From Bacteroidia bacterium (GTDB taxonomy: Bacteria > Bacteroidota > Bacteroidia > Bacteroidales > Paludibacteraceae), in assembly GCA_009929375.1 (NCBI GenBank), contig SAAO01000021.1, forward strand, positions 1 to 64,000: 64,000 nt of DNA, written 5' to 3'. The notes below the pieces were generated by a model that did no database searches, was not told the DNA's origin, and saw only the letters and a list, made by a program, of their open reading frames with translations. This document shows positions 1 through 64,000 of this stretch, one piece after another (the first letter of the stretch is position 1; every line of letters starts with the position of its first letter). A program made the position numbers and the translations under genes.

Positions 1-53
1 GCCCAATCACGTCGATGGTACTGCTGAAAAGTGGGAGAGTAGATAGCCGCCGT
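1..53 (+). rRNA. rrf: 5S ribosomal RNA, 3' part
   Basis: The first bases match the 3' half of bacterial 5S rRNA: GCCCA of loop B/helix III, then GATGGTACTG, GGGAGAGTAG and a closing GCCGCCG that would pair with the missing 5' end. A strong terminator follows at once. The 5' half lies outside the window, so this is the end of an rRNA operon read on the + strand. The exact 3' end (about base 53) is estimated. Confidence 0.9.
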
Positions 54-57
54 TTTT

Positions 58-95
58 AAGTCCTGATTACAGAAATGTAGTCAGGACTTTTTTTT
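58..95 (+). terminator. Rho-independent terminator of the rRNA operon
   Basis: A 13-bp stem (58-70 pairs with 77-89, one G-U pair) with a 6-nt loop is followed by an uninterrupted T run. It sits directly behind the 5S gene. Confidence 0.9.
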
Positions 96-147
96 GTTTA
101 TCACAGTAAGTGAGTAAGAAAGTAAGAGGTGAGAAGGTAAGTAAGGG

Positions 148-174
148 AGTATGTAGTATGTAGTATGTAGTATG
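148..174. repeat. 7-bp tandem repeat (AGTATGT)n
   Basis: Three full copies and one partial copy of AGTATGT lie in the spacer between the rRNA terminator and the first sulfatase. The DNA just before it is also of low complexity (AGTAAG/GTAAGTAAG). No function is apparent. Confidence 0.8.
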
Positions 175-284
175 CATTAGGTATATATACTATTTTACGA
201 TTGAATTTTATTGTAAATTATTGTTTTGGGACAATTGTCGTTAATTAGGAATCAAATTTACTGTTTCCTGTTACTGTTTATACG

Positions 285-292
285 TAATTTTG
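285..292 (+). promoter_or_regulatory. Candidate -7 box of the sulfatase promoter
   Basis: TAATTTTG fits the Bacteroidota -7 consensus TAnnTTTG and stands 28 bases before the sulfatase ATG. No good TTTG -33 box is seen at 19 bp, so the call rests on one half of the promoter. Confidence 0.4.
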
Positions 293-319
293 TAATACAA
301 TTTTATATTACAATGAATT

Positions 320-1825
320 ATGTATAAGTCTCAATTTATAAACAGTCTATTGCTAATTGGCGGTGTAAGTACATTTCCGGGTGCTACTTTTGCCCAGCAA
401 AATTCTCAGGTTCATCAAAAAAATGTTCTTCTCATTCTGGTTGACGATTTAAAGCCTAATCTGGGCTGCTATGGTGACAAAACAGCTGTAAGCCCAAATA
501 TCGATAAGCTTGCTGAACTTGGAATTCGATTTAATAAAGCTTATTGCAATCAGGCTGTAAGTGTTGCTTCGCGATATAATTTATTGACAGGGGCAAGATC
601 AACCAGTAGTGGTTTGTATGATTTTGGCTCTCAGTTAAGGGATGTTTATCCTAATGCAGTAACGCTTCCCCAATACTTTATGAATGCAGGTTATCATACC
701 GAGGCTATAGGGAAAGTGTTTCATATAGGCCATGGAAATACTGATGACAAGGCGTCATGGAGCATTCCCCACCATAAGGAGAAGGTGATTGAATATATAT
801 TGCCCGAAAGTACAGGTCGCCAGCTCACACGCGAAGAGGCCTATTTCGAAAACACAAAAATGTATTTTCCTGAACTACCTCCAAATCATCAGTTAGCCCG
901 CGGAGCTACCTGGGAAGCGCCTGATGTGCTCGACGATGCTTATGGTGATGGAGGAGTGGCCAATCAGGCTATATCCCGCTTCAGAGAATTAAAGAAGAAT
1001 CCTGATAAACCCTTTTTCATGGCTGTCGGCTTTGCCCGTCCTCATTTGCCTTTTTGTGCCCCAAAGAAATACTGGGATATGTACGATCCGTCAAAATTAC
1101 CTATGCCGCAATATGAAAAAGACCCTGAGAATGCTCCAAACGTGGCTGTAAAGCGGGGAGGAGAGATTGATCAGTTTAAGCCTGTTCCTGCCGGGAAATA
1201 TGTTTTTGCAGATAGTCTGACACGTAAACTTATACATGGTTATTATGCTTCGATGAGTTATATGGATGCACAGGTAGGCCGTGTAATTGAGGAACTGAAA
1301 CGTTTAGACATGCTTGATAATACAGTAATTGTATTATGGGGAGACCATGGCTGGCATTTGGGTGATCATGGGTATTGGACAAAGCATACAAACTACGAAC
1401 AGGCGAATATAATACCACTAATAATGGTTGCTCCGGGAGTAAGCAAACCCGGTACCTCGACTGATCAGCTGACAGAAACGGTTGATATTTATCCTACACT
1501 TACTGACCTGGCAGGACTTGGAAAGCCAGTGACACCGCAGCCAATCGATGGATTAAGTCTGATTCCGGTAATGAATGATACCGAAAAAAGAATCCGTGAT
1601 CATGCTTATCACGCCTTTCCCCGTGGTAAATATCTCGGGCGGGCCATTCGTACCGACCGATACAGAATGGTGGAATGGAAAAACAGAAACGATGCAAATG
1701 ATGTGTTGTATGAGCTGTATGATTACAAACTGGATCCTCTTGAAACAAAAAATATCGCAAAGGACCAACCGAAAGTGTTAGCAAAGATGAAAGAAATTCT
1801 GGCTAAACATCCAGCTGCAAAATGA
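320..1825 (+). CDS. Exported sulfatase, iduronate-2-sulfatase-like
   Basis: Predicted sulfate-ester hydrolase acting on a sulfated polysaccharide outside the cytoplasm. Residues 1-25 form a signal peptide (cut near TFA/QQ). The alkaline-phosphatase/sulfatase fold is clear: metal-binding VDD at 41-43, active-site segment SVASR at 81-85 followed by LLTG, GKVF at 131-134, PHLPF at 241-245, and GDHGWHLGDHG at 341-351. The LYDF after the active site and the overall pattern resemble iduronate-2-sulfatases (S1_7 type). The formylglycine precursor is serine (S81), so it would need an anaerobic radical-SAM maturase (anSME), not encoded here. Alanine replaces the usual proline of the C/S-x-P-x-R motif. 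A second sulfatase follows after 59 bp, probably in the same transcript. No SusC/SusD pair is adjacent. The natural substrate cannot be told. Confidence 0.9.
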   Translation: MYKSQFINSLLLIGGVSTFPGATFAQQNSQVHQKNVLLILVDDLKPNLGCYGDKTAVSPNIDKLAELGIRFNKAYCNQAVSVASRYNLLTGARSTSSGLYDFGSQLRDVYPNAVTLPQYFMNAGYHTEAIGKVFHIGHGNTDDKASWSIPHHKEKVIEYILPESTGRQLTREEAYFENTKMYFPELPPNHQLARGATWEAPDVLDDAYGDGGVANQAISRFRELKKNPDKPFFMAVGFARPHLPFCAPKKYWDMYDPSKLPMPQYEKDPENAPNVAVKRGGEIDQFKPVPAGKYVFADSLTRKLIHGYYASMSYMDAQVGRVIEELKRLDMLDNTVIVLWGDHGWHLGDHGYWTKHTNYEQANIIPLIMVAPGVSKPGTSTDQLTETVDIYPTLTDLAGLGKPVTPQPIDGLSLIPVMNDTEKRIRDHAYHAFPRGKYLGRAIRTDRYRMVEWKNRNDANDVLYELYDYKLDPLETKNIAKDQPKVLAKMKEILAKHPAAK

Positions 1826-1884
1826 TTGTATACCGTGTGTAGTTTGGAAAAACTGATCAGTTAAATCTTCAAATTTAAAATACA

Positions 1885-3243
1885 ATGCAAAAATCAAATA
1901 TTTGTTTTATCGGTTTATTCTCGTTTGTAAATGTGGCATTTGCAGCCCATAAAGATGCTCGTCCCAATATTGTGGTAATAATGGCAGACGATTTGGGAAC
2001 AAACGAACTGAGTTGTTACGGAGGTAAAAATCTTCAAACGCCTAATATTGACAGACTGGCATCGGAAGGCATTCGGATGACTAATAATTATGCTTCTGCT
2101 GCCATGAGTGTACCAATCAGAGCATCACTGTATACCGGTTTATATCCTGCAAGACACGGTTCATATCAGAATCATAAAACATCCTATTGTGATATTAAAA
2201 GCGTTACACATTATTTGCCTGAGATTGGATATAGGGTTGCAAGAACAGGAAAGCAGCATTCCTTACCTTTGGATGTATATAAATTTGAGGAAATACCGGG
2301 TTTTGAGATAAATTGCGTGTCTCCTAAAGCTAATTTTGATACAAAAGGTATTTATGATTTCATAACGAAGAACAATGAGCCTTTTTGTCTTTACGTTTGC
2401 AGTACACATCCACATGTGCCCTGGACCTGGGGAAATCCTAATGAATTCGATACAGATAAAATAATATTACCTCCCAATGCTGTTGATAATAAGGAAACCA
2501 GAATTTTATACCGTAAATATCTGGCTGAAATAAGGGCTTTGGATACAGAGGTTGGAGCTGTGCTGAAAACACTGGAAAAAGCAGGAACTCTTGATAATAC
2601 TTTGATAATCTTTCTTGGTGAACAGGGCCCACAGCTCCCGTTTGGCAAATGGACCTGTTACCGGTACGGACAGAATAGCGCATTCATTGCAAGATATCCG
2701 GCTAAGATTAAACCTAAAACCACCAGTGATGCAATTGTACAGTACGAAGATATTTTACCGACTATGATGGATTTTGCAGGCGCTAAGCCTCTCAAAGACC
2801 TTGATGGAAGAAGCTTTTTAAATGTACTCTATGGTAAGGAAAAATCGCATCGTAAATGGTCTTATGGAATTCATAACAATATTCCGGAAGGAACCGCCTA
2901 TCCTATCAGGAGTATACAGGATAAGCGGTATAAGTTGATTGTAAATCTTCTTCCGGATTCCGGATATTTTGAAAAGCATTTAATGGATCTCAAAAACAGA
3001 AATCAGGTTTGGGCCAGTTGGGTTGAGAGTGCAGCTAAAGATTCTCATGCAAACTCGATTACAAACAGATATGTGAATCGTCCTGCTGTTGAATTGTATG
3101 ATTTATTAACCGACCCGTGGGAACTCAATAATCTTGCCGGACAAAAAACTTATAACCGGAAAATTAAAACAATGCGCAAAGCACTTGATTCATGGATGAA
3201 GCAACAGGGCGATAAAGGAGCACTCATGGATGTGGCATTTTAA
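1885..3243 (+). CDS. Exported sulfatase, heparan N-sulfatase-like
   Basis: Second sulfatase of the pair. An uncleaved-looking hydrophobic N-terminus ends near residue 21 (FAA). Metal ligands ADD are at 34-36. The active-site segment is SVPIR at 75-79, again serine type, followed by SLYTGLYPARHG. The later metal segment reads FLGEQGPQLPFGKWTCY, where the common DHG/DNG is EQG; this EQG..KWTCY form is typical of sulfohydrolases related to N-sulfoglucosamine sulfatase, so it is probably family-normal rather than a defect. It is downstream of and co-directional with the first sulfatase. Its stop codon overlaps the stop of the convergent GH16 gene within four bases, so there is no room for a terminator between them. 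Confidence 0.9.
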   Translation: MQKSNICFIGLFSFVNVAFAAHKDARPNIVVIMADDLGTNELSCYGGKNLQTPNIDRLASEGIRMTNNYASAAMSVPIRASLYTGLYPARHGSYQNHKTSYCDIKSVTHYLPEIGYRVARTGKQHSLPLDVYKFEEIPGFEINCVSPKANFDTKGIYDFITKNNEPFCLYVCSTHPHVPWTWGNPNEFDTDKIILPPNAVDNKETRILYRKYLAEIRALDTEVGAVLKTLEKAGTLDNTLIIFLGEQGPQLPFGKWTCYRYGQNSAFIARYPAKIKPKTTSDAIVQYEDILPTMMDFAGAKPLKDLDGRSFLNVLYGKEKSHRKWSYGIHNNIPEGTAYPIRSIQDKRYKLIVNLLPDSGYFEKHLMDLKNRNQVWASWVESAAKDSHANSITNRYVNRPAVELYDLLTDPWELNNLAGQKTYNRKIKTMRKALDSWMKQQGDKGALMDVAF

Positions 3244-5909
3244 TAAACCACAAAGCGTTTGCTGCTGACACCTTTTGTGCAGGTCAATTTTACGATGTAA
3301 TGTCCTGCAACTGGGCTCAGAAAATCTGAAATACTGTGTGACCCGGAGTCGAAATTCTGATTGTAAACTGCTAAACGAACACCCTGAATGCTGAAAATCT
3401 CGATTTTTACATCCGATGGTTCGGTAAGTTCGAACTCAACCACAAGTATTCCGGCTTTGCTGTACGCCTTTAGTTTATTGGCTGAAAGCGGAAGAAGGTC
3501 GAGAGCTGTTTGATACGAAACTCCGTTTGCAGTAATGGTTTTCACAATGTCGCCATAGGTGATTGTAATCTGCTCGTTTGTGATATTGCGGCTGCCATCG
3601 AAAGCGAGAGTGGTTGATACAATGCCATCGTTGACTTCATCGGGTGTGAACGCTGTTTTAGCCACTGTAATTCCTTCGGGAGTTTGAATGGTTACATTGT
3701 CGCGAATATATTTACCCTGAAAATTTACTGAACGTGTTTTATATGTTTCGCTGAAATTTACAGATGAGGGTGTAACTGACAGTTCGCCGGGTAAATAAAC
3801 TCCTTCCCGTACTTTTAATTCTCCCACAGCGCCCAACATTTTTGTAGTGTTGTCGAATGTGAGATAGTAAGTTCCATCCATTACAGGTCTGAATACCATT
3901 GCAAAATCGTTCAGTTTGAAAATGTCCGTTTTTTTGATGGTTTTGTGATGTGCTGCCAGTTGAAGTCCTTTGTTGTCGGCCTGATTATTCACAGATATAC
4001 TGTACACAGAATGACTGTCACCATTGGCCTGCCAGCCATAAACGCCGTTTACAGTATAGACTTTTCCGCCTTCGAGTTCTACCGGAAAAGCATAATTGCT
4101 GCCCGGGGCAAGACTGCCATCCCAACGCAAATGAAGCAAGCGTCCGGTCCATTTTTGGTCATTGAGGCTATAACTGCTTCCGGAAGTCTGGTCGCTGTAA
4201 CGCACGTCCGAAGTGGCATTGGCAGCACGCCATGTAACCGATCCGTTGGCTGTCCATCCGAATTTGTCGGGTTCAGAGCCTGTTCCTGTCAGTCCGTTGG
4301 CATCCCAGCCTTCAGCCAGATTATTGGTTGAGAATTGTTTCTGCGATGTTTTAACACGTACCGATCCTGTATATCCGGAACCTGTAATGACAATACTTCT
4401 CAGACCACTGAATGCAATTCCATTGAATGTGGCTGTGATTACAACTCCGTTTTCGGCTTCCTGCGGTGTGATGCGGTTTTTGTCGACTGATATTCCCTCA
4501 GGTGTATTCAATATGAGGTCACTACTCAGTTTGTGTGCTGTAATTCTGAAGGTATGAATACGCTTAGTCAGATTGAATGCAAGTTCATTGCGCGAAATGC
4601 TTACAAAAGGTTCGTCGGTTTCGTACACTTCCACATTGTCGATGCGCGAACCTGCAGCGCCTGAAAGAAAAATCCCGCTTTTCAGACTACCTGCGGTTGC
4701 AGGTGCTAAAAAAGTAAATTCCACAGCCTGCCATTGATTCAAATTTGAGCTAATGGTTTGTGAACTAATGCTGCTGCCGTTTGTGTCGTTCGCGCTAAGG
4801 ACCACATCGCTACCATTGGCATAAACCATGGCTTTTACACGATATGTTTTTCCTTCGCTGAAATTTATATACTGTGCATATGTTCCTCCGGTAATTTCGG
4901 CGCAATAATTTCCGCAATAAACTTTGGTCAGGTCGCGTAAAAGTTTTCGCGAACCAGTGCCGTCGGGGCTTACTTTATTACATTCGGGGTCGGGAGCCAG
5001 ATTGCCTGTAGGCTGAAGTGGCTGGTAACAACTACCTGTACTGTTGTCGGGCTGATACACTCTGAAATAGTCCACATAATATGTAATAGGATAATTGGGC
5101 TTCGAAGGATCACCACCATTTACGCCTCCCAAAGCAAGATTCAGCAAAACATAATGATTGCGGCTTGTAAAGGGGTTTGAACCATCAGAATTGAGAGTTC
5201 TGTAAGTCTCAATGGTATTGAGAAGTTCGCCATCAACATACAGTTTAATAAACTCGGGTGTCCAGTCCATTACCCAGATATGATATTTATTTACCCAGTT
5301 AGCATCTTTGCCTTTGAAATATGACATGGGTGTTTTGCTTGAATCCCATGTGCCTACCCACGCCTGATTCGAGCCCCAGGCTGCATTTGCCAGAATGCCG
5401 TCGCCATAGTATTCGAGAATGTCAATTTCGCCGTTTGTGGGCCAGTCTCCCCAGTTCCCAAGTGTCCAAATGGCCGGCCATGCTCCTGTGGTAGCCGGTA
5501 TTTTAGCCCTGATTTCGAAACGTCCGTATTTCCACGACTGTTTGCCACGTGTATGAATGGCTGCAGAAGTATATTCGGCGTATTCGAGGCTTTTTTTCCA
5601 GTCACTGCTGCCCGATTGATAATTTGGATTTTTTACACGTTCTCTGCGTCCGGTTATCTGTAATGTGCCGTTTGATACATTTGCATTGTCGGACTGATAC
5701 CATTGATGTTCTTCATTGCGCACAAATCCTGTTTCGTAGCTCCAGTTCGTCGACGAAGGTTTTCCGGTATAATTAAATTCGTCGGACCAGGATAATTTGT
5801 AGCCCGGAAGTACTGCAGGAGGGTTTGGGTCAGGACTGTAGGGGTCAACCTGAGCAAATAATTGAAACTGAAACAGAACTAAAATTAATAGTAAATGAAA
5901 TTTTCTCAT
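3240..5909 (-). CDS. T9SS-secreted multidomain GH16 beta-glucanase (laminarinase-like)
   Basis: Large exported glycoside hydrolase. Signal peptide 1-20, then a GH16 catalytic domain at about 35-290 with the diagnostic ExDxxE motif EIDILE (E161 nucleophile, D163, E166 acid/base); the surrounding WPAIWTLG and KLYVDGE point to beta-1,3-glucanases. After it come a CBM4/9-like module (about 300-430), an Ig-like module (about 435-515), a second jelly-roll-like module (about 515-705), a second copy of the Ig-like module (about 708-795), and a T9SS type A sorting domain at the C-terminus (about 808-889; KIEIFSIQGV then HYIVKL). The protein should therefore be released or anchored at the cell surface by type IX secretion. 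A possible -7 box (TATTTTTG, complement of 5959-5966) lies 50 bp upstream, but the nearest TTTG gives only a 15-bp spacer. Confidence 0.92.
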   Translation of the reverse strand: MRKFHLLLILVLFQFQLFAQVDPYSPDPNPPAVLPGYKLSWSDEFNYTGKPSSTNWSYETGFVRNEEHQWYQSDNANVSNGTLQITGRRERVKNPNYQSGSSDWKKSLEYAEYTSAAIHTRGKQSWKYGRFEIRAKIPATTGAWPAIWTLGNWGDWPTNGEIDILEYYGDGILANAAWGSNQAWVGTWDSSKTPMSYFKGKDANWVNKYHIWVMDWTPEFIKLYVDGELLNTIETYRTLNSDGSNPFTSRNHYVLLNLALGGVNGGDPSKPNYPITYYVDYFRVYQPDNSTGSCYQPLQPTGNLAPDPECNKVSPDGTGSRKLLRDLTKVYCGNYCAEITGGTYAQYINFSEGKTYRVKAMVYANGSDVVLSANDTNGSSISSQTISSNLNQWQAVEFTFLAPATAGSLKSGIFLSGAAGSRIDNVEVYETDEPFVSISRNELAFNLTKRIHTFRITAHKLSSDLILNTPEGISVDKNRITPQEAENGVVITATFNGIAFSGLRSIVITGSGYTGSVRVKTSQKQFSTNNLAEGWDANGLTGTGSEPDKFGWTANGSVTWRAANATSDVRYSDQTSGSSYSLNDQKWTGRLLHLRWDGSLAPGSNYAFPVELEGGKVYTVNGVYGWQANGDSHSVYSISVNNQADNKGLQLAAHHKTIKKTDIFKLNDFAMVFRPVMDGTYYLTFDNTTKMLGAVGELKVREGVYLPGELSVTPSSVNFSETYKTRSVNFQGKYIRDNVTIQTPEGITVAKTAFTPDEVNDGIVSTTLAFDGSRNITNEQITITYGDIVKTITANGVSYQTALDLLPLSANKLKAYSKAGILVVEFELTEPSDVKIEIFSIQGVRLAVYNQNFDSGSHSISDFLSPVAGHYIVKLTCTKGVSSKRFVVY

Positions 5910-6037
5910 TTTTTTTGTTGGTTTTGCTTTTGTGATATTTCTAAGTTATTCTCTGATACAAAAATAGATAATGAGCAGGTGCAAACGGTGTCGGTAATAT
6001 GCATTTAGGGTGTACAAAAATGTCAGAATACAAAAAT

Positions 6038-6073
6038 GCCGGGTAAAACTGAAGTTTATCAGCTTTACCCGGC
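6038..6073 (-). terminator. Terminator behind the purine permease
   Basis: A perfect 10-bp stem (6038-6047 with 6064-6073) ends, read on the - strand, in ATTTTTG. It lies 26 bp past the permease stop codon. Confidence 0.75.
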
Positions 6074-6098
6074 AAATGATTGATATTGACTGCAAAAA

Positions 6099-7388
6099 TT
6101 ATATGAAAATGTATTTCAGCACAAACAATACGGCTAAAATATACATGGGGATCGATAATTTTTTGAAGTTACCGGCCAGCATATTAATCAATACATAACT
6201 TAAAGCACCCAGTGTAATACCTTCGGCAATACTGTAAGCCAGAGGCATTGCCAGAATGGTGATAAATGCCGGAATCGATTCTGAATAATCACTCAGGTCG
6301 AGTTCCTTAATGGGCGATAGCATAAACAGACCTACCAGAATCAGTGCAGGAGCAGTGGCAGCACCCGGAATGGCAATGAACAATGGAGCAAAGAAAAGAG
6401 CAGCTACGAAACACAAAGCTGTAACAAGCGCTGTCAGTCCGGTACGACCGCCTTCAGAAACACCTGCAGCACTTTCCACGTAAGTGGTTACGGTGCTGGT
6501 ACCAAGCATTGCACCTACAGTAGTACCAACAGCATCAGCCATAAATGCTTTTTTTACATTTGGCACTTTACCATCTTTGTCGAGCATGTTGGCTTTGCGC
6601 GATACACCTACAAGTGTTCCCAAAGTATCAAAAATATCGACAAAGAGGAAAGTGAATACCACAATCATCATGTCGAAAGTGAAAACCTGCGAGAAATCGA
6701 ATTTGAAGAAAATAGGTTCAATCGAAGGAGGTAAACTTGCAAATCCTTTCATTTGAGTAATTCCCATTGGAATACCGATTAAAGCAGTCACAATAATACC
6801 GATAAGTAAGTCTCCTTTTACTTTTTTGATAATAAGTACCGAAGTAATCACAAGGCCGATCAGCGCGAGTAAAGCTGAACCGGAAGTGATATCGCCAAGA
6901 TGTACAAGTGTAGCATCGTTGTTTACAATAATACCGGCATTTTGCAAACCGATAAATGCAATGAACAGACCGATACCGGCACTGATGGCTGTCTGTATCG
7001 ATTTTGGAATCGCATCCACAATGGCTTCGCGGATATTAAAAATGGTCATCAGGATAAAAATAATACCTTCGATAAGCACAGCAGTAAGTGCAAATTGCCA
7101 GCTGTAACCCATGCCAAGCACTACCGAAAATGCAAAAAAAGCATTCAGACCCATACCCGGAGCAAGTGCAAAAGGCAATTTTGCCCACAAAGCCATTACC
7201 AAAGTCCCCACCACAGCTGCCAGAGCTGTAGCGGTAAATAATGCATTGGCATCCATGCCTGTAGCCGAAAGAATTCCCGGATTTACGGCCAGAATATAGG
7301 CCATCGTCAGGAATGTGGTAATCCCTGCAATTACTTCGGTACGCACATTGGTACCGTTTTCTTTTAGTTTAAAATATTTTTCGAACAT
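6099..7388 (-). CDS. AzgA-type purine (hypoxanthine/guanine/adenine) permease
   Basis: Integral inner-membrane nucleobase:proton symporter of the AzgA branch of NCS2. Typical segments are RTEVIAGITTFLTMAYILAVNP at the N-terminus, GMGLNAFFAF, GIGLFIAFIGLQNAGI, and FVDIFDTLGTLVGV, and the length fits the family. The start is placed at MFEKYFK (7388). A longer in-frame ORF reaches 7427, but that would overlap the upstream gene by 20 bases and add a non-conserved tail. It lies 19 bp behind the DUF5020 gene and should share its transcript. The pairing suggests an outer- plus inner-membrane purine uptake route. Specificity among purines is not readable from sequence. Confidence 0.92.
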   Translation of the reverse strand: MFEKYFKLKENGTNVRTEVIAGITTFLTMAYILAVNPGILSATGMDANALFTATALAAVVGTLVMALWAKLPFALAPGMGLNAFFAFSVVLGMGYSWQFALTAVLIEGIIFILMTIFNIREAIVDAIPKSIQTAISAGIGLFIAFIGLQNAGIIVNNDATLVHLGDITSGSALLALIGLVITSVLIIKKVKGDLLIGIIVTALIGIPMGITQMKGFASLPPSIEPIFFKFDFSQVFTFDMMIVVFTFLFVDIFDTLGTLVGVSRKANMLDKDGKVPNVKKAFMADAVGTTVGAMLGTSTVTTYVESAAGVSEGGRTGLTALVTALCFVAALFFAPLFIAIPGAATAPALILVGLFMLSPIKELDLSDYSESIPAFITILAMPLAYSIAEGITLGALSYVLINMLAGNFKKLSIPMYILAVLFVLKYIFI

Positions 7389-7407
7389 AATATTTTGCTT
7401 TAATTGA

Positions 7408-8112
7408 TTAGAAATTCCATTTTGCACCCAAGGCAGGACATACTTTCAGACCGTTTACTGTGCCAAAGTTTGTGGCTACTTCAATCTCTCCACCAAGCGA
7501 CAGATTTTTATTTACATTGTACCATACCTGTGGCTCGGTAAGGAATACAAATTTAGTGTTGGTAGGAACAATAAGATTGCCCTGTGCATCGGTGAAGTTT
7601 GTGTTGTCTTCTCTCCAGAAATCGGCGAAGCCCGAAACTGTCAGTTTGTTATCAAGGAAGTTCAGGTTCCATACTCCGGTAATCTGGAACGAAGCAGGAT
7701 TTTTACCTACAATGTTTTTGTATAAAACTTTCAGATTCAGGAATTTTGTGAACGCTTTATCATTCCAGGCATAATCCACACCGGCCAGGTAAGCATTGTT
7801 AATTGGGAAGCCAGCTCCTGTTGATGTAGCAAGCAAACCACCGTTATATTCCAAATGAGCACTGAAAGGAGCATCCCAGAATTTCAGGCAACGGGCTATT
7901 TCCATGTAAGCTGATGAAGGATGATTGTCGTTACCGTTGTTGAACTCCATGTCCACAAAAAAGAAAGTGTTACCCCATTTGTCGGGTTTGAACATTTCGA
8001 GTGTGGAAGTGACGTTCTGACGACCGTTACCAAAGTCGTACATAACCTGAAGGTTTTGTGCCTGCGACGATACCGCACACAGCATTAGCAATGCGAAAAT
8101 TACTTTTCTCAT
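7408..8112 (-). CDS. DUF5020 outer-membrane protein, Tsx-like channel candidate
   Basis: Small exported beta-barrel-like protein of the DUF5020 type. Start set at MRKVIFALLML (8112), which gives a clean 19-residue signal peptide ending SSQA; a longer ORF to 8181 has a polar, implausible N-terminus. The mature part alternates polar and hydrophobic residues (LQVMYDFG, FFFVDMEFNNG, AHLEYNGGL, WNLNFLDNKLTVSGFADF) and ends in ALGAKWNF, with the C-terminal aromatic residue expected of a barrel. Because it directly precedes a purine permease, an outer-membrane nucleoside or purine channel role is inferred by context and by likeness to Tsx-type channels. It is not proven. Confidence 0.75.
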   Translation of the reverse strand: MRKVIFALLMLCAVSSQAQNLQVMYDFGNGRQNVTSTLEMFKPDKWGNTFFFVDMEFNNGNDNHPSSAYMEIARCLKFWDAPFSAHLEYNGGLLATSTGAGFPINNAYLAGVDYAWNDKAFTKFLNLKVLYKNIVGKNPASFQITGVWNLNFLDNKLTVSGFADFWREDNTNFTDAQGNLIVPTNTKFVFLTEPQVWYNVNKNLSLGGEIEVATNFGTVNGLKVCPALGAKWNF

Positions 8113-8236
8113 AAATGATGATGTTTGAATGATGAATTGATTGAATTTATTAATTAAAATAGATATTTCTGTTTCGGACATACGCGTCTTCGGTTATCAG
8201 TAAATAACACGGATTCAGATTTTTATGAATCCTCAA

Positions 8237-8265
8237 TAAAAAATTCAAACCTGAAAAAATCAGGT
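8237..8265 (-). terminator. Terminator behind the MBOAT gene
   Basis: Stem ACCTGA/TCAGGT (8249-8254 with 8260-8265) followed on the - strand by TTTGAATTTTTTATT. It lies 26 bp past the stop of the acyltransferase gene. Confidence 0.6.
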
Positions 8266-8290
8266 ACAGGCAGGTGTTTAAGTTTTTCGT

Positions 8291-9760
8291 TTAAAACTGA
8301 AAATAAATAAATGGCTGAATTTCCGACGAACGGATTTGTATCACCAAAACTATAATCAGCGACAAATATACAACTTTTAATACAAATGGCGAACGGTTGA
8401 CCAACGATCCAAAGCTGTTTTCGATGCTTTTAGGAATGAAATGTAGTGTAAATCCGCTGAGCATCAGTATAACAACAAGTTTGTATCCTTCAATAAAATT
8501 TCCAATAATTTCCGGATGAAAATTCAAAAAAATCTGATTTAACATCTGACTAACTATTTCCATAGTATCGGCACGGAAAAAAATCCAGCTGAAACAAACA
8601 ATATGAAATGTGACGATAATGCCCAAAAATCGCGTGAATTTGTTTGCAGGGACTTTTACCACCGTCATCCACATTTTTTCGATGGCCAAAACTACTCCGT
8701 GAATGGCACCCCAAATGATAAACCGCAAAGCAGCTCCGTGCCAGAGTCCACCCAAAAGCATGGTGATGAGTAGGTTGATGTATGTGCGTATTTTGCCTTT
8801 GCGGTTGCCACCAAGCGAAATGTACAGATAGTCGCGCAACCACGACGAAAGCGAAATGTGCCAGCGACGCCAGAATTCAGTGATGCTGGCCGACTGATAG
8901 GGCGAATCGAAATTGATATTCAGTTTAAAACCCAGCAACAGTGCAATGCCAATGGCCATGTCAGAATAACCTGAGAAATCGCAGTAAATCTGAAGTGCAT
9001 ATCCGTACACGCCCATCAGATTTTCGAAACCGGTATAAAGCAAAGGATTTTCGAAAATACGATCCACAAAGTTCAAACTGATATAATCAGAGATAACTGC
9101 TTTTTTGAAAAGTCCGCCCGCAATCAGAAAAATGGCGCGACCGAAATCGTCCTTACTTACAAAGGGTGTTTTGTGTATCTGCGGAATAAAATCGGCTGCG
9201 CGCACAATAGGTCCGGCCACCATTTGCGGGAAGAAAGTCAGGTAAAAAGCATAATCGCTGAGCTTTTTAAGCGGCTCAATTTTGCCACGGTAAATATCGA
9301 TGGTATAACTCAGACTCTGAAAGGTAAAAAACGAAATTCCCACAGGCAGAAAAATATTGAAGTTCTCGAAGGGCTGATTTAATAATTTGTAAAAGCTGTC
9401 AAACAAAAAGTTGGTGTATTTGAAATACGCCAGCATGCCCAGATTAATGCTGAGACTGGTTACAAGCAGGAATGTACGTTGCCATTTTTTACTGCTTCTG
9501 TGAATAAAATGAGCAATATTGAAATCCGATATGGTAAGTATCAGTAAAAGAATAAAATACAGTCCGCTCGATTTGTAGTAAAAGTAAAACGAAAAAAGGG
9601 TGAGGTACAAAATACGCAGCCTTGTGTGCTTGTAAACCAAAAGATAAATGGCCAGAAAGCCCACAAACAGGTACATAAAAAGTGCACTGCTGAAAATCAG
9701 CGGAGCATTTGGTTGATAGGTGAGTTCCTGTAGTATTTTCTGAAAATCAACGGGCTGCAT
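8291..9760 (-). CDS. MBOAT O-acyltransferase (AlgI/PatA-like)
   Basis: Polytopic membrane acyltransferase that would move acetyl groups across the inner membrane for O-acetylation of a cell-wall or surface glycan. Ten or so hydrophobic segments are visible. The family core is complete: PQMVAGPIVR, YCDFSGYSDMAIG, EFWRRWHISLSSWLRDYLY with H301, LGGNRKG, and GGLWHGA with the catalytic-type H341. Length matches AlgI/DltB/PatA relatives. Its start overlaps the upstream SGNH gene by 14 bases, implying translational coupling and a joint function. The SGNH partners probably take the acetyl from MBOAT and place it on the glycan, as PatA/PatB or AlgI/AlgX/AlgJ do. The target polymer is unknown because no glycan synthesis genes are adjacent. 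Confidence 0.93.
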   Translation of the reverse strand: MQPVDFQKILQELTYQPNAPLIFSSALFMYLFVGFLAIYLLVYKHTRLRILYLTLFSFYFYYKSSGLYFILLLILTISDFNIAHFIHRSSKKWQRTFLLVTSLSINLGMLAYFKYTNFLFDSFYKLLNQPFENFNIFLPVGISFFTFQSLSYTIDIYRGKIEPLKKLSDYAFYLTFFPQMVAGPIVRAADFIPQIHKTPFVSKDDFGRAIFLIAGGLFKKAVISDYISLNFVDRIFENPLLYTGFENLMGVYGYALQIYCDFSGYSDMAIGIALLLGFKLNINFDSPYQSASITEFWRRWHISLSSWLRDYLYISLGGNRKGKIRTYINLLITMLLGGLWHGAALRFIIWGAIHGVVLAIEKMWMTVVKVPANKFTRFLGIIVTFHIVCFSWIFFRADTMEIVSQMLNQIFLNFHPEIIGNFIEGYKLVVILMLSGFTLHFIPKSIENSFGSLVNRSPFVLKVVYLSLIIVLVIQIRSSEIQPFIYFQF

Positions 9761-10910
9761 GTTTCTCGTATGAATTGATAATGGCCTGATAAATTATTTT
9801 TCCCTGTAGTTCGTAACCATTCGCTGTGTAATGTATGGCATCGCGGCTCACGAGACCTTTTGAACGCCACTTTGCAGCCGATTTATAGCCTCCGGTAATA
9901 GCGTAGGCATCGATCAGGGCTATGCGATTTTCTGTGGCTGTTTCGGCAATGGCAGTGTTTACTATGCGCAGATATTTGTTGAACGACTTTCGACGGTAGT
10001 AATTATCGAAAGCAGTAATAAGCATAACAGGTGCATCGGAGTTTTTATCAATTTCGCGAAGCATGGTTTCCACCTGACGTTTAATTTCGGCTTTTGTCAC
10101 TCTTCGGTTTACGCCTTCGTTGGTTCCCAGCGAAACAATGATCAGGTCGGGTTGCAGCATTGGCAGCTGACGATAAAATTCCGGCCAGCGGTTATAATCG
10201 GCAAAGTGAGCACCGTTGACTCCTATGCTGTGGTAAACTACGCCCGGTTGATTGTTGCGAAGCACAAAGCCGTCCACAACAACGCTTTTTTCAGTGAAAA
10301 AATTTACCGATTGCGACGATTCGGGCAGCGAAAGTTTGTGAATGTTGGTTTCGTTTATCGGGAATAAAATGTTTTTTTGCAGAATGCTGTCGCGCAAAAG
10401 TCCGATGGTGGGTGCTGAGTCGGGACGACAGATAATGGCTACATTGTCGAATGGTTGCGAACTTTTCAAATCGATGCGTATCAGGCTATCAGTCACCTTT
10501 ATTGCATATCCTGCGATGCCGGGTGCAAAATCGTTTTGCGCTTTGCGAACGACGCTTCGTATGGCTTCGCTTTTGCAACTGAACACTGCATCGCGCGAAC
10601 CATTGGTACGAACAAGCGAATATGGAAATACAAGTCCTCGTCCGGCATTGCCAAACTTTTCCTGTAAAAGACGGCGTACTTCTGCTGTGAGCATATTCCC
10701 CTGTATGTGTGAGTCGCCAATATGCACAATGTTCACAGTTTGTTGTCCGCTTTGTAGTTTTGCGAATAAAGGCTGTAACATGCTGTCGTTGATGATAGTG
10801 TCAGCCTGCAGACGCACAAAACTGAATTTGCTGAGTTCGTCGCTTACATTTTGAGCATTTGTGAGAAATGCACAGCAAAGCCAGATGCACAGAAATTTAA
10901 TTCGCCACAA
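9747..10910 (-). CDS. Periplasmic SGNH/GDSL hydrolase-like acetyltransferase partner
   Basis: Exported SGNH-fold protein. Signal peptide 1-19 (CCAFLTNA/Q). Block I is HIGDSHIQG with S67; block III is SLGTNEG; the C-terminal Asp-His block is DAIHYTANGYELQG. All catalytic residues of an esterase or acyltransferase are therefore present. It sits between, and overlaps by 14 bases at each end, a second SGNH gene and the MBOAT gene. In comparable systems (PatB, AlgJ/AlgX) such proteins transfer acetyl from the membrane protein to the polysaccharide; hydrolysis, i.e. de-acetylation, is the alternative. Confidence 0.88.
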   Translation of the reverse strand: MWRIKFLCIWLCCAFLTNAQNVSDELSKFSFVRLQADTIINDSMLQPLFAKLQSGQQTVNIVHIGDSHIQGNMLTAEVRRLLQEKFGNAGRGLVFPYSLVRTNGSRDAVFSCKSEAIRSVVRKAQNDFAPGIAGYAIKVTDSLIRIDLKSSQPFDNVAIICRPDSAPTIGLLRDSILQKNILFPINETNIHKLSLPESSQSVNFFTEKSVVVDGFVLRNNQPGVVYHSIGVNGAHFADYNRWPEFYRQLPMLQPDLIIVSLGTNEGVNRRVTKAEIKRQVETMLREIDKNSDAPVMLITAFDNYYRRKSFNKYLRIVNTAIAETATENRIALIDAYAITGGYKSAAKWRSKGLVSRDAIHYTANGYELQGKIIYQAIINSYEKHAAR

Positions 10911-12282
10911 TGTCGCGCCTCCTTTCTGTATATTTTTTCTCTTCGTGAATAATGCTTCGTGCCAGTATCAATCCAAGCTGTTTTCCACCCTCAAAATTCA
11001 GATGTGTATAATCTTTGTTGGCTAAAGGTGGTTTGGCGGCCACAAATTTTGCCATGGAATTTTCGCCACCCATTGCTTCGAAAAGATTCCAAAAAAGGGT
11101 TTTGTTGTCGCGGGCAATCTCCATTTGAGCATTTACCATTCCCTTGATGGATTGCATGGTGAGATATTCGCCCTGACAACGTTCACTTCGATCGGATACA
11201 GACAGAAGCAAAATAGGCGTGCCCGGAAAAGTGCGGCGAAACTTGGCAATAAGCTTGCTCATTCCTTTGATGTAATTATCAAAACTTTTGGTTTCTGAAG
11301 TTACAGCATTTAGTCCGAATTGCAACACAATCAGGTCGTAGTTCAGCAGACTATCGAAATTCGACAAATTTCTATCTGATATTGCTAAGAGTCCTATCCC
11401 TGAATTTCCCTTTATCGAAAAGTTATCGATATAAAGTCCGGTACTATCTTCGAGCGATGCGCCATAAACCACAATGTCGTCGCTGTCGGGGAAACTTAGT
11501 TTAACCTTGTTGATGTGGTTGTGATTCAGGGTAATCATACCCGGAGTTTGCGAACGTGCCAGACTTACTGTTTCTCTAATGCTGTCGTTGAGTGAGATAC
11601 GGGCTTCGGCATCGTAACTTGAAGAATAGAAAAGTCTGAAAATGTCGAATTTACGTGTGTGCTTGTAATTCCGGCTCGATCCGAACTGTAAATAATTTGC
11701 CGAGTCGGGGCGATATGCATGACCGTTTATGCCTAAAAAATTACTTTTAGGATTTGTAATAATGGAACTGGTTTTCCAACCTCCAAACGAATGTTTTATG
11801 GTTTTTCGGAAAGCAGCCGCTTCGTGGGTTATGGGTACAAATCCAACTCCATTGCCGCCATAAATACTTTGCAGCGTATCGCGAAGGTCGCTAACAAGTA
11901 AGTCGGCATCGGTAAAAGAGTCGCCATACCATGCAATGCGCACCTGAGTTTCTCCACGTTTTGCAGCATTGAGTTTGTCGAAAAATCGCTCCAGCGGAAA
12001 CTGACTCCCGCTGAAGTTTTCGATGCATTCCACACCGGGCGGACAAGAGTTGTTTATATCTGCAATTGAATCGGCCGGAATATTATTTTCCGCAGCTTGA
12101 TTTTCCGCCAGTAAAACATCTGTTTCAGACTCTTTAACACTTAAAATGTCAGACAGGAAATTTATTGGTTTGAAACTGAAAGGTACAGAAATCCGATCGT
12201 AATCGACAGTCGACAACAATGTAAAGAACAGCGCAATGGCAAATACAAACAGGAAAGAACTGCCCAGATGGTTTTTATTCAT
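10897..12282 (-). CDS. Membrane-anchored SGNH hydrolase-like protein
   Basis: First gene of the three-gene O-acetylation unit. One N-terminal transmembrane segment (about 9-26) is followed by a 60-residue polar linker and an SGNH domain: AWYGDSFTDADLL (block I Ser), VLQFGLNAV (block III, with the expected Asn but GLN in place of GTN), and DYTHLNFEGGKQLG (Asp-His block). It resembles the other SGNH protein only in the fold, so the two are not a recent duplication. The stop overlaps the next start by 14 bases. With two different SGNH enzymes for one MBOAT, one may transfer and the other trim or shuttle the acetyl group; this is inference. Confidence 0.82.
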   Translation of the reverse strand: MNKNHLGSSFLFVFAIALFFTLLSTVDYDRISVPFSFKPINFLSDILSVKESETDVLLAENQAAENNIPADSIADINNSCPPGVECIENFSGSQFPLERFFDKLNAAKRGETQVRIAWYGDSFTDADLLVSDLRDTLQSIYGGNGVGFVPITHEAAAFRKTIKHSFGGWKTSSIITNPKSNFLGINGHAYRPDSANYLQFGSSRNYKHTRKFDIFRLFYSSSYDAEARISLNDSIRETVSLARSQTPGMITLNHNHINKVKLSFPDSDDIVVYGASLEDSTGLYIDNFSIKGNSGIGLLAISDRNLSNFDSLLNYDLIVLQFGLNAVTSETKSFDNYIKGMSKLIAKFRRTFPGTPILLLSVSDRSERCQGEYLTMQSIKGMVNAQMEIARDNKTLFWNLFEAMGGENSMAKFVAAKPPLANKDYTHLNFEGGKQLGLILARSIIHEEKKYTERRRDIVAN

Positions 12283-12341
12283 TACAAATTCAGAATTCTG
12301 ATTTTTTTACGGAATGCAAAATTAATCAAAAAACTGAATAT

Positions 12342-13070
12342 CTATATTACTTTATACACTTCCTCAAACGGTACACGGAATCTGTCACCACGAATACCTT
12401 TGTTGCCATTCCGGATACCGCACGAAATAATCATATTGATTTCAGCACCATACGGAAGTTTCAGAAGTTTTTTTACCCGACGGCCATCAAAACCTTCGAG
12501 CGGACAAGTGTCGTAACCTTCGTTAGCCATAGCAATCATAAAGGTCTGAGCAGCCAGCGCACAACTTTTATGAACAACCACACGTTGATCGTTTTCGGTT
12601 GACTCAGTAAACATAGGACGGAAAAGACTTACGCTTACAGTCAGTAATTTGCGGAAAATACCCAACAAACCGAAAAAGCGCGCATACAGAAATGGCATCA
12701 TAGTGCCGTAATAAACTTCAACTCCTTTGATACGACTGGCTTGCCGGTCGGCCGGACTGTTGCGCTTGATGTTTTCGCGTTCGAATGCCAGCACCTGTTT
12801 GGCTCTGCTGCGAAATAAATCGCGACGGGCGACAAATATCACGAGCTGATTGGCAGTGGAAACTGCTGCCTGTCCAAGGCTGGCGTGTGCCATTTTCTGA
12901 ATCATGTCTTTGTCCGTAATATGGTAAAACTCCCAAAGCTGCATGTTCGAACTGCTGGGCGCAAGTGTAGCCATTTCCAGGCAATGTTTTACTTTTTCGG
13001 TATCGAGATCGTTGTCGGTCTGGTAATTGCGTACCGACCTGCGGAAATTCAAAACTTCTTCTAAATTCAT
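12342..13070 (-). CDS. Nitroreductase-family flavoprotein
   Basis: FMN-dependent oxidoreductase of the nitroreductase fold. The N-terminal RRSVRNYQ and APSSSNMQLWEFYHI are the FMN-binding and substrate-pocket signatures, and the C-terminal part (CPLEGFDGRRVKKLLKLPYGAEINMIISCG) is typical. Start chosen at MNLEEVLNFRRS (13070). An in-frame ORF extends to 13124, but its extra residues (IPKRSEGTK) are encoded by an intergenic repeat and precede the normal family start. The physiological electron acceptor is unknown. Confidence 0.88.
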   Translation of the reverse strand: MNLEEVLNFRRSVRNYQTDNDLDTEKVKHCLEMATLAPSSSNMQLWEFYHITDKDMIQKMAHASLGQAAVSTANQLVIFVARRDLFRSRAKQVLAFERENIKRNSPADRQASRIKGVEVYYGTMMPFLYARFFGLLGIFRKLLTVSVSLFRPMFTESTENDQRVVVHKSCALAAQTFMIAMANEGYDTCPLEGFDGRRVKKLLKLPYGAEINMIISCGIRNGNKGIRGDRFRVPFEEVYKVI

Positions 13071-13091
13071 ATATTTGTTTGATTTTTTAGT

Positions 13092-13115
13092 TCCCTCGCT
13101 GCGCTTCGGGATGAC
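13092..13115. repeat. Intergenic GC-rich repeat (CCCGAAGCGCAGCGAGGG type)
   Basis: A 24-bp GC-rich block in otherwise AT-rich spacer reads, on the - strand, GTCATCCCGAAGCGCAGCGA and on. This word recurs in the intergenic DNA of many bacteria and is often translated as PKRSEGT in over-long gene models. Only one copy is seen in this window. Confidence 0.55.
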
Positions 13116-13168
13116 AATATTCATTTCTTTTGTTTTCTAATGTGTTCTTTTGTGGTTAAAAAGAATTC

Positions 13169-14530
13169 CTAAAATTTCAGTATCCGCTTCATCCATTTGA
13201 ATTTTGTTTCGCTGTGCGGAAAATACTTCAGGCCGGGTTCGAACCATGCCGGTTTTTCAAGTATGCTTTTGTAATGCGAAAATGTTTTGAAACCATGTTC
13301 GCCGTGATACGAGCCAATACCACTCTCGCCCACACCGCCAAAAGGCAAATGACTGTTGCTGATGTGCATAATGGCATCGTTTACACAGCCTCCACCAAAC
13401 GAAACTTCGTGCAGAATCTTGTCTTTAAGCGCTTTGTTACTTGTGAATACGTAGCAGGAGAGTGGTTTCTCGCGGCGCTTTACTTCGGCAATAGCTTCGT
13501 TGATATCGTCGAAAGTAATTACAGGTAGTATCGGTCCAAATATTTCTTCCTGCATTACCGCATCGCTGAAACTTACGTTATCCATAACTGTCGGCTCAAA
13601 AATGCGCGTTTGTATATCGTAATTTCCACCCTGCACGACTTTGTTTTTGTCGATGTATCTTGATAATCGCTGAATGTTTCGTTCATTGATAATCTGAACG
13701 TAATTGTGATTTTCAATGGCAAATTGTTCTTTTTTGATTTCCGCAATGACCATTTGCAAAAATTTATCTTTGATTTCGCGTTTTACCAATACATAATCGG
13801 GTGCAATACAGGTTTGTCCCGCATTTACAAACTTGGCCCACACAAGTCGCTTTACATACACTTCGAGATTTGTGTCGTCAAGGATAAACGCCGGACTTTT
13901 TCCGCCAAGTTCGAGCGTGACGGGAGTAAGATGTTTGGCTGCAGCCTGATACACAATTCGTCCGACACCGACACTGCCGGTGAAAAATATCTTGTCGAAA
14001 CGTTGTTCGAGTAATTGCTGTGTTTGGGCGACACCACCTTCGACCACTTTGAAAAATTCTGGTGCAAAGTTCGAATTTACCATTTCTGCCATTAGTTTAC
14101 TTGTATTGGCAGGCAGTTCGCTGGGTTTCAGAATTACTGTATTTCCCGCTGCAATAGCTGCAATGGCAGGTGCAAACGAAAGCTGATATGGATAGTTCCA
14201 TGCGCCAATCACTAAGGTAACGCCCAAAGGTTCGGGTATCATATAGCTTCGCGCAGGGAAGTTTACAATGTTGGTGGTTACCTTTTTACGGGCTGCCCAT
14301 TTGCGCACTTTTTTTACTGCATCGTCAATTTCGAGATACAGCAAAGCCAGTTCGGTGGAGTAGTTGTCGAAAGCCGATTTGCTGAAATCTTCGAAAATCG
14401 CTTTCTCCATTCGCTCTTCGTTTTCCTGAAGTACTTTTTTGAGTTTCTTCAACTGAGCGATTCTGAAGTCAATGTCTTTGGTTTTGTTGCTGTTGAAAAA
14501 AGCTTTTTGAGCCAACACTATTTCGTTCAT
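13169..14530 (-). CDS. NAD(P)-dependent aldehyde dehydrogenase (ALDH3-like)
   Basis: Cytoplasmic enzyme oxidising an aldehyde to the acid. Shows WNYPYQLSFAPAIAAIAAGN, the nucleotide-binding FTGSVGVG, the general base in LELGGKSP (E207) and the catalytic cysteine in NAGQTCIAPDYV (C241). At 453 residues and with the C-terminal hydrophobic tail it resembles ALDH3/YwdH-type fatty-aldehyde dehydrogenases rather than the 480-500-residue ALDH2 group. It is followed by the nitroreductase on the same strand and is divergent from the TetR gene across a 356-bp spacer, so TetR control is possible but not shown. Confidence 0.93.
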   Translation of the reverse strand: MNEIVLAQKAFFNSNKTKDIDFRIAQLKKLKKVLQENEERMEKAIFEDFSKSAFDNYSTELALLYLEIDDAVKKVRKWAARKKVTTNIVNFPARSYMIPEPLGVTLVIGAWNYPYQLSFAPAIAAIAAGNTVILKPSELPANTSKLMAEMVNSNFAPEFFKVVEGGVAQTQQLLEQRFDKIFFTGSVGVGRIVYQAAAKHLTPVTLELGGKSPAFILDDTNLEVYVKRLVWAKFVNAGQTCIAPDYVLVKREIKDKFLQMVIAEIKKEQFAIENHNYVQIINERNIQRLSRYIDKNKVVQGGNYDIQTRIFEPTVMDNVSFSDAVMQEEIFGPILPVITFDDINEAIAEVKRREKPLSCYVFTSNKALKDKILHEVSFGGGCVNDAIMHISNSHLPFGGVGESGIGSYHGEHGFKTFSHYKSILEKPAWFEPGLKYFPHSETKFKWMKRILKF

Positions 14531-14830
14531 ATAATTCCGTTTTTTTTAAGATATTACCACTCAGACACTAAGCACACAAAGATACACTTAGGATTTACAA
14601 TTAAGTTACAATCGCTTTTGTATTTATGGTGCTAAAATGCAATAAAAAAGTTTTACATATTTACCATTTAAAAACAATCTGTTTACCAATATAGTTTGTG
14701 CTTCGTTTCAAAATAATATATAATGATTTTGGAATAGGAAAACTCGTCCAATTATACTGCTTGCATTCTTTCTGCAATTTGTTTTATATTGCATAAAAGA
14801 TTTAATAAATCTGAATTTCTTTGTTTTATT
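14531..14830. other. AT-rich divergent spacer upstream of ALDH and TetR
   Basis: No gene or RNA is recognised. Bases 14555-14590 (TTACCACTCAGACACTAAGC and on) belong to a degenerate repeat word also seen at 57151-57230. The rest is AT-rich promoter-type DNA. A TAnnTTTG box for the aldehyde dehydrogenase on the - strand was not found. Confidence 0.5.
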
Positions 14831-14861
14831 TTTGAACGAAGATGTTTATACTATACTTTTG
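14831..14861 (+). promoter_or_regulatory. Promoter of the tetR gene
   Basis: TTTG (14831-14834), a 19-bp spacer, and TACTTTTG (14854-14861) match the Bacteroidota sigma-A consensus exactly. Transcription should begin near 14868, i.e. after an upstream in-frame ATG at 14842, which supports the later ATG at 14887 as the real start. Confidence 0.75.
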
Positions 14862-14880
14862 TGAGCGAATACTTACTTAC
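14861..14880. promoter_or_regulatory. Putative TetR operator over the tetR transcription start
   Basis: GTGAGCGaatACTTACTTAC covers the expected transcription start. Its halves TGAGCG and CTTAC recur in the same order in the palindrome before the transporter gene (15507-15522), but there without the four extra bases. This arrangement would allow autorepression. Confidence 0.45.
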
Positions 14881-14886
14881 ATTTAT

Positions 14887-15465
14887 ATGGAATTGAAAAC
14901 CCGACAACTTGAAATTATTGAAGCAGCTGGTCGGTTGCTTACAAAAGGTGGAGTAAACAGTCTCACAATAAAGAATATAGCAAAGGAAATGAATTTCTCG
15001 GAGGGTGCTGTTTATCGTCATTTTCAAAGTAAAGAAGAAATTATTGTCGCATTATTACGTTATTTGGGGGCTATTATCGACGATCGTCTGAATGCTATTC
15101 CGCAAACTGACAATGCTGAGCAGAATATGAAAAATCTGTTCTTTGAGCAATTTTTGTTTTTTAGTCAGCATCAACATTTTGTAGTTGCGGTTTTTTCGGA
15201 TGGACTTATTGAGGAAAGTAAAGCGGTAAATGAAGCAATATTTTCATTAATTGCCATTATGGAGAAGCATTTAACGAATATTATTACTGAGGGGCAGGCA
15301 ACAGCTTGTTTTAATCCGGATATTCCAGCCTCGCAGTTGGTGCAGATTGTATTGGGTACTTACAAACTGCAAATGTTTAAATGGCGTTTGTCCGGTTTTT
15401 CATTCGATATTCATGCCGAAGGTTCGTCTATCATGAGTTCTTTGCTTCTCCTTGTTAAATCCTGA
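14887..15465 (+). CDS. TetR/AcrR-family transcriptional regulator
   Basis: DNA-binding repressor. The N-terminal helix-turn-helix is clear (about 1-50: RQLEIIEAAGRLLTKGGVNSLTIKNIAKEM, then SEGAVYRHFQSKEEI), followed by a helical ligand domain. Start placed at MELKTRQ, 45 bases inside the longest ORF, because the promoter puts the transcript start downstream of the first ATG. It is 74 bp upstream of the MMPL transporter on the same strand. Two related palindromic sites flank it. It most likely controls itself and the export operon in response to a hydrophobic ligand (inference). Confidence 0.9.
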   Translation: MELKTRQLEIIEAAGRLLTKGGVNSLTIKNIAKEMNFSEGAVYRHFQSKEEIIVALLRYLGAIIDDRLNAIPQTDNAEQNMKNLFFEQFLFFSQHQHFVVAVFSDGLIEESKAVNEAIFSLIAIMEKHLTNIITEGQATACFNPDIPASQLVQIVLGTYKLQMFKWRLSGFSFDIHAEGSSIMSSLLLLVKS

Positions 15466-15506
15466 AATTATTAAACTCTAAATATTTATTTTTTTTATTC
15501 ATAAAA

Positions 15507-15522
15507 GTAAGTGAGCGCTTAC
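15507..15522. promoter_or_regulatory. Putative TetR operator before the MMPL operon
   Basis: GTAAGtgagcgCTTAC is a 16-bp near-palindrome, 17 bp before the transporter ATG, with arms GTAAG and CTTAC. It shares TGAGCG and CTTAC with the site over the tetR promoter. No canonical -7 box was found beside it. Confidence 0.5.
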
Positions 15523-15539
15523 AAACTAATTTTAAAAAT

Positions 15540-17861
15540 ATGAAACTAACAACTAAAAAACTTCGTATTTATTCCTGGATTGCCCTTGTAGTAATTACTT
15601 TGGGCAGTGTGTATTTTGTAAGAGAAATGACGCAAAATGCATATATGGAAACCGACCTTGATGAATATATGCCTAAAGAACATCCGGCTTTTAAGTATAG
15701 CGATATGGCAGAGGAATGGTTCTCAATTAAAGATGGAATTCTGATTGCTATAGAAAACAAATCGGGCGTTTTTAATACCGGTACACTTTCAAAAATTAAA
15801 GAGATATCAGTCAGGTTGCAGGAAATGAGTCAGTTCGAAGAAAATGACATTATGTCGCTATATACAGCCGACAATATTGTGGGTACCGAAGATGGCATGG
15901 ATGTGCAACCATTCTACGAAGAAGTTCCTGGGCTTAAAAGTGAGCAGGATAGTTTGCGTCAGAGTGTAGTGTCGAATGATATGGTGTATGGCAGGTTGGT
16001 GTCAACTGATGGGTCAGTGGCACTGATAGCTGCGAGCATGAAGGATGATGTGTTTGATGAGGCATTTTATGAAGAAATAATGGATTTTGCCAAATCGTAC
16101 AATGGCGATGGCGATGTGATTTATGTGGCTGGTCGTCCTATTGTTGAAGGAACGATGGGGATGTTGGGGCCACAGGATATGAAACGAATGGTGCCTGTTG
16201 TAATGATAGTGATAACATTGGTGTTGTTGTTGTTGCTTCGCAGTTTCAGAGCAACTTTATTTACCCTTATAAGTGTGCTTATCAGTACTATATGGGCGTT
16301 TGGTTTAATGTCGGCTACGGGCGTGCCTATTTATTCGGTATCAACAATGATGCCTGTGATGCTTATTGCCATTGGCGTGGCGTATGGAATTTATTTTTAC
16401 AATCATTTAAACCGTTACAGGCTGTTGAAACCACAATCTGGTGATGCCGACGCTGTGTTGCATACCTTAGGTGTACTTTGGAAGCCTTTGTCGATGGCAG
16501 CTTTTACAACCATCATTGGATTTATTTCTCTGCTCACCTCACAGGTATATCCAATTAAGTATTTCGGATTGTTTACTGCCTTTGGTATATTTATGGCTTA
16601 TGTGCTTGCATTGATTTTTTTACCATCATCGATCTTAATTTTTGGCAGTCGTAAATATAAAATAAAGGCAGTTGACGATAAGCCTACCTATACAATTCTA
16701 AATCGGATTACCGATAAACTATTATTAAACAAAAAAACAACTCTTATTGTGACTATAGTAGTGATAGTGATATCGGTAATAGGTTTACAAAAGGTTTGGA
16801 TAAATTCAAGTTTCCTCGACAAATTTGAACCTAACAGCGAAATTGTACTTACTGATGCATTTGTGAACTCCAAATTTGGTGGTACTTCCACTTTGAATGT
16901 GATTGTTGAGTCGGACGATGCTGATGCTTTTAAGCAACCTGCCAACCTACGATTAGTTGATCAATTGCAGGAATCGACTGAGCAGCTTCCAAAAGTTGGA
17001 AATTCGTTTTCGCTTACCGATTATATCAAGCGTATGAATAAAGTGATGAATGCTGATAAAGAAGAGTTTTATGCTATTCCGGATAACAACGAAATGGTTG
17101 CTCAGTATTTGCTTTTGTACGAAATGTCGGGCGATCCCGAGAATCTTGTGAAGGTAGTAAACTATGATTACAACAAACTAAATTTAACTTTTCAGCTTAA
17201 AGGCGATGATTCCAAAACTATAAATGAAGCAATAGCCGTCATAAAATCGTTTGAAAATGAGTTTGAAAAAAATGGTTTGAAAATAAACTATGCGGGCTCA
17301 GGCTATAAAGCGCTTGTGTTTTCCGACCTTATTCTCGAAGGACAAATGGGTAGTATATTTTTATCCCTGGCTTTAGTATTTATTCTGTTGGTGATTATGT
17401 TCAGAAGTTTTAAAGCAGGTCTTATCGGTTCAGTTCCAATTATTATCACATCGCTTATAAGTTTTGGGGTGATGGGACTTGGCAATATTGCGTTAAGTAC
17501 TACTACTGCACTTATTTCAAGTATCGCCATAGGTATTGGAGTCGATTATGCCATCCATTTTTTACAAACCTATTCAGTGTATTATAAGAAAACAAAATCG
17601 CGTCACGAGGCTATTCACGAAACAATGCGACACACAGGTAGTGCCATTGTTAGTAATGCTATTGTGGTTATTGCCGGATTTTTGGTAATGCTGTTTTCGG
17701 TATTTCCTCCAAACAGAATGCTTGGTTTGCTGGTGTCGATGAATATGCTTACAAGTTTTATTGGTACACTTTCGGTTATGATGATTCTTGTATATACCTC
17801 AAGGCTATTTAAACCCAACAAAAAACAAATAAATTCCAACAACGAAATAAATGACAAATAA
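15540..17861 (+). CDS. MMPL/RND-superfamily transporter
   Basis: Large inner-membrane exporter built as two repeats, each with one transmembrane helix, a periplasmic loop of about 170-190 residues and a block of five helices (first block about 220-375, second about 615-765). Conserved stretches such as MLIAIGVAYGIYFYNHLNRYR and SSIAIGIGVDYAIHFLQTYS are typical of the COG1033/HpnN-like branch that moves lipids or other hydrophobic compounds, not of the drug-efflux AcrB type. It overlaps or abuts the LolA-like gene, which in turn precedes a beta-barrel gene; no membrane-fusion protein is present. Proposed role: driving a lipid-like molecule from the inner membrane to the periplasmic carrier. 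Confidence 0.9.
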   Translation: MKLTTKKLRIYSWIALVVITLGSVYFVREMTQNAYMETDLDEYMPKEHPAFKYSDMAEEWFSIKDGILIAIENKSGVFNTGTLSKIKEISVRLQEMSQFEENDIMSLYTADNIVGTEDGMDVQPFYEEVPGLKSEQDSLRQSVVSNDMVYGRLVSTDGSVALIAASMKDDVFDEAFYEEIMDFAKSYNGDGDVIYVAGRPIVEGTMGMLGPQDMKRMVPVVMIVITLVLLLLLRSFRATLFTLISVLISTIWAFGLMSATGVPIYSVSTMMPVMLIAIGVAYGIYFYNHLNRYRLLKPQSGDADAVLHTLGVLWKPLSMAAFTTIIGFISLLTSQVYPIKYFGLFTAFGIFMAYVLALIFLPSSILIFGSRKYKIKAVDDKPTYTILNRITDKLLLNKKTTLIVTIVVIVISVIGLQKVWINSSFLDKFEPNSEIVLTDAFVNSKFGGTSTLNVIVESDDADAFKQPANLRLVDQLQESTEQLPKVGNSFSLTDYIKRMNKVMNADKEEFYAIPDNNEMVAQYLLLYEMSGDPENLVKVVNYDYNKLNLTFQLKGDDSKTINEAIAVIKSFENEFEKNGLKINYAGSGYKALVFSDLILEGQMGSIFLSLALVFILLVIMFRSFKAGLIGSVPIIITSLISFGVMGLGNIALSTTTALISSIAIGIGVDYAIHFLQTYSVYYKKTKSRHEAIHETMRHTGSAIVSNAIVVIAGFLVMLFSVFPPNRMLGLLVSMNMLTSFIGTLSVMMILVYTSRLFKPNKKQINSNNEINDK

Positions 17862-17880
17862 AAAAACAAATTATAAACAG

Positions 17881-18657
17881 ATGAAAACAATTAAATTATT
17901 AGCTATAACAGTAGTGCTGTTATTCTCAGGAGTAAATATGATGAATTCTCAAACAACAGGATTGCAGGTAATGCAAAAAGTGTACGATTTGCCTTCGGGG
18001 AAAGATACTCAAGCGGAATTGACGATGACACTTATAAATAAACAGGGAGAGAAAAGGGTGCGTCAGTTAAAACAATATATTGCCGATGAGGGTAGTGTCG
18101 AAAAGAAGATAATGTATTTTACTGCTCCTGCGGATGTAAAAGGAACTTCGTTTATGAACTGGAGTTATAGTTCGGCAAAAGATGATGACCAATGGATTTA
18201 TCTACCCGCCCTGAAACGTACCAAACGCATTTCAAGTGGAAGTAAAGGCGATTATTTTATGGGCTCCGATTTTACTTATGACGATTTGGGCGAACGACAT
18301 CCCGATGAAGATACTCACAAACTATTGCGCGAGGAAACAGTTGATGGTAAACCTTGTTTTGTGGTTGAGAGTACTCCCAAAGCAAAGGGACATATGTATT
18401 CGAAAACCATTACGTGGGTGCTGAAGGATACTTATATAGGTCTGAAACGTGAGTTTTATGATCCTAATGCAAAGTTGCTTAAAACACTTACAATTAAAAA
18501 CTTTAAAAAAATCAGTGGTGTTTGGGTGATTTTGGATACCGAAATGAAAAATGTACAGAAAAATCACAGTACGACTATTAGTCTTGCTAATGTGAAGATA
18601 AACCAGGGTGTACCTGCTTCAAAATTTACTGAGAGAAGTATGACAATGGGTCAATAA
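17881..18657 (+). CDS. LolA-like periplasmic carrier protein
   Basis: Exported protein of the outer-membrane lipoprotein-sorting (COG2834, LolA_like) group. Signal peptide MKTIKLLAITVVLLFSG, cut near NSQ. Typical stretches are GTSFMNWSYSSAKDDDQWIYLPALKRTKRI, GSDFTYDDLG and the late KISGVWVILDTEMKN. The family folds as an open half-barrel that holds acyl chains. Start set at 17881; an upstream ATG at 17851 would overlap the transporter by 11 bases and put a charged stretch before the signal peptide. Its place between an RND pump and a barrel suggests it ferries the pump's substrate across the periplasm. Confidence 0.87.
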   Translation: MKTIKLLAITVVLLFSGVNMMNSQTTGLQVMQKVYDLPSGKDTQAELTMTLINKQGEKRVRQLKQYIADEGSVEKKIMYFTAPADVKGTSFMNWSYSSAKDDDQWIYLPALKRTKRISSGSKGDYFMGSDFTYDDLGERHPDEDTHKLLREETVDGKPCFVVESTPKAKGHMYSKTITWVLKDTYIGLKREFYDPNAKLLKTLTIKNFKKISGVWVILDTEMKNVQKNHSTTISLANVKINQGVPASKFTERSMTMGQ

Positions 18658-18680
18658 TATTTCAAAAAAAATATTTACAA

Positions 18681-19919
18681 ATGAGACAACCATATTATTT
18701 TATCATAATTGGAGTGCTTTTTAGCGTAATGCTGACAGCACAGGAAAACAAACCCGTTTTTTCGGGTTTTGTAAGGAATTATACCGGTATTCTGACTAAA
18801 GACATGGATCAGTTTTCGATATTGCAGAATACTTTTAATATAAATGTTGAATACAGAGGTCAGAAAACAGGTTTTAAAGTAAACCCTTATGTGTATCAGT
18901 ATTTCGATAAAAACATCGATTTTGGGTTGCGTGAGGCATATATGGATTTTTATTCCGATAAATTAGATTTGCGTGTTGGAAAACAGCAGATCATATGGGG
19001 TAAAGCCGAGGGTGTTTTTATTACTGATGTGATTTCGCCCAAGGATTTAAGCGAGTTCCTGTTACGCGATTTCGAAGAAATACGCACGGGGGTGACTTCG
19101 GTGAAACTTAATTATCATTCAGGAAATCACACTATCGAAGGTGTTTGGGTGCCTGCATTTACGCCAACGCTGATGCCCGAGACGGGTTCGATATGGGCGC
19201 CAAAGCTTTCATTCCCAATTAATCCTACATGGGATTACAGCACGGCAAATAAAAACTTAACTGTGGCTAATAGCGAGGCGTTTCTGAGATACTCGCTGAT
19301 GTCTTCAGCTTTCGATTTGGAACTGGTTGGAGGTACATTTCTTTACGATGACCCCGCTATGCACCTTACTAAGCAAATTGATCCTGTTACAAGGCAGCTC
19401 ACAAGTCTTACTGTGCGTCCCGACTATCATCGTACAAATATGGCGGGAGGTAGCTTTAGTGTTCCTGTGGGCGATTTAGTTATACGAGGCGAGGGGGCTT
19501 TTTATGATGGCAGATATTTTCAAACTGTTTCGCCAACTGCGGCCGATGCTACTATCGAAAAGAATTTTGTACATTATATGGCTGGTTTGGATTATACACT
19601 TGGTGGTGTGAAACTTAGTACACAATTTATTCAGGAACGTGTACTCGATTATGAAGTTAGCATGAATAATGACGAAGTTGAAACTACCATGACTTTTCTG
19701 GCAAAGAAAGATTTTTTCAGAGAAAGATTATGGTTGGAGCTGTTTGCCTATGTGGGATTGAACAACGAAGATGCGCTCATCCGACCAAAAGTAAGTTACT
19801 CAGTAGCCGATGGCGTTGATCTGCAGCTGGGTGCAAATCTATTTACCGGCAATACAGGGCGCTTCGGACAGTACGACGACAATGATATGTTGTTTATGAA
19901 ATTGAAATATAGTTTTTAA
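18681..19919 (+). CDS. Outer-membrane beta-barrel protein, DUF1302-like
   Basis: Exported barrel with a signal peptide at 1-20 (LTA/QE) and a C-terminal aromatic residue (FMKLKYSF). The segment RVGKQQIIWGKAEGVFITDVISPKDLSEFLL resembles the conserved part of DUF1302 barrels, which in proteobacteria occur with MMPL transporters and LolA-like or DUF1329 partners. It follows the carrier gene by 23 bp and ends the operon at a strong terminator. It may be the outer-membrane station of the export route. Confidence 0.8.
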   Translation: MRQPYYFIIIGVLFSVMLTAQENKPVFSGFVRNYTGILTKDMDQFSILQNTFNINVEYRGQKTGFKVNPYVYQYFDKNIDFGLREAYMDFYSDKLDLRVGKQQIIWGKAEGVFITDVISPKDLSEFLLRDFEEIRTGVTSVKLNYHSGNHTIEGVWVPAFTPTLMPETGSIWAPKLSFPINPTWDYSTANKNLTVANSEAFLRYSLMSSAFDLELVGGTFLYDDPAMHLTKQIDPVTRQLTSLTVRPDYHRTNMAGGSFSVPVGDLVIRGEGAFYDGRYFQTVSPTAADATIEKNFVHYMAGLDYTLGGVKLSTQFIQERVLDYEVSMNNDEVETTMTFLAKKDFFRERLWLELFAYVGLNNEDALIRPKVSYSVADGVDLQLGANLFTGNTGRFGQYDDNDMLFMKLKYSF

Positions 19920-19960
19920 AGCGTTTATAAAGCGCTTATTGATATACTAATAAACAGAAA

Positions 19961-20010
19961 TTGAAATACGGACATGCCTCCTCCCGATTGGTTCGTATTT
20001 CAATTTTTTT
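19961..20010 (+). terminator. Terminator of the TetR-MMPL operon
   Basis: Perfect 10-bp stem TTGAAATACG/CGTATTTCAA (19961-19970 with 19994-20003) followed by a T run, 41 bp past the barrel stop codon. Confidence 0.85.
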
Positions 20011-20025
20011 CTTTTTGTTTTTCAG

Positions 20026-20213
20026 CTAGTGTTGTGTTAAGCATTTTATGACGCATCTGTTCAATTGCCGCCCCATTTATGGGGTGGATGAAATAGAAGT
20101 ATGAAATTAGGCTTTAGCCAAATGATTATAAGTATTTGGCTAAAGCCCATACAATATATCACACATATCCGGCAGCTAAAGCAGCCGGCAATTCAAAGTT
20201 AACTTAACACTAG
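20026..20213. mobile_element. Probable 188-bp MITE with 15-bp inverted ends
   Basis: The left end ctagtgttgtgttaa (20026-20040) and the right end (20199-20213, read in reverse complement) match at 13 of 15 bases. Both ends begin with CTAG, so a 4-bp CTAG target duplication of the IS5 kind is possible. Inside are three more stems: one at about 20068-20084 (GCCCCATTTATGGGGT), a perfect 14-bp stem 20110-20123/20134-20147, and CCGGC..GCCGG at about 20169-20189. There is no room for a transposase. The right CTAG contains the stop codon of the next gene. Confidence 0.55.
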
Positions 20214-20911
20214 TCCGACTTAAACTTCCCCGATTTAAGAAACGAGTTTACGTATTTTATTACTGTTTTGTTGTACAGAAGTCCTACATGCCACGATTTT
20301 ATAAATGCCACATCTTTTTCGATTCCCATTTTGGTTTGTTCCGGAGTTAGAACTCCATCGTTATCTCCTTTTACAAACATATTAAAGCCTCTTTTTCTTG
20401 CAAAACTTCCGGCAATTAGTCCAACTTCGCATGTGGGTATTGGGTACTTTCCGGCGCCACTGTTTGGATTAGTAGTAAGGTTGTTGATGTTTGGTCCAAT
20501 GATATGCTTCACAAACGAAAACTGTGCAAAAAAATCGGCTACCGGCGAGCCATTATTTGGTGGAGCTATCATTACAATTCGATGAATAAATGGAAATGTG
20601 GACAAAGAGTCGATATGCTCGTATAGCGAACGCACAACAAGTGCTCCCATCGAGTGTGTCACGAATGAAACGGTATCGTAATTCTCGCTTTGTATTTTCT
20701 TAAATAGCGAAATGCCTACTGAATCCACATCTTCTGTCAGGCTTGGATAGGAAAATATCTCGCTGTTAAATCCTTTTTTGTCAATGCTTTTCTGGATCTC
20801 TTTCATTTCAATGCCAATGCCGCCATACCCATGTATCAAATAAATTTTTGTGGTTGCGTAGCTCGTAAACTGACTCAACAATACTGTAATTGTAATAATA
20901 ATTTTCTTCAA
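20210..20911 (-). CDS. Exported alpha/beta-hydrolase (lipase/PGAP1-like)
   Basis: Small serine hydrolase with signal peptide 1-19 (SYA/T). The oxyanion loop is LIHGYGG (25-31), the nucleophile elbow is THSMGA (S87), the acid is probably in GDNDGVL and the histidine in SWHVGLL. Such enzymes cut esters or lipids in the periplasm. It is last in a run of four - strand genes with three predicted lipoproteins. Its final codons GAC TAG run into the CTAG end of the MITE, so the original 3' end may have been altered by the insertion. Confidence 0.82.
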   Translation of the reverse strand: MKKIIITITVLLSQFTSYATTKIYLIHGYGGIGIEMKEIQKSIDKKGFNSEIFSYPSLTEDVDSVGISLFKKIQSENYDTVSFVTHSMGALVVRSLYEHIDSLSTFPFIHRIVMIAPPNNGSPVADFFAQFSFVKHIIGPNINNLTTNPNSGAGKYPIPTCEVGLIAGSFARKRGFNMFVKGDNDGVLTPEQTKMGIEKDVAFIKSWHVGLLYNKTVIKYVNSFLKSGKFKSD

Positions 20912-20957
20912 TTCTGTGTTATTTTAGGGGTTTTTGTTAAGTCGATGATAGTTGTCG

Positions 20958-21749
20958 TTAAAGGCTCCAGCGTAGTTTCCCCGATTTGTCGTGGGGAAAA
21001 AGTAAAAATTTCCCGATATTAAACGACCATGTCATAGAGAAATTTATCGGGCTGACAAAGTTTGCACCTTTGTTCAGCAAATCAGGGATAATGCTACACT
21101 GAATGTCTAAGTTCACGAACTCGGTATGAATGAGCAATGTGGCGGCTGGTTCAATGACCAACCAATTGCGCATCGATATTTCGCGTGTAAAGAAATAATT
21201 GTGAAACATAAGTCGGTCGTAGTCGTTGTAAGTGCTGTTTTGCAACATATTTACATTGTAGTTGAGGTATGAAAAGCGTGACGAAAGGCCCAGCCCGATG
21301 CCTTTGTATGCGAAGTAACTCACCGAAGGTTGTGTGGAGAAACGGTGCATATTTATTTTGTAATAAGGATTTCCTACATTAAAATCAGCATACGAATAAC
21401 CCGTATTAAGTGCTGTGTAAAATTTATTTTCCCATTTTTTGTACAGAATATATTCGTTTGTGATGATATAGTCTTTCAGAAATTTATCATCATTGCCGTA
21501 GTTTGAAGTATTGAAGCGCATAAACGAACTGCTAACTCCGATATTGTCGGTAATGGCATAGCTGATGCCAGCTCCCAACTGTTCGTTAAACAGGCTTCCG
21601 TTCAGGCTTATATGAAGGTCGTTTTTTTCATCGAACGGTACAATGTTTTGTGTTTGTGGCAAATAGTAAGAAGTTGTGCACGAAGAATTGAGCAATGCAA
21701 CGACAGTGTAGATTATTGCCACAAAGAGTTTTGTGAAATGTGTATTCAT
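20958..21749 (-). CDS. Lipoprotein with beta-barrel-like body, function unknown
   Basis: Lipobox LLNSSC gives an SPII cleavage before C24. The mature region has repeated amphipathic strands (LHISLNGSLF, GAGISYAITDNIGVSSSFMRF, FYTALNTGYSYADFNVG, GIGLGLSSRFSYLNY), as in outer-membrane porin-like proteins. No family is recognised with confidence. It is followed by the hydrolase after 46 bp and preceded by another lipoprotein gene with a 2-bp gap, so the genes are co-transcribed. Confidence 0.7.
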   Translation of the reverse strand: MNTHFTKLFVAIIYTVVALLNSSCTTSYYLPQTQNIVPFDEKNDLHISLNGSLFNEQLGAGISYAITDNIGVSSSFMRFNTSNYGNDDKFLKDYIITNEYILYKKWENKFYTALNTGYSYADFNVGNPYYKINMHRFSTQPSVSYFAYKGIGLGLSSRFSYLNYNVNMLQNSTYNDYDRLMFHNYFFTREISMRNWLVIEPAATLLIHTEFVNLDIQCSIIPDLLNKGANFVSPINFSMTWSFNIGKFLLFPHDKSGKLRWSL

Positions 21750-21751
21750 AG

Positions 21752-22177
21752 TTATTCTTTTGTAAGAAACATGGAGGAATTAAGGTTGAGTATGTTGTAA
21801 TTGGTTTTCATTTCGCCCCAATCGTGGTACGATTCTGTGTGTAATGTCCAGTTTGTTTTTTTACGGTAATAAACCGGGTCGATATACACAGTGTCGTTTT
21901 CGTCATTTACTCTGAAAATAATCACATCCGACAAAAAATCTTCGAATTGTGCTTCCGAAAGCCATAAATCATATTCGTAACCAGATATTTCAATCATTGA
22001 ACCTCCGGCTCTTTCAATTTTAATTGCTTCATTATAAATGTTGTTTTTCAGAAAGTACAGCTCGAAGTTGGTTTCGTTCTTAATCGTTAATACTTCAAAT
22101 ACTTTTGGGTAGTAATTGTAGTCGGAAGAACACGAAAGAATTAATAGCGAGAGGATTAATAAAGGGATTTTCTTCAT
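21752..22177 (-). CDS. Small lipoprotein, function unknown
   Basis: Start taken at MKKIPLL (22177) rather than three codons earlier. The lipobox LLILSC predicts a lipidated cysteine near residue 16. The mature part is acidic and aromatic-rich, and no domain is recognised. It lies 15 bp behind another lipoprotein gene and 2 bp before the next, in an operon with an exported hydrolase. Confidence 0.7.
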   Translation of the reverse strand: MKKIPLLILSLLILSCSSDYNYYPKVFEVLTIKNETNFELYFLKNNIYNEAIKIERAGGSMIEISGYEYDLWLSEAQFEDFLSDVIIFRVNDENDTVYIDPVYYRKKTNWTLHTESYHDWGEMKTNYNILNLNSSMFLTKE

Positions 22178-22192
22178 GATAGTCAATGGTTT

Positions 22193-22618
22193 TTATATAA
22201 ATAACGACAAATACAATAGAACTGCTCCGGCGATAGCAATGCTACCTGCAATACGATATATTTTTTTTGCCGGTGTAATTGTGATAGTGTCGCTTACCGG
22301 ATTCCCGTTTTTTATTTCAATTTGGTAAGTTGTGTCTGTTTTTTGGGAATATAAATAATTTAAGCCTGTATATTGCACTGAATAATTGCCATCGGGGAGG
22401 TTTTCGATGGTGACCGACTTTACTCTTTTTTCGCTGAAAATAATGCTGTCGTTGAGTCGGAATGTGGTTTCGTTTGTACTTTTTGTGGGTTTCAGAAGTA
22501 TTTTTCCGGTTTTTGATGCGTCGGGCTGATAAGTGTAAGTGTAATGCAGTCCGCAGGAGTTTAGAACAACTACAGTTGTGATAACAAAAAGTACTTTGAA
22601 TGATAAATTTTTTCTCAT
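22193..22618 (-). CDS. Small lipoprotein with C-terminal membrane segment, function unknown
   Basis: Lipobox VVLNSC near residue 22, a beta-rich mature part (PDGNYSVQYTGLNYLY), then a hydrophobic helix at the C-terminus (IAGSIAIAGAVLLYLSLFI). A lipoprotein that also ends in a membrane helix is unusual; the two anchors would be in different membranes or the same one. First gene of the four-gene - strand unit. Confidence 0.7.
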   Translation of the reverse strand: MRKNLSFKVLFVITTVVVLNSCGLHYTYTYQPDASKTGKILLKPTKSTNETTFRLNDSIIFSEKRVKSVTIENLPDGNYSVQYTGLNYLYSQKTDTTYQIEIKNGNPVSDTITITPAKKIYRIAGSIAIAGAVLLYLSLFI

Positions 22619-22698
22619 GTTGGCGATTTTAAGTTTTACGATGCAATTCAGATTAATATTGTTGCATGCGTTTCACAAAGATAATATAAACTAATGCA

Positions 22699-22737
22699 TA
22701 AAAAAACACCTAACAGGTTTTTGAAACTTGTTAGGTG
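22699..22737 (-). terminator. Terminator behind the RNA helicase gene
   Basis: Long stem starting CACCTAACAGG (22707) and closing with GTTAGGTG (to 22737), followed on the - strand by GTTTTTTT. It is 30 bp past the helicase stop. Confidence 0.85.
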
Positions 22738-22766
22738 TGAAGTATATACTTGTAAAAAGTAAGTTC

Positions 22767-24587
22767 TTATTTCCGGCTTCTGTTGCGCCATGGCTTTTCG
22801 CCACCCTGACGGCTATCGTCGCGACGTGGACGGCTTCCGCCTTCGCGTTTTTCACGAAAATCGCGTCCTTCGCTACGGTCGTTGCCACTGCTACGGCGTG
22901 CACGATATTCAGGTTTGCTTTTTCCTGAATCGGCAGCTTTGCTTCCTTTGGCCTCAGCTACTATATAGTCGGGTTCGTTGGCAAATGCAGCCACTACTTT
23001 ATCGGCCTGATCGGCAAATACGTCGAAGAATGTGAATTTGTTGGTTACTTCAATGGCGCCAATGCTGATTGATTTGTCGTTGGTTACTTCGTTGATAATA
23101 CCGAGAAATCGTTTGGCGTTAATGCCTTCGCGTTCGCCCACATTTATTTTCAGACGAATACGTTTGCCCGATTTAGCTCCGCGTTCGCCACGATCATTTC
23201 TGTCGCCACGTTCAGCACGGTCACCTCTTTCGCCACGTTCTCTCGAACCACGTTCATTTCGTTCGTGATAATTCAGGTCTTCGGCATCTTTGTAATAATC
23301 GAGGAAGCGGTTGAACTCAAGCGATACGAAACGTTTCAGAATTTCTTCCTTGCTCAGATATTCGAGCTGTTTCATAATCTGAGCCATGTATGGTTCAATT
23401 TGTTCTTCATTCACTTCCACATTTTCCATGCGGTCGATCATGTGGAAAAGTTGCTTTTTGCACACTTCCAGACCATTCGGAATTTGTTGCTGTTCAAAAT
23501 CCTTTTTGAGCATACGCTCGATGTCTTTGATTTTGAATTTTTCTTTTGAATGTATAATTGATACCGAAATCCCTTTTTTATTGGCACGACCTGTTCGTCC
23601 GCTTCGGTGTGTGTAAATTTCTACATCGTCGGGCAGGTTGTAGTTGATTACGTGTGTCAGATCGCTTACATCAAGTCCGCGGGCAGCTACGTCGGTTGCC
23701 ACAAGCAACTGAATGTTACGAATACGGAATTTCTGCATTACTGTATCGCGCTGTGCCTGCGAAAGGTCACCGTGAAGTGCATCGGCATTATAGCCATCGT
23801 GCATCAATTTATCGGCTACTTCTTTGGTTTCCTGGCGGGTGCGGCAAAATACAATTCCGTAAATATCAGGATTCAAATCTACAATTCGTTTCAGAACGAG
23901 GTAACGCTGACGGGCCTGCGATACATAATAGATGTGCGCTACATTTTCCGAACCCGAGTTTTTGGTACCAATGGTAATTTCCTCGTAGTTTTTCATGTAA
24001 CGTTTTGCGATCAATGCAATTTCTTTGGGCATTGTAGCCGAGAAAAGCATGGTACGACGTGTTTCAGGCGTTTTTTGCAGAATGGTTTCAATGTCTTCCT
24101 TGAAGCCCATATTGAGCATTTCGTCGGCTTCGTCGAGCACGAGGAAATTAATTGCTCCGAGTTCAACTTTTCCGCGTTCAATCAGGTCGATCAAACGACC
24201 GGGCGTAGCCACAACAATTTGAGGCGGAGTGTCGAGTTGTTTTAGTTGTGTACGAATGTCTTCACCACCATATACAGGTACCACACGCATTCCGCGCATG
24301 TTTTTCGAGTAACCTTTCAGGTCGTTCGAAATCTGGATACATAGTTCGCGGGTAGGAGCGAGGACAAGTGCCTGCACCTGCTTTTGCGAAGCATCGATCA
24401 TGTGTAACACCGGCAGACCAAAGGCTGCTGTTTTTCCCGTGCCCGTTTGAGCCAGCGCCACAAGGTCGGCTGTTTGCTCGAGCATAAAAGGGATGGTTTT
24501 TTCCTGTACGGGCATAGGTTGCACGTACCCAAGTTCTTCGATGGCCGACAGGATGTCGTCCTTCAAATTTAGTTCTCTGAATGTCAT
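22767..24587 (-). CDS. DEAD-box RNA helicase, CsdA/DbpA-like
   Basis: ATP-dependent RNA helicase. Motifs in order: Q motif (about 2-28), I AQTGTGKT (46-53), Ia PTREL, TPGR, II DEAD (152-155), III SAT, and VI HRSGRTGR. A DbpA-type RNA-binding fold follows at about 480-550 (RIRLKINVGEREGINAKRF). Two very basic low-complexity stretches flank it: an RGD/ERG-rich run around 445-475 and an R/G/D-rich tail. The layout is that of CsdA/DeaD cold-shock helicases that help ribosome assembly and RNA decay. A long structured 5' leader is seen (24588-24735). Confidence 0.95.
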   Translation of the reverse strand: MTFRELNLKDDILSAIEELGYVQPMPVQEKTIPFMLEQTADLVALAQTGTGKTAAFGLPVLHMIDASQKQVQALVLAPTRELCIQISNDLKGYSKNMRGMRVVPVYGGEDIRTQLKQLDTPPQIVVATPGRLIDLIERGKVELGAINFLVLDEADEMLNMGFKEDIETILQKTPETRRTMLFSATMPKEIALIAKRYMKNYEEITIGTKNSGSENVAHIYYVSQARQRYLVLKRIVDLNPDIYGIVFCRTRQETKEVADKLMHDGYNADALHGDLSQAQRDTVMQKFRIRNIQLLVATDVAARGLDVSDLTHVINYNLPDDVEIYTHRSGRTGRANKKGISVSIIHSKEKFKIKDIERMLKKDFEQQQIPNGLEVCKKQLFHMIDRMENVEVNEEQIEPYMAQIMKQLEYLSKEEILKRFVSLEFNRFLDYYKDAEDLNYHERNERGSRERGERGDRAERGDRNDRGERGAKSGKRIRLKINVGEREGINAKRFLGIINEVTNDKSISIGAIEVTNKFTFFDVFADQADKVVAAFANEPDYIVAEAKGSKAADSGKSKPEYRARRSSGNDRSEGRDFREKREGGSRPRRDDSRQGGEKPWRNRSRK

Positions 24588-24601
24588 TTTGATGTTTGTT
24601 A

Positions 24602-24658
24602 GTACACGTTAGTGGAGCTTTTATCCGGCGATAATTTCGTTTTGTGTGTAACGTGTAC
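24602..24658 (-). promoter_or_regulatory. Stem-loop in the 5' leader of the RNA helicase mRNA
   Basis: GTACACGTTA (24602-24611) and TAACGTGTAC (24649-24658) are perfect inverted repeats around a 37-base loop, ending 15 bases before the helicase start codon. Cold-shock helicase mRNAs often carry long structured leaders that control translation. Any thermosensor role is inference. Confidence 0.45.
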
Positions 24659-24740
24659 CCCTCAGATAGCATACTGCAAAGGTTAATGCAGTGTATTTCG
24701 GATATTTACTCCCGACGCGCTTTTGTTTTTAAATCGGGTG

Positions 24741-24748
24741 CAAAGATA
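24741..24748 (-). promoter_or_regulatory. Candidate -7 box of the RNA helicase promoter
   Basis: The complement reads TATCTTTG, matching TAnnTTTG. It would start the mRNA about 150 bases before the helicase ATG. A -33 TTTG is not seen at the usual distance. Confidence 0.4.
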
Positions 24749-24841
24749 CGCAAATTATCCGGATTTTTTATTATCCGGCTGTATTTATAATTTTTGGACT
24801 GTTTTTCAGGAAGCAAACACAGATGATTTTTGGAAAAAGAA

Positions 24842-24905
24842 GAACGCAAATTACGTAAATCATCCACCGTGTCAGATAAGCGGAGAATTTGCGTAATTTG
24901 CGTTC
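24842..24905. repeat. Long inverted repeat behind terC
   Basis: Arms of 19 bases (24842-24860 and 24887-24905) pair with a single G-U, around a 26-base loop; the core word is GCGTAATTTGCGTTC. It lies 26 bp past the terC stop and may end that transcript; on the - strand it is followed by TTCTTTTTCC. Confidence 0.65.
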
Positions 24906-24931
24906 AGAATGTTTTATTACTGCTGTACAGT

Positions 24932-25906
24932 TTAGCTCTTTTTGCGGACTTTTTCTTCCAACACAGAGGCTAATATCGAAATGGTAAGAGACACAATAAT
25001 GACACCCAGTGAAACAAATGTGCCTATGTGAATGTCGTAGCCGAATTGATGTCCGAACTCGTTGAGACACATTTTTACGCCAATAAATGAAAGGATAAAT
25101 GCAAGCGCATATTTCAGATATTTGAAATACTGCATCACGCCGTTCAGTGCAAAATAAAGTGAACGTAAACCGAGAATAGCGAAAATATTCGAAGTGTAGA
25201 CAATAAACGGATCTTTCGATACCGACAGAACTGCCGGAATTGAGTCGATCGCGAAAATCAGGTCGGAAGCTTCAATAAGCAACAATACGATGAAGAAATG
25301 TGTGGCATACAGCACTTTGTCCTTGCGTACAAAAAATGTGGTAAGCGACGCATCTTCGCTTACAGGCATTAATTTACGGAAGAGTTTTACCGCAAAGTTC
25401 TTATTGGGATCGAAATTTTTCTCATCATCTTTTTCGAAAAGCATGTGAATACCTGTGTAAATCAGGAATCCTCCAAATACATACATTACCCATGTAAAAC
25501 GTTCGATAAGAGCTACACCCGCAAATATAAAGATAGCGCGCATCGCAATGGCGCCGATAATTCCCCAGAAAAGTATGCGGTGCTGATATTTTGCCTGTAT
25601 CCCGAAAAATCCAAAAACCATCAGGAAGACAAAAAGATTGTCAACACTCAGCGATTTTTCAATCAGATAACCGGTGAAAAACTCAAGTGCTTTTTGTTTG
25701 GCAATGACTTCTCCCCAATAAAAATCACCTACAAAATAAATACCCACGTTGAAAAGCAACGCAAGTCCAATCCAGAATGCGCTCCAGTAAAGAGCCGGCT
25801 TAACTTTAATTTCTTCGTCCTGTTTGTGAAAAACCTTCAGGTCGAGAAAAAGCATAACAACCACAAAAATTACAAAACCAATCCAAAAACCAATACCTAC
25901 TTCCAT
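24932..25906 (-). CDS. TerC-family integral membrane protein (Alx-like)
   Basis: Polytopic inner-membrane protein with about nine helices. The family motifs are SLSVDNLFVFLMVFGFF and LIEASDLIFAIDSIPAVL, whose acidic residues lie in the membrane and are thought to handle a metal ion. TerC/Alx proteins are linked to manganese export and tellurite resistance. It starts 23 bp behind the nuoN stop, so it may be read through from the nuo operon. No yybP-ykoY-like element fits in the short gap. Confidence 0.92.
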   Translation of the reverse strand: MEVGIGFWIGFVIFVVVMLFLDLKVFHKQDEEIKVKPALYWSAFWIGLALLFNVGIYFVGDFYWGEVIAKQKALEFFTGYLIEKSLSVDNLFVFLMVFGFFGIQAKYQHRILFWGIIGAIAMRAIFIFAGVALIERFTWVMYVFGGFLIYTGIHMLFEKDDEKNFDPNKNFAVKLFRKLMPVSEDASLTTFFVRKDKVLYATHFFIVLLLIEASDLIFAIDSIPAVLSVSKDPFIVYTSNIFAILGLRSLYFALNGVMQYFKYLKYALAFILSFIGVKMCLNEFGHQFGYDIHIGTFVSLGVIIVSLTISILASVLEEKVRKKS

Positions 25907-25929
25907 TTAATTGTTTAGTTGATAAATAA

Positions 25930-27348
25930 TCATATAAAACTCAATGCCGAAATTTGTTGATAAATACTGCTCAGTAATCCGGCAAACACGATCATGATCA
26001 GGCACAAAACAAGACTGATACGTGCGGGTAGATCGGTGGTAATGCGCTCCACGGGTTGATCGCTTTTGTTCAGGAACATTGCCTTCACAATCAGCAGGTA
26101 ATAGTAGAGCGATATCACGGTGTTTATCAATGCAATAAATACGAGCACGTAGTAACCTTGTTCGGTTGCGGCTGCAAAGATAAAGAATTTACTGAAAAAC
26201 CCTGCAAAGGGTGGAATGCCTGCTAACGAGAATAATGCAAACATCATGACAGCACTCAATCGTGGATTGGTCTGATATAATCCGTTGTAATCGTTTATGT
26301 TTACTTTTCCGGTGCGGTGTTCAATTACAGAAATGACTCCGAATATTGCAAGGTTCGAGAATAAATACACCAGAATATAGTACACCAGTGAACTCATACC
26401 CGTCGCACTGGCACTGATCACGCCAAGCAGCAGATAGCCGGCCTGTGAAATGGACGAGTAGGCCATGAAACGTTTGATATTCTTCTGGCGGATAGCAAAA
26501 ATATTAGCCAGTGTAATGCTGATGACAATCAGTCCGTAGAGAATTGGTTGCCATTCGGCAGTCAGATTGGCAAATACTTTTGTGAAAATGGTGAACAATA
26601 CAAATACGGCCGAACCTTTGGAAACCACCGAAAGATATCCTGTGATACCGGTTGGAGCTCCTTCGTACACGTCGGGTGTCCAAAGGTGGAAAGGAACAAG
26701 CGATATTTTGAAAAACAGACCGATAGCAAAAAATACCATCGCCATGATATAAATCGGACTATTGGTAATCAGCAATGCTAAATCGTCGAAATACAATGTA
26801 CCGGCAGCTCCGTAAATCATTGAAATACCATACAGCGAAATTCCCGATGCAAATACGGTGGAAAGTATAAACTTGGCTCCGGCTTCGGCCGATTTGTGGT
26901 TGTATTTATTGAATGCCACCAGTGTTGCCATTGGGATAGAAGCTGTTTCGATACCAATAAAGAATAAAAGGAAATGGCCTGCTGACATCATCAGGTAAAG
27001 TCCAAGCAATGTACACAAGGTAAGGAAATAAAACTCACCCCGGCGAATAATCACAGAGTCATCGCGCAACCATTTGTCGGCCTGCAGGAAAAGAATAATT
27101 GTTCCCGCATTGAGAATGGTTTTGATATAAGTGAGCATTGGATAATACTGATACATACCTCCGGCTACTTCGAAGTCGGCCCTTGGAAATGCGTTCAGCA
27201 CTGTATGCACAGTGAGCAGCACGATGGAAAGTGGCTGGATATATCGGGCTCCTTTTTCCGAAGCAAAAATATCGTAAATCAGAATGATCACAATGACCGC
27301 AAGTAGCGAGAGTTCATCGTGCAACTGTAGAAATGCAGAATAATTCAT
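25930..27348 (-). CDS. nuoN: NADH-quinone oxidoreductase subunit N
   Basis: Antiporter-like membrane subunit of complex I and last gene of the nuo run. Fourteen or so helices; the Mrp-type core is visible in [29 protein letters not shown] with the conserved Lys and in [16 protein letters not shown]. Start at MNYSAFL (27348); an ATG four codons earlier is also possible. It lies 30 bp behind nuoM. Confidence 0.95.
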
Positions 27349-27378
27349 ATGAGATATCATTATCTAGTTCAAACTGTT

Positions 27379-28866
27379 TTATATGGCGGCCATAAGTTTA
27401 TTAACCACAGGCATAAGGCTGTTTTGAATCATGTCGGAAATCCAGAAAGGAACCGAACCCAGTGCCACAACTGCAATGATGAGCGTAACCACTGAGACTC
27501 TTTCCCACCATGTAGCATCGTTCAGTTCGGCATGATGCGGATCCTGAATTTTTCCGTACAGAATTTTTCCCACAACTCTTAAAATGTAAACGGCTGTAAT
27601 CACAATGGAAGATGCAGCTACAATGGTAAGCACGCGGTGAAAAGTGTCGGTTTCCTGAAATGCTCCCACAAAGATGGTCATTTCGGCCACAAAACCACTC
27701 AGACCCGGAAGTCCGAGCGAAGCCATACCGGCAATCACATAACTTACTCCCAGGAAAGGCATTATTTTCATCAGTCCACCCATTTCGGTAATTAAACGTG
27801 TATGTGTGCGGCCGTAAATCATTCCGATAAGTGCAAAGAAAAGTGCAGTCATTAATCCGTGTGAAAGCATTTGCATAACAGCACCAGTCATAGCTGTTTC
27901 GTTCATCATCAGAATGGCGAACAGCACAAGTCCGCAGTGACTAACCGAAGAATATGCGTTAATATATTTCAAGTCGGTTTGTACCACAGCAGAGAATGCT
28001 CCGTAAATCACGCTGATACCTGTCAGAATAAGGAAGATCCATGCCTGTTCGTGAGCAGCTTCGGGCATCAGATACATTGCTACCCTGAAAGCACCGTAAC
28101 CACCGAGTTTCATAAGTACACCGGCATGAAGCATCGATACAGCTGTTGGCGCTGAAGCGTGACCGTCGGGTGACCATGTGTGGAAGGGGAAAAGAGCACC
28201 AAGAACACCAAATCCCATAAATGCAAGCGGGAAAAGATAGCGTTGTGCTTCCACAGGAATATTTCGCTGAGCAATTTCAAGCAGATTCATGGTGTCGCCA
28301 CCTGCAAAGTAGTAAATGCCAAGTATGCTCACGAGCAACAGTGCCGAACCTCCCATCAGCATCAGGGTAAGTTTCATGGCAGAATATTCCTTTTTACCCG
28401 TTCCCCAAATACCGATAAGCAGGTACATTGGGATAAGTGCTATTTCGTAAAACATAAACATACTGAAAAGGTCGATGGTAATAAAGAAACCATAAACCCC
28501 GGCCGAAAGCAGCCAAAACCAGAGGAAGAATTCACGTGGCAGCGGATCGATGCGCCACGAAGCAAAAACACCGGTAAACACAATGACTGAAGTCAGCAGC
28601 AGCATGGCCACCGAAACGCCATCAACACCTACCGAGTAGTGAATGTTGAATGCTTCGTACCATAACATGTCAGCTCTGAAAAGCATAATGTCTTCGTTGC
28701 CGGCAGCTCTTTCGCCAAAATACATCCAGGTAAGTATTCCCGACATTATCAGCAGGGCTGTGCCTCCTAAGGCTGCAATGATGTTAATCTGACTACGCTT
28801 GCGGGCAAAATACATCGCAACGAGCATCAGTATGGGGATAAGTACGAAAATTGACAGGAAATTCAT
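27379..28866 (-). CDS. nuoM: NADH-quinone oxidoreductase subunit M
   Basis: Antiporter-like proton-pumping subunit. Conserved segments include FMFYEIALIPMYLLIGIWG with the key membrane glutamate, FPFHTWSPDGHASAPTAVSMLHAGVLMKLGGYG, and LKYINAYSSVSHCGL. Length of 495 is normal. It is separated from nuoL by 31 bp and from nuoN by 30 bp. Confidence 0.96.
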   Translation of the reverse strand: MNFLSIFVLIPILMLVAMYFARKRSQINIIAALGGTALLIMSGILTWMYFGERAAGNEDIMLFRADMLWYEAFNIHYSVGVDGVSVAMLLLTSVIVFTGVFASWRIDPLPREFFLWFWLLSAGVYGFFITIDLFSMFMFYEIALIPMYLLIGIWGTGKKEYSAMKLTLMLMGGSALLLVSILGIYYFAGGDTMNLLEIAQRNIPVEAQRYLFPLAFMGFGVLGALFPFHTWSPDGHASAPTAVSMLHAGVLMKLGGYGAFRVAMYLMPEAAHEQAWIFLILTGISVIYGAFSAVVQTDLKYINAYSSVSHCGLVLFAILMMNETAMTGAVMQMLSHGLMTALFFALIGMIYGRTHTRLITEMGGLMKIMPFLGVSYVIAGMASLGLPGLSGFVAEMTIFVGAFQETDTFHRVLTIVAASSIVITAVYILRVVGKILYGKIQDPHHAELNDATWWERVSVVTLIIAVVALGSVPFWISDMIQNSLMPVVNKLMAAI

Positions 28867-28897
28867 ATAAATTCAGTTTTAACTTTTCGTTGATCAA

Positions 28898-30805
28898 TCA
28901 GATAAAAATTGCCAGTGCTGTAATGATAAGCGCACCGAGCAAAATGGCAAAAGCATAATGCTGTACTTTCCCGCTTTGCAGGAATCTTGTACGGGCCGAT
29001 GTCCATTGTGTTACGCTTGCCATTCCATTCATGGTAGCATCGATTACATGACGGTCGAACCATGCAATGGGTGTGGATATGCGTTTGAAAATGATTTTCT
29101 TGGTTACGAACATATACACTTCGTCAATGTAGAAGCGGTTCGAAGCTGCTTTGTGCAAACCGCTGAAAGCCGAAGCCATTTTAGCAGGCATAGCATTTTC
29201 TTTTCTGTAAAGTATAGTTGCCAACACAATACCTGTTACTGCGATTAGCACACTTACAGTGGCAATTACAGGGTCGAGGTGAATGTGGTAAGGAGCTCCG
29301 TCGCTTGATACAAATTCGCCGAAAGGAATTAAACCTGCAAATACAGTAACCGTTGCCAACAATATCAATGGAAATAGCATGGCAAAAGGTGATTCGTGCG
29401 GAGTGCGTCCGTGTTGCACTTTATGTTCTTTTCCCCAGAAAATATTGTAATAAAGTCTGAACATATAAAATGCTGTAAGACCAGCAATAAAGCTCATTGT
29501 CATTCCAAGCACAGGACTGAAGTGCATGGTGGCAGCCAGAATTTCATCTTTACTGAAGAAACCCGAGAATGGAGGAATTCCCGCAATGGCCAGACAGGCA
29601 ATAAGGAATGTCCAGTGTGTGACAGGCATATATTTTCTCAATCCGCCCATTTGGTTCATTTCGTTGCTGTGAACGGCATGAATAATAGAACCCGCTCCGA
29701 GGAACAACAATGCTTTGAACATGGCGTGTGTGAAAAGGTGGAACATGGAAGCCATGTAACCGGTTCCTTCCTGACCTCCGAGTCCTGAAACTCCCAACGC
29801 AACCATCATGAAACCAATTTGCGATATGGTTGAAAAGGCAAGTACACGTTTAATATCGGTTTGTACCACGGCGATGGTTGCTGCAAAAAGCGATGTAAAT
29901 GCACCCACGTAAGCTATTCCGTGAAGTACTTCAGGTGTATACACATAATACACAGGGAAAAGACGTGCCACCATATATACTCCGGCAACCACCATTGTAG
30001 CGGCATGAATCAGTGCCGACACCGGTGTGGGACCTTCCATGGCATCGGGAAGCCAAATGTGCAGAGGGAACATGGCCGATTTTCCTGCACCACCGATAAA
30101 TATCAGTGCCATTGCCCAGCTAAGTACCGAAGCTCCCATAAAAGTAGCTCCACTGATAGAGGCAAATACGTTGGCATCGCCAGAAGTCAGAATGCCAAAA
30201 TCAAATGTTTTGGTGTAGAATGATAATATCAGAATACCAATCAGGAAGCCAAGATCGGCAAAGCGTGTGACAATAAATGCTTTTTTCGAGGCTGCCACGG
30301 CTTCGGGTTTTGTATAGTAAAAACCAATCAGAAGATACGACGAAACTCCCACAAGCTCCCAGAATATGTACATTTGGAAAATGTTGGTGGCCACCACCAG
30401 ACCGAGCATCGAGAATGTGAAAAGTGACAGGAAGGCGTAGTAGCGTTCAAATCCTTTTTCACCTTTCATATAGCCAAGGCTGTAAATGTGAACCATAAGC
30501 GATACAGTGGAAATAACCACGAGCATCATTACTGAGATCGGGTCGAGCAGAATACCCAGATTAATGTGAAGTATATCGTTGAACTTAAGCCAAACGACTT
30601 CGAAAGCAGTGATTTTCTGGTAAACTCCGTTTATGTTGGCACTGCTGAAGTATTCCCAGGCAGTGTAATACGATAGAGCGGCCACTGTACCAAGCACCAG
30701 AGTTCCTATTGTGCCTGCCACACGAGGTTTCCATTTGGTATCCATAAGTCCGAGCACCACAAAGCTCAGCAGTGGAAGAATAAGTATGAATAGTGTATAT
30801 TCCAT
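28898..30805 (-). CDS. nuoL: NADH-quinone oxidoreductase subunit L
   Basis: Largest antiporter-like subunit of complex I (635 residues), including the long C-terminal lateral helix that spans the membrane arm. Signatures: FWELVGVSSYLLIGFYY, KSAMFPLHIWLPDAMEGPTPVSALIHAATMVVAGVYM, and DIKRVLAFSTISQIGFMM. It follows nuoK after about 120 bp of AT-rich spacer containing short repeats (TTTACAATTTA). Confidence 0.96.
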   Translation of the reverse strand: MEYTLFILILPLLSFVVLGLMDTKWKPRVAGTIGTLVLGTVAALSYYTAWEYFSSANINGVYQKITAFEVVWLKFNDILHINLGILLDPISVMMLVVISTVSLMVHIYSLGYMKGEKGFERYYAFLSLFTFSMLGLVVATNIFQMYIFWELVGVSSYLLIGFYYTKPEAVAASKKAFIVTRFADLGFLIGILILSFYTKTFDFGILTSGDANVFASISGATFMGASVLSWAMALIFIGGAGKSAMFPLHIWLPDAMEGPTPVSALIHAATMVVAGVYMVARLFPVYYVYTPEVLHGIAYVGAFTSLFAATIAVVQTDIKRVLAFSTISQIGFMMVALGVSGLGGQEGTGYMASMFHLFTHAMFKALLFLGAGSIIHAVHSNEMNQMGGLRKYMPVTHWTFLIACLAIAGIPPFSGFFSKDEILAATMHFSPVLGMTMSFIAGLTAFYMFRLYYNIFWGKEHKVQHGRTPHESPFAMLFPLILLATVTVFAGLIPFGEFVSSDGAPYHIHLDPVIATVSVLIAVTGIVLATILYRKENAMPAKMASAFSGLHKAASNRFYIDEVYMFVTKKIIFKRISTPIAWFDRHVIDATMNGMASVTQWTSARTRFLQSGKVQHYAFAILLGALIITALAIFI

Positions 30806-30924
30806 ATTGTGTGTTATTCTGATTTACAATTTAATCATTTACAATCTACAATTGCACTCGAGAGATTATTAATGCTGTATAATTGCTGATTGTATTATTT
30901 TTTTCGGAATTATCAATCCGTGTT

Positions 30925-31293
30925 TTATTGTTCTTTTGTATCCTGAAGTTCAGGTTCCTGGAGTTCCTGCAAACTGTCCACTTCCACATTGTTGAGGTTG
31001 CGGTAAATATTAATTACGATAGCAATGGCTACTGCGGTTTCGCAGGCCGATATGGCTATGGTAAACAGCGTGAAAAAGAAACCTTCGAAATGTTCGGGGT
31101 ACAGGTAGCGGTTGAACGCCGCAAAGTTTATATCGGCTGAGTTTAATATCAACTCAATGGAAATAAGCACCATTAAAAGGTTTTTACGCGACAGGAATCC
31201 GTAAATGCCGGCAAAAAACATGACCAGACTTACAAAAATGTAAGCTTCCAGAGGTACTATGCCGGAACTGAAATTTGCAAAAAGTGATCCCAT
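30925..31293 (-). CDS. nuoK: NADH-quinone oxidoreductase subunit K
   Basis: Small three-helix subunit. The conserved core is GFLSRKNLLMVLISIELILNSADINFAAF with its membrane glutamate, and the second glutamate is in SACETAVAIAIVINIYR. At 122 residues it is about 20 longer than usual owing to an acidic C-terminal tail (LQELQEPELQDTKEQ). Confidence 0.95.
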   Translation of the reverse strand: MGSLFANFSSGIVPLEAYIFVSLVMFFAGIYGFLSRKNLLMVLISIELILNSADINFAAFNRYLYPEHFEGFFFTLFTIAISACETAVAIAIVINIYRNLNNVEVDSLQELQEPELQDTKEQ

Positions 31294-31318
31294 TTTATTA
31301 TTGAGTTTTTAATCGTAA

Positions 31319-31352
31319 AACTTGTCCGCCGTGGCGGATTATAAATTCTTAA
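31319..31352. repeat. Short intergenic palindromic repeat (GTCCGCCGTGGCGGA type)
   Basis: TTGTCCGCCGTGGCGGATTA between nuoK and nuoJ contains a TCCGCC/GGCGGA palindrome. A diverged copy lies at 50681-50705 (ATGTCCACTTTGGTGGATTG), also next to a convergent or operon gap. It appears to be another repeat family of this genome. Confidence 0.5.
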
Positions 31353-31365
31353 ATCGTAAATATCC

Positions 31366-31869
31366 TTATCTTTTTCGTGCAATCATAATTGCTCCTACAA
31401 TACAGGCGAGCAACAACACACTGATGGCTTCGAACGGAAGTATGTACTGATATTTGCCACTTCCCATTAATGTAATACCAAGTTCCTTTACCGGTATTTC
31501 CACATCGGTCACATAATGGTACACTTTTTTCACATCTTGGAAGATAATCAATCCGCAAAGAGCCAATCCTCCTACCGAAAGTACGATGGCCATTATTCGC
31601 TGGGTAAGAGGCTCTGACGTGATTCTTTCACCGGGTTTCTGTGTAAGCAGAATGGCGAAAATAAATAAAACCATGATACCACCTGCATATACTGCTGTTT
31701 GCACTGCAAACAGGTAGTGATAATCAAGCAGGAGATAAAGTCCGGCTGTGGACAGCAACACAAACAAGAGGTAAGTGGCCGACCGTATCAGTCGTTTCGA
31801 AGTGACAGCCATCACCGAAAATACGATCACAATGGCTGCAAGAATGTAAAATATAATTTGTTCTGCCAT
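31366..31869 (-). CDS. nuoJ: NADH-quinone oxidoreductase subunit J
   Basis: Five-helix membrane subunit of complex I. LIRSATYLLFVLLSTAGLYLLLDYHYLFAVQTAVYAGGIMVLFIFAILLT is the typical conserved block, including the glycine- and tyrosine-rich helix 3 region that links to quinone-coupled changes. It is 37 bp behind nuoI. Confidence 0.95.
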   Translation of the reverse strand: MAEQIIFYILAAIVIVFSVMAVTSKRLIRSATYLLFVLLSTAGLYLLLDYHYLFAVQTAVYAGGIMVLFIFAILLTQKPGERITSEPLTQRIMAIVLSVGGLALCGLIIFQDVKKVYHYVTDVEIPVKELGITLMGSGKYQYILPFEAISVLLLACIVGAIMIARKR

Positions 31870-31906
31870 AGAATTCTAATGAGCTGATGTTTTTATTTTG
31901 CCGGAT

Positions 31907-32443
31907 TTATTCTGCTTTTGTTTCAGTTGGAGCGTTAACTGCTGTTTCAACCGGTGCTGCAGCAGCAGGCTTTGGTTTCTTTTCTCTCATTTTCGAACCT
32001 TCGTGGTTGAGTTGTTTTACAAGTTTGCCACGAGTGAATGTTGCATTCTCAAAATTGTTCGAAAAAACGATGGCATCCGATGGACATGTTACCACGCAAA
32101 GATTACAGAAAGTACAGGTACCAAGGTCATATACATATCTGTCGAGCGCTTTTTTCTTTTTGCCGTCGGGTGTTTCGTTCATGAGCGAAATTACCTTTAT
32201 AGTGCCGTTCGGACAGTTCATTTCGCAAACTCCACACGCAGTACAGGCATGTTCGTTGTTATCGTCGTGCGGCATTACCAGCTCGGCTCTGAAGCGTTCC
32301 GAGATTTCGAGCGTGTCCCTGTTTTCGGGATACTGACGGGTTACTTTCTTTGTCCAAAGTTCTTTCCATGTCACCGAAAGTCCCGACAAAAGAGATTTTA
32401 TTCCGCCAAATAAATCGTGTATATATTCTGAAAACGTTCTCAT
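31907..32443 (-). CDS. nuoI: NADH-quinone oxidoreductase subunit I (2x[4Fe-4S])
   Basis: Ferredoxin-like subunit that carries clusters N6a and N6b. Both motifs are intact: [14 protein letters not shown] and [17 protein letters not shown]-terminal Ala/Pro/Lys/Glu-rich tail of about 35 residues ([19 protein letters not shown]) is unusual and probably disordered. The start overlaps the nuoH stop by four bases. With nuoEFG absent, this subunit is a likely docking place for a ferredoxin-type donor. Confidence 0.95.
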
Positions 32444-33558
32444 CTTATGTTAAAAATTTCGGTAAGAGTCAGACCGGATAATACCAGAAAAACCATGATT
32501 AATAAATTTACCAGATTGATGGGTAAAAGATATTTCCATTCGAGGTTGAGCAACTGGTCGATACGCAAACGGGGGAACGACCAACGAACCCACAAACTCA
32601 GGAAAATAAGTACGCCCACCTTGCCGAAGAACCAAATGTACGATGGGATATACCACATAACCTGATTGAAGCCGTCCCAACCTGCAATTTGCAGTGGAAG
32701 CCAACCGCCCAAAAATACGGTGGCAGCAATGCAGGCAATGATAAACATATTGAGATATTCGGCCAGATAGAAAAATCCGAACTGTAATCCGGAATATTCT
32801 GTATGGTAACCTGCAGTAAGTTCCGATTCAGCTTCGGGAAGGTCGAAAGGACCACGGTTGGTCTCGGCATGTCCCGAAATAAGGTAAATGACGAAAGCCA
32901 CCAGCGAAGAAATGTGTCCGTTGAATATGTTCCAGCAATAAGTTTGTGTTTCAATCATTTCGCTGAGTTGCATGGTGCCTGATAGAATCACCATGGTCAT
33001 AAGTGCAAAACCAGCCGAAAGTTCATAGCTCACAAACTGCGCACCACTTCGCATGGCACCAATCATGGAGTATTTGTTGTTACTCGACCAACCGGCAAGC
33101 AGCACTCCGATAATTCCGAGCGACGATACTGCAATGACGTAGAAAACACCAATGTTAAAGTCTACAGCATGCAACCCTTTTCCAAACGGAATAGCACCGA
33201 AAGTCATCATCGAAGCCACAATCATAAAGAAAGGTGCTGTGTAGAATAGAAATTTGTCGACACGGTTGATGTGGATGATTTCCTTGATCAGAATTTTCAT
33301 AACGTCGGCTACCGTCTGAAAAATCCCAAAAGGACCTACGCGGTTCGGACCGATACGCGCCTGGAAAAAAGCCGTTATCTTGCGTTCCACGTAAATCAGT
33401 ATCATGGCTATCACCGCATAAGCAGCCAGCAATGCCACAGCCACAAGTACCAGTTGGATAAATATAACCCAGAAGTCGGGCAGAACCGACTTCAGTGCCG
33501 AGTCGATCCATGCTGTAAGCCCTGTGAACTCCAAAGGTTGATTGTAATTTTGCTGCAT
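32440..33558 (-). CDS. nuoH: NADH-quinone oxidoreductase subunit H
   Basis: Membrane subunit at the joint of the two arms, forming part of the quinone channel. Conserved blocks are [47 protein letters not shown], and [13 protein letters not shown]. It follows nuoCD after a 177-bp spacer of low-complexity repeats, which is unusually long within this operon. Confidence 0.96.
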
Positions 33559-33660
33559 ATATGTTTCAAATGACTTTTTTTTTGTTTGTTGAATCGTTGA
33601 TTTGCAATTGGTTAATCAGTTGATTGGTTGATTAGTTGGTTAGATGATCGACTGATTTTT

Positions 33661-33712
33661 AACTCAACGCTCAACACTCAATACTCAATGCTCAGAACTA
33701 AATACTCAATAG
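33661..33712. repeat. Degenerate ACTCAATn tandem repeat
   Basis: Between nuoCD and nuoH: about six imprecise copies of an 8-base word around ACTCAA(T/C)(A/G) (ACTCAACGCTCAACACTCAA and on). The same word fills 42267-42303. The DNA before it (33605-33655) has GTTGATTGGTTGATTAGTTG. Such spacers seem to be genome-specific repeats. Confidence 0.6.
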
Positions 33713-33735
33713 TAAATCGTCAATTGTAAATATCT

Positions 33736-35367
33736 TTACCTGTCAATATCCGGAATTACATAGTCCATCGATCCTCCAATGCCAATAAAGTCCGAAATTT
33801 TTTCGTTTTTACAAATCAGTGGCATAACTGATACCAGCGCCATTGACGGTGAACGGAATTTTATTCTGTAAGGTGTTTTTTCGCCACGGCTTTCAATGTA
33901 CACCCCGAAAAGTCCTTTTCCGGCTTCCACGCCCTGATAATATTCGCCTTCAGGAAGTTTGATAATGGCTTTTGTTTTGGCGCAATGTTCGCCTTCGGGT
34001 ATATTGTCAATCAGTTGTTCGATGATGTGCAGCGATTCTTCGATTTCGTCGAGCCTGTTCATATAGCGTGCATACGAATCACCTTCGTTGCGAATTATTT
34101 CCTTGAATTCCACTTTGTCGTAAAGTGCATAGGGATTGTATTTGCGAACATCACACGACCAACCCGAAGCTCTTCCGGCAGGTCCTGTTACCGCATAGCT
34201 GATAGCATCTTCCTTGCTCAGTAATCCTACTTTTTTCATACGTCCGAGCGCAATCACGTTGTGCGAGAAGAAGCGGTCGTATTCCTTCAGCTTTTCACGC
34301 ATGTAAGGGATGAAACTCTTCACGTCTTTCTGGAAATCCTTGTAAATGTCGAACATTACGCCACCCACCACATTCTGGTTGATTATAAGTCGCCCGCCAC
34401 ATGTTTTCTCGAAAATGTCGAGAATAATTTCACGTTCGCGCATACCATAAATAAAAGCGGTAGTCGCACCAAGGTCGTTAGTGTGAGCCGACCATGCCAA
34501 AAGGTGAGAGTCGATACGGTTCAACTCATCCATAATGGTCCGGATATATTGTGCACGTTCGGGCACTTCGATGCCAGCTGCTTTTTCAACACACATACAC
34601 AGTGCGTGGCGGTTGATATTTGCCGACAGATAATCGAGACGGTCGGTAAAATGCAGAATTTGCGGATATGTGAGGTTTTCGCTCAGCTTTTCTATTCCAC
34701 GATGAATGTAGCCGCTGTGAACGTCAATTTTTTTGACGGTTTCGCCATCGAGTGCAGTGCGGAAATGCATTACACCGTGTGTCGATGGGTGCTGCGGTCC
34801 GATGTTGATAATGTAGTCGTCTTCCTCAAAAATACGGACTGTTTCTTCCACCAGTTTGCCATCGGCAGTTTCACGAATAACAGGCGCAGTGTCCACAATT
34901 TCGCGGCTAATCACCGAAACAGGATTCAGTTCCGGATTCGGGTCGTAATCTTTACGAAGCGGATAACCCACCCAATCGTGATTGAGGAAGAATTTACGCA
35001 TGTCAGGGTTGTTGATAAATCTGATGCCCAAAAGTGCGTATATTTCACGTTCGTTGAAGTGTGCGGTTTCGTAAAAGTCGGTTACCGTATAGAGTAGTGG
35101 ATTTTCACGGTCGGAAGTGCCGGTTTTCACAACAATGTCGTTGCCCGGAAAGAGAGAACTTGAAAGTACATAGGTGACGGTCAGCATTTCGCCTTCGTCG
35201 GTGCCTGTCATGTACTTCAGGTAATCGAAAGGATGTTCTTTTGTATGATAAAGCGTTGAAATAACTTCTCTGAGTTGTTTCGGTTCCGTTTTAATTGTCA
35301 GAATGTCTTTATCCTCTGTCGTCTGATCGGGAAACTTCTCTCTGATCAGTTTTTTTATATTCTCCAT
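33736..35367 (-). CDS. nuoCD: NADH-quinone oxidoreductase fused subunit C/D
   Basis: Peripheral-arm protein in which the 30-kDa (NuoC) domain (about 1-150, with YDPNPELNP near its end) and the 49-kDa quinone-site (NuoD) domain (about 165-543) are one chain. NuoD signatures: NIGPQHPSTHGVMHFRTALDG, DVHSGYIHRGIEKL, and the C-terminal GEGEH-type region followed by DYVIPDIDR. Start chosen at the ATG MENIKKL (35367); a GTG three codons upstream is the alternative. The nuoCD fusion is common in Bacteroidota. Confidence 0.95.
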   Translation of the reverse strand: MENIKKLIREKFPDQTTEDKDILTIKTEPKQLREVISTLYHTKEHPFDYLKYMTGTDEGEMLTVTYVLSSSLFPGNDIVVKTGTSDRENPLLYTVTDFYETAHFNEREIYALLGIRFINNPDMRKFFLNHDWVGYPLRKDYDPNPELNPVSVISREIVDTAPVIRETADGKLVEETVRIFEEDDYIINIGPQHPSTHGVMHFRTALDGETVKKIDVHSGYIHRGIEKLSENLTYPQILHFTDRLDYLSANINRHALCMCVEKAAGIEVPERAQYIRTIMDELNRIDSHLLAWSAHTNDLGATTAFIYGMREREIILDIFEKTCGGRLIINQNVVGGVMFDIYKDFQKDVKSFIPYMREKLKEYDRFFSHNVIALGRMKKVGLLSKEDAISYAVTGPAGRASGWSCDVRKYNPYALYDKVEFKEIIRNEGDSYARYMNRLDEIEESLHIIEQLIDNIPEGEHCAKTKAIIKLPEGEYYQGVEAGKGLFGVYIESRGEKTPYRIKFRSPSMALVSVMPLICKNEKISDFIGIGGSMDYVIPDIDR

Positions 35368-35391
35368 AACAAACACTGTTACGTTCTAAAT

Positions 35392-35961
35392 TTATTTTTT
35401 TATTTTGCCTGCTTTCAGAAATTGCTCGGTTTTTATTTTACGCTGCAACTGCATTAATCCGTAAAACAGAGCTTCGGGGCGTGGCGGACAGCCCGGTACA
35501 TATACATCCACAGGGAAAATCTGATCGACGCCATTCACCACATGGTATGAACCTACAAACGGGCCACCGGAAATAGCGCAACCTCCCATGGCAAGCACAT
35601 ATTTAGGCTCTGCCATTTGGTCGTAAATGCGTTTGAGCAGCGGTGCCATTTTGTGTACAATAGTTCCGGCCACCACCATAAGGTCGGCCTGACGCGGACT
35701 GTTGCGGGTTACTTCCATACCAAAGCGCGAAATGTCATGATGCGCAGCGGCAGCCGACATAAATTCAATTCCACAGCAACTTGTGGCAAATATCAAAGGC
35801 CACAAAGAGTTCGAACGACCCCAGTTGATCATGTCGTCGATGTTGGAAAGTACCACGTTTACCCCATTGGCTTTGAGCTCCTCGAGTTGTTTTTCGAGGT
35901 ATTCGTTTTCGTTGAACTCTTCGCTGGGTATGCCTTTTATTTTGATGTTTTTTATTTCCAT
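35392..35961 (-). CDS. nuoB: NADH-quinone oxidoreductase subunit B
   Basis: Carries cluster N2, the last electron carrier before quinone. Ligands lie in [17 protein letters not shown] and [11 protein letters not shown]. Start set at [10 protein letters not shown] (35961), which overlaps the nuoA end by 10 bases. The open frame runs on to 36180, but that part is nuoA read out of frame and is not conserved. Confidence 0.95.
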
Positions 35962-36362
35962 TTCAAAACTCCTTTCCTCCAGGCATAGGCCAGACCCAGT
36001 CCCAGAATAACAATAAAGAATATAATGCTCGATAAAGCCGGAGTGCCTAACTCGCGCACAACGGTTGCCCATGGAAACAGAAAGGCAGCTTCCACATCGA
36101 AAAGTAAATACAAAATAGCATATAAATAATAGCCGGCCTTGAACTGCATCCACGAAGTTCCGTGAGTCGGGATACCGCATTCGTAAGGTTCACCCTTTTG
36201 CAGATTAAATGATTTCGGCGAAAGGAGTATGGCTATTCCCAAACCGGCTACCACAAGGATAATTCCGGCCAGGAAAACGGTTAGAAAAAGAGATGGATTA
36301 CTCATAAATTGCACGTTTTCAAAAAACTGTGCAAAGAAACTACTTTTTTTGAACTTTGCCAA
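35952..36362 (-). CDS. nuoA: NADH-quinone oxidoreductase subunit A
   Basis: First gene of the operon. Three helices; the conserved loop [44 protein letters not shown] holds the cysteine and the Asp-Val-Glu motif near the quinone site. The spacer upstream (about 500 bp) is shared with the divergent phosphofructokinase gene and must hold the nuo promoter. Confidence 0.95.
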
Positions 36363-36790
36363 TCAAATCTTGTGAAAAAACAAACGACTACAATTATTTA
36401 TACTATTTAAAATTTGTTTGTTCTGTATGTGGTTGAAAGCCTGTGTTTCTTTGCTTTTTTGTAAATTGGAAAACCAAATATATATTGATTTTTAATGTAA
36501 TAAATGTGAATGTGCGAAATTATTTCGTTTAGTTAATGTGAAAAATGCTGTTGCTCTGTTGTTTTATGTGTAGATATTTGTTGAAATAGCTTCAGGTTGT
36601 CGATGTGTGTAGCAAACAAAGTGTCGCAATAATGATTTTGTTATTTATAATGTAAAAAGGCTGCTAGATGCAATTAACTATATTTGGGTGTTATGGAGGC
36701 GGAATGTAATCGTTGTATTAAAAAATGTAAATTGCAATACGTGCGAAAATAAAGATTTCTGTTTTGCGCTTTTTCACTTTGGCTTTTCTC
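36363..36790. other. Long AT-rich divergent spacer between nuoA and PPi-PFK
   Basis: No ORF, tRNA or known RNA is recognised in this stretch. A small palindrome CGAAATtATTTCG lies at 36515-36527. The complement of 36475-36482 (TATATTTG) fits a -7 box for nuoA, but without a TTTG at 19 bp. The rest is AT-rich and unassigned. Confidence 0.5.
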
Positions 36791-36820
36791 TTGCAATCCC
36801 GAATTTTTTCATTAATTTTG
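36791..36820 (+). promoter_or_regulatory. Promoter of the PPi-phosphofructokinase gene
   Basis: TTG (36791-36793), a 19-bp spacer and TAATTTTG (36813-36820) match the Bacteroidota consensus. Transcription would start near 36827, leaving a leader of about 50 bases. Confidence 0.65.
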
Positions 36821-36879
36821 CAAGCGGTTTTGTATAAAATCATTTATTTGAATATCAAACTATTATAAAAACATAACGA

Positions 36880-38532
36880 ATGAAACCAATGACAAAAAGT
36901 CCTTTGCAAATTGCCCGCGCAGCTTATCAGCCTAAATTGCCGGCAGCACTCAAAGGCAATGTGGTGCTTAAAGAAGGTGCTGCTACCGAATCGGTGGCCG
37001 ATCAGGCTGACATCAAAGCCTTGTTTCCCAATACTTATGGTATGTCCCTGATTACATTTGAGCCGGGCGAAAAGAAACAATATCCTGCTGTAGGCGTGGG
37101 TGTGATTCTTTCGGGCGGACAGGCTCCTGGTGGTCACAATGTGATTTCCGGTCTTTTCGATGGTCTGAAAGCGCTCAACCCTGATAATAAACTTTATGGC
37201 TTTCTGGGTGGCCCAAGTGGTTTGGTTGAACATAAATATGTGGAACTGACTGCCGAAATTGTAGCTGAATACCGCAATACAGGTGGTTTCGATATTATCG
37301 GATCGGGTCGTACAAAACTCGAAGAAACCGAACAATACGACAAAGGTGCTGAAATTTGCAAAAAACTTGGTATCAACGCTATTGTAATTATTGGTGGCGA
37401 CGACTCAAATACTAATGCTTGTGTACTTGCCGAATATTACAAACAAAATAATACCGGAATTCAGGTAATTGGTTGTCCTAAAACCATTGATGGTGACCTG
37501 AAAAACGAAATGATTGAAACTTCGTTCGGTTTCGATACTGCTTGTAAAGTGTATTCAGAACTTATCGGTAACATTCAGCGCGATGCTAACTCGGCTAAAA
37601 AATACTGGCACTTTATCCGCCTGATGGGTCGTTCGGCTTCGCACATTACACTCGAATGTGCTTTGCAGAGTCAGCCCAATATCTGTATCGTATCGGAAGA
37701 AGTGGAAGCCAAAAACATGACACTGAACGATGTGGTTGAAGATATTGTGAAAGTAATTGTAAACCGTGCCAACTTTGGTATGAACTTCGGTACCATTCTT
37801 ATTCCCGAAGGACTTATTGAGTTTATTCCGGCTATGAAAAAGCTGATTGCTGAACTCAACGACCTGCTTGCTCACAACGACGACTTCAATGCTCTGGAAA
37901 CAGATGACGAAAAACGTCAGTATGTAAAAGGCTTGCTCAGCCCCGAAAGCAGTCAGGTTTACCGCGATCTGCCTAAAGGTATTGCACGTCAGCTTACACT
38001 CGACCGCGACCCACACGGAAACGTTCAGGTGTCGCTTATCGAAACCGAAAAACTGCTTATCGAAATGGTGGCAAAACGTTTGGCATTGCTCAAAGCCGAA
38101 GGTAAATACAAAGGCAAATTCTCGGCCATCAACCACTTCTTTGGTTACGAAGGTCGTTGCGCTATCCCTTCAAACTTCGACGCTGATTATACATACTCGC
38201 TTGGTTACACTGCTTCTGTACTTATCTCAGAAGGCAAAACAGGTTATATGTCGTCGGTTCGCAACCTTACAGCTCCTGCAGCCGAATGGATTGCCGGTGG
38301 TGTGCCTATCACCATGATGATGAACATGGAACGTCGTCACGGAAAAATGAAACCTGTAATTCAGAAAGCGCTTGTTCGTTTGGATGGTGCTCCGTTTAAA
38401 TACTTTGCTGCCAACCGCGAAGAATGGGCCAACGAAAAACATAGCTACATTTATCCGGGTCCGGTTCAGTACTACGGTCCGACCGAAGTATGCGACCTGC
38501 CTACCAAAACACTTATGCTCGAAAAAGAATAA
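36880..38532 (+). CDS. pfp: Diphosphate-fructose-6-phosphate 1-phosphotransferase
   Basis: Reversible glycolytic enzyme that uses pyrophosphate instead of ATP. The PPi signature is plain: [11 protein letters not shown] (172-176, with Asp where ATP enzymes have Gly) and [11 protein letters not shown] (200-208, Lys 201). [15 protein letters not shown] and PEG follow. At 550 residues it belongs to the long PfkA clade (plant-type and spirochaete/Bacteroidota PFPs). A terminator follows, so the gene is a single unit. Confidence 0.95.
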
Positions 38533-38561
38533 TTTTCCGACTGAGAAATATAAAAGAGAAA

Positions 38562-38588
38562 AGACCCGTAATTGCGGGTCTTTTTTTG
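38562..38588 (+). terminator. Terminator of the PPi-PFK gene
   Basis: Stem AGACCCG/CGGGTCT (38562-38568 with 38575-38581) followed by TTTTTTTG, 30 bp past the stop codon. Confidence 0.88.
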
Positions 38589-38711
38589 TGTAATAAGGAT
38601 TGAATCGCTTTTTTTGTTTAAATATTGAGTTTGTGTGTGGCAAAAGCTTTGAGGTTTGGAAAAAATGGCGACATTTGTATTTCAATAACTTATTGTCTCA
38701 ATATACTCAAC

Positions 38712-39794
38712 TTGAACATAATAGCCTGGATAGGATTTTCGCAGGGAATCTTTGCCGCATTATTGATGTTTGCGAAAAGAGATAATTCCGTTTCTGATAA
38801 AATTTTATCAGCTTGGCTTACTTTGCTGGCAATAGAGTTCATGACCTGTGGACTTGACTATATAATATTCAACGAACCTTTACTCTCAAGTTCCTTTCTG
38901 CTTTTTAATCCCGCCCTGTTTCTGTATGTAAAGTCGTTGACTGTTCCCGACTTCAGACTTCGTTTTGTACAATTGCTGCACTTGTTGCCTTTTGTAGTGT
39001 TTGAGTTGTTTGCATATTTACTGAATGAACCGTTTAACCTGCAGCACTTTTTTACACACGACGACAATTATGTGTTCAGAATGATATTTTCGTTTGCCAA
39101 TTTTGTTTCGTGGTTGGTGTATATTCCTTCGGCTATCATGTATGTACACAAACATCGAATGCATTTGCGCAATGAGCAATCCAGTATTGATAAAAATGAA
39201 AATCTGGGTTGGGTGTTATTTGTCTCGGTTTTTTATGTTGTGTATTGCATATTGTCGCTACTGCTTACAATTATCGTCTATTACGGTGACTTTTATTTGC
39301 TTTTTCCGCATGTGTTTAATTACTCGGCATTGCTTTTTATTGTTTATGTGCTTGGATTTTACGGTCTTTACCAGCATAAGTTGCCTCCGGTATTACTTGT
39401 TGATAAAAGCGTAAAAATGCCTTATCAGAATTCAACTTTAAGCGATGAAACGAAAGAATCAATAAGTAAAATTTTAGTTGAATATGTGGAAGCACGTAAA
39501 GCGTATCTGAATCCACAGTTGAGTATGGATATGCTTTCGGCTGAAATCCGAATTCCCAAATATCAGATCACAGAGGTTCTGAATATGGTTATCGGTCAGA
39601 ACTTTTTCCGGTTTATAAACAGCTACCGCATCGAAGCTGTAAAGCAAATGCTCGCCGACCCTAAAAATCATTTTTCGATAGAAGCAATAGGTTTCGAATG
39701 TGGATTTGCAAGTAAAACAGCTTTCTATTCCGTCTTTAAAAACTTTACCGGACTAACTCCTTTGGCTTACCGTGAATCATTACACAAAAACTAA
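38712..39794 (+). CDS. Membrane-bound AraC-family regulator (7TM N-terminus)
   Basis: The N-terminal 230 residues hold about seven hydrophobic helices (NIIAWIGFSQGIFAALLMF, then WLTLLAIEFMTCGLDYI and others); the C-terminal 110 form an AraC/XylS double helix-turn-helix (LSMDMLSAEIRIPKYQITEVLN and FSIEAIGFECGFASKTAFYSVFKNFTGLTP). Such proteins sense a signal in the membrane and bind DNA directly. The start is uncertain: the first ATG (38766) would cut into helix 1. A TTG at 38712 gives a start MNIIAWIG that keeps it. A weak promoter (TTTG 38648, GACATTTG 38670-38677) fits that start. The target may be the epimerase gene downstream. Confidence 0.8.
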   Translation: MNIIAWIGFSQGIFAALLMFAKRDNSVSDKILSAWLTLLAIEFMTCGLDYIIFNEPLLSSSFLLFNPALFLYVKSLTVPDFRLRFVQLLHLLPFVVFELFAYLLNEPFNLQHFFTHDDNYVFRMIFSFANFVSWLVYIPSAIMYVHKHRMHLRNEQSSIDKNENLGWVLFVSVFYVVYCILSLLLTIIVYYGDFYLLFPHVFNYSALLFIVYVLGFYGLYQHKLPPVLLVDKSVKMPYQNSTLSDETKESISKILVEYVEARKAYLNPQLSMDMLSAEIRIPKYQITEVLNMVIGQNFFRFINSYRIEAVKQMLADPKNHFSIEAIGFECGFASKTAFYSVFKNFTGLTPLAYRESLHKN

Positions 39795-39903
39795 GTACTT
39801 CTTTTAAAAATTGTACATCAGGTACTACTCCTCATTTTAAAAGCCGGACTTTTTGCCCGAAATTTCATTCTATTTTTATTGTCAGTAATAAAAATATAGT
39901 GAA

Positions 39904-40926
39904 ATGGAAACAACTAATGTTTTATTAACCGGAGCTTCGGGTACTGTCGGGCAGGAACTTTTAAAGTTACTGGTTGCAATTCCCGAATTCAGAATTACAG
40001 TTTTCGATATTGATAACCGCAGAACCAGAAAAGTATACAGCGCTTATCAGCAACGTATTATTTTTGTTGCAGGCGATATCGGCAGTGAAACCGATGTGCT
40101 GAAAATACCGGCGGGAATGGATGTGGTGATTCATTTGGCAGCATTAATTCCGCCTTTGGCCGATAAGATACCGTGGCTTACCCAAAGGGTCAATGTTTCA
40201 GGAACAAGATTGTTGGTGAGTCATGTGCAGCGCACTTCTCCGGATGCTTTTTTTATCTACAGTTCATCTGTTTCGGTATATGGCGATCGCATGCAAAATC
40301 CATACATAAGGGTTTCGGATGCACTGTCGGTGAGCGAAGGTGATGTGTACGGACAGTCGAAACTCGATGCCGAAACTATTGTGCGCAACAGTTCGCTGAA
40401 CTGGACTGTTTTTCGTTTGGCAGCCATTATGAAGAATCATAAAATATCGAAACTAATGTTTCACATGCCACTCGATACGAAACTCGAAATATGTACTCCC
40501 GAAGATACTGCAAGGGCTTTTTTGCATGCAATTTTTAAATCCGCTTTGCTCAGGGGACGGGTTTTTAATCTGGGTGGTGGCGAAAGTTGTTGCATGACTT
40601 ACAGGGAGTTTCTCGAAAAATCATTCAGAATATATGGCCTTGGTCGTTTCAATTTTCCAAATCATGCATTTGCTGAGCGTAATTTTCATTGTGGAAGAAT
40701 GGTGGATGGCGATGACCTTGAACATATTTTAAATTTCAGACGTGATACGTTTCATTCCTATTTTGAGAAAACCAAAAGCGATGTAAATCCTTTTCTCCGG
40801 TTTATTACAATATTGTTCCGGCCAATTATCAAATGGGTTCTTCTGACAAAATCGGAGCCATACAGAGCTTATCGAACACATAATAAATTACAGTTAAATC
40901 ATTTTTTTAAATTACAAACTCAATGA
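39904..40926 (+). CDS. NAD-dependent epimerase/dehydratase (extended SDR)
   Basis: Rossmann-fold oxidoreductase on nucleotide sugars or similar substrates. The NAD motif is LLTGASGTVGQELL (7-20), followed by DVVIHLAAL, SSSVSVYG and the catalytic YGQSK. The last 40 residues contain a hydrophobic, basic stretch (FLRFITILFRPIIKWVLL) that could associate with the membrane, which is unusual for a soluble SDR. It shares a 4-base ATGA overlap with the DUF2141 gene. The substrate is unknown. Confidence 0.85.
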   Translation: METTNVLLTGASGTVGQELLKLLVAIPEFRITVFDIDNRRTRKVYSAYQQRIIFVAGDIGSETDVLKIPAGMDVVIHLAALIPPLADKIPWLTQRVNVSGTRLLVSHVQRTSPDAFFIYSSSVSVYGDRMQNPYIRVSDALSVSEGDVYGQSKLDAETIVRNSSLNWTVFRLAAIMKNHKISKLMFHMPLDTKLEICTPEDTARAFLHAIFKSALLRGRVFNLGGGESCCMTYREFLEKSFRIYGLGRFNFPNHAFAERNFHCGRMVDGDDLEHILNFRRDTFHSYFEKTKSDVNPFLRFITILFRPIIKWVLLTKSEPYRAYRTHNKLQLNHFFKLQTQ

Positions 40927-41378
40927 TAATGACCGGAATTATGCGGCATATTATTCTTATTCCGGGTCTATTATTACTGACAATGCAGAATATCAGTACC
41001 CAGACAATAGCGGTTCGTATGGAGAATATCCGGACTGCTACAGGAAAGTTATACGTAGCTGTTTTTGACAGTCAGGAAGGTTTTAAAACTGAAAATCCTG
41101 TTTTCGAAACAGTGGTAGGGAAGTCTGGTGTGAATGATGGTGCGCTGTCTTTTGAAATTCCTTTCAGAAAAGGACAATTTGGGATAGCTGTTTACGACGA
41201 TGCGAATGATAACGGGAAAATGGATTACTATCATTTTCGAATTCCTTCCGAAGGATTTGGTTTTTCAAACTACCTTAGCCGGGGTTTTAATACTCCTGAA
41301 TATGAAGATTTCAGTTTCACGCTGGCCGAAAATGAATGTAAGAAGATCAGAGTGAAACTGAGGTATATCGGGAAATAG
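40923..41378 (+). CDS. DUF2141 exported protein
   Basis: Small secreted protein with an N-terminal hydrophobic signal (about 10-25). The body matches DUF2141: LYVAVFDSQEGFKTENPVF, GQFGIAVYDDANDNGKMDY and SEGFGFSN. The DDANDNGKMD stretch looks like a calcium-binding loop. Function is not known for the family. It starts inside the stop of the epimerase gene (ATGA); in-frame ATGs at 40929 and 40941 are alternatives. Confidence 0.82.
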   Translation: MIMTGIMRHIILIPGLLLLTMQNISTQTIAVRMENIRTATGKLYVAVFDSQEGFKTENPVFETVVGKSGVNDGALSFEIPFRKGQFGIAVYDDANDNGKMDYYHFRIPSEGFGFSNYLSRGFNTPEYEDFSFTLAENECKKIRVKLRYIGK

Positions 41379-41495
41379 TAACATTTAATATTGGTAATCA
41401 GTTGATTAATTTTCTGTTGTGATTTTTTATTTCTGATGTGTGAATTAAATTGAGATTATGTTGGTTTGTTATGATATGGATGCAAATAAAAACTT

Positions 41496-41503
41496 TATCT
41501 TTG
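41496..41503 (+). promoter_or_regulatory. Candidate -7 box before the barrel protein gene
   Basis: TATCTTTG fits TAnnTTTG and lies 49 bases before the ATG at 41553. No clear TTTG was found 19 bp upstream. Confidence 0.4.
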
Positions 41504-41552
41504 TGAAATATTTTTTCAATCAACATTATCACAATTTAATTCACACATTAAA

Positions 41553-42170
41553 ATGAAAAAAATCGTATTGTTATTGCTTTCCGTAGTTATGTTTGCAGGA
41601 TTGAGTGCTCAGGAACAGGGACGCATCAGGGTTGGATTTGATGGCGGGCTTGATATTCCTAATTCCGGAGTCGGATTGGGCGGAGGTCTGGATATTCGCT
41701 ATAATATTAAAGATAATATTAATGTGGGTCTTAAATTCGCAGGTGATGTTATGGGGAAAAACATATATGTAGACGAATCAACTCTTACTGCTTCTGTGAC
41801 TGCGGGAGCTGTTTCTTCAACGCTTGTTACCGGTGATTATTATTTCAGTAAAGGTGAATCCATGTTTGCTCCGTTTGTGGGTGGTGGATTTGGTTTATAT
41901 AAAATAGCCAATGTTAAGGCTACAGTAACCGGAGATCAGGTACCTGAGCTGCCGACTAATTTTACAAATTATACTCCCGATAGAAAATTCGGAGCATTGA
42001 TTCGTGGCGGATTTGAATTGGGACATTTCAGATTAGGACTTGAGTACAATATAATTCCAAAGTCGGCTGTGTATGAAGTAACCGACGGAAGTGTTGGTCT
42101 TGCCTCAAACAGCTTCGTAAAATTGTCGCTTGGCTTCTATCTGGGTGGCGGAAAATGGAAAATACAGTAA
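41553..42170 (+). CDS. Outer-membrane beta-barrel protein (OmpW/OMP_b-brl type)
   Basis: Signal peptide 1-19 (LSA/QE), then alternating amphipathic strands rich in Gly: RIRVGFDGGLDIPNSG, LDIRYNIKDNINVGLKFAGD, MFAPFVGGGFGLYKIA, GALIRGGFELGHFRLGLEYN, ending SFVKLSLGFYLGGGKWKIQ. This is the usual look of a small eight-stranded barrel. Function unknown. A single-gene unit with its own terminator. Confidence 0.85.
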   Translation: MKKIVLLLLSVVMFAGLSAQEQGRIRVGFDGGLDIPNSGVGLGGGLDIRYNIKDNINVGLKFAGDVMGKNIYVDESTLTASVTAGAVSSTLVTGDYYFSKGESMFAPFVGGGFGLYKIANVKATVTGDQVPELPTNFTNYTPDRKFGALIRGGFELGHFRLGLEYNIIPKSAVYEVTDGSVGLASNSFVKLSLGFYLGGGKWKIQ

Positions 42171-42193
42171 ACCAACCGGCTATCGTTTTACTG

Positions 42194-42228
42194 AAAAAGG
42201 ATTCGTTCGTTGAGCGAATCCTTTTTTT
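42194..42228 (+). terminator. Terminator of the barrel protein gene
   Basis: A 12-bp stem (42194-42205 with 42215-42226) closing on CTTTTTTT, 24 bp past the stop. Confidence 0.88.
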
Positions 42229-42266
42229 ATCAGGGAAAATCAACTGCTTTTTTTTTATAACTTTGT

Positions 42267-42303
42267 ACTCACTCAATACTCAGAACTCATCACTCAAAAC
42301 TAA
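42267..42303. repeat. Degenerate ACTCAATn repeat
   Basis: CTCACTCAATACTCAGAACT and on: same word as at 33661-33712, in the short spacer before yaaA. Confidence 0.55.
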
Positions 42304-42308
42304 AAGAA

Positions 42309-43076
42309 ATGCTCACTATTCTTTCGCCTGCAAAAATTCAGAATTTCGAACCACAAACCGTTACAACACAGTTTAGCAAACCTGTATTTATGGCCGAAGC
42401 GCAAGAGCTTGTGGAACTTATGCGTGGTTTGAATCAGACTGAATTGAGCCGTTTGCTGGATATAAATGCAAATCTTACACAACTCAATTTCGATCGCTAT
42501 TTCAACTGGCATCTGCCTTTTACTCCGAAGAATGCCAAACAGGCCGCACTTGTGTTCGATGGTGAAGCTTTTCGCGGATTAAACGCAAAGTCGTTTTCGG
42601 ATGAGGATTTCGAATATGTACAATCGCATTTGCGTGTACTCTCGGGACTGTATGGCGTGCTTCGTCCGCTCGATCTGATTCAGCCTTACCGGCTCGAAGT
42701 GAGTTCAAAACTCAGGAATCCTCTCGGGAAAGATTTGTATGCCTTTTGGCGCGAAAAGGTGACCGACCTTATCCGTAAGGATCTGAAAAAGTCGGGTAAA
42801 CCTCAGATAATACTGAATCTGGCTTCGGCCGAATACAGTAAAACGATTGACCTGAAGGCGCTCGGAGTGCGCATGCTCGATGTGGAGTTTTACGAATACA
42901 AGGAAGATAAATTCCGTCAGGTGGTGATCTATACTAAAAAAGCGCGTGGCATGATGGCGCGTTATGTGATGCAAAACCGTATTGAAAATGAAGAAGATTT
43001 GAAAGGATTTGCGGAGGAAGGCTATTGGTTTAGCCCTCAAATGTCGACGGAGAATAAGATAGCGTTTGTGAGGTAG
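42309..43076 (+). CDS. yaaA: YaaA family peroxide-stress protein
   Basis: Cytoplasmic protein of the YaaA/DUF328 family. Typical stretches: MLTILSPAKIQNF, AALVFDGEAFRGLNAKSFS, LSGLYGVLRPLDLIQPYRLEVSSKLRNP and LNLASAEYSKTI. In E. coli it limits free iron and Fenton damage under peroxide stress, and it binds DNA. Length is usual. Converges on rsmE with a 5-bp gap. Confidence 0.95.
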   Translation: MLTILSPAKIQNFEPQTVTTQFSKPVFMAEAQELVELMRGLNQTELSRLLDINANLTQLNFDRYFNWHLPFTPKNAKQAALVFDGEAFRGLNAKSFSDEDFEYVQSHLRVLSGLYGVLRPLDLIQPYRLEVSSKLRNPLGKDLYAFWREKVTDLIRKDLKKSGKPQIILNLASAEYSKTIDLKALGVRMLDVEFYEYKEDKFRQVVIYTKKARGMMARYVMQNRIENEEDLKGFAEEGYWFSPQMSTENKIAFVR

Positions 43077-43081
43077 AGATG

Positions 43082-43777
43082 TCACACGCACAACTGCACT
43101 GTGGTGCAGGCTACTACTCCGGCTGTTTCGGTGCGCAGGCGACTGTCGCCCAAAGTGACAGGTACAAATCCTGCCTTCATGGCACTTTCAACTTCTTCTT
43201 TGCTGAAATCACCTTCAGGACCAATCAACAAAAGAATATCCTTTTGTCCTTTCAGTTCGGTGCTGAGTTGTTTTTTATCCTGTTCGTAGCAGTGCGCAAT
43301 GTAGCAATTTTCAGCTTTGGCATTTTTTAAAAACTGATCGAAAGGAGTGAGCGGATTCAAAACCGGGAAATAAGCTTTTTTCGATTGCTTGGCTGCCGAC
43401 ACAATAATTTTCTCCAAACGTTCGTCCTTTACATTTTTGCGTTCTGAAAAGCGGCACAGCAGCGGTGTTATTTCATCGATACCGATTTCAGTGGCCTTTT
43501 CAATAAACCATTCGATGCGCTCAATGTTTTTGGTGGGCGCAATAGCAATGTGTAGCCGGTAGTTGCGCTTTCCAAAGTTTTGTGTTGCTTTTATAATGCG
43601 GAATTCACAGCGTTTGTGGTGCGGAAGCGTAATTTCTGCTTCGTAATATCCGCCTTTTCCATCAATCACAATAATACTGTCGCCGGCCTGCAGGCGCAAA
43701 ACCTTTACCGCATGCTGCGATTCGTCTTCCGGAAGAATACAGGCAGTTGATATGTCGGGACAGTAGAATAAAGCCAT
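43082..43777 (-). CDS. rsmE: 16S rRNA (uracil-1498-N3)-methyltransferase
   Basis: SPOUT-class methyltransferase. The trefoil-knot signature LLIGPEGDFSKEEVESA and VTLGDSRLRTETAGVVA are intact, and the N-terminal RNA-binding part is normal (HAVKVLRLQAGDSIIVIDGKGGYYEAEI). Upstream lies an AT-rich inverted repeat (43806-43815 with 43839-43848, ATTTACCATT) in the gap to folD. Confidence 0.95.
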   Translation of the reverse strand: MALFYCPDISTACILPEDESQHAVKVLRLQAGDSIIVIDGKGGYYEAEITLPHHKRCEFRIIKATQNFGKRNYRLHIAIAPTKNIERIEWFIEKATEIGIDEITPLLCRFSERKNVKDERLEKIIVSAAKQSKKAYFPVLNPLTPFDQFLKNAKAENCYIAHCYEQDKKQLSTELKGQKDILLLIGPEGDFSKEEVESAMKAGFVPVTLGDSRLRTETAGVVACTTVQLCV

Positions 43778-43862
43778 TGGATCATTTACTATTTAGTTAT
43801 TTACTATTTACCATTTTAGTTAATGGTTTTAAATAGTAAATGGTAAATGCTATAATTGTAAA

Positions 43863-44792
43863 TTAATAGATTGCCCCTTTTGCAGCCAGCAGAGTGTTTT
43901 TTAGCAACGATATAATGGTCATTGGACCTACGCCACCGGGCACAGGAGTGATATATGAAGCTTTCGGAGCTACTTCGTCGAAAGCCACATCGCCTTTAAG
44001 TTTAAAGCCCGATTTTGTTTCGGTTGAAGGCACGCGGGTTGTACCCACATCGATAATCACAGCACCTTCTTTTACCATATCGCCTTTCAGAAACTCAGGT
44101 TGTCCGAGCGCGGCAATGATAATGTCGGCCTGCAGACATATTTCTTTCAGGTTTTTGGTGCGACTGTGACAAACGGTAACAGTAGCATCGCCCGGATAGC
44201 CTTTTTGCATCATAAGCGATGCTACAGGTTTTCCCACAATGTTGCTGCGACCAATTACCACACAGTTTTTACCGGCTGTGGGAATTTCGTAACGGCGAAG
44301 CAATTCGATAATTCCGGCAGGAGTGGCCGATACATAACAGGGCAGCCCAATGGACATGCGTCCCACATTGATAGGGTGGAAGCCATCCACATCTTTGCGG
44401 TAGTCAATAGCTTCGATTACTTTTTGCTCCGAAATGTGTTTGGGCAATGGAAGTTGTACAATGAAGCCATCAAGATCGGTGTTTTTGTTTAGTTCATCGA
44501 TTTTGGCCAGCAGTTCCTGTTCAGTCACATCGGCTTCAAAAGTGATTTTGGTAGAGGTGAACCCAACCTGTTCGCACGATTTTACTTTGTGAGCCACATA
44601 GGTTTCGCTTCCTCCATCGTGCCCCACGATAATCACAGCCAGGTGCGGACGTTTTTTACCGGCAGCTATCATTGCTTCTACTTCAGCTGCAATTTCTGTT
44701 TTTATCTGTTCCGAAATGGCTTTGCCATCGATTAGAACCCCTAAATCCCCTGAAGGGGACTTTGGTTTGGTGTTGTTATTTAAATCGATCAT
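43863..44792 (-). CDS. folD: Methylene-THF dehydrogenase/cyclohydrolase FolD
   Basis: Bifunctional one-carbon enzyme (5,10-methylene-THF to 10-formyl-THF). Core motifs: [10 protein letters not shown] with the catalytic lysine, [32 protein letters not shown], and [14 protein letters not shown] near the end. The N-terminus is odd: the usual enzyme begins at about [11 protein letters not shown], but here some 19 residues precede it ([19 protein letters not shown]), and the [11 protein letters not shown] part is encoded by a GC-rich palindromic repeat (44738-44759). The repeat therefore seems to have inserted in frame next to the start codon. Confidence 0.95.
44738..44759. repeat. 22-bp GC palindrome, copy 1 (inside folD)
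   Basis: CCCCTAAATCCCCT followed by a GGGG arm: a diverged copy of the family whose core is CCCCCTAACCCCCT. It is translated as part of the FolD N-terminus and forms an inverted pair with copy 2. Confidence 0.75.
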
Positions 44793-44808
44793 TTTTATAA
44801 GTTTTATT

Positions 44809-44827
44809 CCCCTTTAGGGGTTAGGGG
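44809..44827. repeat. GC palindrome, copy 2 (between ffh and folD)
   Basis: CCCCTTTAGGGGTTAGGGG, in inverse orientation to copy 1. It ends three bases before the ffh stop codon. Confidence 0.75.
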
Positions 44828-44830
44828 TCC

Positions 44831-46150
44831 TTATCTTCTTTTTCCCATTTTCAGTTTTCCCTGCTGCATGGTTGCCATGCGCATCATTTTGCTTGTTTGC
44901 TCAAATTGTTTCAGCAATCGGTTTACTTCCACAATAGTGGTTCCGCTTCCTTTGGCAATACGGTTTTTGCGGCTTCCGTTCAGTATCGATGGATTTTCGC
45001 GTTCTTTCGGAGTCATTGAATGTATAATAGCTTCAATTCCTTTGAATGCATTTTCGTCAATATCCACATCTTTCAGCGCTTTGCCCATACCGGGAATCAT
45101 GGCTGCAAGGTCTTTGATATTACCCATTTTCTTGATCTGGGCAATCTGCGAAAGGAAGTCGTTGAAGTCGAACTGGTTTTTAGCAATCTTTTTCTGCAGG
45201 CGACGGGCTTCTTCTTCGTCGTATTGTTCCTGAGCACGTTCCACCAACGATACGATATCACCCATGCCGAGAATACGGTCGGCCATACGTTCAGGATAGA
45301 ATACGTCGAGCGCATCCATTTTTTCGCCGGTACCCACAAACTTAATTGGTTTGTTTACCACCGAGCGAATCGAGAGAGCCGCACCACCACGTGTATCACC
45401 ATCGAGTTTTGTCAGAATTACACCGTCGAAGTCGAGACGGTCGTTGAATTCCTTGGCAGTGTTTACTGCATCCTGTCCGGTCATTGAGTCGACCACAAAC
45501 AAAATTTCCTGTGGCTGAATGGCTTTTTTGATGGCTGCAATTTCGGTCATCATCATTTCGTCAACAGCCAAACGTCCTGCTGTATCCACAATCACCACAT
45601 CGTGACCAAATTCTTTGGCATGTTTGATGGCTGCTTGTGCAATAGCTACAGGGTTTTTGCTTTCGGGCTGCGAAAATACAGGTACACCAAGTTGTTCGCC
45701 AAGTACTTTCAACTGTTCGATGGCTGCAGGACGATATACGTCGCAGGCTACCAGTAATGGTTTTTTACCACGTTTGTTTTTGAGCAGGTTGGCCAGTTTA
45801 CCCGAGAATGTGGTTTTACCCGAACCCTGTAGACCTGACATTAAAATTACTGCCGGACTGCCTTTGAGGTTGATGTCCACGCTCTGACCACCCATAAGCA
45901 TAGCCAGTTCGTCGTGCACAATTTTTACCATCAACTGTTGCGGTTTCAGGGCAGTAAGCACATTTTGTCCAATGGCCTTGTCTTTTACAGTATCGGTAAA
46001 TGTTTTGGCTGTTTTGTAGTTTACGTCGGCATCCAAAAGGGCTTTTCGCACATCTTTCAGGGTTTCGGCCACATTGATTTCGGTGATTTTACCTTCACCT
46101 TTCAGTATTTTAAACGACCTCTCAAGTCTTTCGCTTAATGATTCGAACAT
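44831..46150 (-). CDS. ffh: Signal recognition particle protein Ffh
   Basis: GTPase that binds signal sequences with 4.5S RNA. N domain at the start (MFESLSERLERSFKILKG), G1 GLQGSGKTTFSGKLA, DTAGRL, TKLDGD, and a C-terminal methionine-rich M domain (MTPKERENPSILNGSRKNRIAKGSG, MMRMATMQQGKLKMGKRR). Start placed at MFESLS (46150). The open frame goes on to 46192, but that 5' part comes from a palindromic repeat and is not conserved. Confidence 0.97.
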   Translation of the reverse strand: MFESLSERLERSFKILKGEGKITEINVAETLKDVRKALLDADVNYKTAKTFTDTVKDKAIGQNVLTALKPQQLMVKIVHDELAMLMGGQSVDINLKGSPAVILMSGLQGSGKTTFSGKLANLLKNKRGKKPLLVACDVYRPAAIEQLKVLGEQLGVPVFSQPESKNPVAIAQAAIKHAKEFGHDVVIVDTAGRLAVDEMMMTEIAAIKKAIQPQEILFVVDSMTGQDAVNTAKEFNDRLDFDGVILTKLDGDTRGGAALSIRSVVNKPIKFVGTGEKMDALDVFYPERMADRILGMGDIVSLVERAQEQYDEEEARRLQKKIAKNQFDFNDFLSQIAQIKKMGNIKDLAAMIPGMGKALKDVDIDENAFKGIEAIIHSMTPKERENPSILNGSRKNRIAKGSGTTIVEVNRLLKQFEQTSKMMRMATMQQGKLKMGKRR

Positions 46151-46163
46151 AATGGTAGAATAA

Positions 46164-46180
46164 CCCCTGCCCGTGAGGGG
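46164..46180. repeat. GC palindrome, variant copy before ffh
   Basis: CCCCTGCCCGTGAGGGG sits 13 bp upstream of the ffh start. It keeps the CCCCT...AGGGG frame but the middle differs from the main family. Confidence 0.45.
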
Positions 46181-46302
46181 AATAACATGCATTAATGATT
46201 AAAAAAACTCCTCAGGGCTAAGGAATTTCAACGGATTGCAAAAGTACAAAAAAATAAAGAAAATGCCAACGGCAAAGAATACAGAATATGTTTAAAAATG
46301 AA

Positions 46303-46340
46303 AAACCCGTTGAACAGAATTTGTTTCGTTCAACGGGTTT
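46303..46340 (-). terminator. Terminator behind fabH
   Basis: Perfect 13-bp stem (46303-46315 with 46328-46340, AAACCCGTTGAAC) followed on the - strand by a T-rich stretch. It lies 23 bp past the fabH stop. Confidence 0.85.
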
Positions 46341-46363
46341 AATTTCAGTATATTATTGAGTGC

Positions 46364-47353
46364 TTAATATCCCCATTTCAGCCAGAGTGCGCCCCAGTTG
46401 AAGCCTGCTCCGAAAGCAGTAAGGATAATGTTGTCGCCTTTTTTGAATTTATTCTGTGCTTCCCACATACCCAGAGGAATGCTGGCAGCCGATGTGTTAC
46501 CAAAATGGTCGATGTTGATAACTACTTTGTCGTAATCCACACCGGTACGGTTTACCACAGCATCGATAATGCGCAGATTTGCCTGATGAGGTACAAGCCA
46601 TGCAATGTCTTCGCCCTTGAGACCGTTTTTGTCCATCAAGTCGCCCGAAGCTCCGGCCATGTTGGTAACCGCATGTTTAAATACGGCCTGACCTTCCTGA
46701 TATACATAATGATCGGCTGTATTTACGGTTTCTGCAGAAGCAGGATTAGCTGAACCTCCGGCACGAAGAATAAGATGTTTTGCTCCAATACCATCAGTAT
46801 ACAGCAGCGAATCCATTACTCCGAGTTCTTCGGTTGTTGGTTCAACCAGTACAACTCCGGCTCCATCGCCAAACAGAGGTGCTGTGGTGCGGTCGTTGTA
46901 GTTGGTAATCGACGACATTTTTTCAGCTCCGAAAACCAGAACTTTTTTATATTTTCCTGATTCAATGAAACTTGCTGCTGTTTGCAGTGCAACAATGAAG
47001 CCTGCACAGGCAGCCTGAATATCGAATGCGAGTGAGTTTTTTATACCCAGTCGTTCGGCGGTCATGGATGCACACGAAGGGAAAACATGATCCGGAGTGG
47101 TGGTGGCCATTATTATCAGGTCGATTTCTTCAGCTTTCGTTCCTGTCTTTGCAAACAGTTCTTCGCCAGCCTTGGCAGCCATATATGAGGTTCCTGTATT
47201 GGGTTCTTTCAGAATTCGGCGTTCTTTGATTCCAACACGTGTGGTGATCCACTCATCGCTGGTGTCCATCATTGTGCTCAGTTCCTGGTTGTTGAGTATG
47301 TATTCGGGAACAAAGCCTCCAATGCCTGTGATTACTGCATGAATTTTTGACAT
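46364..47353 (-). CDS. fabH: Beta-ketoacyl-ACP synthase III
   Basis: Condenses acetyl-CoA (or another primer) with malonyl-ACP to start fatty acid synthesis. The triad is complete: C116 in DIQAACAGF, H256 in VPHQANLRI and N286 in FGNTSAASIP. The gene belongs to the yceD-rpmF-fabH group; plsX, often between rpmF and fabH, is absent. About 100 bp separate it from rpmF. Confidence 0.96.
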   Translation of the reverse strand: MSKIHAVITGIGGFVPEYILNNQELSTMMDTSDEWITTRVGIKERRILKEPNTGTSYMAAKAGEELFAKTGTKAEEIDLIIMATTTPDHVFPSCASMTAERLGIKNSLAFDIQAACAGFIVALQTAASFIESGKYKKVLVFGAEKMSSITNYNDRTTAPLFGDGAGVVLVEPTTEELGVMDSLLYTDGIGAKHLILRAGGSANPASAETVNTADHYVYQEGQAVFKHAVTNMAGASGDLMDKNGLKGEDIAWLVPHQANLRIIDAVVNRTGVDYDKVVINIDHFGNTSAASIPLGMWEAQNKFKKGDNIILTAFGAGFNWGALWLKWGY

Positions 47354-47453
47354 AATTGGTTTGTTTTGTGTATAAAAAAATTTAGCCCAAAGTTGCTACA
47401 CTCAGGGCTTAAAACAAATTTGTATTAAGATGCATAAAACCTACGACCTGTTG

Positions 47454-47639
47454 TTAAACAGTTGCAAGTTTTTCGATTGCTAATTTACCTCTGTAGTAGC
47501 CACATTCACCGCAAACAGTGTGATAAATATGAGCAGCGCCGCAGTTAGAGCAGATAGCCAAAGTAGGAGCTTCAGCTTTGTAGTGAGTTCTTCTCTTAGC
47601 TGTACGGGTTTTCGAATGTTTTCTCTTAGGATGTGCCAT
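47454..47639 (-). CDS. rpmF: 50S ribosomal protein L32
   Basis: 61 residues: basic N-terminus MAHPKRKHSKTRTAKRRTH and a zinc-ribbon with CSNCG and CGECG. Fourteen bases behind yceD, in the usual order for bacteria. Confidence 0.97.
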   Translation of the reverse strand: MAHPKRKHSKTRTAKRRTHYKAEAPTLAICSNCGAAHIYHTVCGECGYYRGKLAIEKLATV

Positions 47640-47653
47640 TTTTCTTTGTTAAT

Positions 47654-48217
47654 TTAATTGTTGTCTAATATATTTTGCAGTCCCTCCCATCTCGGGTCTA
47701 TCGGGCTGTCGTCGATTTCAATATCTTCGTCATCAAGTTCAACATCAACTTCATCGTCGTCTTTAGAACGCGTAATGTGACGTTTTAGTTTAGTGACCAT
47801 TGTTTTATTGCATTCGCCCGGAGCATGTACATGCTTGAGGGGAATGTTCAGAAGAATGAATTCGTACAGAAACCAGGCTACATTAATAGCTCCTTCGGAT
47901 TCGGGTACAATTACAATTTCATCTTCTTCGGAAAATTTGTTGCCAAATTTCACCTGTAGTTTTTCCTTATAGCTGATGGGCTGCTCCATGTCGTCGAGAC
48001 AACGGTCGCAGGGAATCAGTACTGTGCCTTCGAGTACGAATTCGATTTCGAAAGCCTGATTCTTTTTACGGGCTGTTACGACGGCTTTTACACTGCCTTT
48101 TTGTACTTCAGGACTGTCTATTTTTTTGAAATAGTCATTGTCCAACAAGTATTCCGAAACACGAGGTTCGTTATTTAAGTCTTTTAAAACGACATTGTAT
48201 AGCCCGAATTTAGACAT
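47654..48217 (-). CDS. yceD: YceD/DUF177 family protein
   Basis: Cytoplasmic protein of the YceD (DUF177) family, linked to 23S rRNA and ribosome assembly and nearly always next to rpmF. The key stretch is VLIPCDRCLDDMEQPISYKEKLQVKFG, with the paired cysteines. The C-terminal 35 residues are very acidic (SKDDDEVDVELDDEDIEIDD). Confidence 0.9.
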   Translation of the reverse strand: MSKFGLYNVVLKDLNNEPRVSEYLLDNDYFKKIDSPEVQKGSVKAVVTARKKNQAFEIEFVLEGTVLIPCDRCLDDMEQPISYKEKLQVKFGNKFSEEDEIVIVPESEGAINVAWFLYEFILLNIPLKHVHAPGECNKTMVTKLKRHITRSKDDDEVDVELDDEDIEIDDSPIDPRWEGLQNILDNN

Positions 48218-48389
48218 AGTTCAGCTTTTATTAAAAACCGTGCAAAGGTACAAAAAATGCTCTTAATACAAAACACTTTAGATTTATTATTTATGAAAAA
48301 TAAATCTTTAGAATTTAAAATGTACTAATCAGCAGCTTTAGTGTTGCTTTCATCCGGTTGTTTTTTTTATAGTTTATTGATATGAAGTA

Positions 48390-49544
48390 TTACATTTTCA
48401 GAATGATACGGAAAGTAGTTCCAACATTTATTTCGGATGATTTTACGAAAATCTTACCCTGATGATATTCTTCAATAATTCGTTTTACAAGCGAAAGCCC
48501 GAGTCCCCAACCCCGTTTTTTAGTGGTAAATCCGGGCGAAAAAATTGTTTTGAATTTGTTTTTTTCAATGCCTTTTCCATTATCGGTCACATCAATCACA
48601 ATGTCTTTTTCTTTTTGGCTGACTTCGATGTCGATTTTTCCGATTCCATCCATTGCATCAATAGCATTTTTACACAGGTTTTCAATTACCCATTCGAAAA
48701 GTGGTACATTCAGTTTTACAAACAAAGGATTTTCATCCTCGAAATGACAATTGATAGCCACTTTTTGCGATGTGCGGTTGGTCATGTATTGCACAGCATT
48801 TTGCATGGTGTCGTTCAGACTGACCAATTGAAGGTCGGGTGCTGAGCCGATTTTCGAAAACCTTTCGGCAATGATGCGCAATCGGTTTACATCTTTGGCC
48901 ATTTCGCCAATCATTTTATCTTCCTCGTGACGCGCTTTCAGCAGGTCGACCCAGGCAAGCAACGACGAAATGGGTGTCCCTAACTGATGTGCTGTTTCCT
49001 TCGATAAGCCCACCCAAACACGGTTTTGTTCAGCTTTTTTTGTGCCCGAAAAAGCAAAAAATGCAATCAGCAAAAACACTATAATGACTCCAAACTGAAT
49101 GTAGGGGAAGTAATAAAGTTGTTTCAGAAGCAACGAGTCGTCGTAATAAATATATTGTGAGGTATCTCCAAGGTCAATTTCAATGGCTTTGTGTTTGCTT
49201 TTCAGACGTGCAATTTCTTTTTTGTAAAAAGCTTCGTCTGCGTTGTTGGGAATTTTCAGATTACGTGAATCGAGCAACTGTTCGTTTTCATCCACAATGA
49301 TAACCGGGATGGTGGTATTGTCTTCGATAATGCTGAGAGTGAACTCAATATTGCTGTCCTCTGCAGACATTAACTGCCGTGTAGCTTCGGCCCAGATTTC
49401 AATTTTCTTTTGCTCTTCCTTCGATAGTGCCGTTGCCAGCCGGTTGGTGAAAAGCGTCGATGCAATCATAATGGCAGCTCCCACTACAATGAAAACGGTT
49501 TTAAAATGCCGTGAAAGCTCGTATAGTTTATTCAGATTGATCAT
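48390..49544 (-). CDS. Orphan membrane sensor histidine kinase
   Basis: Two transmembrane helices (about 15-33 and 148-165) enclose a periplasmic sensor of about 110 residues. The kinase part has H-box SKETAHQLGTPISSLL (H186), N-box ENLCKNAIDAM, G1 DNGKGIE, and G2 GWGLGLSLVKRIIEEYHQG. No HAMP domain is obvious. The H-box form HQLGTP is typical of a Bacteroidota group. No response regulator is adjacent, so the partner is elsewhere. It is divergent from era. Confidence 0.9.
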   Translation of the reverse strand: MINLNKLYELSRHFKTVFIVVGAAIMIASTLFTNRLATALSKEEQKKIEIWAEATRQLMSAEDSNIEFTLSIIEDNTTIPVIIVDENEQLLDSRNLKIPNNADEAFYKKEIARLKSKHKAIEIDLGDTSQYIYYDDSLLLKQLYYFPYIQFGVIIVFLLIAFFAFSGTKKAEQNRVWVGLSKETAHQLGTPISSLLAWVDLLKARHEEDKMIGEMAKDVNRLRIIAERFSKIGSAPDLQLVSLNDTMQNAVQYMTNRTSQKVAINCHFEDENPLFVKLNVPLFEWVIENLCKNAIDAMDGIGKIDIEVSQKEKDIVIDVTDNGKGIEKNKFKTIFSPGFTTKKRGWGLGLSLVKRIIEEYHQGKIFVKSSEINVGTTFRIILKM

Positions 49545-49633
49545 GAAGAATATGTTTAATCAATAATTCCTTAGTGTATTGTTGAAGACATTTGCGTTCA
49601 AAAATAGTAAAAAAAGCAGATATTTCTCAGAAA

Positions 49634-49664
49634 TTTAGCATCTGCTTTATTTATTGTATCTTTG
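49634..49664 (+). promoter_or_regulatory. Promoter of era
   Basis: TTTA (49634-49637, one base off TTTG), a 19-bp spacer, and TATCTTTG (49657-49664). It would give a leader of about 65 bases. Confidence 0.55.
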
Positions 49665-49734
49665 CATGTTGTTCGAAATGCGATAAAAATACAATCCGTT
49701 TCTACATATTATTCTTTCAAAGATTTCAAAAAAG

Positions 49735-50616
49735 ATGCATAAATCAGGTTTTGTAAATATCGTAGGGAATCCCAACGTGGGAAAATCGACCCTTATGAAT
49801 GCGCTTGTGGGTGAGCGTATTTCTATTATCACATCCAAAGCACAGACTACCCGTCACCGCATTCTTGGTATAGTAAACGGCGACGATTTCCAAATCGTAT
49901 ATTCCGATACGCCGGGTGTGCTGAAACCGAACTATCGTTTGCAGGAATCTATGCTGAACTTTTCGCGCTCGGCACTGAGCGATGCTGACGTATTGCTTTA
50001 TGTGACTGATGTGTTTGATTCGTATGAAAAGAACGAAGATTTTGTGGAAAAGGTAAATCTGAACCCGGCTCCGCTGATTCTGATTATCAACAAAATTGAT
50101 TTGATTGATCAGGCACGCCTTGAGGAACTTGTAGAGAAATGGAAAACATTGGTTCCACGTGCTGAGATTTATCCGGTTTCGGCTCTCGAAAAATTCAATG
50201 TGGATGCTCTTTTCAACCGTATTAAAGACCTTTTGCCTGAATCACCTCCGTTTTTCGAGAAAGATCAGCTGACCGACAAATCGGAGCGCTTTTTCGTGAC
50301 CGAAATTATTCGTGAAAAGATTTTGCTGAACTACGATAAGGAAATTCCGTATTCGGTAGAGGTGGTTGTGGAGCAATTCAAGGAAGAAGGTAACCTCATC
50401 AGAATTAATGCGGTGATTAACGTAGAACGTGATTCGCAAAAGGGAATCATTATTGGTCATGGCGGAAAATCGCTTAAAAAAGTCGGCACCGAAGCCCGCA
50501 AGGATATGGAAGTGTTTTTCGAAAAGAAGATTTTCCTTGAGTTGTATGTGAAGGTGGAAAAAGACTGGCGCAACAAAGATACTAAACTACGCGGGTTCGG
50601 GTACAAGTTGGATTAG
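49735..50616 (+). CDS. era: GTPase Era
   Basis: Ribosome-associated GTPase for 30S maturation. G1 GNPNVGKST (11-19), G3 DTPG, G4 NKID, G5 SAL, then a C-terminal KH domain with GIIIGHGGKSLKKVGTEARKDME. Normal length of 293. Confidence 0.97.
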   Translation: MHKSGFVNIVGNPNVGKSTLMNALVGERISIITSKAQTTRHRILGIVNGDDFQIVYSDTPGVLKPNYRLQESMLNFSRSALSDADVLLYVTDVFDSYEKNEDFVEKVNLNPAPLILIINKIDLIDQARLEELVEKWKTLVPRAEIYPVSALEKFNVDALFNRIKDLLPESPPFFEKDQLTDKSERFFVTEIIREKILLNYDKEIPYSVEVVVEQFKEEGNLIRINAVINVERDSQKGIIIGHGGKSLKKVGTEARKDMEVFFEKKIFLELYVKVEKDWRNKDTKLRGFGYKLD

Positions 50617-50705
50617 TGGCTGGCTGATTCGTTAATTAGGTAGTTCGTTGATTGGAGAGTAAACTCTTAAACTGAAAAAATGTCCACTTTGGTGGATTGT
50701 AAATA

Positions 50706-50745
50706 AAAAAATCCCTGTGTCTCAATCAAGACCTAGGGATTTTTT
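50706..50745. terminator. Bidirectional terminator between era and the GntR gene
   Basis: AAAAAATCCCT (50706-50716) pairs with AGGGATTTTTT (50735-50745), with an inner GTCT/AGAC stem. There are T runs on both strands, and two convergent genes end beside it. Confidence 0.85.
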
Positions 50746-50766
50746 TTATTTATGTGGACATGTAAA

Positions 50767-51474
50767 TTATTTTGCCAGTTTCAGTTTTGCAAAATCCACC
50801 ACGCCCTGTAAGTGTTTTGCCATGATTGCAGCAGCACGGTCGGCATCGCGGTCTTTAATGGCATTCAGCATTTCTTCGTGCTCACTAATCACCAACGGAT
50901 TTGGTGCACAAATGCGGTCTTTTTGATAAACGCTTAAAATGTCGGGTATAATAATCATTAACATGGCCTTGAAAACCGGATTGTGCGAGGCTTCGGCTAT
51001 CGCACGGTGAAAAGCAAAGTCGTGGCTTACACGGTCGGGTGTGTCGAAGTTTTGTACTAAATTTTCGTGTGCTTTTTCCAGATTTTTGATATCCTCATTG
51101 TTCCAGCGCTCAGCACATAGTCTGATGGTGTTTACTTCAAGAATGAAGCGCGATTCCACAAGCGAATAAAAGTCATAATCCTGAAGGTTAAGCACGTCGC
51201 CAATCAGTCCGTCGAGCGTGTTTATGTCCAGTCCGTTTATCACCGAACCACTTTGAGGCAGGGTTTTAATAATGCCATAAAACTCCAGTTTGTGCAATGC
51301 TTCGCGCACCTGAGCACGTCCCACACCAAAGTCGAGTGCCATTTTTCGCTCTGCGGGAAGTCTGTCGCCCGGTTTCAATATACCGTTACTGATCATTTCC
51401 TTTATTTTCGAAATGACAACTTCTTCGTTCTTTCCGTATTTTATATTTTCTGATTGTAACGTAATGTCCTTCAT
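50767..51474 (-). CDS. FadR/PdhR-subfamily GntR regulator
   Basis: DNA-binding regulator with an N-terminal winged helix (about 12-78: ISNGILKPGDRLPAERKMALDFGVGRAQVREALHKLEFYGII) and a helical FCD ligand domain (about 95-230), with metal-type His/Asp residues such as DFAFHRAIAEASHNP. The family includes PdhR and LldR, which answer to pyruvate, lactate or sugar acids. It is divergent from the 2-oxoacid dehydrogenase E2 gene, with two palindromes between. It most likely controls the whole cluster to 63.5 kb. Confidence 0.92.
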   Translation of the reverse strand: MKDITLQSENIKYGKNEEVVISKIKEMISNGILKPGDRLPAERKMALDFGVGRAQVREALHKLEFYGIIKTLPQSGSVINGLDINTLDGLIGDVLNLQDYDFYSLVESRFILEVNTIRLCAERWNNEDIKNLEKAHENLVQNFDTPDRVSHDFAFHRAIAEASHNPVFKAMLMIIIPDILSVYQKDRICAPNPLVISEHEEMLNAIKDRDADRAAAIMAKHLQGVVDFAKLKLAK

Positions 51475-51512
51475 CGAAATGCTATCTCTTATTTGTTTTC
51501 CGAAATCGGGAA

Positions 51513-51546
51513 CAAAGATAATCCTAAATTTTTAAACTTGTACAAA
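51513..51546 (-). promoter_or_regulatory. Candidate promoter of the GntR gene
   Basis: On the - strand: TTTG (51543-51546), a 22-bp spacer, and TATCTTTG (51513-51520). The -7 is perfect, and the spacer is at the long end. Confidence 0.5.
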
Positions 51547-51622
51547 AAGTGATCTTTTGAGACTGAATCAAAAACAAAAGATTTTATATCAAAATATACA
51601 TCTCCTGCGATTTTTAATGCTG

Positions 51623-51630
51623 TATTTTTG
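51623..51630 (+). promoter_or_regulatory. Candidate -7 box of the dehydrogenase operon
   Basis: TATTTTTG fits TAnnTTTG and puts the transcript start near 51637, just before two palindromes. No -33 TTTG is seen. Confidence 0.5.
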
Positions 51631-51646
51631 TTTCGTGAAATTAAGA

Positions 51647-51661
51647 TTACCATCGTGGTAA
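51647..51661. promoter_or_regulatory. Candidate GntR operator 1
   Basis: TTACCAtcgTGGTAA: perfect 6-bp arms around three bases, about ten bases past the expected start of transcription. GntR/FadR sites are short palindromes of GT..AC type; here the arms read in the opposite sense (ACCA..TGGT), so the match to the family is only in form. Confidence 0.4.
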
Positions 51662-51671
51662 GTATTGTTAA

Positions 51672-51688
51672 TTTTGATCTAATCAAAA
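51672..51688. promoter_or_regulatory. Candidate operator 2 next to the E2 start
   Basis: TTTTGATctaATCAAAA: perfect 7-bp arms, ending 9 bases before the E2 ATG. It could bind the GntR protein or form a leader hairpin over the ribosome site. Confidence 0.4.
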
Positions 51689-51697
51689 ATCATATAA

Positions 51698-53029
51698 ATG
51701 GCAACAGTAATTATACTTCCCAAACAGGGACAGTCGGTCGAGAGTTGTATTATTACCGAAATTAAAAAGAAAAAGGGCGATACTGTCGTAAAAGGTGATA
51801 TCCTTTTTTCGTACGAGACAGACAAAGCGTCGTTCGAGGAAGAATCGCCTGTTGACGGTGTGGTGCTCGAATGTTTTTACAATGATGGCGACGAAGTGCC
51901 TGTGTTGCTCGACATGATGGTGATTGGTCAGCCGGGGGAAGATTATGCCGGATTACTTCAGGCAGAGCTAAGTGGTAAGGAGCAAGAGGCAAGTAAAGAG
52001 CCAGCAAAAGTGGAAGTTGTTGTATCGACAGAATCATCACAGCACCACATCACCACATCATCACATCAATCTTTTGTTTCTCCCCGTGCTAAAAATCTTG
52101 CTGCTGCCGAAGCTATCGATGCTTCCCAACTTGCCGGAACAGGTCCGAATGGTCGTGTGATTGAAAAAGATGTAAAAGCGGCTCTGGAAAACCGTCCGAA
52201 AATGACTCAACTGGCTAAGAAAATTGCCGCCGAAGAAGGTCTGCAACCGCAGGGTGCAGGTTCGGGACTGGCAGGGATGGCTAAATCTACTGATCTGACA
52301 GCACCTGTCAATGCTGTTTACGGATTGGATTACGAAGACAAAAAGCTGTCGAACATGCGCAGGATTATTGCCAAATCGATGCATGCTTCGCTTCAAAACT
52401 CAGCACAACTTACTCACCACCTTGGTGCTGATGCCCGCAATATTCAGAATTTACGCAAAAAAGCCAAAGCAGCCTTCGAAGCCGGAAAATTATCGGCAAA
52501 TCTGACTATAAACGATTTTGTGTGCTTTGCAGTAGTGAAAGCACTGAAAAAATTCCCGAACGCAAATTCGCATTTCCTTGGCGAAAGTATGCGCATCTTC
52601 AATAAAGTGCATTTAGGTCTGGCGGTTGATACTGAACGCGGACTTATGGTTCCCGCTGTACGCAATGCCGACGATTTGTCAATTATAGGACTTTCGAATC
52701 AGTTGAAAGAAGTGGCAAATGCCTGCAAAAAAGGTGCTATTGCCCCTGAATTATTATCAGCTGAAGCGGCCACTTTTACGGTTTCGAATCTTGGAGCTTA
52801 TGGTGTTGAAATGTTTACTCCGGTTATCAATCTTCCACAATCTGCTATTCTTGGAGTCAACACTATTGTACCTCGTCCGAAGGATTTGTGCGATGGAGTT
52901 TATGGTTTTGTACCTTATATCGGCCTGAGTCTCACTTACGATCATCGCGCTTTGGACGGTGGTGAAGCAACCCGCTTTCTGAAACAGATTGCCATTGAGA
53001 TTGAAACGCTCGAATTAGATATATTTTAA
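51698..53029 (+). CDS. Dihydrolipoyl acyltransferase (E2) of a 2-oxoacid dehydrogenase
   Basis: Core of a pyruvate- or branched-chain-type dehydrogenase. One lipoyl domain (1-80) with the lipoylated K43 in ETDKASFE, a peripheral-subunit-binding domain (about 127-165: SPRAKNLAAAEAIDASQLAGTGPNGRVIEKDV), and a catalytic domain (about 205-443) with HRALDGG (H416, D420). The linker between the first two domains contains SSQHHITTSSHQS, encoded by a simple ATCACCAC repeat. It is the first gene of the operon E2-E3-E1. The acyl substrate is not certain; pyruvate is most likely. Confidence 0.92.
   Translation: MATVIILPKQGQSVESCIITEIKKKKGDTVVKGDILFSYETDKASFEEESPVDGVVLECFYNDGDEVPVLLDMMVIGQPGEDYAGLLQAELSGKEQEASKEPAKVEVVVSTESSQHHITTSSHQSFVSPRAKNLAAAEAIDASQLAGTGPNGRVIEKDVKAALENRPKMTQLAKKIAAEEGLQPQGAGSGLAGMAKSTDLTAPVNAVYGLDYEDKKLSNMRRIIAKSMHASLQNSAQLTHHLGADARNIQNLRKKAKAAFEAGKLSANLTINDFVCFAVVKALKKFPNANSHFLGESMRIFNKVHLGLAVDTERGLMVPAVRNADDLSIIGLSNQLKEVANACKKGAIAPELLSAEAATFTVSNLGAYGVEMFTPVINLPQSAILGVNTIVPRPKDLCDGVYGFVPYIGLSLTYDHRALDGGEATRFLKQIAIEIETLELDIF
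52033..52072 (+). repeat. Simple CATCACCACAT-type repeat inside the E2 linker
   Basis: TCATCACAGCACCACATCAC and on, about 40 bases of imperfect CATCAC units, translated as a Ser/His/Thr-rich linker in the E2 protein. Confidence 0.6.
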
Positions 53030-53167
53030 TGTGCCAATAAGTTTAATATGCTAACATACCAATAAATAAGAATGGCTATATTTGCATTAATTAAAAACTT
53101 TAATAACAAAAACAATGAATGTATGTTCTGAATGCTGTTTTAACTGGCATATTGGCACATTCCAACA
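53030..53167. other. E2-E3 spacer with TGCCAATA-type repeats
   Basis: AATGTGCCAATA begins the spacer and its inverse TATTGGCACATT ends it (about 53151-53162); further GCCAAT-like words lie between. A -7-like TATATTTG stands at 53077-53084, so the E3 gene may have a promoter of its own. Confidence 0.45.
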
Positions 53168-53185
53168 TTGGCAAATTTTAAAAAT

Positions 53186-54550
53186 ATGTACGATTTAATC
53201 ATTATCGGTGGTGGTCCTGCCGGATATGTAGCTGCCGAACGTGCAGGGCATAAAGGGCTGAATGTGCTCGTTTTCGAAAAAAATAAAATGGGTGGTGTGT
53301 GTCTCAACGAAGGTTGCATTCCAACCAAAACGCTGATTTACAGTGCAAAAACCTATGAGAATGCATTGCATGGCGACAAATACGGCGTGAAAGCCGAATC
53401 GGTAACTTTTGATTTCGGCAAAATAATGGCACGCAAAAACAAGGTGGTACGCAAACTGGTGGCCGGTGTCGAAGCTAAAATGAAAATGCATCATGTGACT
53501 GTGGTGAAAGGTGAAGCCATGATTCAGCGTCGCAGCGAAAACGGTGTGGAAGTGACTTGTGGCGGCGAAACTTACGTTGGTAAGAACCTGCTGATCTGCA
53601 CCGGCTCCGAAGCTTTTGTTCCGCCTATTCCCGGCATAGCCGAATCGGGCGATATTATACTTACCAACCGCGAAATCCTTGATTTGAAGGAACAGCCTCA
53701 AACACTGGTAATTATAGGTGGAGGCGTGATCGGGATGGAATTTGCAAGTTTTTACAACAGCCTGGGCACTTCGGTGACTGTGGTGGAAATGCTTCCGGAA
53801 ATTCTGGGGCAAAACGACTACGAAATTTCGGCAATGTTGCGCGAAATGTATGCTAAAAAAGGAATAAACTTCCACCTGAATGCCAAAGTGGTAAAAGTGG
53901 AAGGAAATAAAGTAACTTTCGAGAAAGACGGTGAAACACAAACAATCGAAGGAGAAAAAATTCTTGTAAGTGTGGGTCGTCGTGCTGTCACAAAAGGTTT
54001 CGGACTCGAAAATCTGAATGTGGAGCTTGAGCGTGGTGGCATTAAGGTGGACGAGAAAATGCGTACCAATGTTCCCAATGTCTTTGCTGCCGGCGATGTA
54101 ACCGGATTTTCACTGCTCGCTCATACAGCCAGCCGCGAAGGCGAAGTGGTGGTAAACAACCTTACCGGCCGCGCCGACCGTATGCGTTACAATGCAATTC
54201 CCGGTGTGGTTTATACAAACCCTGAAGTTTCGGGCGTGGGTGAAACCGAAGAATCAGCCAAAGCCAAAGGTCTTGACTTTAAACTTGCAAAATTGCCAAT
54301 GGCATATGCCGGACGTTTTGTGGCCGAGAACGAAGGTGGTAATGGACTTTGCAAAGTGCTTATTGGTGCAAAATATGGCGAAGTGATCGGCGTTCACATG
54401 ATTGGAAATCCTTCGAGTGAAATGATTTATGGAGCCTGCATGGCCATCGAACAGGAACTGACATTAGCGCAATTGGAAGAAGTGGTTTTTCCACATCCAA
54501 CTGTAAGCGAGATATTTAAAGAAACAATATTTAGCCCCCTAACCCCCTGA
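53186..54550 (+). CDS. lpdA: Dihydrolipoamide dehydrogenase (E3)
   Basis: FAD disulfide oxidoreductase that re-oxidises the lipoyl arm. FAD motif LIIIGGGPAGYVAAERA, redox pair GGVCLNEGCIPTK (C39 and C44), NAD motif IIGGGVIGMEFASFY, FAD motif FAAGDVTG, and the C-terminal HPTVSEIF with the active-site histidine. Start at ATG 53186 (MYDLIII); the open frame begins at a TTG at 53168. The last residues SPLTP and the stop codon are supplied by a GC-rich palindrome, so the C-terminus was probably reshaped by repeat insertion. Confidence 0.95.
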   Translation: MYDLIIIGGGPAGYVAAERAGHKGLNVLVFEKNKMGGVCLNEGCIPTKTLIYSAKTYENALHGDKYGVKAESVTFDFGKIMARKNKVVRKLVAGVEAKMKMHHVTVVKGEAMIQRRSENGVEVTCGGETYVGKNLLICTGSEAFVPPIPGIAESGDIILTNREILDLKEQPQTLVIIGGGVIGMEFASFYNSLGTSVTVVEMLPEILGQNDYEISAMLREMYAKKGINFHLNAKVVKVEGNKVTFEKDGETQTIEGEKILVSVGRRAVTKGFGLENLNVELERGGIKVDEKMRTNVPNVFAAGDVTGFSLLAHTASREGEVVVNNLTGRADRMRYNAIPGVVYTNPEVSGVGETEESAKAKGLDFKLAKLPMAYAGRFVAENEGGNGLCKVLIGAKYGEVIGVHMIGNPSSEMIYGACMAIEQELTLAQLEEVVFPHPTVSEIFKETIFSPLTP

Positions 54551-54556
54551 AGGGGG
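54535..54556. repeat. 22-bp GC palindrome, copy 3 (end of lpdA)
   Basis: CCCCCTAACCCCCT then GAAGGGGG: the best-conserved form. It encodes the last E3 residues and the stop codon (54548-54550) and pairs with copy 4 about 95 bp on. Confidence 0.85.
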
Positions 54557-54648
54557 AATTATGCAAGTTAGTCTTCATAATTTTCAGTTTAAAGGAAAAG
54601 GGAATGTGAAATTATATTTATAACAAAACAAAACTAACATCTCTTATT

Positions 54649-54670
54649 CCCCCTTCAGGGGGTTAGGGGG
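54649..54670. repeat. 22-bp GC palindrome, copy 4 (before the E1 gene)
   Basis: Inverse of copy 3, 17 bases before the E1 start codon. The transcript could fold copies 3 and 4 together into a long stem around the spacer. Confidence 0.85.
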
Positions 54671-54686
54671 CAGTTAACTAAACATT

Positions 54687-57146
54687 ATGCCAAAAGTACA
54701 ATTCATTGATCCGGCGGAAGCCCGGAAGCCCGGTTTTGTGGAATTTCAACCCATTCCGGTAAATCAGTATCAGAAAACGGTAAACGACGAAAAGGAAAAC
54801 TTTACCGACGAAGAATTTAAAGCCATTTATCATGACATGGCGCTGATTCGTGAGTTTGAGACAATGCTCAATCTTATCAAAACCAAAGGTGAATACAATG
54901 GAACACAGTACAATCACCCCGGCCCGGCTCACTTGTCAATCGGACAGGAATCGGCTGCGGTGGGTATGGCATGGACGTTAACCGTCGAAGACTTTATTTT
55001 TGGTAGTCACCGATCGCACGGCGAAATTCTGGCCAAAGGTATGTCGGCAATTCACAAACTCAGCGACAAGGAACTGACTGATATCATGGAATCATTTTTC
55101 GATGGAGCAGTACTGGAAGTGGTAAAAAAAGATTTCACCGGAACAACGAAAGAACTGGCTCGCCGATTCCTTGTTTACGGAACGTTAGCCGAAATTTTTG
55201 CCCGTGAAACAGGTTTCAACCGTGGTTTGGGTGGTTCAATGCACGCTTTCTTTACTCCGTTTGGTGTTTATCCAAACAATGCGTTGGTTGGTGGCTCGGG
55301 CGATATTGCTGTGGGAGCTGCTCTTTATAAAAAAGTTAACCGTAAGCCGGGTATGGTAGTTGCCAATATCGGCGATGCTTCAATGGCTTGCGGACCTGTT
55401 TGGGAAGGGATTACCTTTTCGGCAATGGATCAGTTTAACCAACTTTGGGAAGGCGATATGAAAGGTGGTTTGCCTGTGATTATCAATATTATGAATAATC
55501 AATACGGAATGGGTGGACAAACCTGTGGCGAAACCATGGGTTACGGTATTGCTGCCCGTATTGGTGCTGGCGTAAATGCCGACCAGATGCACGCTGAACG
55601 TGTGGATGGTTACAATCCGCTGGCTGTGATTGATGCTTACAAACGTAAACGTAAAATTATTGAAGAAAAACGCGGTCCGGTTTTGCTGGACGTACTTACA
55701 TACCGTTATAGCGGTCACTCACCTTCGGATGCATCGTCGTATCGTTCGAAAGAAGAAGTGGAAGCCTGGGAAAAACAGGACTGTATTGCTTCGTATGGCG
55801 AACAACTGATTGATGCAAAAGTGGCTTCTCAGACCGACCTGGAGGCAGTTCAGGCTGATATCAAAGCATTGATTTACGAAATGTTCCTGAAAGCTATCGA
55901 TCCTGTGATTTCTCCATTGATGCAAAATCCTGAGAAAATAGGTGATATGATGTTTTCAAATGGTTCGGTGGATTCGTTCAGCAATGCTAAACCCGATGTG
56001 TTAATGCCGTTGGAAGAAAATTCCCGCGTAAAGAAAATTGCTGCTAAAGAACGTTTTGCATTCGACAAAGATGGCAAACCATTCAGCAAAATGAAACAAT
56101 ATCAGCTGCGCGACGGTATTTTCGAAGCCATGATGGATCGTTTCTACAAAGATGCTTCGCTGATTGCTTATGGTGAAGAAAACCGTGACTGGGGTGGCGC
56201 TTTTGCTGTGTATGGTGGTATGACCGAAGCTTTGCCTTATCACCGTTTGTTTAATTCTCCGATTTCCGAAGCTTCTATTGTGGGTACAGCCATTGGTTAT
56301 GCCATGTGTGGCGGACGTGTAGTTCCTGAAATTATGTATTGCGACTTCCTGGGCCGTTGCGGTGACGAAGTTTTCAATCAGCTTCCGAAATGGCAGGCAA
56401 TGAGTGGTAATGTGTTGAAAATGCCGGTTGTTCTTCGCGTGTCGGTTGGCTCAAAATACGGAGCACAACACTCGCAGGACTGGACTTCACTGGTGGCTCA
56501 CATTCCCGGAATCAAAGTTTGCTTCCCCGTAACTCCTTACGATGCCAAAGGCTTGATGAATGCAGCTCTTCAGGGAACCGACCCTGTGATTTTCTTCGAA
56601 AGTCAGCGTATTTACGAAATCGGCGAGCAATTCCACGAAGGTGGTGTGCCCGAAGGTTACTACGAAATTCCTTTCGGCGAACCGGATGTAAAGAAAACAG
56701 GTAATGATATAACATTCCTCACTATTGGTCATACGCTTTATCCGGCGTTGGCTGCTGCTAAAGAACTGGAAGAAAAATACGGTATGACTGCCGAAGTAAT
56801 TGATGCCCGTTCGCTGGTGCCATTCAATTATGAAAAAGTAATTGCCTCCGTGAAAAAAACAGGTAAAATTATTGTGGCCGGTGATGCTACAGCCCGTGGT
56901 TCGTTCCTCAATGATTTTGCAGCAAGCATTAATCAGCTTTGTTTTGATTATCTGGATGCACCGGTTTGTGTACTTGGTTCGCGCAACTGGATTACACCGG
57001 CTTATGAGTTGGAAAAATCTTTCTTTGCTCAACCTTCGTGGTTCCTCGATATGATCAACGAGCGTATTCAACCGTTGAATGGCTATATTGCAGGTCAGAA
57101 TTTTACTGATGCTGAGTTCGTACGCAGATCGAAAATGGGAGTATAA
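54687..57146 (+). CDS. Fused alpha-beta E1 of a 2-oxoacid dehydrogenase
   Basis: Thiamine-diphosphate decarboxylase of the dehydrogenase complex, with alpha and beta chains in one protein. Alpha part (about 40-420): GSHRSHGEIL, ThDP motif from IGDASMACG (G229, D230) to NNQYGMGG (N270, N271). Beta part (about 480-800): RDGIFEAMMDRFYKD, GEENRDWGGAFAV, SEASIVGTAIGYAMCGGRVVPEIMY and SRNWITPAYELEKSFF. At 819 residues it is roughly 120-150 longer than a plain alpha plus beta sum; extra segments lie in the alpha part (about 120-165) and between the two halves. Order E2-E3-E1 is also unusual. Pyruvate or another short 2-oxoacid is the likely substrate. Confidence 0.9.
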   Translation: MPKVQFIDPAEARKPGFVEFQPIPVNQYQKTVNDEKENFTDEEFKAIYHDMALIREFETMLNLIKTKGEYNGTQYNHPGPAHLSIGQESAAVGMAWTLTVEDFIFGSHRSHGEILAKGMSAIHKLSDKELTDIMESFFDGAVLEVVKKDFTGTTKELARRFLVYGTLAEIFARETGFNRGLGGSMHAFFTPFGVYPNNALVGGSGDIAVGAALYKKVNRKPGMVVANIGDASMACGPVWEGITFSAMDQFNQLWEGDMKGGLPVIINIMNNQYGMGGQTCGETMGYGIAARIGAGVNADQMHAERVDGYNPLAVIDAYKRKRKIIEEKRGPVLLDVLTYRYSGHSPSDASSYRSKEEVEAWEKQDCIASYGEQLIDAKVASQTDLEAVQADIKALIYEMFLKAIDPVISPLMQNPEKIGDMMFSNGSVDSFSNAKPDVLMPLEENSRVKKIAAKERFAFDKDGKPFSKMKQYQLRDGIFEAMMDRFYKDASLIAYGEENRDWGGAFAVYGGMTEALPYHRLFNSPISEASIVGTAIGYAMCGGRVVPEIMYCDFLGRCGDEVFNQLPKWQAMSGNVLKMPVVLRVSVGSKYGAQHSQDWTSLVAHIPGIKVCFPVTPYDAKGLMNAALQGTDPVIFFESQRIYEIGEQFHEGGVPEGYYEIPFGEPDVKKTGNDITFLTIGHTLYPALAAAKELEEKYGMTAEVIDARSLVPFNYEKVIASVKKTGKIIVAGDATARGSFLNDFAASINQLCFDYLDAPVCVLGSRNWITPAYELEKSFFAQPSWFLDMINERIQPLNGYIAGQNFTDAEFVRRSKMGV

Positions 57147-57152
57147 CTTATA

Positions 57153-57228
57153 ACCACTAAGGCACTGAGAACACTTAGTTTCACAAAGTATTTATTGTGT
57201 TTCTTTGTGCCCTTAGTGCCTTAGTGGT
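57153..57228. repeat. Hairpin-forming CACTAAGGCACT repeat
   Basis: ACCACTAAGGCACT (57153-57166) and its perfect inverse (57215-57228) flank the E1-PHP gap. The same words appear singly at 14555-14590. Confidence 0.75.
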
Positions 57229-57242
57229 AAAAATAAAATATT

Positions 57243-58418
57243 ATGATAAAAGTAAACGCTCACCTGCATACGCCAAATTCATTCAGTGCTTTCGATTCAA
57301 TTGATCAGGCACTTGATATGGCTGTTGCCGAAGATGTTAAAGTGGTTGGCATCAATGATTTTTACAGCACAGCTGGTTATCAGGAGTGGGCTGATGGCTG
57401 CAAAGTTCGTGGCTTGTATCCACTTTTCAATATCGAGCTGATTTCACTCAATGAAGCCGATCAGAAAGCCGGTGTTCGTGTCAACGATCCCGGAAATCCC
57501 GGCCGTGTATATATCAGTGGAAAAGGACTTTCGTACCCGTTTAAACTTGCCGAACCTTATGCATCGCAGCTTGCCGAAGTGGTTAAGGAATCGAACAGTC
57601 AGGTGGAAGCCATGTGTGGCAAAGTAAACGAAATTCTTTTAAATATAAATGCCGGATTTTCAGTTGATTTTGAATGGATCAAAAACGATTTGGCTAAAGG
57701 TCTGATTCGTGAACGTCATTTGGCAAAAGCAATTCGTTTGAAAGCTTATGAATATTGTAATCAGAATCCGCTGGATATCAGAATCCTTTTTCATAAACTT
57801 TTTGCAGGAAAAGAACTGAAATCGGAGGTGACAGATCATGCCGGTGTTGAAAACGAAATTCGTGCAAACCTGCTCAAAGCGGGTGGTGGTGCTTTTGTTC
57901 CCGAAGATCCCAAGGCATTTTTGCCCATGCAAACCGTTTGCGAAATAATTGTGGCTGGTGGTGGTATTCCAACTTACCCTTTTCTGGCTGACGATGCCAA
58001 GGGTGGTTACACCGATTTCGAAGGCGATCTGGAACGTGTGGCAAAGCAACTGACCGAGCGTGGTTTTCATTCGGTGGAATTTATCACGACCCGTAATGGT
58101 TTGGAATTGCTTGAGAAATACGCTTCGTATTTACATGATCAGGGATTTGTGGTGACATTTGGTAGCGAGCACAATACGCCGGCAATGGAGCCGATAGAAC
58201 TTTTTGCACGAAATAGCACCCCACTTACTGACCGTTTGATGCAAATCAACTACGAAGGCGCTTGTGTCATTGCAGCACATCAGCATTTGGTGGCTCAGGG
58301 TTTACGTGGATATGTGGATGCCAATGGACAGGCTGACAGAAGTAAACGGAAAGAGTTTGTAAAACTGGGGGATGAGTTAATAACAGCCCTGCCCCCCAAC
58401 CCCCTAAAGGGGGAGTAA
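57243..58418 (+). CDS. PHP-domain protein, probable metal-dependent phosphoesterase
   Basis: The N-terminus NAHLHTPNSFSAF carries the PHP metal pair (H7, H9); further ligand candidates are D39 in GINDFYS (usual form GITDH), E65 in FNIELIS, the histidine in GSEHNTP and the one in AAHQHL. The middle (about 110-225) is a helical insertion not seen in small PHP phosphatases. No polymerase or histidinol phosphatase context is present. Lying between E1 and an aldolase gene, it may act on a phosphorylated intermediate, but no function is established. The last residues ALPPNPLKGE come from a GC palindrome. Confidence 0.8.
   Translation: MIKVNAHLHTPNSFSAFDSIDQALDMAVAEDVKVVGINDFYSTAGYQEWADGCKVRGLYPLFNIELISLNEADQKAGVRVNDPGNPGRVYISGKGLSYPFKLAEPYASQLAEVVKESNSQVEAMCGKVNEILLNINAGFSVDFEWIKNDLAKGLIRERHLAKAIRLKAYEYCNQNPLDIRILFHKLFAGKELKSEVTDHAGVENEIRANLLKAGGGAFVPEDPKAFLPMQTVCEIIVAGGGIPTYPFLADDAKGGYTDFEGDLERVAKQLTERGFHSVEFITTRNGLELLEKYASYLHDQGFVVTFGSEHNTPAMEPIELFARNSTPLTDRLMQINYEGACVIAAHQHLVAQGLRGYVDANGQADRSKRKEFVKLGDELITALPPNPLKGE
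58392..58413. repeat. 22-bp GC palindrome, copy 5 (end of the PHP gene)
   Basis: CCCCCCAACCCCCT then AAAGGGGG, translated as PPNPLKG at the C-terminus. Inverted pair with copy 6. Confidence 0.85.
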
Positions 58419-58463
58419 GAGAGTAAATCTTGAATTTTTACAGATATTAACAAACTTGAATAA

Positions 58464-60527
58464 ATGAATAATACAGAAAATAATGAAACTCGCTCTCTAC
58501 TCCCCCTTGAGGGGGTTGGGGGGCTTATCGAAATATCACAATTCTACGGTCGCGATAGCCGTTTTGTGATTGCAGGTGGTGGAAATACTTCCTACAAAAA
58601 TGCTGAAAAAATCTGGGTGAAAGCCAGTGGCTCGTCGTTGGCTACCATTACCGAAGATGGTTTTGCGGTGCTCGATCGTGCCAAACTCAACCTCATGTCC
58701 GACAAAGTGTACAGCGCAAATGCAGCTGAGCGTGAGGAGCAAGTTAAAAACGATTTGGCCGATGCAACTATTACCAAAGGCAAACGTCCATCGGTTGAGA
58801 CATCGATGCACAATGTGATTGATTATGCATTTGTAGTGCATTTGCACCCAACGCTTGTAAACGGATTAATGTGCGCCAATAATGCTGAAAGCGATTTGAA
58901 AAAACTTTTCGGAGCAAAAGCATTGTACATTGAATATACCGACCCGGGTTATGTGCTTTTCAAAAAAGTGGAAGATGCCATTAAAGCATATCGTGTTGAA
59001 TATAAAGAAGAACCACAAATTATATGGTTGCAGAATCACGGGATTTTTGTGGCTGCCAATACAATCGATGAAATAAAAGTTATTTATAATGAAGTGCTTG
59101 AGAAACTTGCCCCCCAACCCCCTAAAGGGGGAGATAGTGCAAATCTCAATGTTTTTAAAAATGAGGAAGAGTGCTCAGCTCTCTCTCCTTCGGAGAGGGC
59201 TGCGGAGAGGTGTCTGCCTGCTATTCGCATGATGCTTTCAAAAGATGGTCTGAAAACTCTGAAAGTGCGCAAAAATGCATTGGTAAAACATTTTTACGAC
59301 ACAAAAGAAGCGCAGGCTAAAATTGCAAAACCATTTACTCCGGATGCAATTGTGTATTGCAAATCGAACTATCTATTTAGCCCCCTAACCCCCACAGGGG
59401 GGGATGAAGAAAGCATAAACAACTTTCTTGCTGATATAAAAGTTCGCATTGATGATTTTACTCAAAAAAACGGCTATCAACCTAAAGTTATTCTTATCAA
59501 AGGAATTGGCTTAGTGGCTGTGGGCGACAATGCTGCTCAGTGCGATATTATTCTGGATGTATTTGAGGATGCAATGAAAATTGCTTACTATACAGAATCG
59601 TTTGGCGGTCCGCATCCGATGACACAGGAGCAAATTGATTTTATCGACAACTGGGAAGTGGAAAATTACCGTCGCAGTGTGGCAGCAGGAGCAACTAAAG
59701 GGCGTGCAGAAAACAAAACCATTATTGTTACCGGAGCCGCTATGGGTTTTGGCGAGGGTATTGCCCGTTGTCTTTTGAAGGAAGGTGCTAATATCGTTGT
59801 CGCAGATTTGAACGAAGAAGTAGGAAGGGCAACTGTTGCTAAATTCAACTTATTGGCCAAAAGTAACCGCGCCATTTTTGTAAAAACCAATGTAAGCGAG
59901 ATTCCGGCCATTGAACAATTGCTTCATAAAACCATTTGCAATTTCGGCGCTGTTGATTGTTTTATAAGCAATGCAGGTGTGCTTCGTGCGGGTGGACTGG
60001 ACGATATGACACCTGAAGATTTTGAATTTGTGACGAAAATAAATTACAATGCATATTTCTATTGTACCAAAGTGGTGAGCAAGGTAATGAAGTTGCAAAC
60101 CAAATATGCGGGCTCTGACTATTATGCCGATATTATTCAGATAAATTCAAAATCGGGTTTACGCGGTAGCAAGGCCAACTTTGCGTATGCTGGTGGTAAA
60201 TTTGGTGGCGTTGGTCTGACTCAGTCTTTTGCGCTTGAACTGGCTCCTTTCCGTATCAAGGTGAATTCGATTTGTCCGGGAAATTTCTATGAAGGACCAC
60301 TTTGGAGCGATCCTGAACATGGACTTTTCGTTCAGTATTTAAATGCAGGAAAAGTTCCGGGTGCCAAAACCGTTGAAGATGTAAAAGAATTTTATCTGGC
60401 TCAGGTTCCTATGAAAAAAGGTTGCTCACCCGAAGATGTAACCAAAGGAGCATTATACCTGATGGATCAATGTGGCGAAACAGGACAGGCTTTACCAATT
60501 ACGGGCGGACAGGTAATGCTGAATTAA
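58464..60527 (+). CDS. Bifunctional class II aldolase / short-chain dehydrogenase (RhaEW/YuxG-like)
   Basis: N-terminal class II aldolase (about 20-400) with AGGGNTSYK, catalytic E112 (SVETSMHN), zinc ligands H126 and H128 (VVHLHPT) and QNHGIFV; C-terminal SDR (about 420-687) with VTGAAMGFGEG, INSKSG, YAGGK and VNSICPG. This matches the rhamnulose-1-phosphate aldolase/lactaldehyde dehydrogenase fusion, which splits a 6-deoxyketose 1-phosphate into DHAP and lactaldehyde and oxidises the latter. The rhamnose kinase and isomerase are not here, so another deoxy-sugar is possible. Four repeat-coded peptides lie in frame, at about residues 13-20, 216-223, 240-250 and 306-314, in the aldolase half or its linker. 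Confidence 0.9.
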   Translation: MNNTENNETRSLLPLEGVGGLIEISQFYGRDSRFVIAGGGNTSYKNAEKIWVKASGSSLATITEDGFAVLDRAKLNLMSDKVYSANAAEREEQVKNDLADATITKGKRPSVETSMHNVIDYAFVVHLHPTLVNGLMCANNAESDLKKLFGAKALYIEYTDPGYVLFKKVEDAIKAYRVEYKEEPQIIWLQNHGIFVAANTIDEIKVIYNEVLEKLAPQPPKGGDSANLNVFKNEEECSALSPSERAAERCLPAIRMMLSKDGLKTLKVRKNALVKHFYDTKEAQAKIAKPFTPDAIVYCKSNYLFSPLTPTGGDEESINNFLADIKVRIDDFTQKNGYQPKVILIKGIGLVAVGDNAAQCDIILDVFEDAMKIAYYTESFGGPHPMTQEQIDFIDNWEVENYRRSVAAGATKGRAENKTIIVTGAAMGFGEGIARCLLKEGANIVVADLNEEVGRATVAKFNLLAKSNRAIFVKTNVSEIPAIEQLLHKTICNFGAVDCFISNAGVLRAGGLDDMTPEDFEFVTKINYNAYFYCTKVVSKVMKLQTKYAGSDYYADIIQINSKSGLRGSKANFAYAGGKFGGVGLTQSFALELAPFRIKVNSICPGNFYEGPLWSDPEHGLFVQYLNAGKVPGAKTVEDVKEFYLAQVPMKKGCSPEDVTKGALYLMDQCGETGQALPITGGQVMLN
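58502..58523. repeat. 22-bp GC palindrome, copy 6 (N-terminus of the aldolase/SDR)
   Basis: Inverse of copy 5. In frame, it encodes LPLEGVGG just before the conserved aldolase start. Confidence 0.85.
59110..59131. repeat. 22-bp GC palindrome, copy 7 (inside the aldolase/SDR)
   Basis: CCCCCCAACCCCCT then AAAGGGGG, encoding PQPPKGG at about residues 216-223. Same sense as copy 5, different reading frame. Confidence 0.85.
59181..59211. repeat. Second palindrome family (CTCTCCTTCGGAGAGG) inside the aldolase/SDR
   Basis: CTCTCTCCTTCGGAGAGG followed by GCTGCGGAGAGG: a separate hairpin word, encoding SLSPSERAAER-like residues (about 240-250). Confidence 0.7.
59381..59403. repeat. 22-bp GC palindrome, copy 8 (inside the aldolase/SDR)
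   Basis: CCCCCTAACCCCCA then CAGGGGGGG, encoding SPLTPTGG at about residues 306-314. Confidence 0.8.
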
Positions 60528-60537
60528 AAAAAACTTG

Positions 60538-60559
60538 CCCCCTAACCCCCTAAAGGGGG
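60538..60559. repeat. 22-bp GC palindrome, copy 9 (after the aldolase/SDR)
   Basis: CCCCCTAACCCCCT then AAAGGGGG, 10 bases past the stop codon. Inverted pair with copy 10. Confidence 0.85.
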
Positions 60560-60660
60560 AATTAAGCAAGAATGTGTAGGCTTTTTAATGCTGAGAAAAA
60601 ATATTAATACAAATTAAAAATACCCGATTGAATTTTTTCAATGACGAAACTAATTCAATT

Positions 60661-60682
60661 CCCCCTTTTGGGGGTTAGGGGG
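60661..60682. repeat. 22-bp GC palindrome, copy 10 (before the SorE-like gene)
   Basis: CCCCCTTTTGGGGG then TTAGGGGG, 11 bases before the next start codon, inverse to copy 9. Confidence 0.85.
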
Positions 60683-60693
60683 CAGATTTATAT

Positions 60694-61968
60694 ATGAAAA
60701 CAACAGCAATCCGTTTATATGGCAAAAAAGATCTTCGGATGGAGACTTTTGAATTGCCCCAAATTAAAGATGATGAGATTCTTGCAAAAGTAGTTTCTGA
60801 CTCCCTGTGTATGTCTTCGTACAAGGCTTCGACCCAGGCTACCGACCATAAACGAATTCCCAACGATATTGCCGAAAATCCGATTATCATTGGACATGAG
60901 TTTGCAGGCGAACTTGTGGAAGTGGGAGCAAAGTGGGCGCATAAATTCAAAGCCGGCGATAAATTTTCCATTCAACCTGCACTTTATTACGAAGATGGTC
61001 CTGTCGGTGTGCTGAGTGCGCCGGGCTACAGCTATCGTTATATTGGCGGCGATGCAACCTACGTGATTATTCCGAAAGAGGTGATGGAGAAAAACTGTCT
61101 TTTGGCCTATCATGGCGAAGGATTTTATCCCGCATCGCTGGCTGAGCCGCTATCGTGTGTGATTGGGGCTATGCATGCAAACTACCACACGACACCTGGA
61201 AGTTATGTGCACAAAATGGAAATTGTGGCTGGTGGTAAAATGGCCATCCTGGCAGGCGTAGGACCTATGGGACTGGCTGCCATCAACTATGTGCTTAGTC
61301 GCAACGATCGCAAACCGTCACTTTTGGTGGTGACTGATGTGGATCAGACGCGTCTCGACAGAGCTGCCACTTACTTTACTGTGGAGCAGGCCGCTGCACG
61401 TGGAATTGAACTGAAGTATGTAAATACCGGAAAAATGCAAAATCCGGTGGATGAACTTAAAGCAATTAGTGATGGAACAGGTTTCGATGATGTGTTTGTA
61501 TTTGCTCCTGTAAAACCCGTTGTGGAGCAGGGCGATGCAATTCTGGCTTTTGATGGCTGTCTCAACTTTTTTGCTGGTCCCGGCGATCCGGCTTTTAGCG
61601 CAAACATGAATTTTTACAACGTTCATTATGCATACACGCACATTGTGGGCACCAGTGGTGGCAATACCGACGATATGGTGGAGGCACTTGAGTTAATGTC
61701 CGGGGGATTAGATCCTGCAGCTTTGGTAACGCACATTGGCGGACTCGATGCTGTAATTGAAGCGACTAATCATCTGCCTGAAATACCCGGAGGAAAAAAA
61801 CTGATTTATACACATCTCCGAATGCCGTTGACAGCCATTTCCGATTTTGCAAAACTTGGTGAAACTAAGGCCGTTTTCAAAACATTAGCCGGAATTTGCG
61901 ATAAAAACTTAGGTTTGTGGAGTGTGGAAGCGGAATCGTATTTGCTGGCGAACGCAGATAAACTCTGA
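60694..61968 (+). CDS. Zinc-type alcohol dehydrogenase, L-sorbose-1-phosphate reductase-like
   Basis: Medium-chain dehydrogenase. Catalytic-zinc residues C39 (SDSLCMSS) and H68-E69 (IIGHEFAGE) are present, but the four-cysteine structural-zinc lobe is missing. The nucleotide fold is ILAGVGPMGLAAINYVL. The length (424) and features such as the long loop GPVGVLSAPGYSYRYIGGDATY fit the SorE branch that interconverts ketose and alditol phosphates. It follows the aldolase/SDR gene and ends at a terminator, so it probably prepares or drains a sugar phosphate of the same pathway. Confidence 0.85.
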   Translation: MKTTAIRLYGKKDLRMETFELPQIKDDEILAKVVSDSLCMSSYKASTQATDHKRIPNDIAENPIIIGHEFAGELVEVGAKWAHKFKAGDKFSIQPALYYEDGPVGVLSAPGYSYRYIGGDATYVIIPKEVMEKNCLLAYHGEGFYPASLAEPLSCVIGAMHANYHTTPGSYVHKMEIVAGGKMAILAGVGPMGLAAINYVLSRNDRKPSLLVVTDVDQTRLDRAATYFTVEQAAARGIELKYVNTGKMQNPVDELKAISDGTGFDDVFVFAPVKPVVEQGDAILAFDGCLNFFAGPGDPAFSANMNFYNVHYAYTHIVGTSGGNTDDMVEALELMSGGLDPAALVTHIGGLDAVIEATNHLPEIPGGKKLIYTHLRMPLTAISDFAKLGETKAVFKTLAGICDKNLGLWSVEAESYLLANADKL

Positions 61969-61993
61969 TTTCGTTTTTAAGAAAAAATTTTCT

Positions 61994-62029
61994 GAGGATT
62001 ATTCGTGCTACGGATAATCCTCTTTTTTT
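61994..62029 (+). terminator. Terminator after the SorE-like gene
   Basis: GAGGATTAT/ATAATCCTC stem (61994-62002 with 62014-62022, extended by three inner pairs) and TTTTTTT. The class II aldolase downstream would then need its own promoter; the spacer 62030-62194 is AT-rich without a clear TAnnTTTG box. Confidence 0.85.
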
Positions 62030-62194
62030 ACCAAAATATATAACTTTTGTGTCATTATTAGAACAGCTTTCCGAATTGTTTAGACTAATTTTGCAGCATT
62101 ATTCTGTTAATCCTTCCCGAATCTGTTTCTTCTTGATAAAATCACGATATTTGTAATGTGATAAGACTTACAATCTTTATTAAATAAATTAGAA

Positions 62195-63493
62195 ATGAAA
62201 CAATTAGATGTGAATTTCATGCATCCGGTCGAACAGATCAATGTGATTATCGGACGGATTTATAAAAGTGGAATGACCACCACTTCGGGTGGAAATATTT
62301 CCATTAAAGATGAAAATGGTGATATATGGATCACACCTTCGGGTGTGGATAAAGGTTCATTGACTGTGAAAGATATTGTTTGTGTGAAAAAGGACGGAAC
62401 TATTGAGGGACTTCATAAGCCCTCGTCGGAATATCCTTTTCACAAAGCTATTTTCGAAGCACGTCCCGAGTTGAAAGCTGTCATTCATGCGCATCCGCCA
62501 GCATTGGTCGCTTTTAGTATTGCCCGTCAGGTACCCGATACGAGTATTGTTCCTCAGGCACGAAACATCTGTGGCGAAATAGGTTTTGCACCTTATGGCT
62601 GTCCCGGAAGTGAAGATTTGGGTCGAAAAATTGCAGCTGAATTTAAAAATAAAAAGTACAAAGCTGTGATTATGGAAAATCACGGTGTGGTGTTGGGTGG
62701 AACCGACATGATGGATGCCTATCAGCGTTTCGAAACACTGGAGTTTTGCTGTCGTACAATTGTGAATGCCGGTCGTGTCGGAAAAATCCATACGCTTACC
62801 GATGAACAAATCTCGAAATATGTACACAATTTTCCAAAGAATATCACGCCTTTTATGGATGTGGATTATCCTTCGGATGAGCGGGCTATCCGCACTGATA
62901 TGGTGAATATTATTCGTCGTGCATGTAATCAGGGATTGATGATTTCAACCTATGGCACAGTTTCAGTTCGCTGGCGCGAAAACGATTTTCTGATCACTCC
63001 GCGCGATGTGGCTCGTTGGGATATTCTGCCCGAAGATATTGTGCAGATAAAGAATGGTATGGCTGAAGCAGGAAAAACCCCAAGCCGTTCTGTGGCTCTG
63101 CACCACCGTATTTACCAGTTGAATCCGCATATCAATTCTATTATCACTACTCAGTCGACCAATCTTATGGCGCATGCGGTAAGTCATCAGAAGTTTGATG
63201 TGCGCACCATTCCCGAAAGCTGGATTTTCCTGCAGGATGTGCCTTCTATTCCTTTCGAAACTCTGCATAACAGCGCAGAGGAAATTGCTCAAATGTTTTC
63301 AAAAAACCGTGTGGTGATTGTGGAAAACGATTCGGTTATTGTAACCGGTAATAAGTTGATCAACACTTTCGATTATCTCGAAGTGGCTGAGTTTTCGGCA
63401 AATTCACTGGTGATGGCTTCATCGGTTGGTCCTCTTCAGCCTATGGGCGACAAGGAAATTGATGAGCTGCGGATAGCATTTAATGTGAAATAA
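62195..63493 (+). CDS. Tandem-domain class II aldolase/adducin protein
   Basis: Two class II aldolase domains in a row. The first (about 8-215) is complete: phosphate loop TSGGNIS, ITPSG, E79 in PSSEYPFH, zinc ligands H98 and H100 (VIHAHPP) and H163 (ENHGVVLG). The second (about 228-425) keeps the fold (STYGTVSVRW, LITPRD) but the HxH is replaced by TTQ, the third His by Asp (VENDSV), and the Glu by Ser/Val, so it should be inactive. It may act as a partner or regulatory half. Substrates would be small sugar phosphates (fuculose- or ribulose-type). Confidence 0.88.
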   Translation: MKQLDVNFMHPVEQINVIIGRIYKSGMTTTSGGNISIKDENGDIWITPSGVDKGSLTVKDIVCVKKDGTIEGLHKPSSEYPFHKAIFEARPELKAVIHAHPPALVAFSIARQVPDTSIVPQARNICGEIGFAPYGCPGSEDLGRKIAAEFKNKKYKAVIMENHGVVLGGTDMMDAYQRFETLEFCCRTIVNAGRVGKIHTLTDEQISKYVHNFPKNITPFMDVDYPSDERAIRTDMVNIIRRACNQGLMISTYGTVSVRWRENDFLITPRDVARWDILPEDIVQIKNGMAEAGKTPSRSVALHHRIYQLNPHINSIITTQSTNLMAHAVSHQKFDVRTIPESWIFLQDVPSIPFETLHNSAEEIAQMFSKNRVVIVENDSVIVTGNKLINTFDYLEVAEFSANSLVMASSVGPLQPMGDKEIDELRIAFNVK

Positions 63494-63525
63494 ACTGATT
63501 GTAATTATACTTTTCTGAAAATTTA

Positions 63526-63564
63526 ATGCGCAGGATTCCTTTATGGAGTTCTGTGCATTTTTTT
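63526..63564 (+). terminator. Terminator of the tandem aldolase gene
   Basis: A 14-bp stem with three G-U pairs (63526-63539 with 63545-63558), a 5-base loop and a TTTTTT tail, 32 bp past the stop. Confidence 0.82.
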
Positions 63565-63795
63565 ATCTAAATCCGTTAAGGTAGTTAATTATGTATTTCT
63601 AACACAGTAGAACACATAGAAATTATTGAAGAAAAAGACTTAGTTCACATAGCAAAAGTATCTGACGATACTTTTATCATTCTGAAATTATCCCGTTATT
63701 CGGGATAATCCTATGTGTTCTTAGTCTTTTCTATTGTTTTCAAAACTACTGTGTGCTATGTGATGAAAACTTATCAATAATTGTTATCGGTTACT

Positions 63796-63803
63796 TATCT
63801 TTG
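63796..63803 (+). promoter_or_regulatory. Candidate -7 box before the HD-domain gene
   Basis: TATCTTTG fits TAnnTTTG and ends only 5 bases before the ATG. If it is used, the message would be leaderless or nearly so. Confidence 0.4.
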
Positions 63804-63807
63804 TATT

Positions 63808-64000
63808 ATGGAACAAAACAATATTATTGCACTGACTGAAAATTTTGTGCGCGAAACGTTAAAAGGAGCGGAGGGAGGTCACGACTGGTTTCACATTGAG
63901 CGTGTGTGGAAACTAGCCAAACGAATTGCTGTGGCCGAAAACGCAGATTTACTGGTGGTGGAACTGGCTGCTTTGCTTCACGATATTGCTGATGCGAAAT
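63808..64000 (+). CDS. HD-domain phosphohydrolase, 5' part
   Basis: The first 64 codons are seen: MEQNNIIALTENFVRETLKG, then GGHDWFHIERVWKLAKRIA and ELAALLHDIADAK. The HDW...HIERV and the LLHDIADAK are the metal motifs of the HD family of the YedJ/YpgQ kind. The rest lies outside the window, so neither substrate nor length can be judged. Confidence 0.85.
   Translation, partial: MEQNNIIALTENFVRETLKGAEGGHDWFHIERVWKLAKRIAVAENADLLVVELAALLHDIADAK

Follow-up and report, generated by a model that had tools for sequence, protein, structure and literature searches.

What is the palindromic word that recurs around gene borders in this stretch of DNA, how does it come to be read as protein, and what might move it? 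The window, i.e., the whole 64-kb stretch that was analyzed, holds eight matches to CCCCCTAACCCCCT with at most one mismatch at 54535-60682, and 100 dinucleotide shuffles hold none. The first-pass annotation, which had reported eight close copies within about 6 kb, is right on this point.

Arms and Inverted Pairs in the Window

Each arm follows the layout CTG-CCCCC-TAA-CCCCCT-nAA-GGGGG-A, that is, a G/C block that is repeated after a linker and then followed by a loop and by its own inverted copy. Paired arms stand inverted to each other and enclose about 70-120 bp of A/T-rich DNA, and the content of this spacer varies between copies, as had been claimed; a good part of the copies has no clear partner arm. 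A whole-window inverted-repeat scan with a threshold of at least 30 bits returns four rows, namely the pairs 54534-54671, 58391-58524 and 60536-60684 and a cross-match 58501..59132. Three of the four inverted pairs initially proposed are thus clean in the scan, while the fourth, at 44.7-44.8 kb, consists of mixed arms and is absent from the scan output. The further copies noted at 44.7-44.8 kb are real, but they are the sister words ACCCCTAACCCCTAAAGGGG and AAGTCCCCTTCAGGGGATTTAGGGG and not the same word.

The pairs in the window occupy the gaps between stop and start codons, where they may contribute the final codons of a gene, or the start codon and initial residues of the following one. The three scanned pairs are nuclease-less and have no strand assigned. 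In the 138-bp pair at 54534..54671, the left arm forms the final codons of the 53168-54550 gene (..FSPLTP and stop) and the right arm stops 15 bp upstream of the next ATG (54687). The 134-bp pair at 58391..58524 lies across a gene border: its left arm encodes the C-terminus of the 57243-58418 gene (PPNPLKGE and stop), the ATG of the next gene falls in the spacer, and the right arm is translated as LLPLEGVGGL. The 149-bp pair at 60536..60684 is framed by a stop codon at 60527 and the following ATG at 60694. On the minus strand, the mixed-arm pair at 44735..44829 (bounds set by eye) supplies a start codon and 19 N-terminal residues; it is situated between the genes at 44831-46192 and 43863-44792, which by eye encode a signal-recognition GTPase and FolD, respectively.

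The gene at 58464..60527 (plus strand) encodes a fusion of a class II aldolase and a short-chain dehydrogenase (SDR), and carries both inserts and an element-supplied N-terminus. A mixed-arm pair at 59109..59211 (plus strand, pairing read by eye) lies in frame within it, with the window word as left arm (PQPPKGG) and the sister word CTCTCCTTCGGAGAGGGCTGCGGAGAGG as right arm. A single arm (SPLTPTGG) is in frame at 59380..59403 on the same strand, where the gene is 7 residues longer than its orthologs.

Two further kinds of repeat were seen. An inverted pair of another family (AACCACTAAGGCACTGAG..CTTAGTGCCTTAGTGGT) lies at 57153-57232 between a stop codon and the next ATG, and similar pairs (AACCACAATAGGCACATAGG) occupy gene borders in relatives, e.g., at L045 and L047 (both by eye). 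At L083 (2252-2353) and L110 (around 2098), an extra hairpin (e.g., CCTCCGCCACGGCGGACAGGCTCTGAAGG) sits within the arms and possibly represents nested repeats.

Translation of the Word

The word is read as protein in several frames, as the first-pass annotation had noticed: PPNPLKGE ends the 57243-58418 gene, PLEGVGG belongs to the start of the 58464 gene, and PQPPKGG (59110) and SPLTPTGG (59381) are internal. The suggested comparison with orthologs came out in favor of an element: the arm-coded residues are missing at those places among 13 aligned rows, although the loop at 59110 differs in length between them. Relative to its orthologs, the window gene carries a palindromic repeat inserted in frame.

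The proposal that the word is selected to stay open in many frames is not supported. The commonest form of the word contains stops in two of the three frames on each strand, and the form with G in the loop has one open frame out of three on one strand and two on the opposite strand. In stretches chosen around the word, arms located at least 60 codons inside a frame number 4/36 in the own genome (the genome of the window), 3/60 in G002, 2/21 in G016 and 2/17 in G438. Stop avoidance as a general property of the word is not supported by these counts and by the closed commonest form. Gene-internal copies are variants open in the frame used which, together with the small number of arms deep in frames, fits survivorship.

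Abundance in the Genome, Genus and Phylum

In the own genome (3.87 Mb, 122 contigs), 69 places match with at most two mismatches, whereas the reversed pattern matches at 6; copies of a sister word, CTGCCCCCAACCCCCTAAAGGGGGCTGTGACATTGTGCA, account for some of the 69. Together with the complete lack of matches in window shuffles, this upholds the expectation of more copies than composition predicts. The exact 22-mer is found in 26 of 48 genus genomes at 0-111 copies each, and the control pattern never. In a sample of the phylum, it is found in 7 of 395 genomes, the own genome included, and in 3 of 171 genera. At two borders beside the 58464-60527 gene, eight relatives inspected by eye differ: some have other inverted pairs, others a small gene or another neighbor, or little.

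Downstream of the ortholog of the window gene in L046, L048 and L049, a small frame resembles, by eye, the four-helix-bundle/23S rRNA IVP family. Its intergenic spot matches the position of the palindrome pair in the window.

A Nuclease Between the Arms

At C92:106238-106662, the own genome contains a 425-bp unit composed of an arm, a DUF559 (Vsr-like) nuclease and an inverted arm, and an equivalent unit of 427 bp is found in the genus genome G016. Both are open end to end and in frame within frames of 1387 aa (own) and 1392 aa (G016). The host of the own unit is phosphoribosylformylglycinamidine synthase (PurL) according to NCBIfam, above two curated cut-offs, and the PurL profile is split into two stretches around the insert. 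This insert of about 140 aa begins with LPPNPLKGE, ends with SPFRGLGG, and consists of arms and DUF559 only. Since the same arms flank DUF559 in the own genome, the window word represents the terminal arm of a larger nuclease-bearing element. A second own DUF559 gene is stand-alone and lies between sister-word arms. We count it against a nuclease-element reading that the own genome has only two DUF559 genes for 69 word copies.

All 41 aligned nuclease domains match PF04480, and they also match PF18741 at E 1e-3. The columns T18, E21, W25, D50, F51, E61, G64, H67 and R92 are invariant among them, with E21, D50, E61 and H67 as putative active-site residues. Searched against the PDB, the nuclease profile finds 3hrl, an endonuclease-like protein, and 3r3p, a mobile intron protein. 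The latter match has an E-value of 3e-7 over profile positions 40-111, and we take 3r3p to be I-Bth0305I. In the sections available of one study, I-Bth0305I represents the EDxHD family (PMC3943268).

DUF559 Loci and Their Hosts

The genus contains 99 DUF559 matches in 37 of 48 genomes, of which 45 lie in open frames of at least 400 aa (39 of 88 for matches with E below 1e-20). We analyzed two overlapping sets of loci. The first combines 30 of the 99 genus matches with 30 from a longer phylum list. The second, from named genomes, comprises the best 80 of 550 matches; its query was built mainly from in-frame genus copies and the set is thus biased towards in-frame copies. At least seven loci of the second set have arms identical to those of loci in the first set, and the two are therefore not additive. 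Open frames of at least 400 aa surround 29/60 and 71/80 loci, respectively.

Comparison of the two 250-bp flanks yields inverted repeats scoring 32 bits or more at 30 of the 60 DUF559 loci and at none of 215 displaced controls, and at 29 of 80 loci in named genomes compared to 1 of 460 controls. The arm plan pointing outward on both sides is found at 13/60 loci (0/147 controls) and 22/80 loci (0/307 controls), and in the opposite orientation at 4/60 and 0/80. Any arm unit is present at 32/60 and 41/80 loci versus 7/147 and 9/307 controls. By these tests, about half or more of the DUF559 loci have no clear inverted arms.

Hosts were assigned with references in which DUF559 had been masked. The 60 loci comprise 31 stand-alone genes and inserts in IleRS (5), MetH, LeuRS and HsdR (4 each), ValRS (3), PurL (2), UvrA (1), HsdM (1, named by eye) and other proteins (5). 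In the set of 80, MetH (27) and IleRS (19) prevail, followed by PurL (5), ValRS (3), UvrA (2) and LeuRS (1), with 15 other hosts and 8 stand-alone genes. One or two examples each of IleRS, ValRS, LeuRS, MetH, PurL, UvrA and HsdR score above curated NCBIfam cut-offs, and the host profiles are split around DUF559. A Pfam scan of ten further frames places DUF559 beside HsdR with GIY-YIG, a DNA methylase, an AMP-binding enzyme, a radical SAM/TRAM protein, GcpE (with DUF559 at the end of the protein), an ABC ATPase, a poly(A) polymerase-type protein, a CoA transferase, an adenine deaminase and DegT. Cultured carriers include Flavivirga rizhaonensis RZ03 (IleRS) and Flavobacterium hercynium DSM 18292 (MetH).

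Some loci hold more than one insert or arm. The HsdR at L276:175-3315 contains both GIY-YIG (residues 251-317) and DUF559 (443-547) in frame, and an AMP-binding, acetyl-CoA-synthetase-like enzyme (L382:1066-3984) has two in-frame DUF559 domains. The IleRS of G034 (L225:742-3327) carries a nuclease insert at site 1, a mini insert (KSPKGDLGG) and, at site 2, the beginning of a second nuclease. At the stand-alone DUF559 locus L232 (G456), at least six near-identical arms ACATCCCCTTTAGGGGCTTGGGG lie within about 1.3 kb.

The arm counts also bear on another, unlikely reading, in which the pairs are REP/REPIN-type elements, i.e., two inverted hairpins mobilized by RAYT, a Y1 HUH transposase. The anatomy of paired hairpins is shared and the word mostly lies outside long frames. 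Y1_Tnp matches occur in 26 of 30 searched genomes, with five in the own genome, where one RAYT gene is 1.2 kb from a word copy; in G016, a word pair is found directly upstream of the start of a weak Y1-transposase-like frame (L164, ~3000-3750). However, the five own RAYT genes (L073-L077) have other hairpins of their own nearby, as judged by eye. In a RAYT set with 11 of 12 loci located (L032 was not) plus the G016 frame, the arm plan on both sides is seen at none of 16 different RAYT genes, and any arm unit at only 1 of 16, namely the weak frame L164, compared to 32/60 and 41/80 of the DUF559 loci. Moreover, RAYT leaves the in-frame nuclease inserts unexplained. For the short copies, mobilization of the RAYT type is conceivable in view of the G016 pair and of the own RAYT gene 1.2 kb from a word copy.

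Empty and Filled Sites

Related genomes offer empty and filled versions of the same sites. At ileS site 1, compared as DNA in 16 of 30 loci, the segment measures 57 bp in eight loci and 507 and 513 bp with nuclease in two. In four others, it is 81-108 bp longer and has visible arms of other families, and in the remaining two it is 75 bp and 30 bp longer with no clear arms. At ileS site 2, it measures 78 bp in 18 loci and 477 and 480 bp with nuclease in two, further rows having ended before the landmark. Across 14 rows, the purL site is 96 bp in seven and 510-522 bp in five, with L286 and L299 also filled. A single IleRS loop is therefore empty, nuclease-bearing or occupied by short inserts with other arms in sister species.

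Every length difference between empty and filled sites is divisible by three, as expected of survivorship. Compared to empty alleles, filled ones are missing about 4-9 variable codons (by eye), suggesting that insertion was not clean or that codons were lost afterwards. Inverted arms are present, and a target-site duplication was not seen by eye at the empty and filled sites compared. In the empty site 2 of L333 (G436), GATTTGGGGGGCTTTTTCCCC resembles the end of a right arm (GATTTAGGGGGCTTTTTCCC in L249) and may be the scar of a lost element.

With the empty sites, the genome excess, the genus distribution and orthologs without the arm-coded residues, the initial suggestion of a spreading, partly translated palindromic element is supported.

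Spread of the purL Insert

To follow one site, a host tree was built from purL sequence upstream of the site in 29 of 48 genus genomes; G032 was excluded owing to N at the site, and G033, by frame length a likely eighth carrier, was left out. The insert is present in 7 of the 29 genomes and requires seven changes on the host tree, a number no smaller than that for shuffled labels; at least five of the seven are forced by well-supported branches. Carriers as one clade are rejected (p-AU 2e-70). G002 has the insert and its near relative G011 (93.0% over 842 bp) has none, and each carrier genome has a single purL match. DMRLTF stands directly before the insert in all seven carriers versus none of the 22 empty alleles, as would be seen after co-conversion.

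Synonymous divergence (dS) of the insert is lower than that of the host in 18 of 21 carrier pairs, which are non-independent (e.g., 0.44 vs 1.29 for G034-G016). The insert has a pN/pS of 0.12-0.29, compared to 0.04-0.17 for the host part, and its dN exceeds host dN in most carrier pairs, which suggests purifying selection on the insert that is weaker than on PurL. Furthermore, nucleases group by insertion site, with 33 changes versus 92.9 in shuffles. The purL nucleases form one group (support 80). Few columns, numerous weak forks and a number of near-copies limit this analysis of grouping by site. Scattered carriers, a shared flank, low insert dS and grouping by site are marks of homing. The purL site thus appears to combine site-specific presence and absence with horizontal spread and co-conversion.

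These patterns weigh on the view that the arms are passive palindromes like those of Rickettsia, selected for translation, and that the DUF559 domains are ordinary fusions useful to the host. Tolerated in-frame insertions and purifying selection on DUF559 inserts accord with it. Yet an insert that is patchily present at one site next to a shared flank, dS values that are mostly lower in the insert than in the host and grouping by site all run against it, as do the IleRS loop that is variably empty, nuclease-filled or short-insert-filled in sister species and the closure of the commonest word form in most frames; we regard this view as very improbable. Regulatory or terminator hairpins kept between operon genes would suit the position between stop and start codons but are scarcely credible, given that the two borders beside the window gene differ in eight relatives (by eye), copies lie inside frames, and an Rfam scan of the window at gathering scores matched no family.

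A Proposed Element Family

We put the probability at roughly three in four that the arms belong to small mobile elements of Bacteroidota, comprising in-frame, unspliced homing-endonuclease elements and nuclease-less short forms. The full-size form would measure about 400-450 bp, with an arm, a DUF559/Vsr-like nuclease frame and an inverted arm, each arm being planned as word, short linker, word again, loop and inverted word. Since it is open end to end, such an element can be accommodated in frame by a variable loop of an essential enzyme and translated there, presumably as part of the host protein and with no intein or intron. The nuclease would cut the empty allele, and repair would copy the element together with some flanking host sequence. 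We infer this homing-type spread from the site-specific lineages, scattered distribution and co-conversion.

As in the window, the short forms would comprise inverted pairs of about 100-150 bp as well as single arms. Most would insert between stop and start codons, and some would extend or interrupt frames. They may be moved in trans by the nuclease, or by another enzyme acting on hairpins. Short copies and full-size elements agree in their arms, in arm orientation and, in ileS, in the loop that they occupy. In the case of a sister word, the similarity (by eye) between stand-alone DUF559 loci (L232, L233) and nuclease-less pairs next to orthologs of the window gene (L049, L050, L052) continues beyond the arm, in the form of gaGACgAAaGTAACT ahead of TCCCC. 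On this basis, the assignment of short copies and nuclease elements to one family is well supported. Comparison of the short copies of the window word with the purL element gives 62 matches (E 1e-4), none of which extends more than 8 bp past the arm. The arms are thus all that the two have in common, and an origin of the short copies by simple deletion from the purL element is not supported. One weak protein match, at L100 (E 0.38), hints at a remnant.

A broader claim would be that of a new class, in which homing endonucleases reside unspliced in essential genes, their palindromic ends and nuclease making up a single open frame that becomes an additional domain of the host protein, while their nuclease-stripped ends multiply and rewrite gene borders, start codons and termini across Bacteroidota. 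On the sequence comparisons presented here, we consider the case for and against this to be evenly balanced.

Comparison With Known Systems

Inteins place an in-frame nuclease within conserved essential proteins and form gene-specific lineages, and they possess a splicing domain and splice-junction residues. The present elements are alike in the in-frame nuclease within essential proteins and differ in that the insert consists of arms and DUF559 only. An intein is rejected for the insert of about 140 aa, which has no splicing domain or splice-junction residues (junctions judged by eye). Nor are group I or II introns seen: at Rfam gathering scores, six loci, five of them with in-frame inserts, gave no match, and the frame is open throughout.

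I-Bth0305I is treated among the group I intron homing endonucleases in the accessible portion of a published account (PMC3943268). The EDxHD (Vsr-like) homing endonucleases resemble the present nucleases in the profile match to 3r3p and, it seems, in site-specific spread with co-conversion; here, however, no intron or intein is seen and the palindromic ends are translated. The same portion says that self-splicing introns or inteins enable homing endonucleases to reside in highly conserved genes (PMC3943268), whereas here they appear unspliced in IleRS, ValRS, LeuRS, MetH, PurL, UvrA and HsdR across a phylum. It becomes a testable question how a working enzyme can tolerate a selfish nuclease as part of itself. 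VsrA of Caulobacter, in the extract available of its description, is a DUF559 protein and a predicted mismatch-repair endonuclease (PMC12907096); it shares the Pfam domain, but its predicted role differs from that of a mobile insert. A search of the open-access literature by title or abstract start, with subscription journals mostly outside its scope, found no description of DUF559 mobile elements. With due caution, the combination of an unspliced in-frame nuclease, translatable palindromic ends and short dispersed relatives may be categorically new. For annotation, DUF559 'domains' and odd N- or C-termini in such enzymes would then be element material.

REP/REPIN elements with RAYT and MITEs are similar in having inverted palindromic pairs dispersed between genes. 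In contrast to REP/RAYT, the arm plan here goes with DUF559 rather than with RAYT among the loci tested. CGTC-tagged REPs are palindromic repeats found also in Bacteroidetes and, according to the part of the source at hand, have no dedicated transposase (PMC3733652); the likeness to the present arms is one of description.

Rickettsia palindromic elements (RPEs) are palindromic repeats of about 150 bp that lie in frame inside genes, as summarized in the available segment of a recent paper (PMC10969869). Translated, in-frame palindromic repeats are common to both systems, again likened by description. That segment makes no mention of a nuclease partner for RPEs (PMC10969869), whereas the full-size members described here contain DUF559. 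In addition, the majority of the present short copies are found outside long frames. The present elements offer a candidate source for translated palindromic repeats and, if our reading is true, a mobilizer for RPE-like palindromes, whose engine has so far been unknown.
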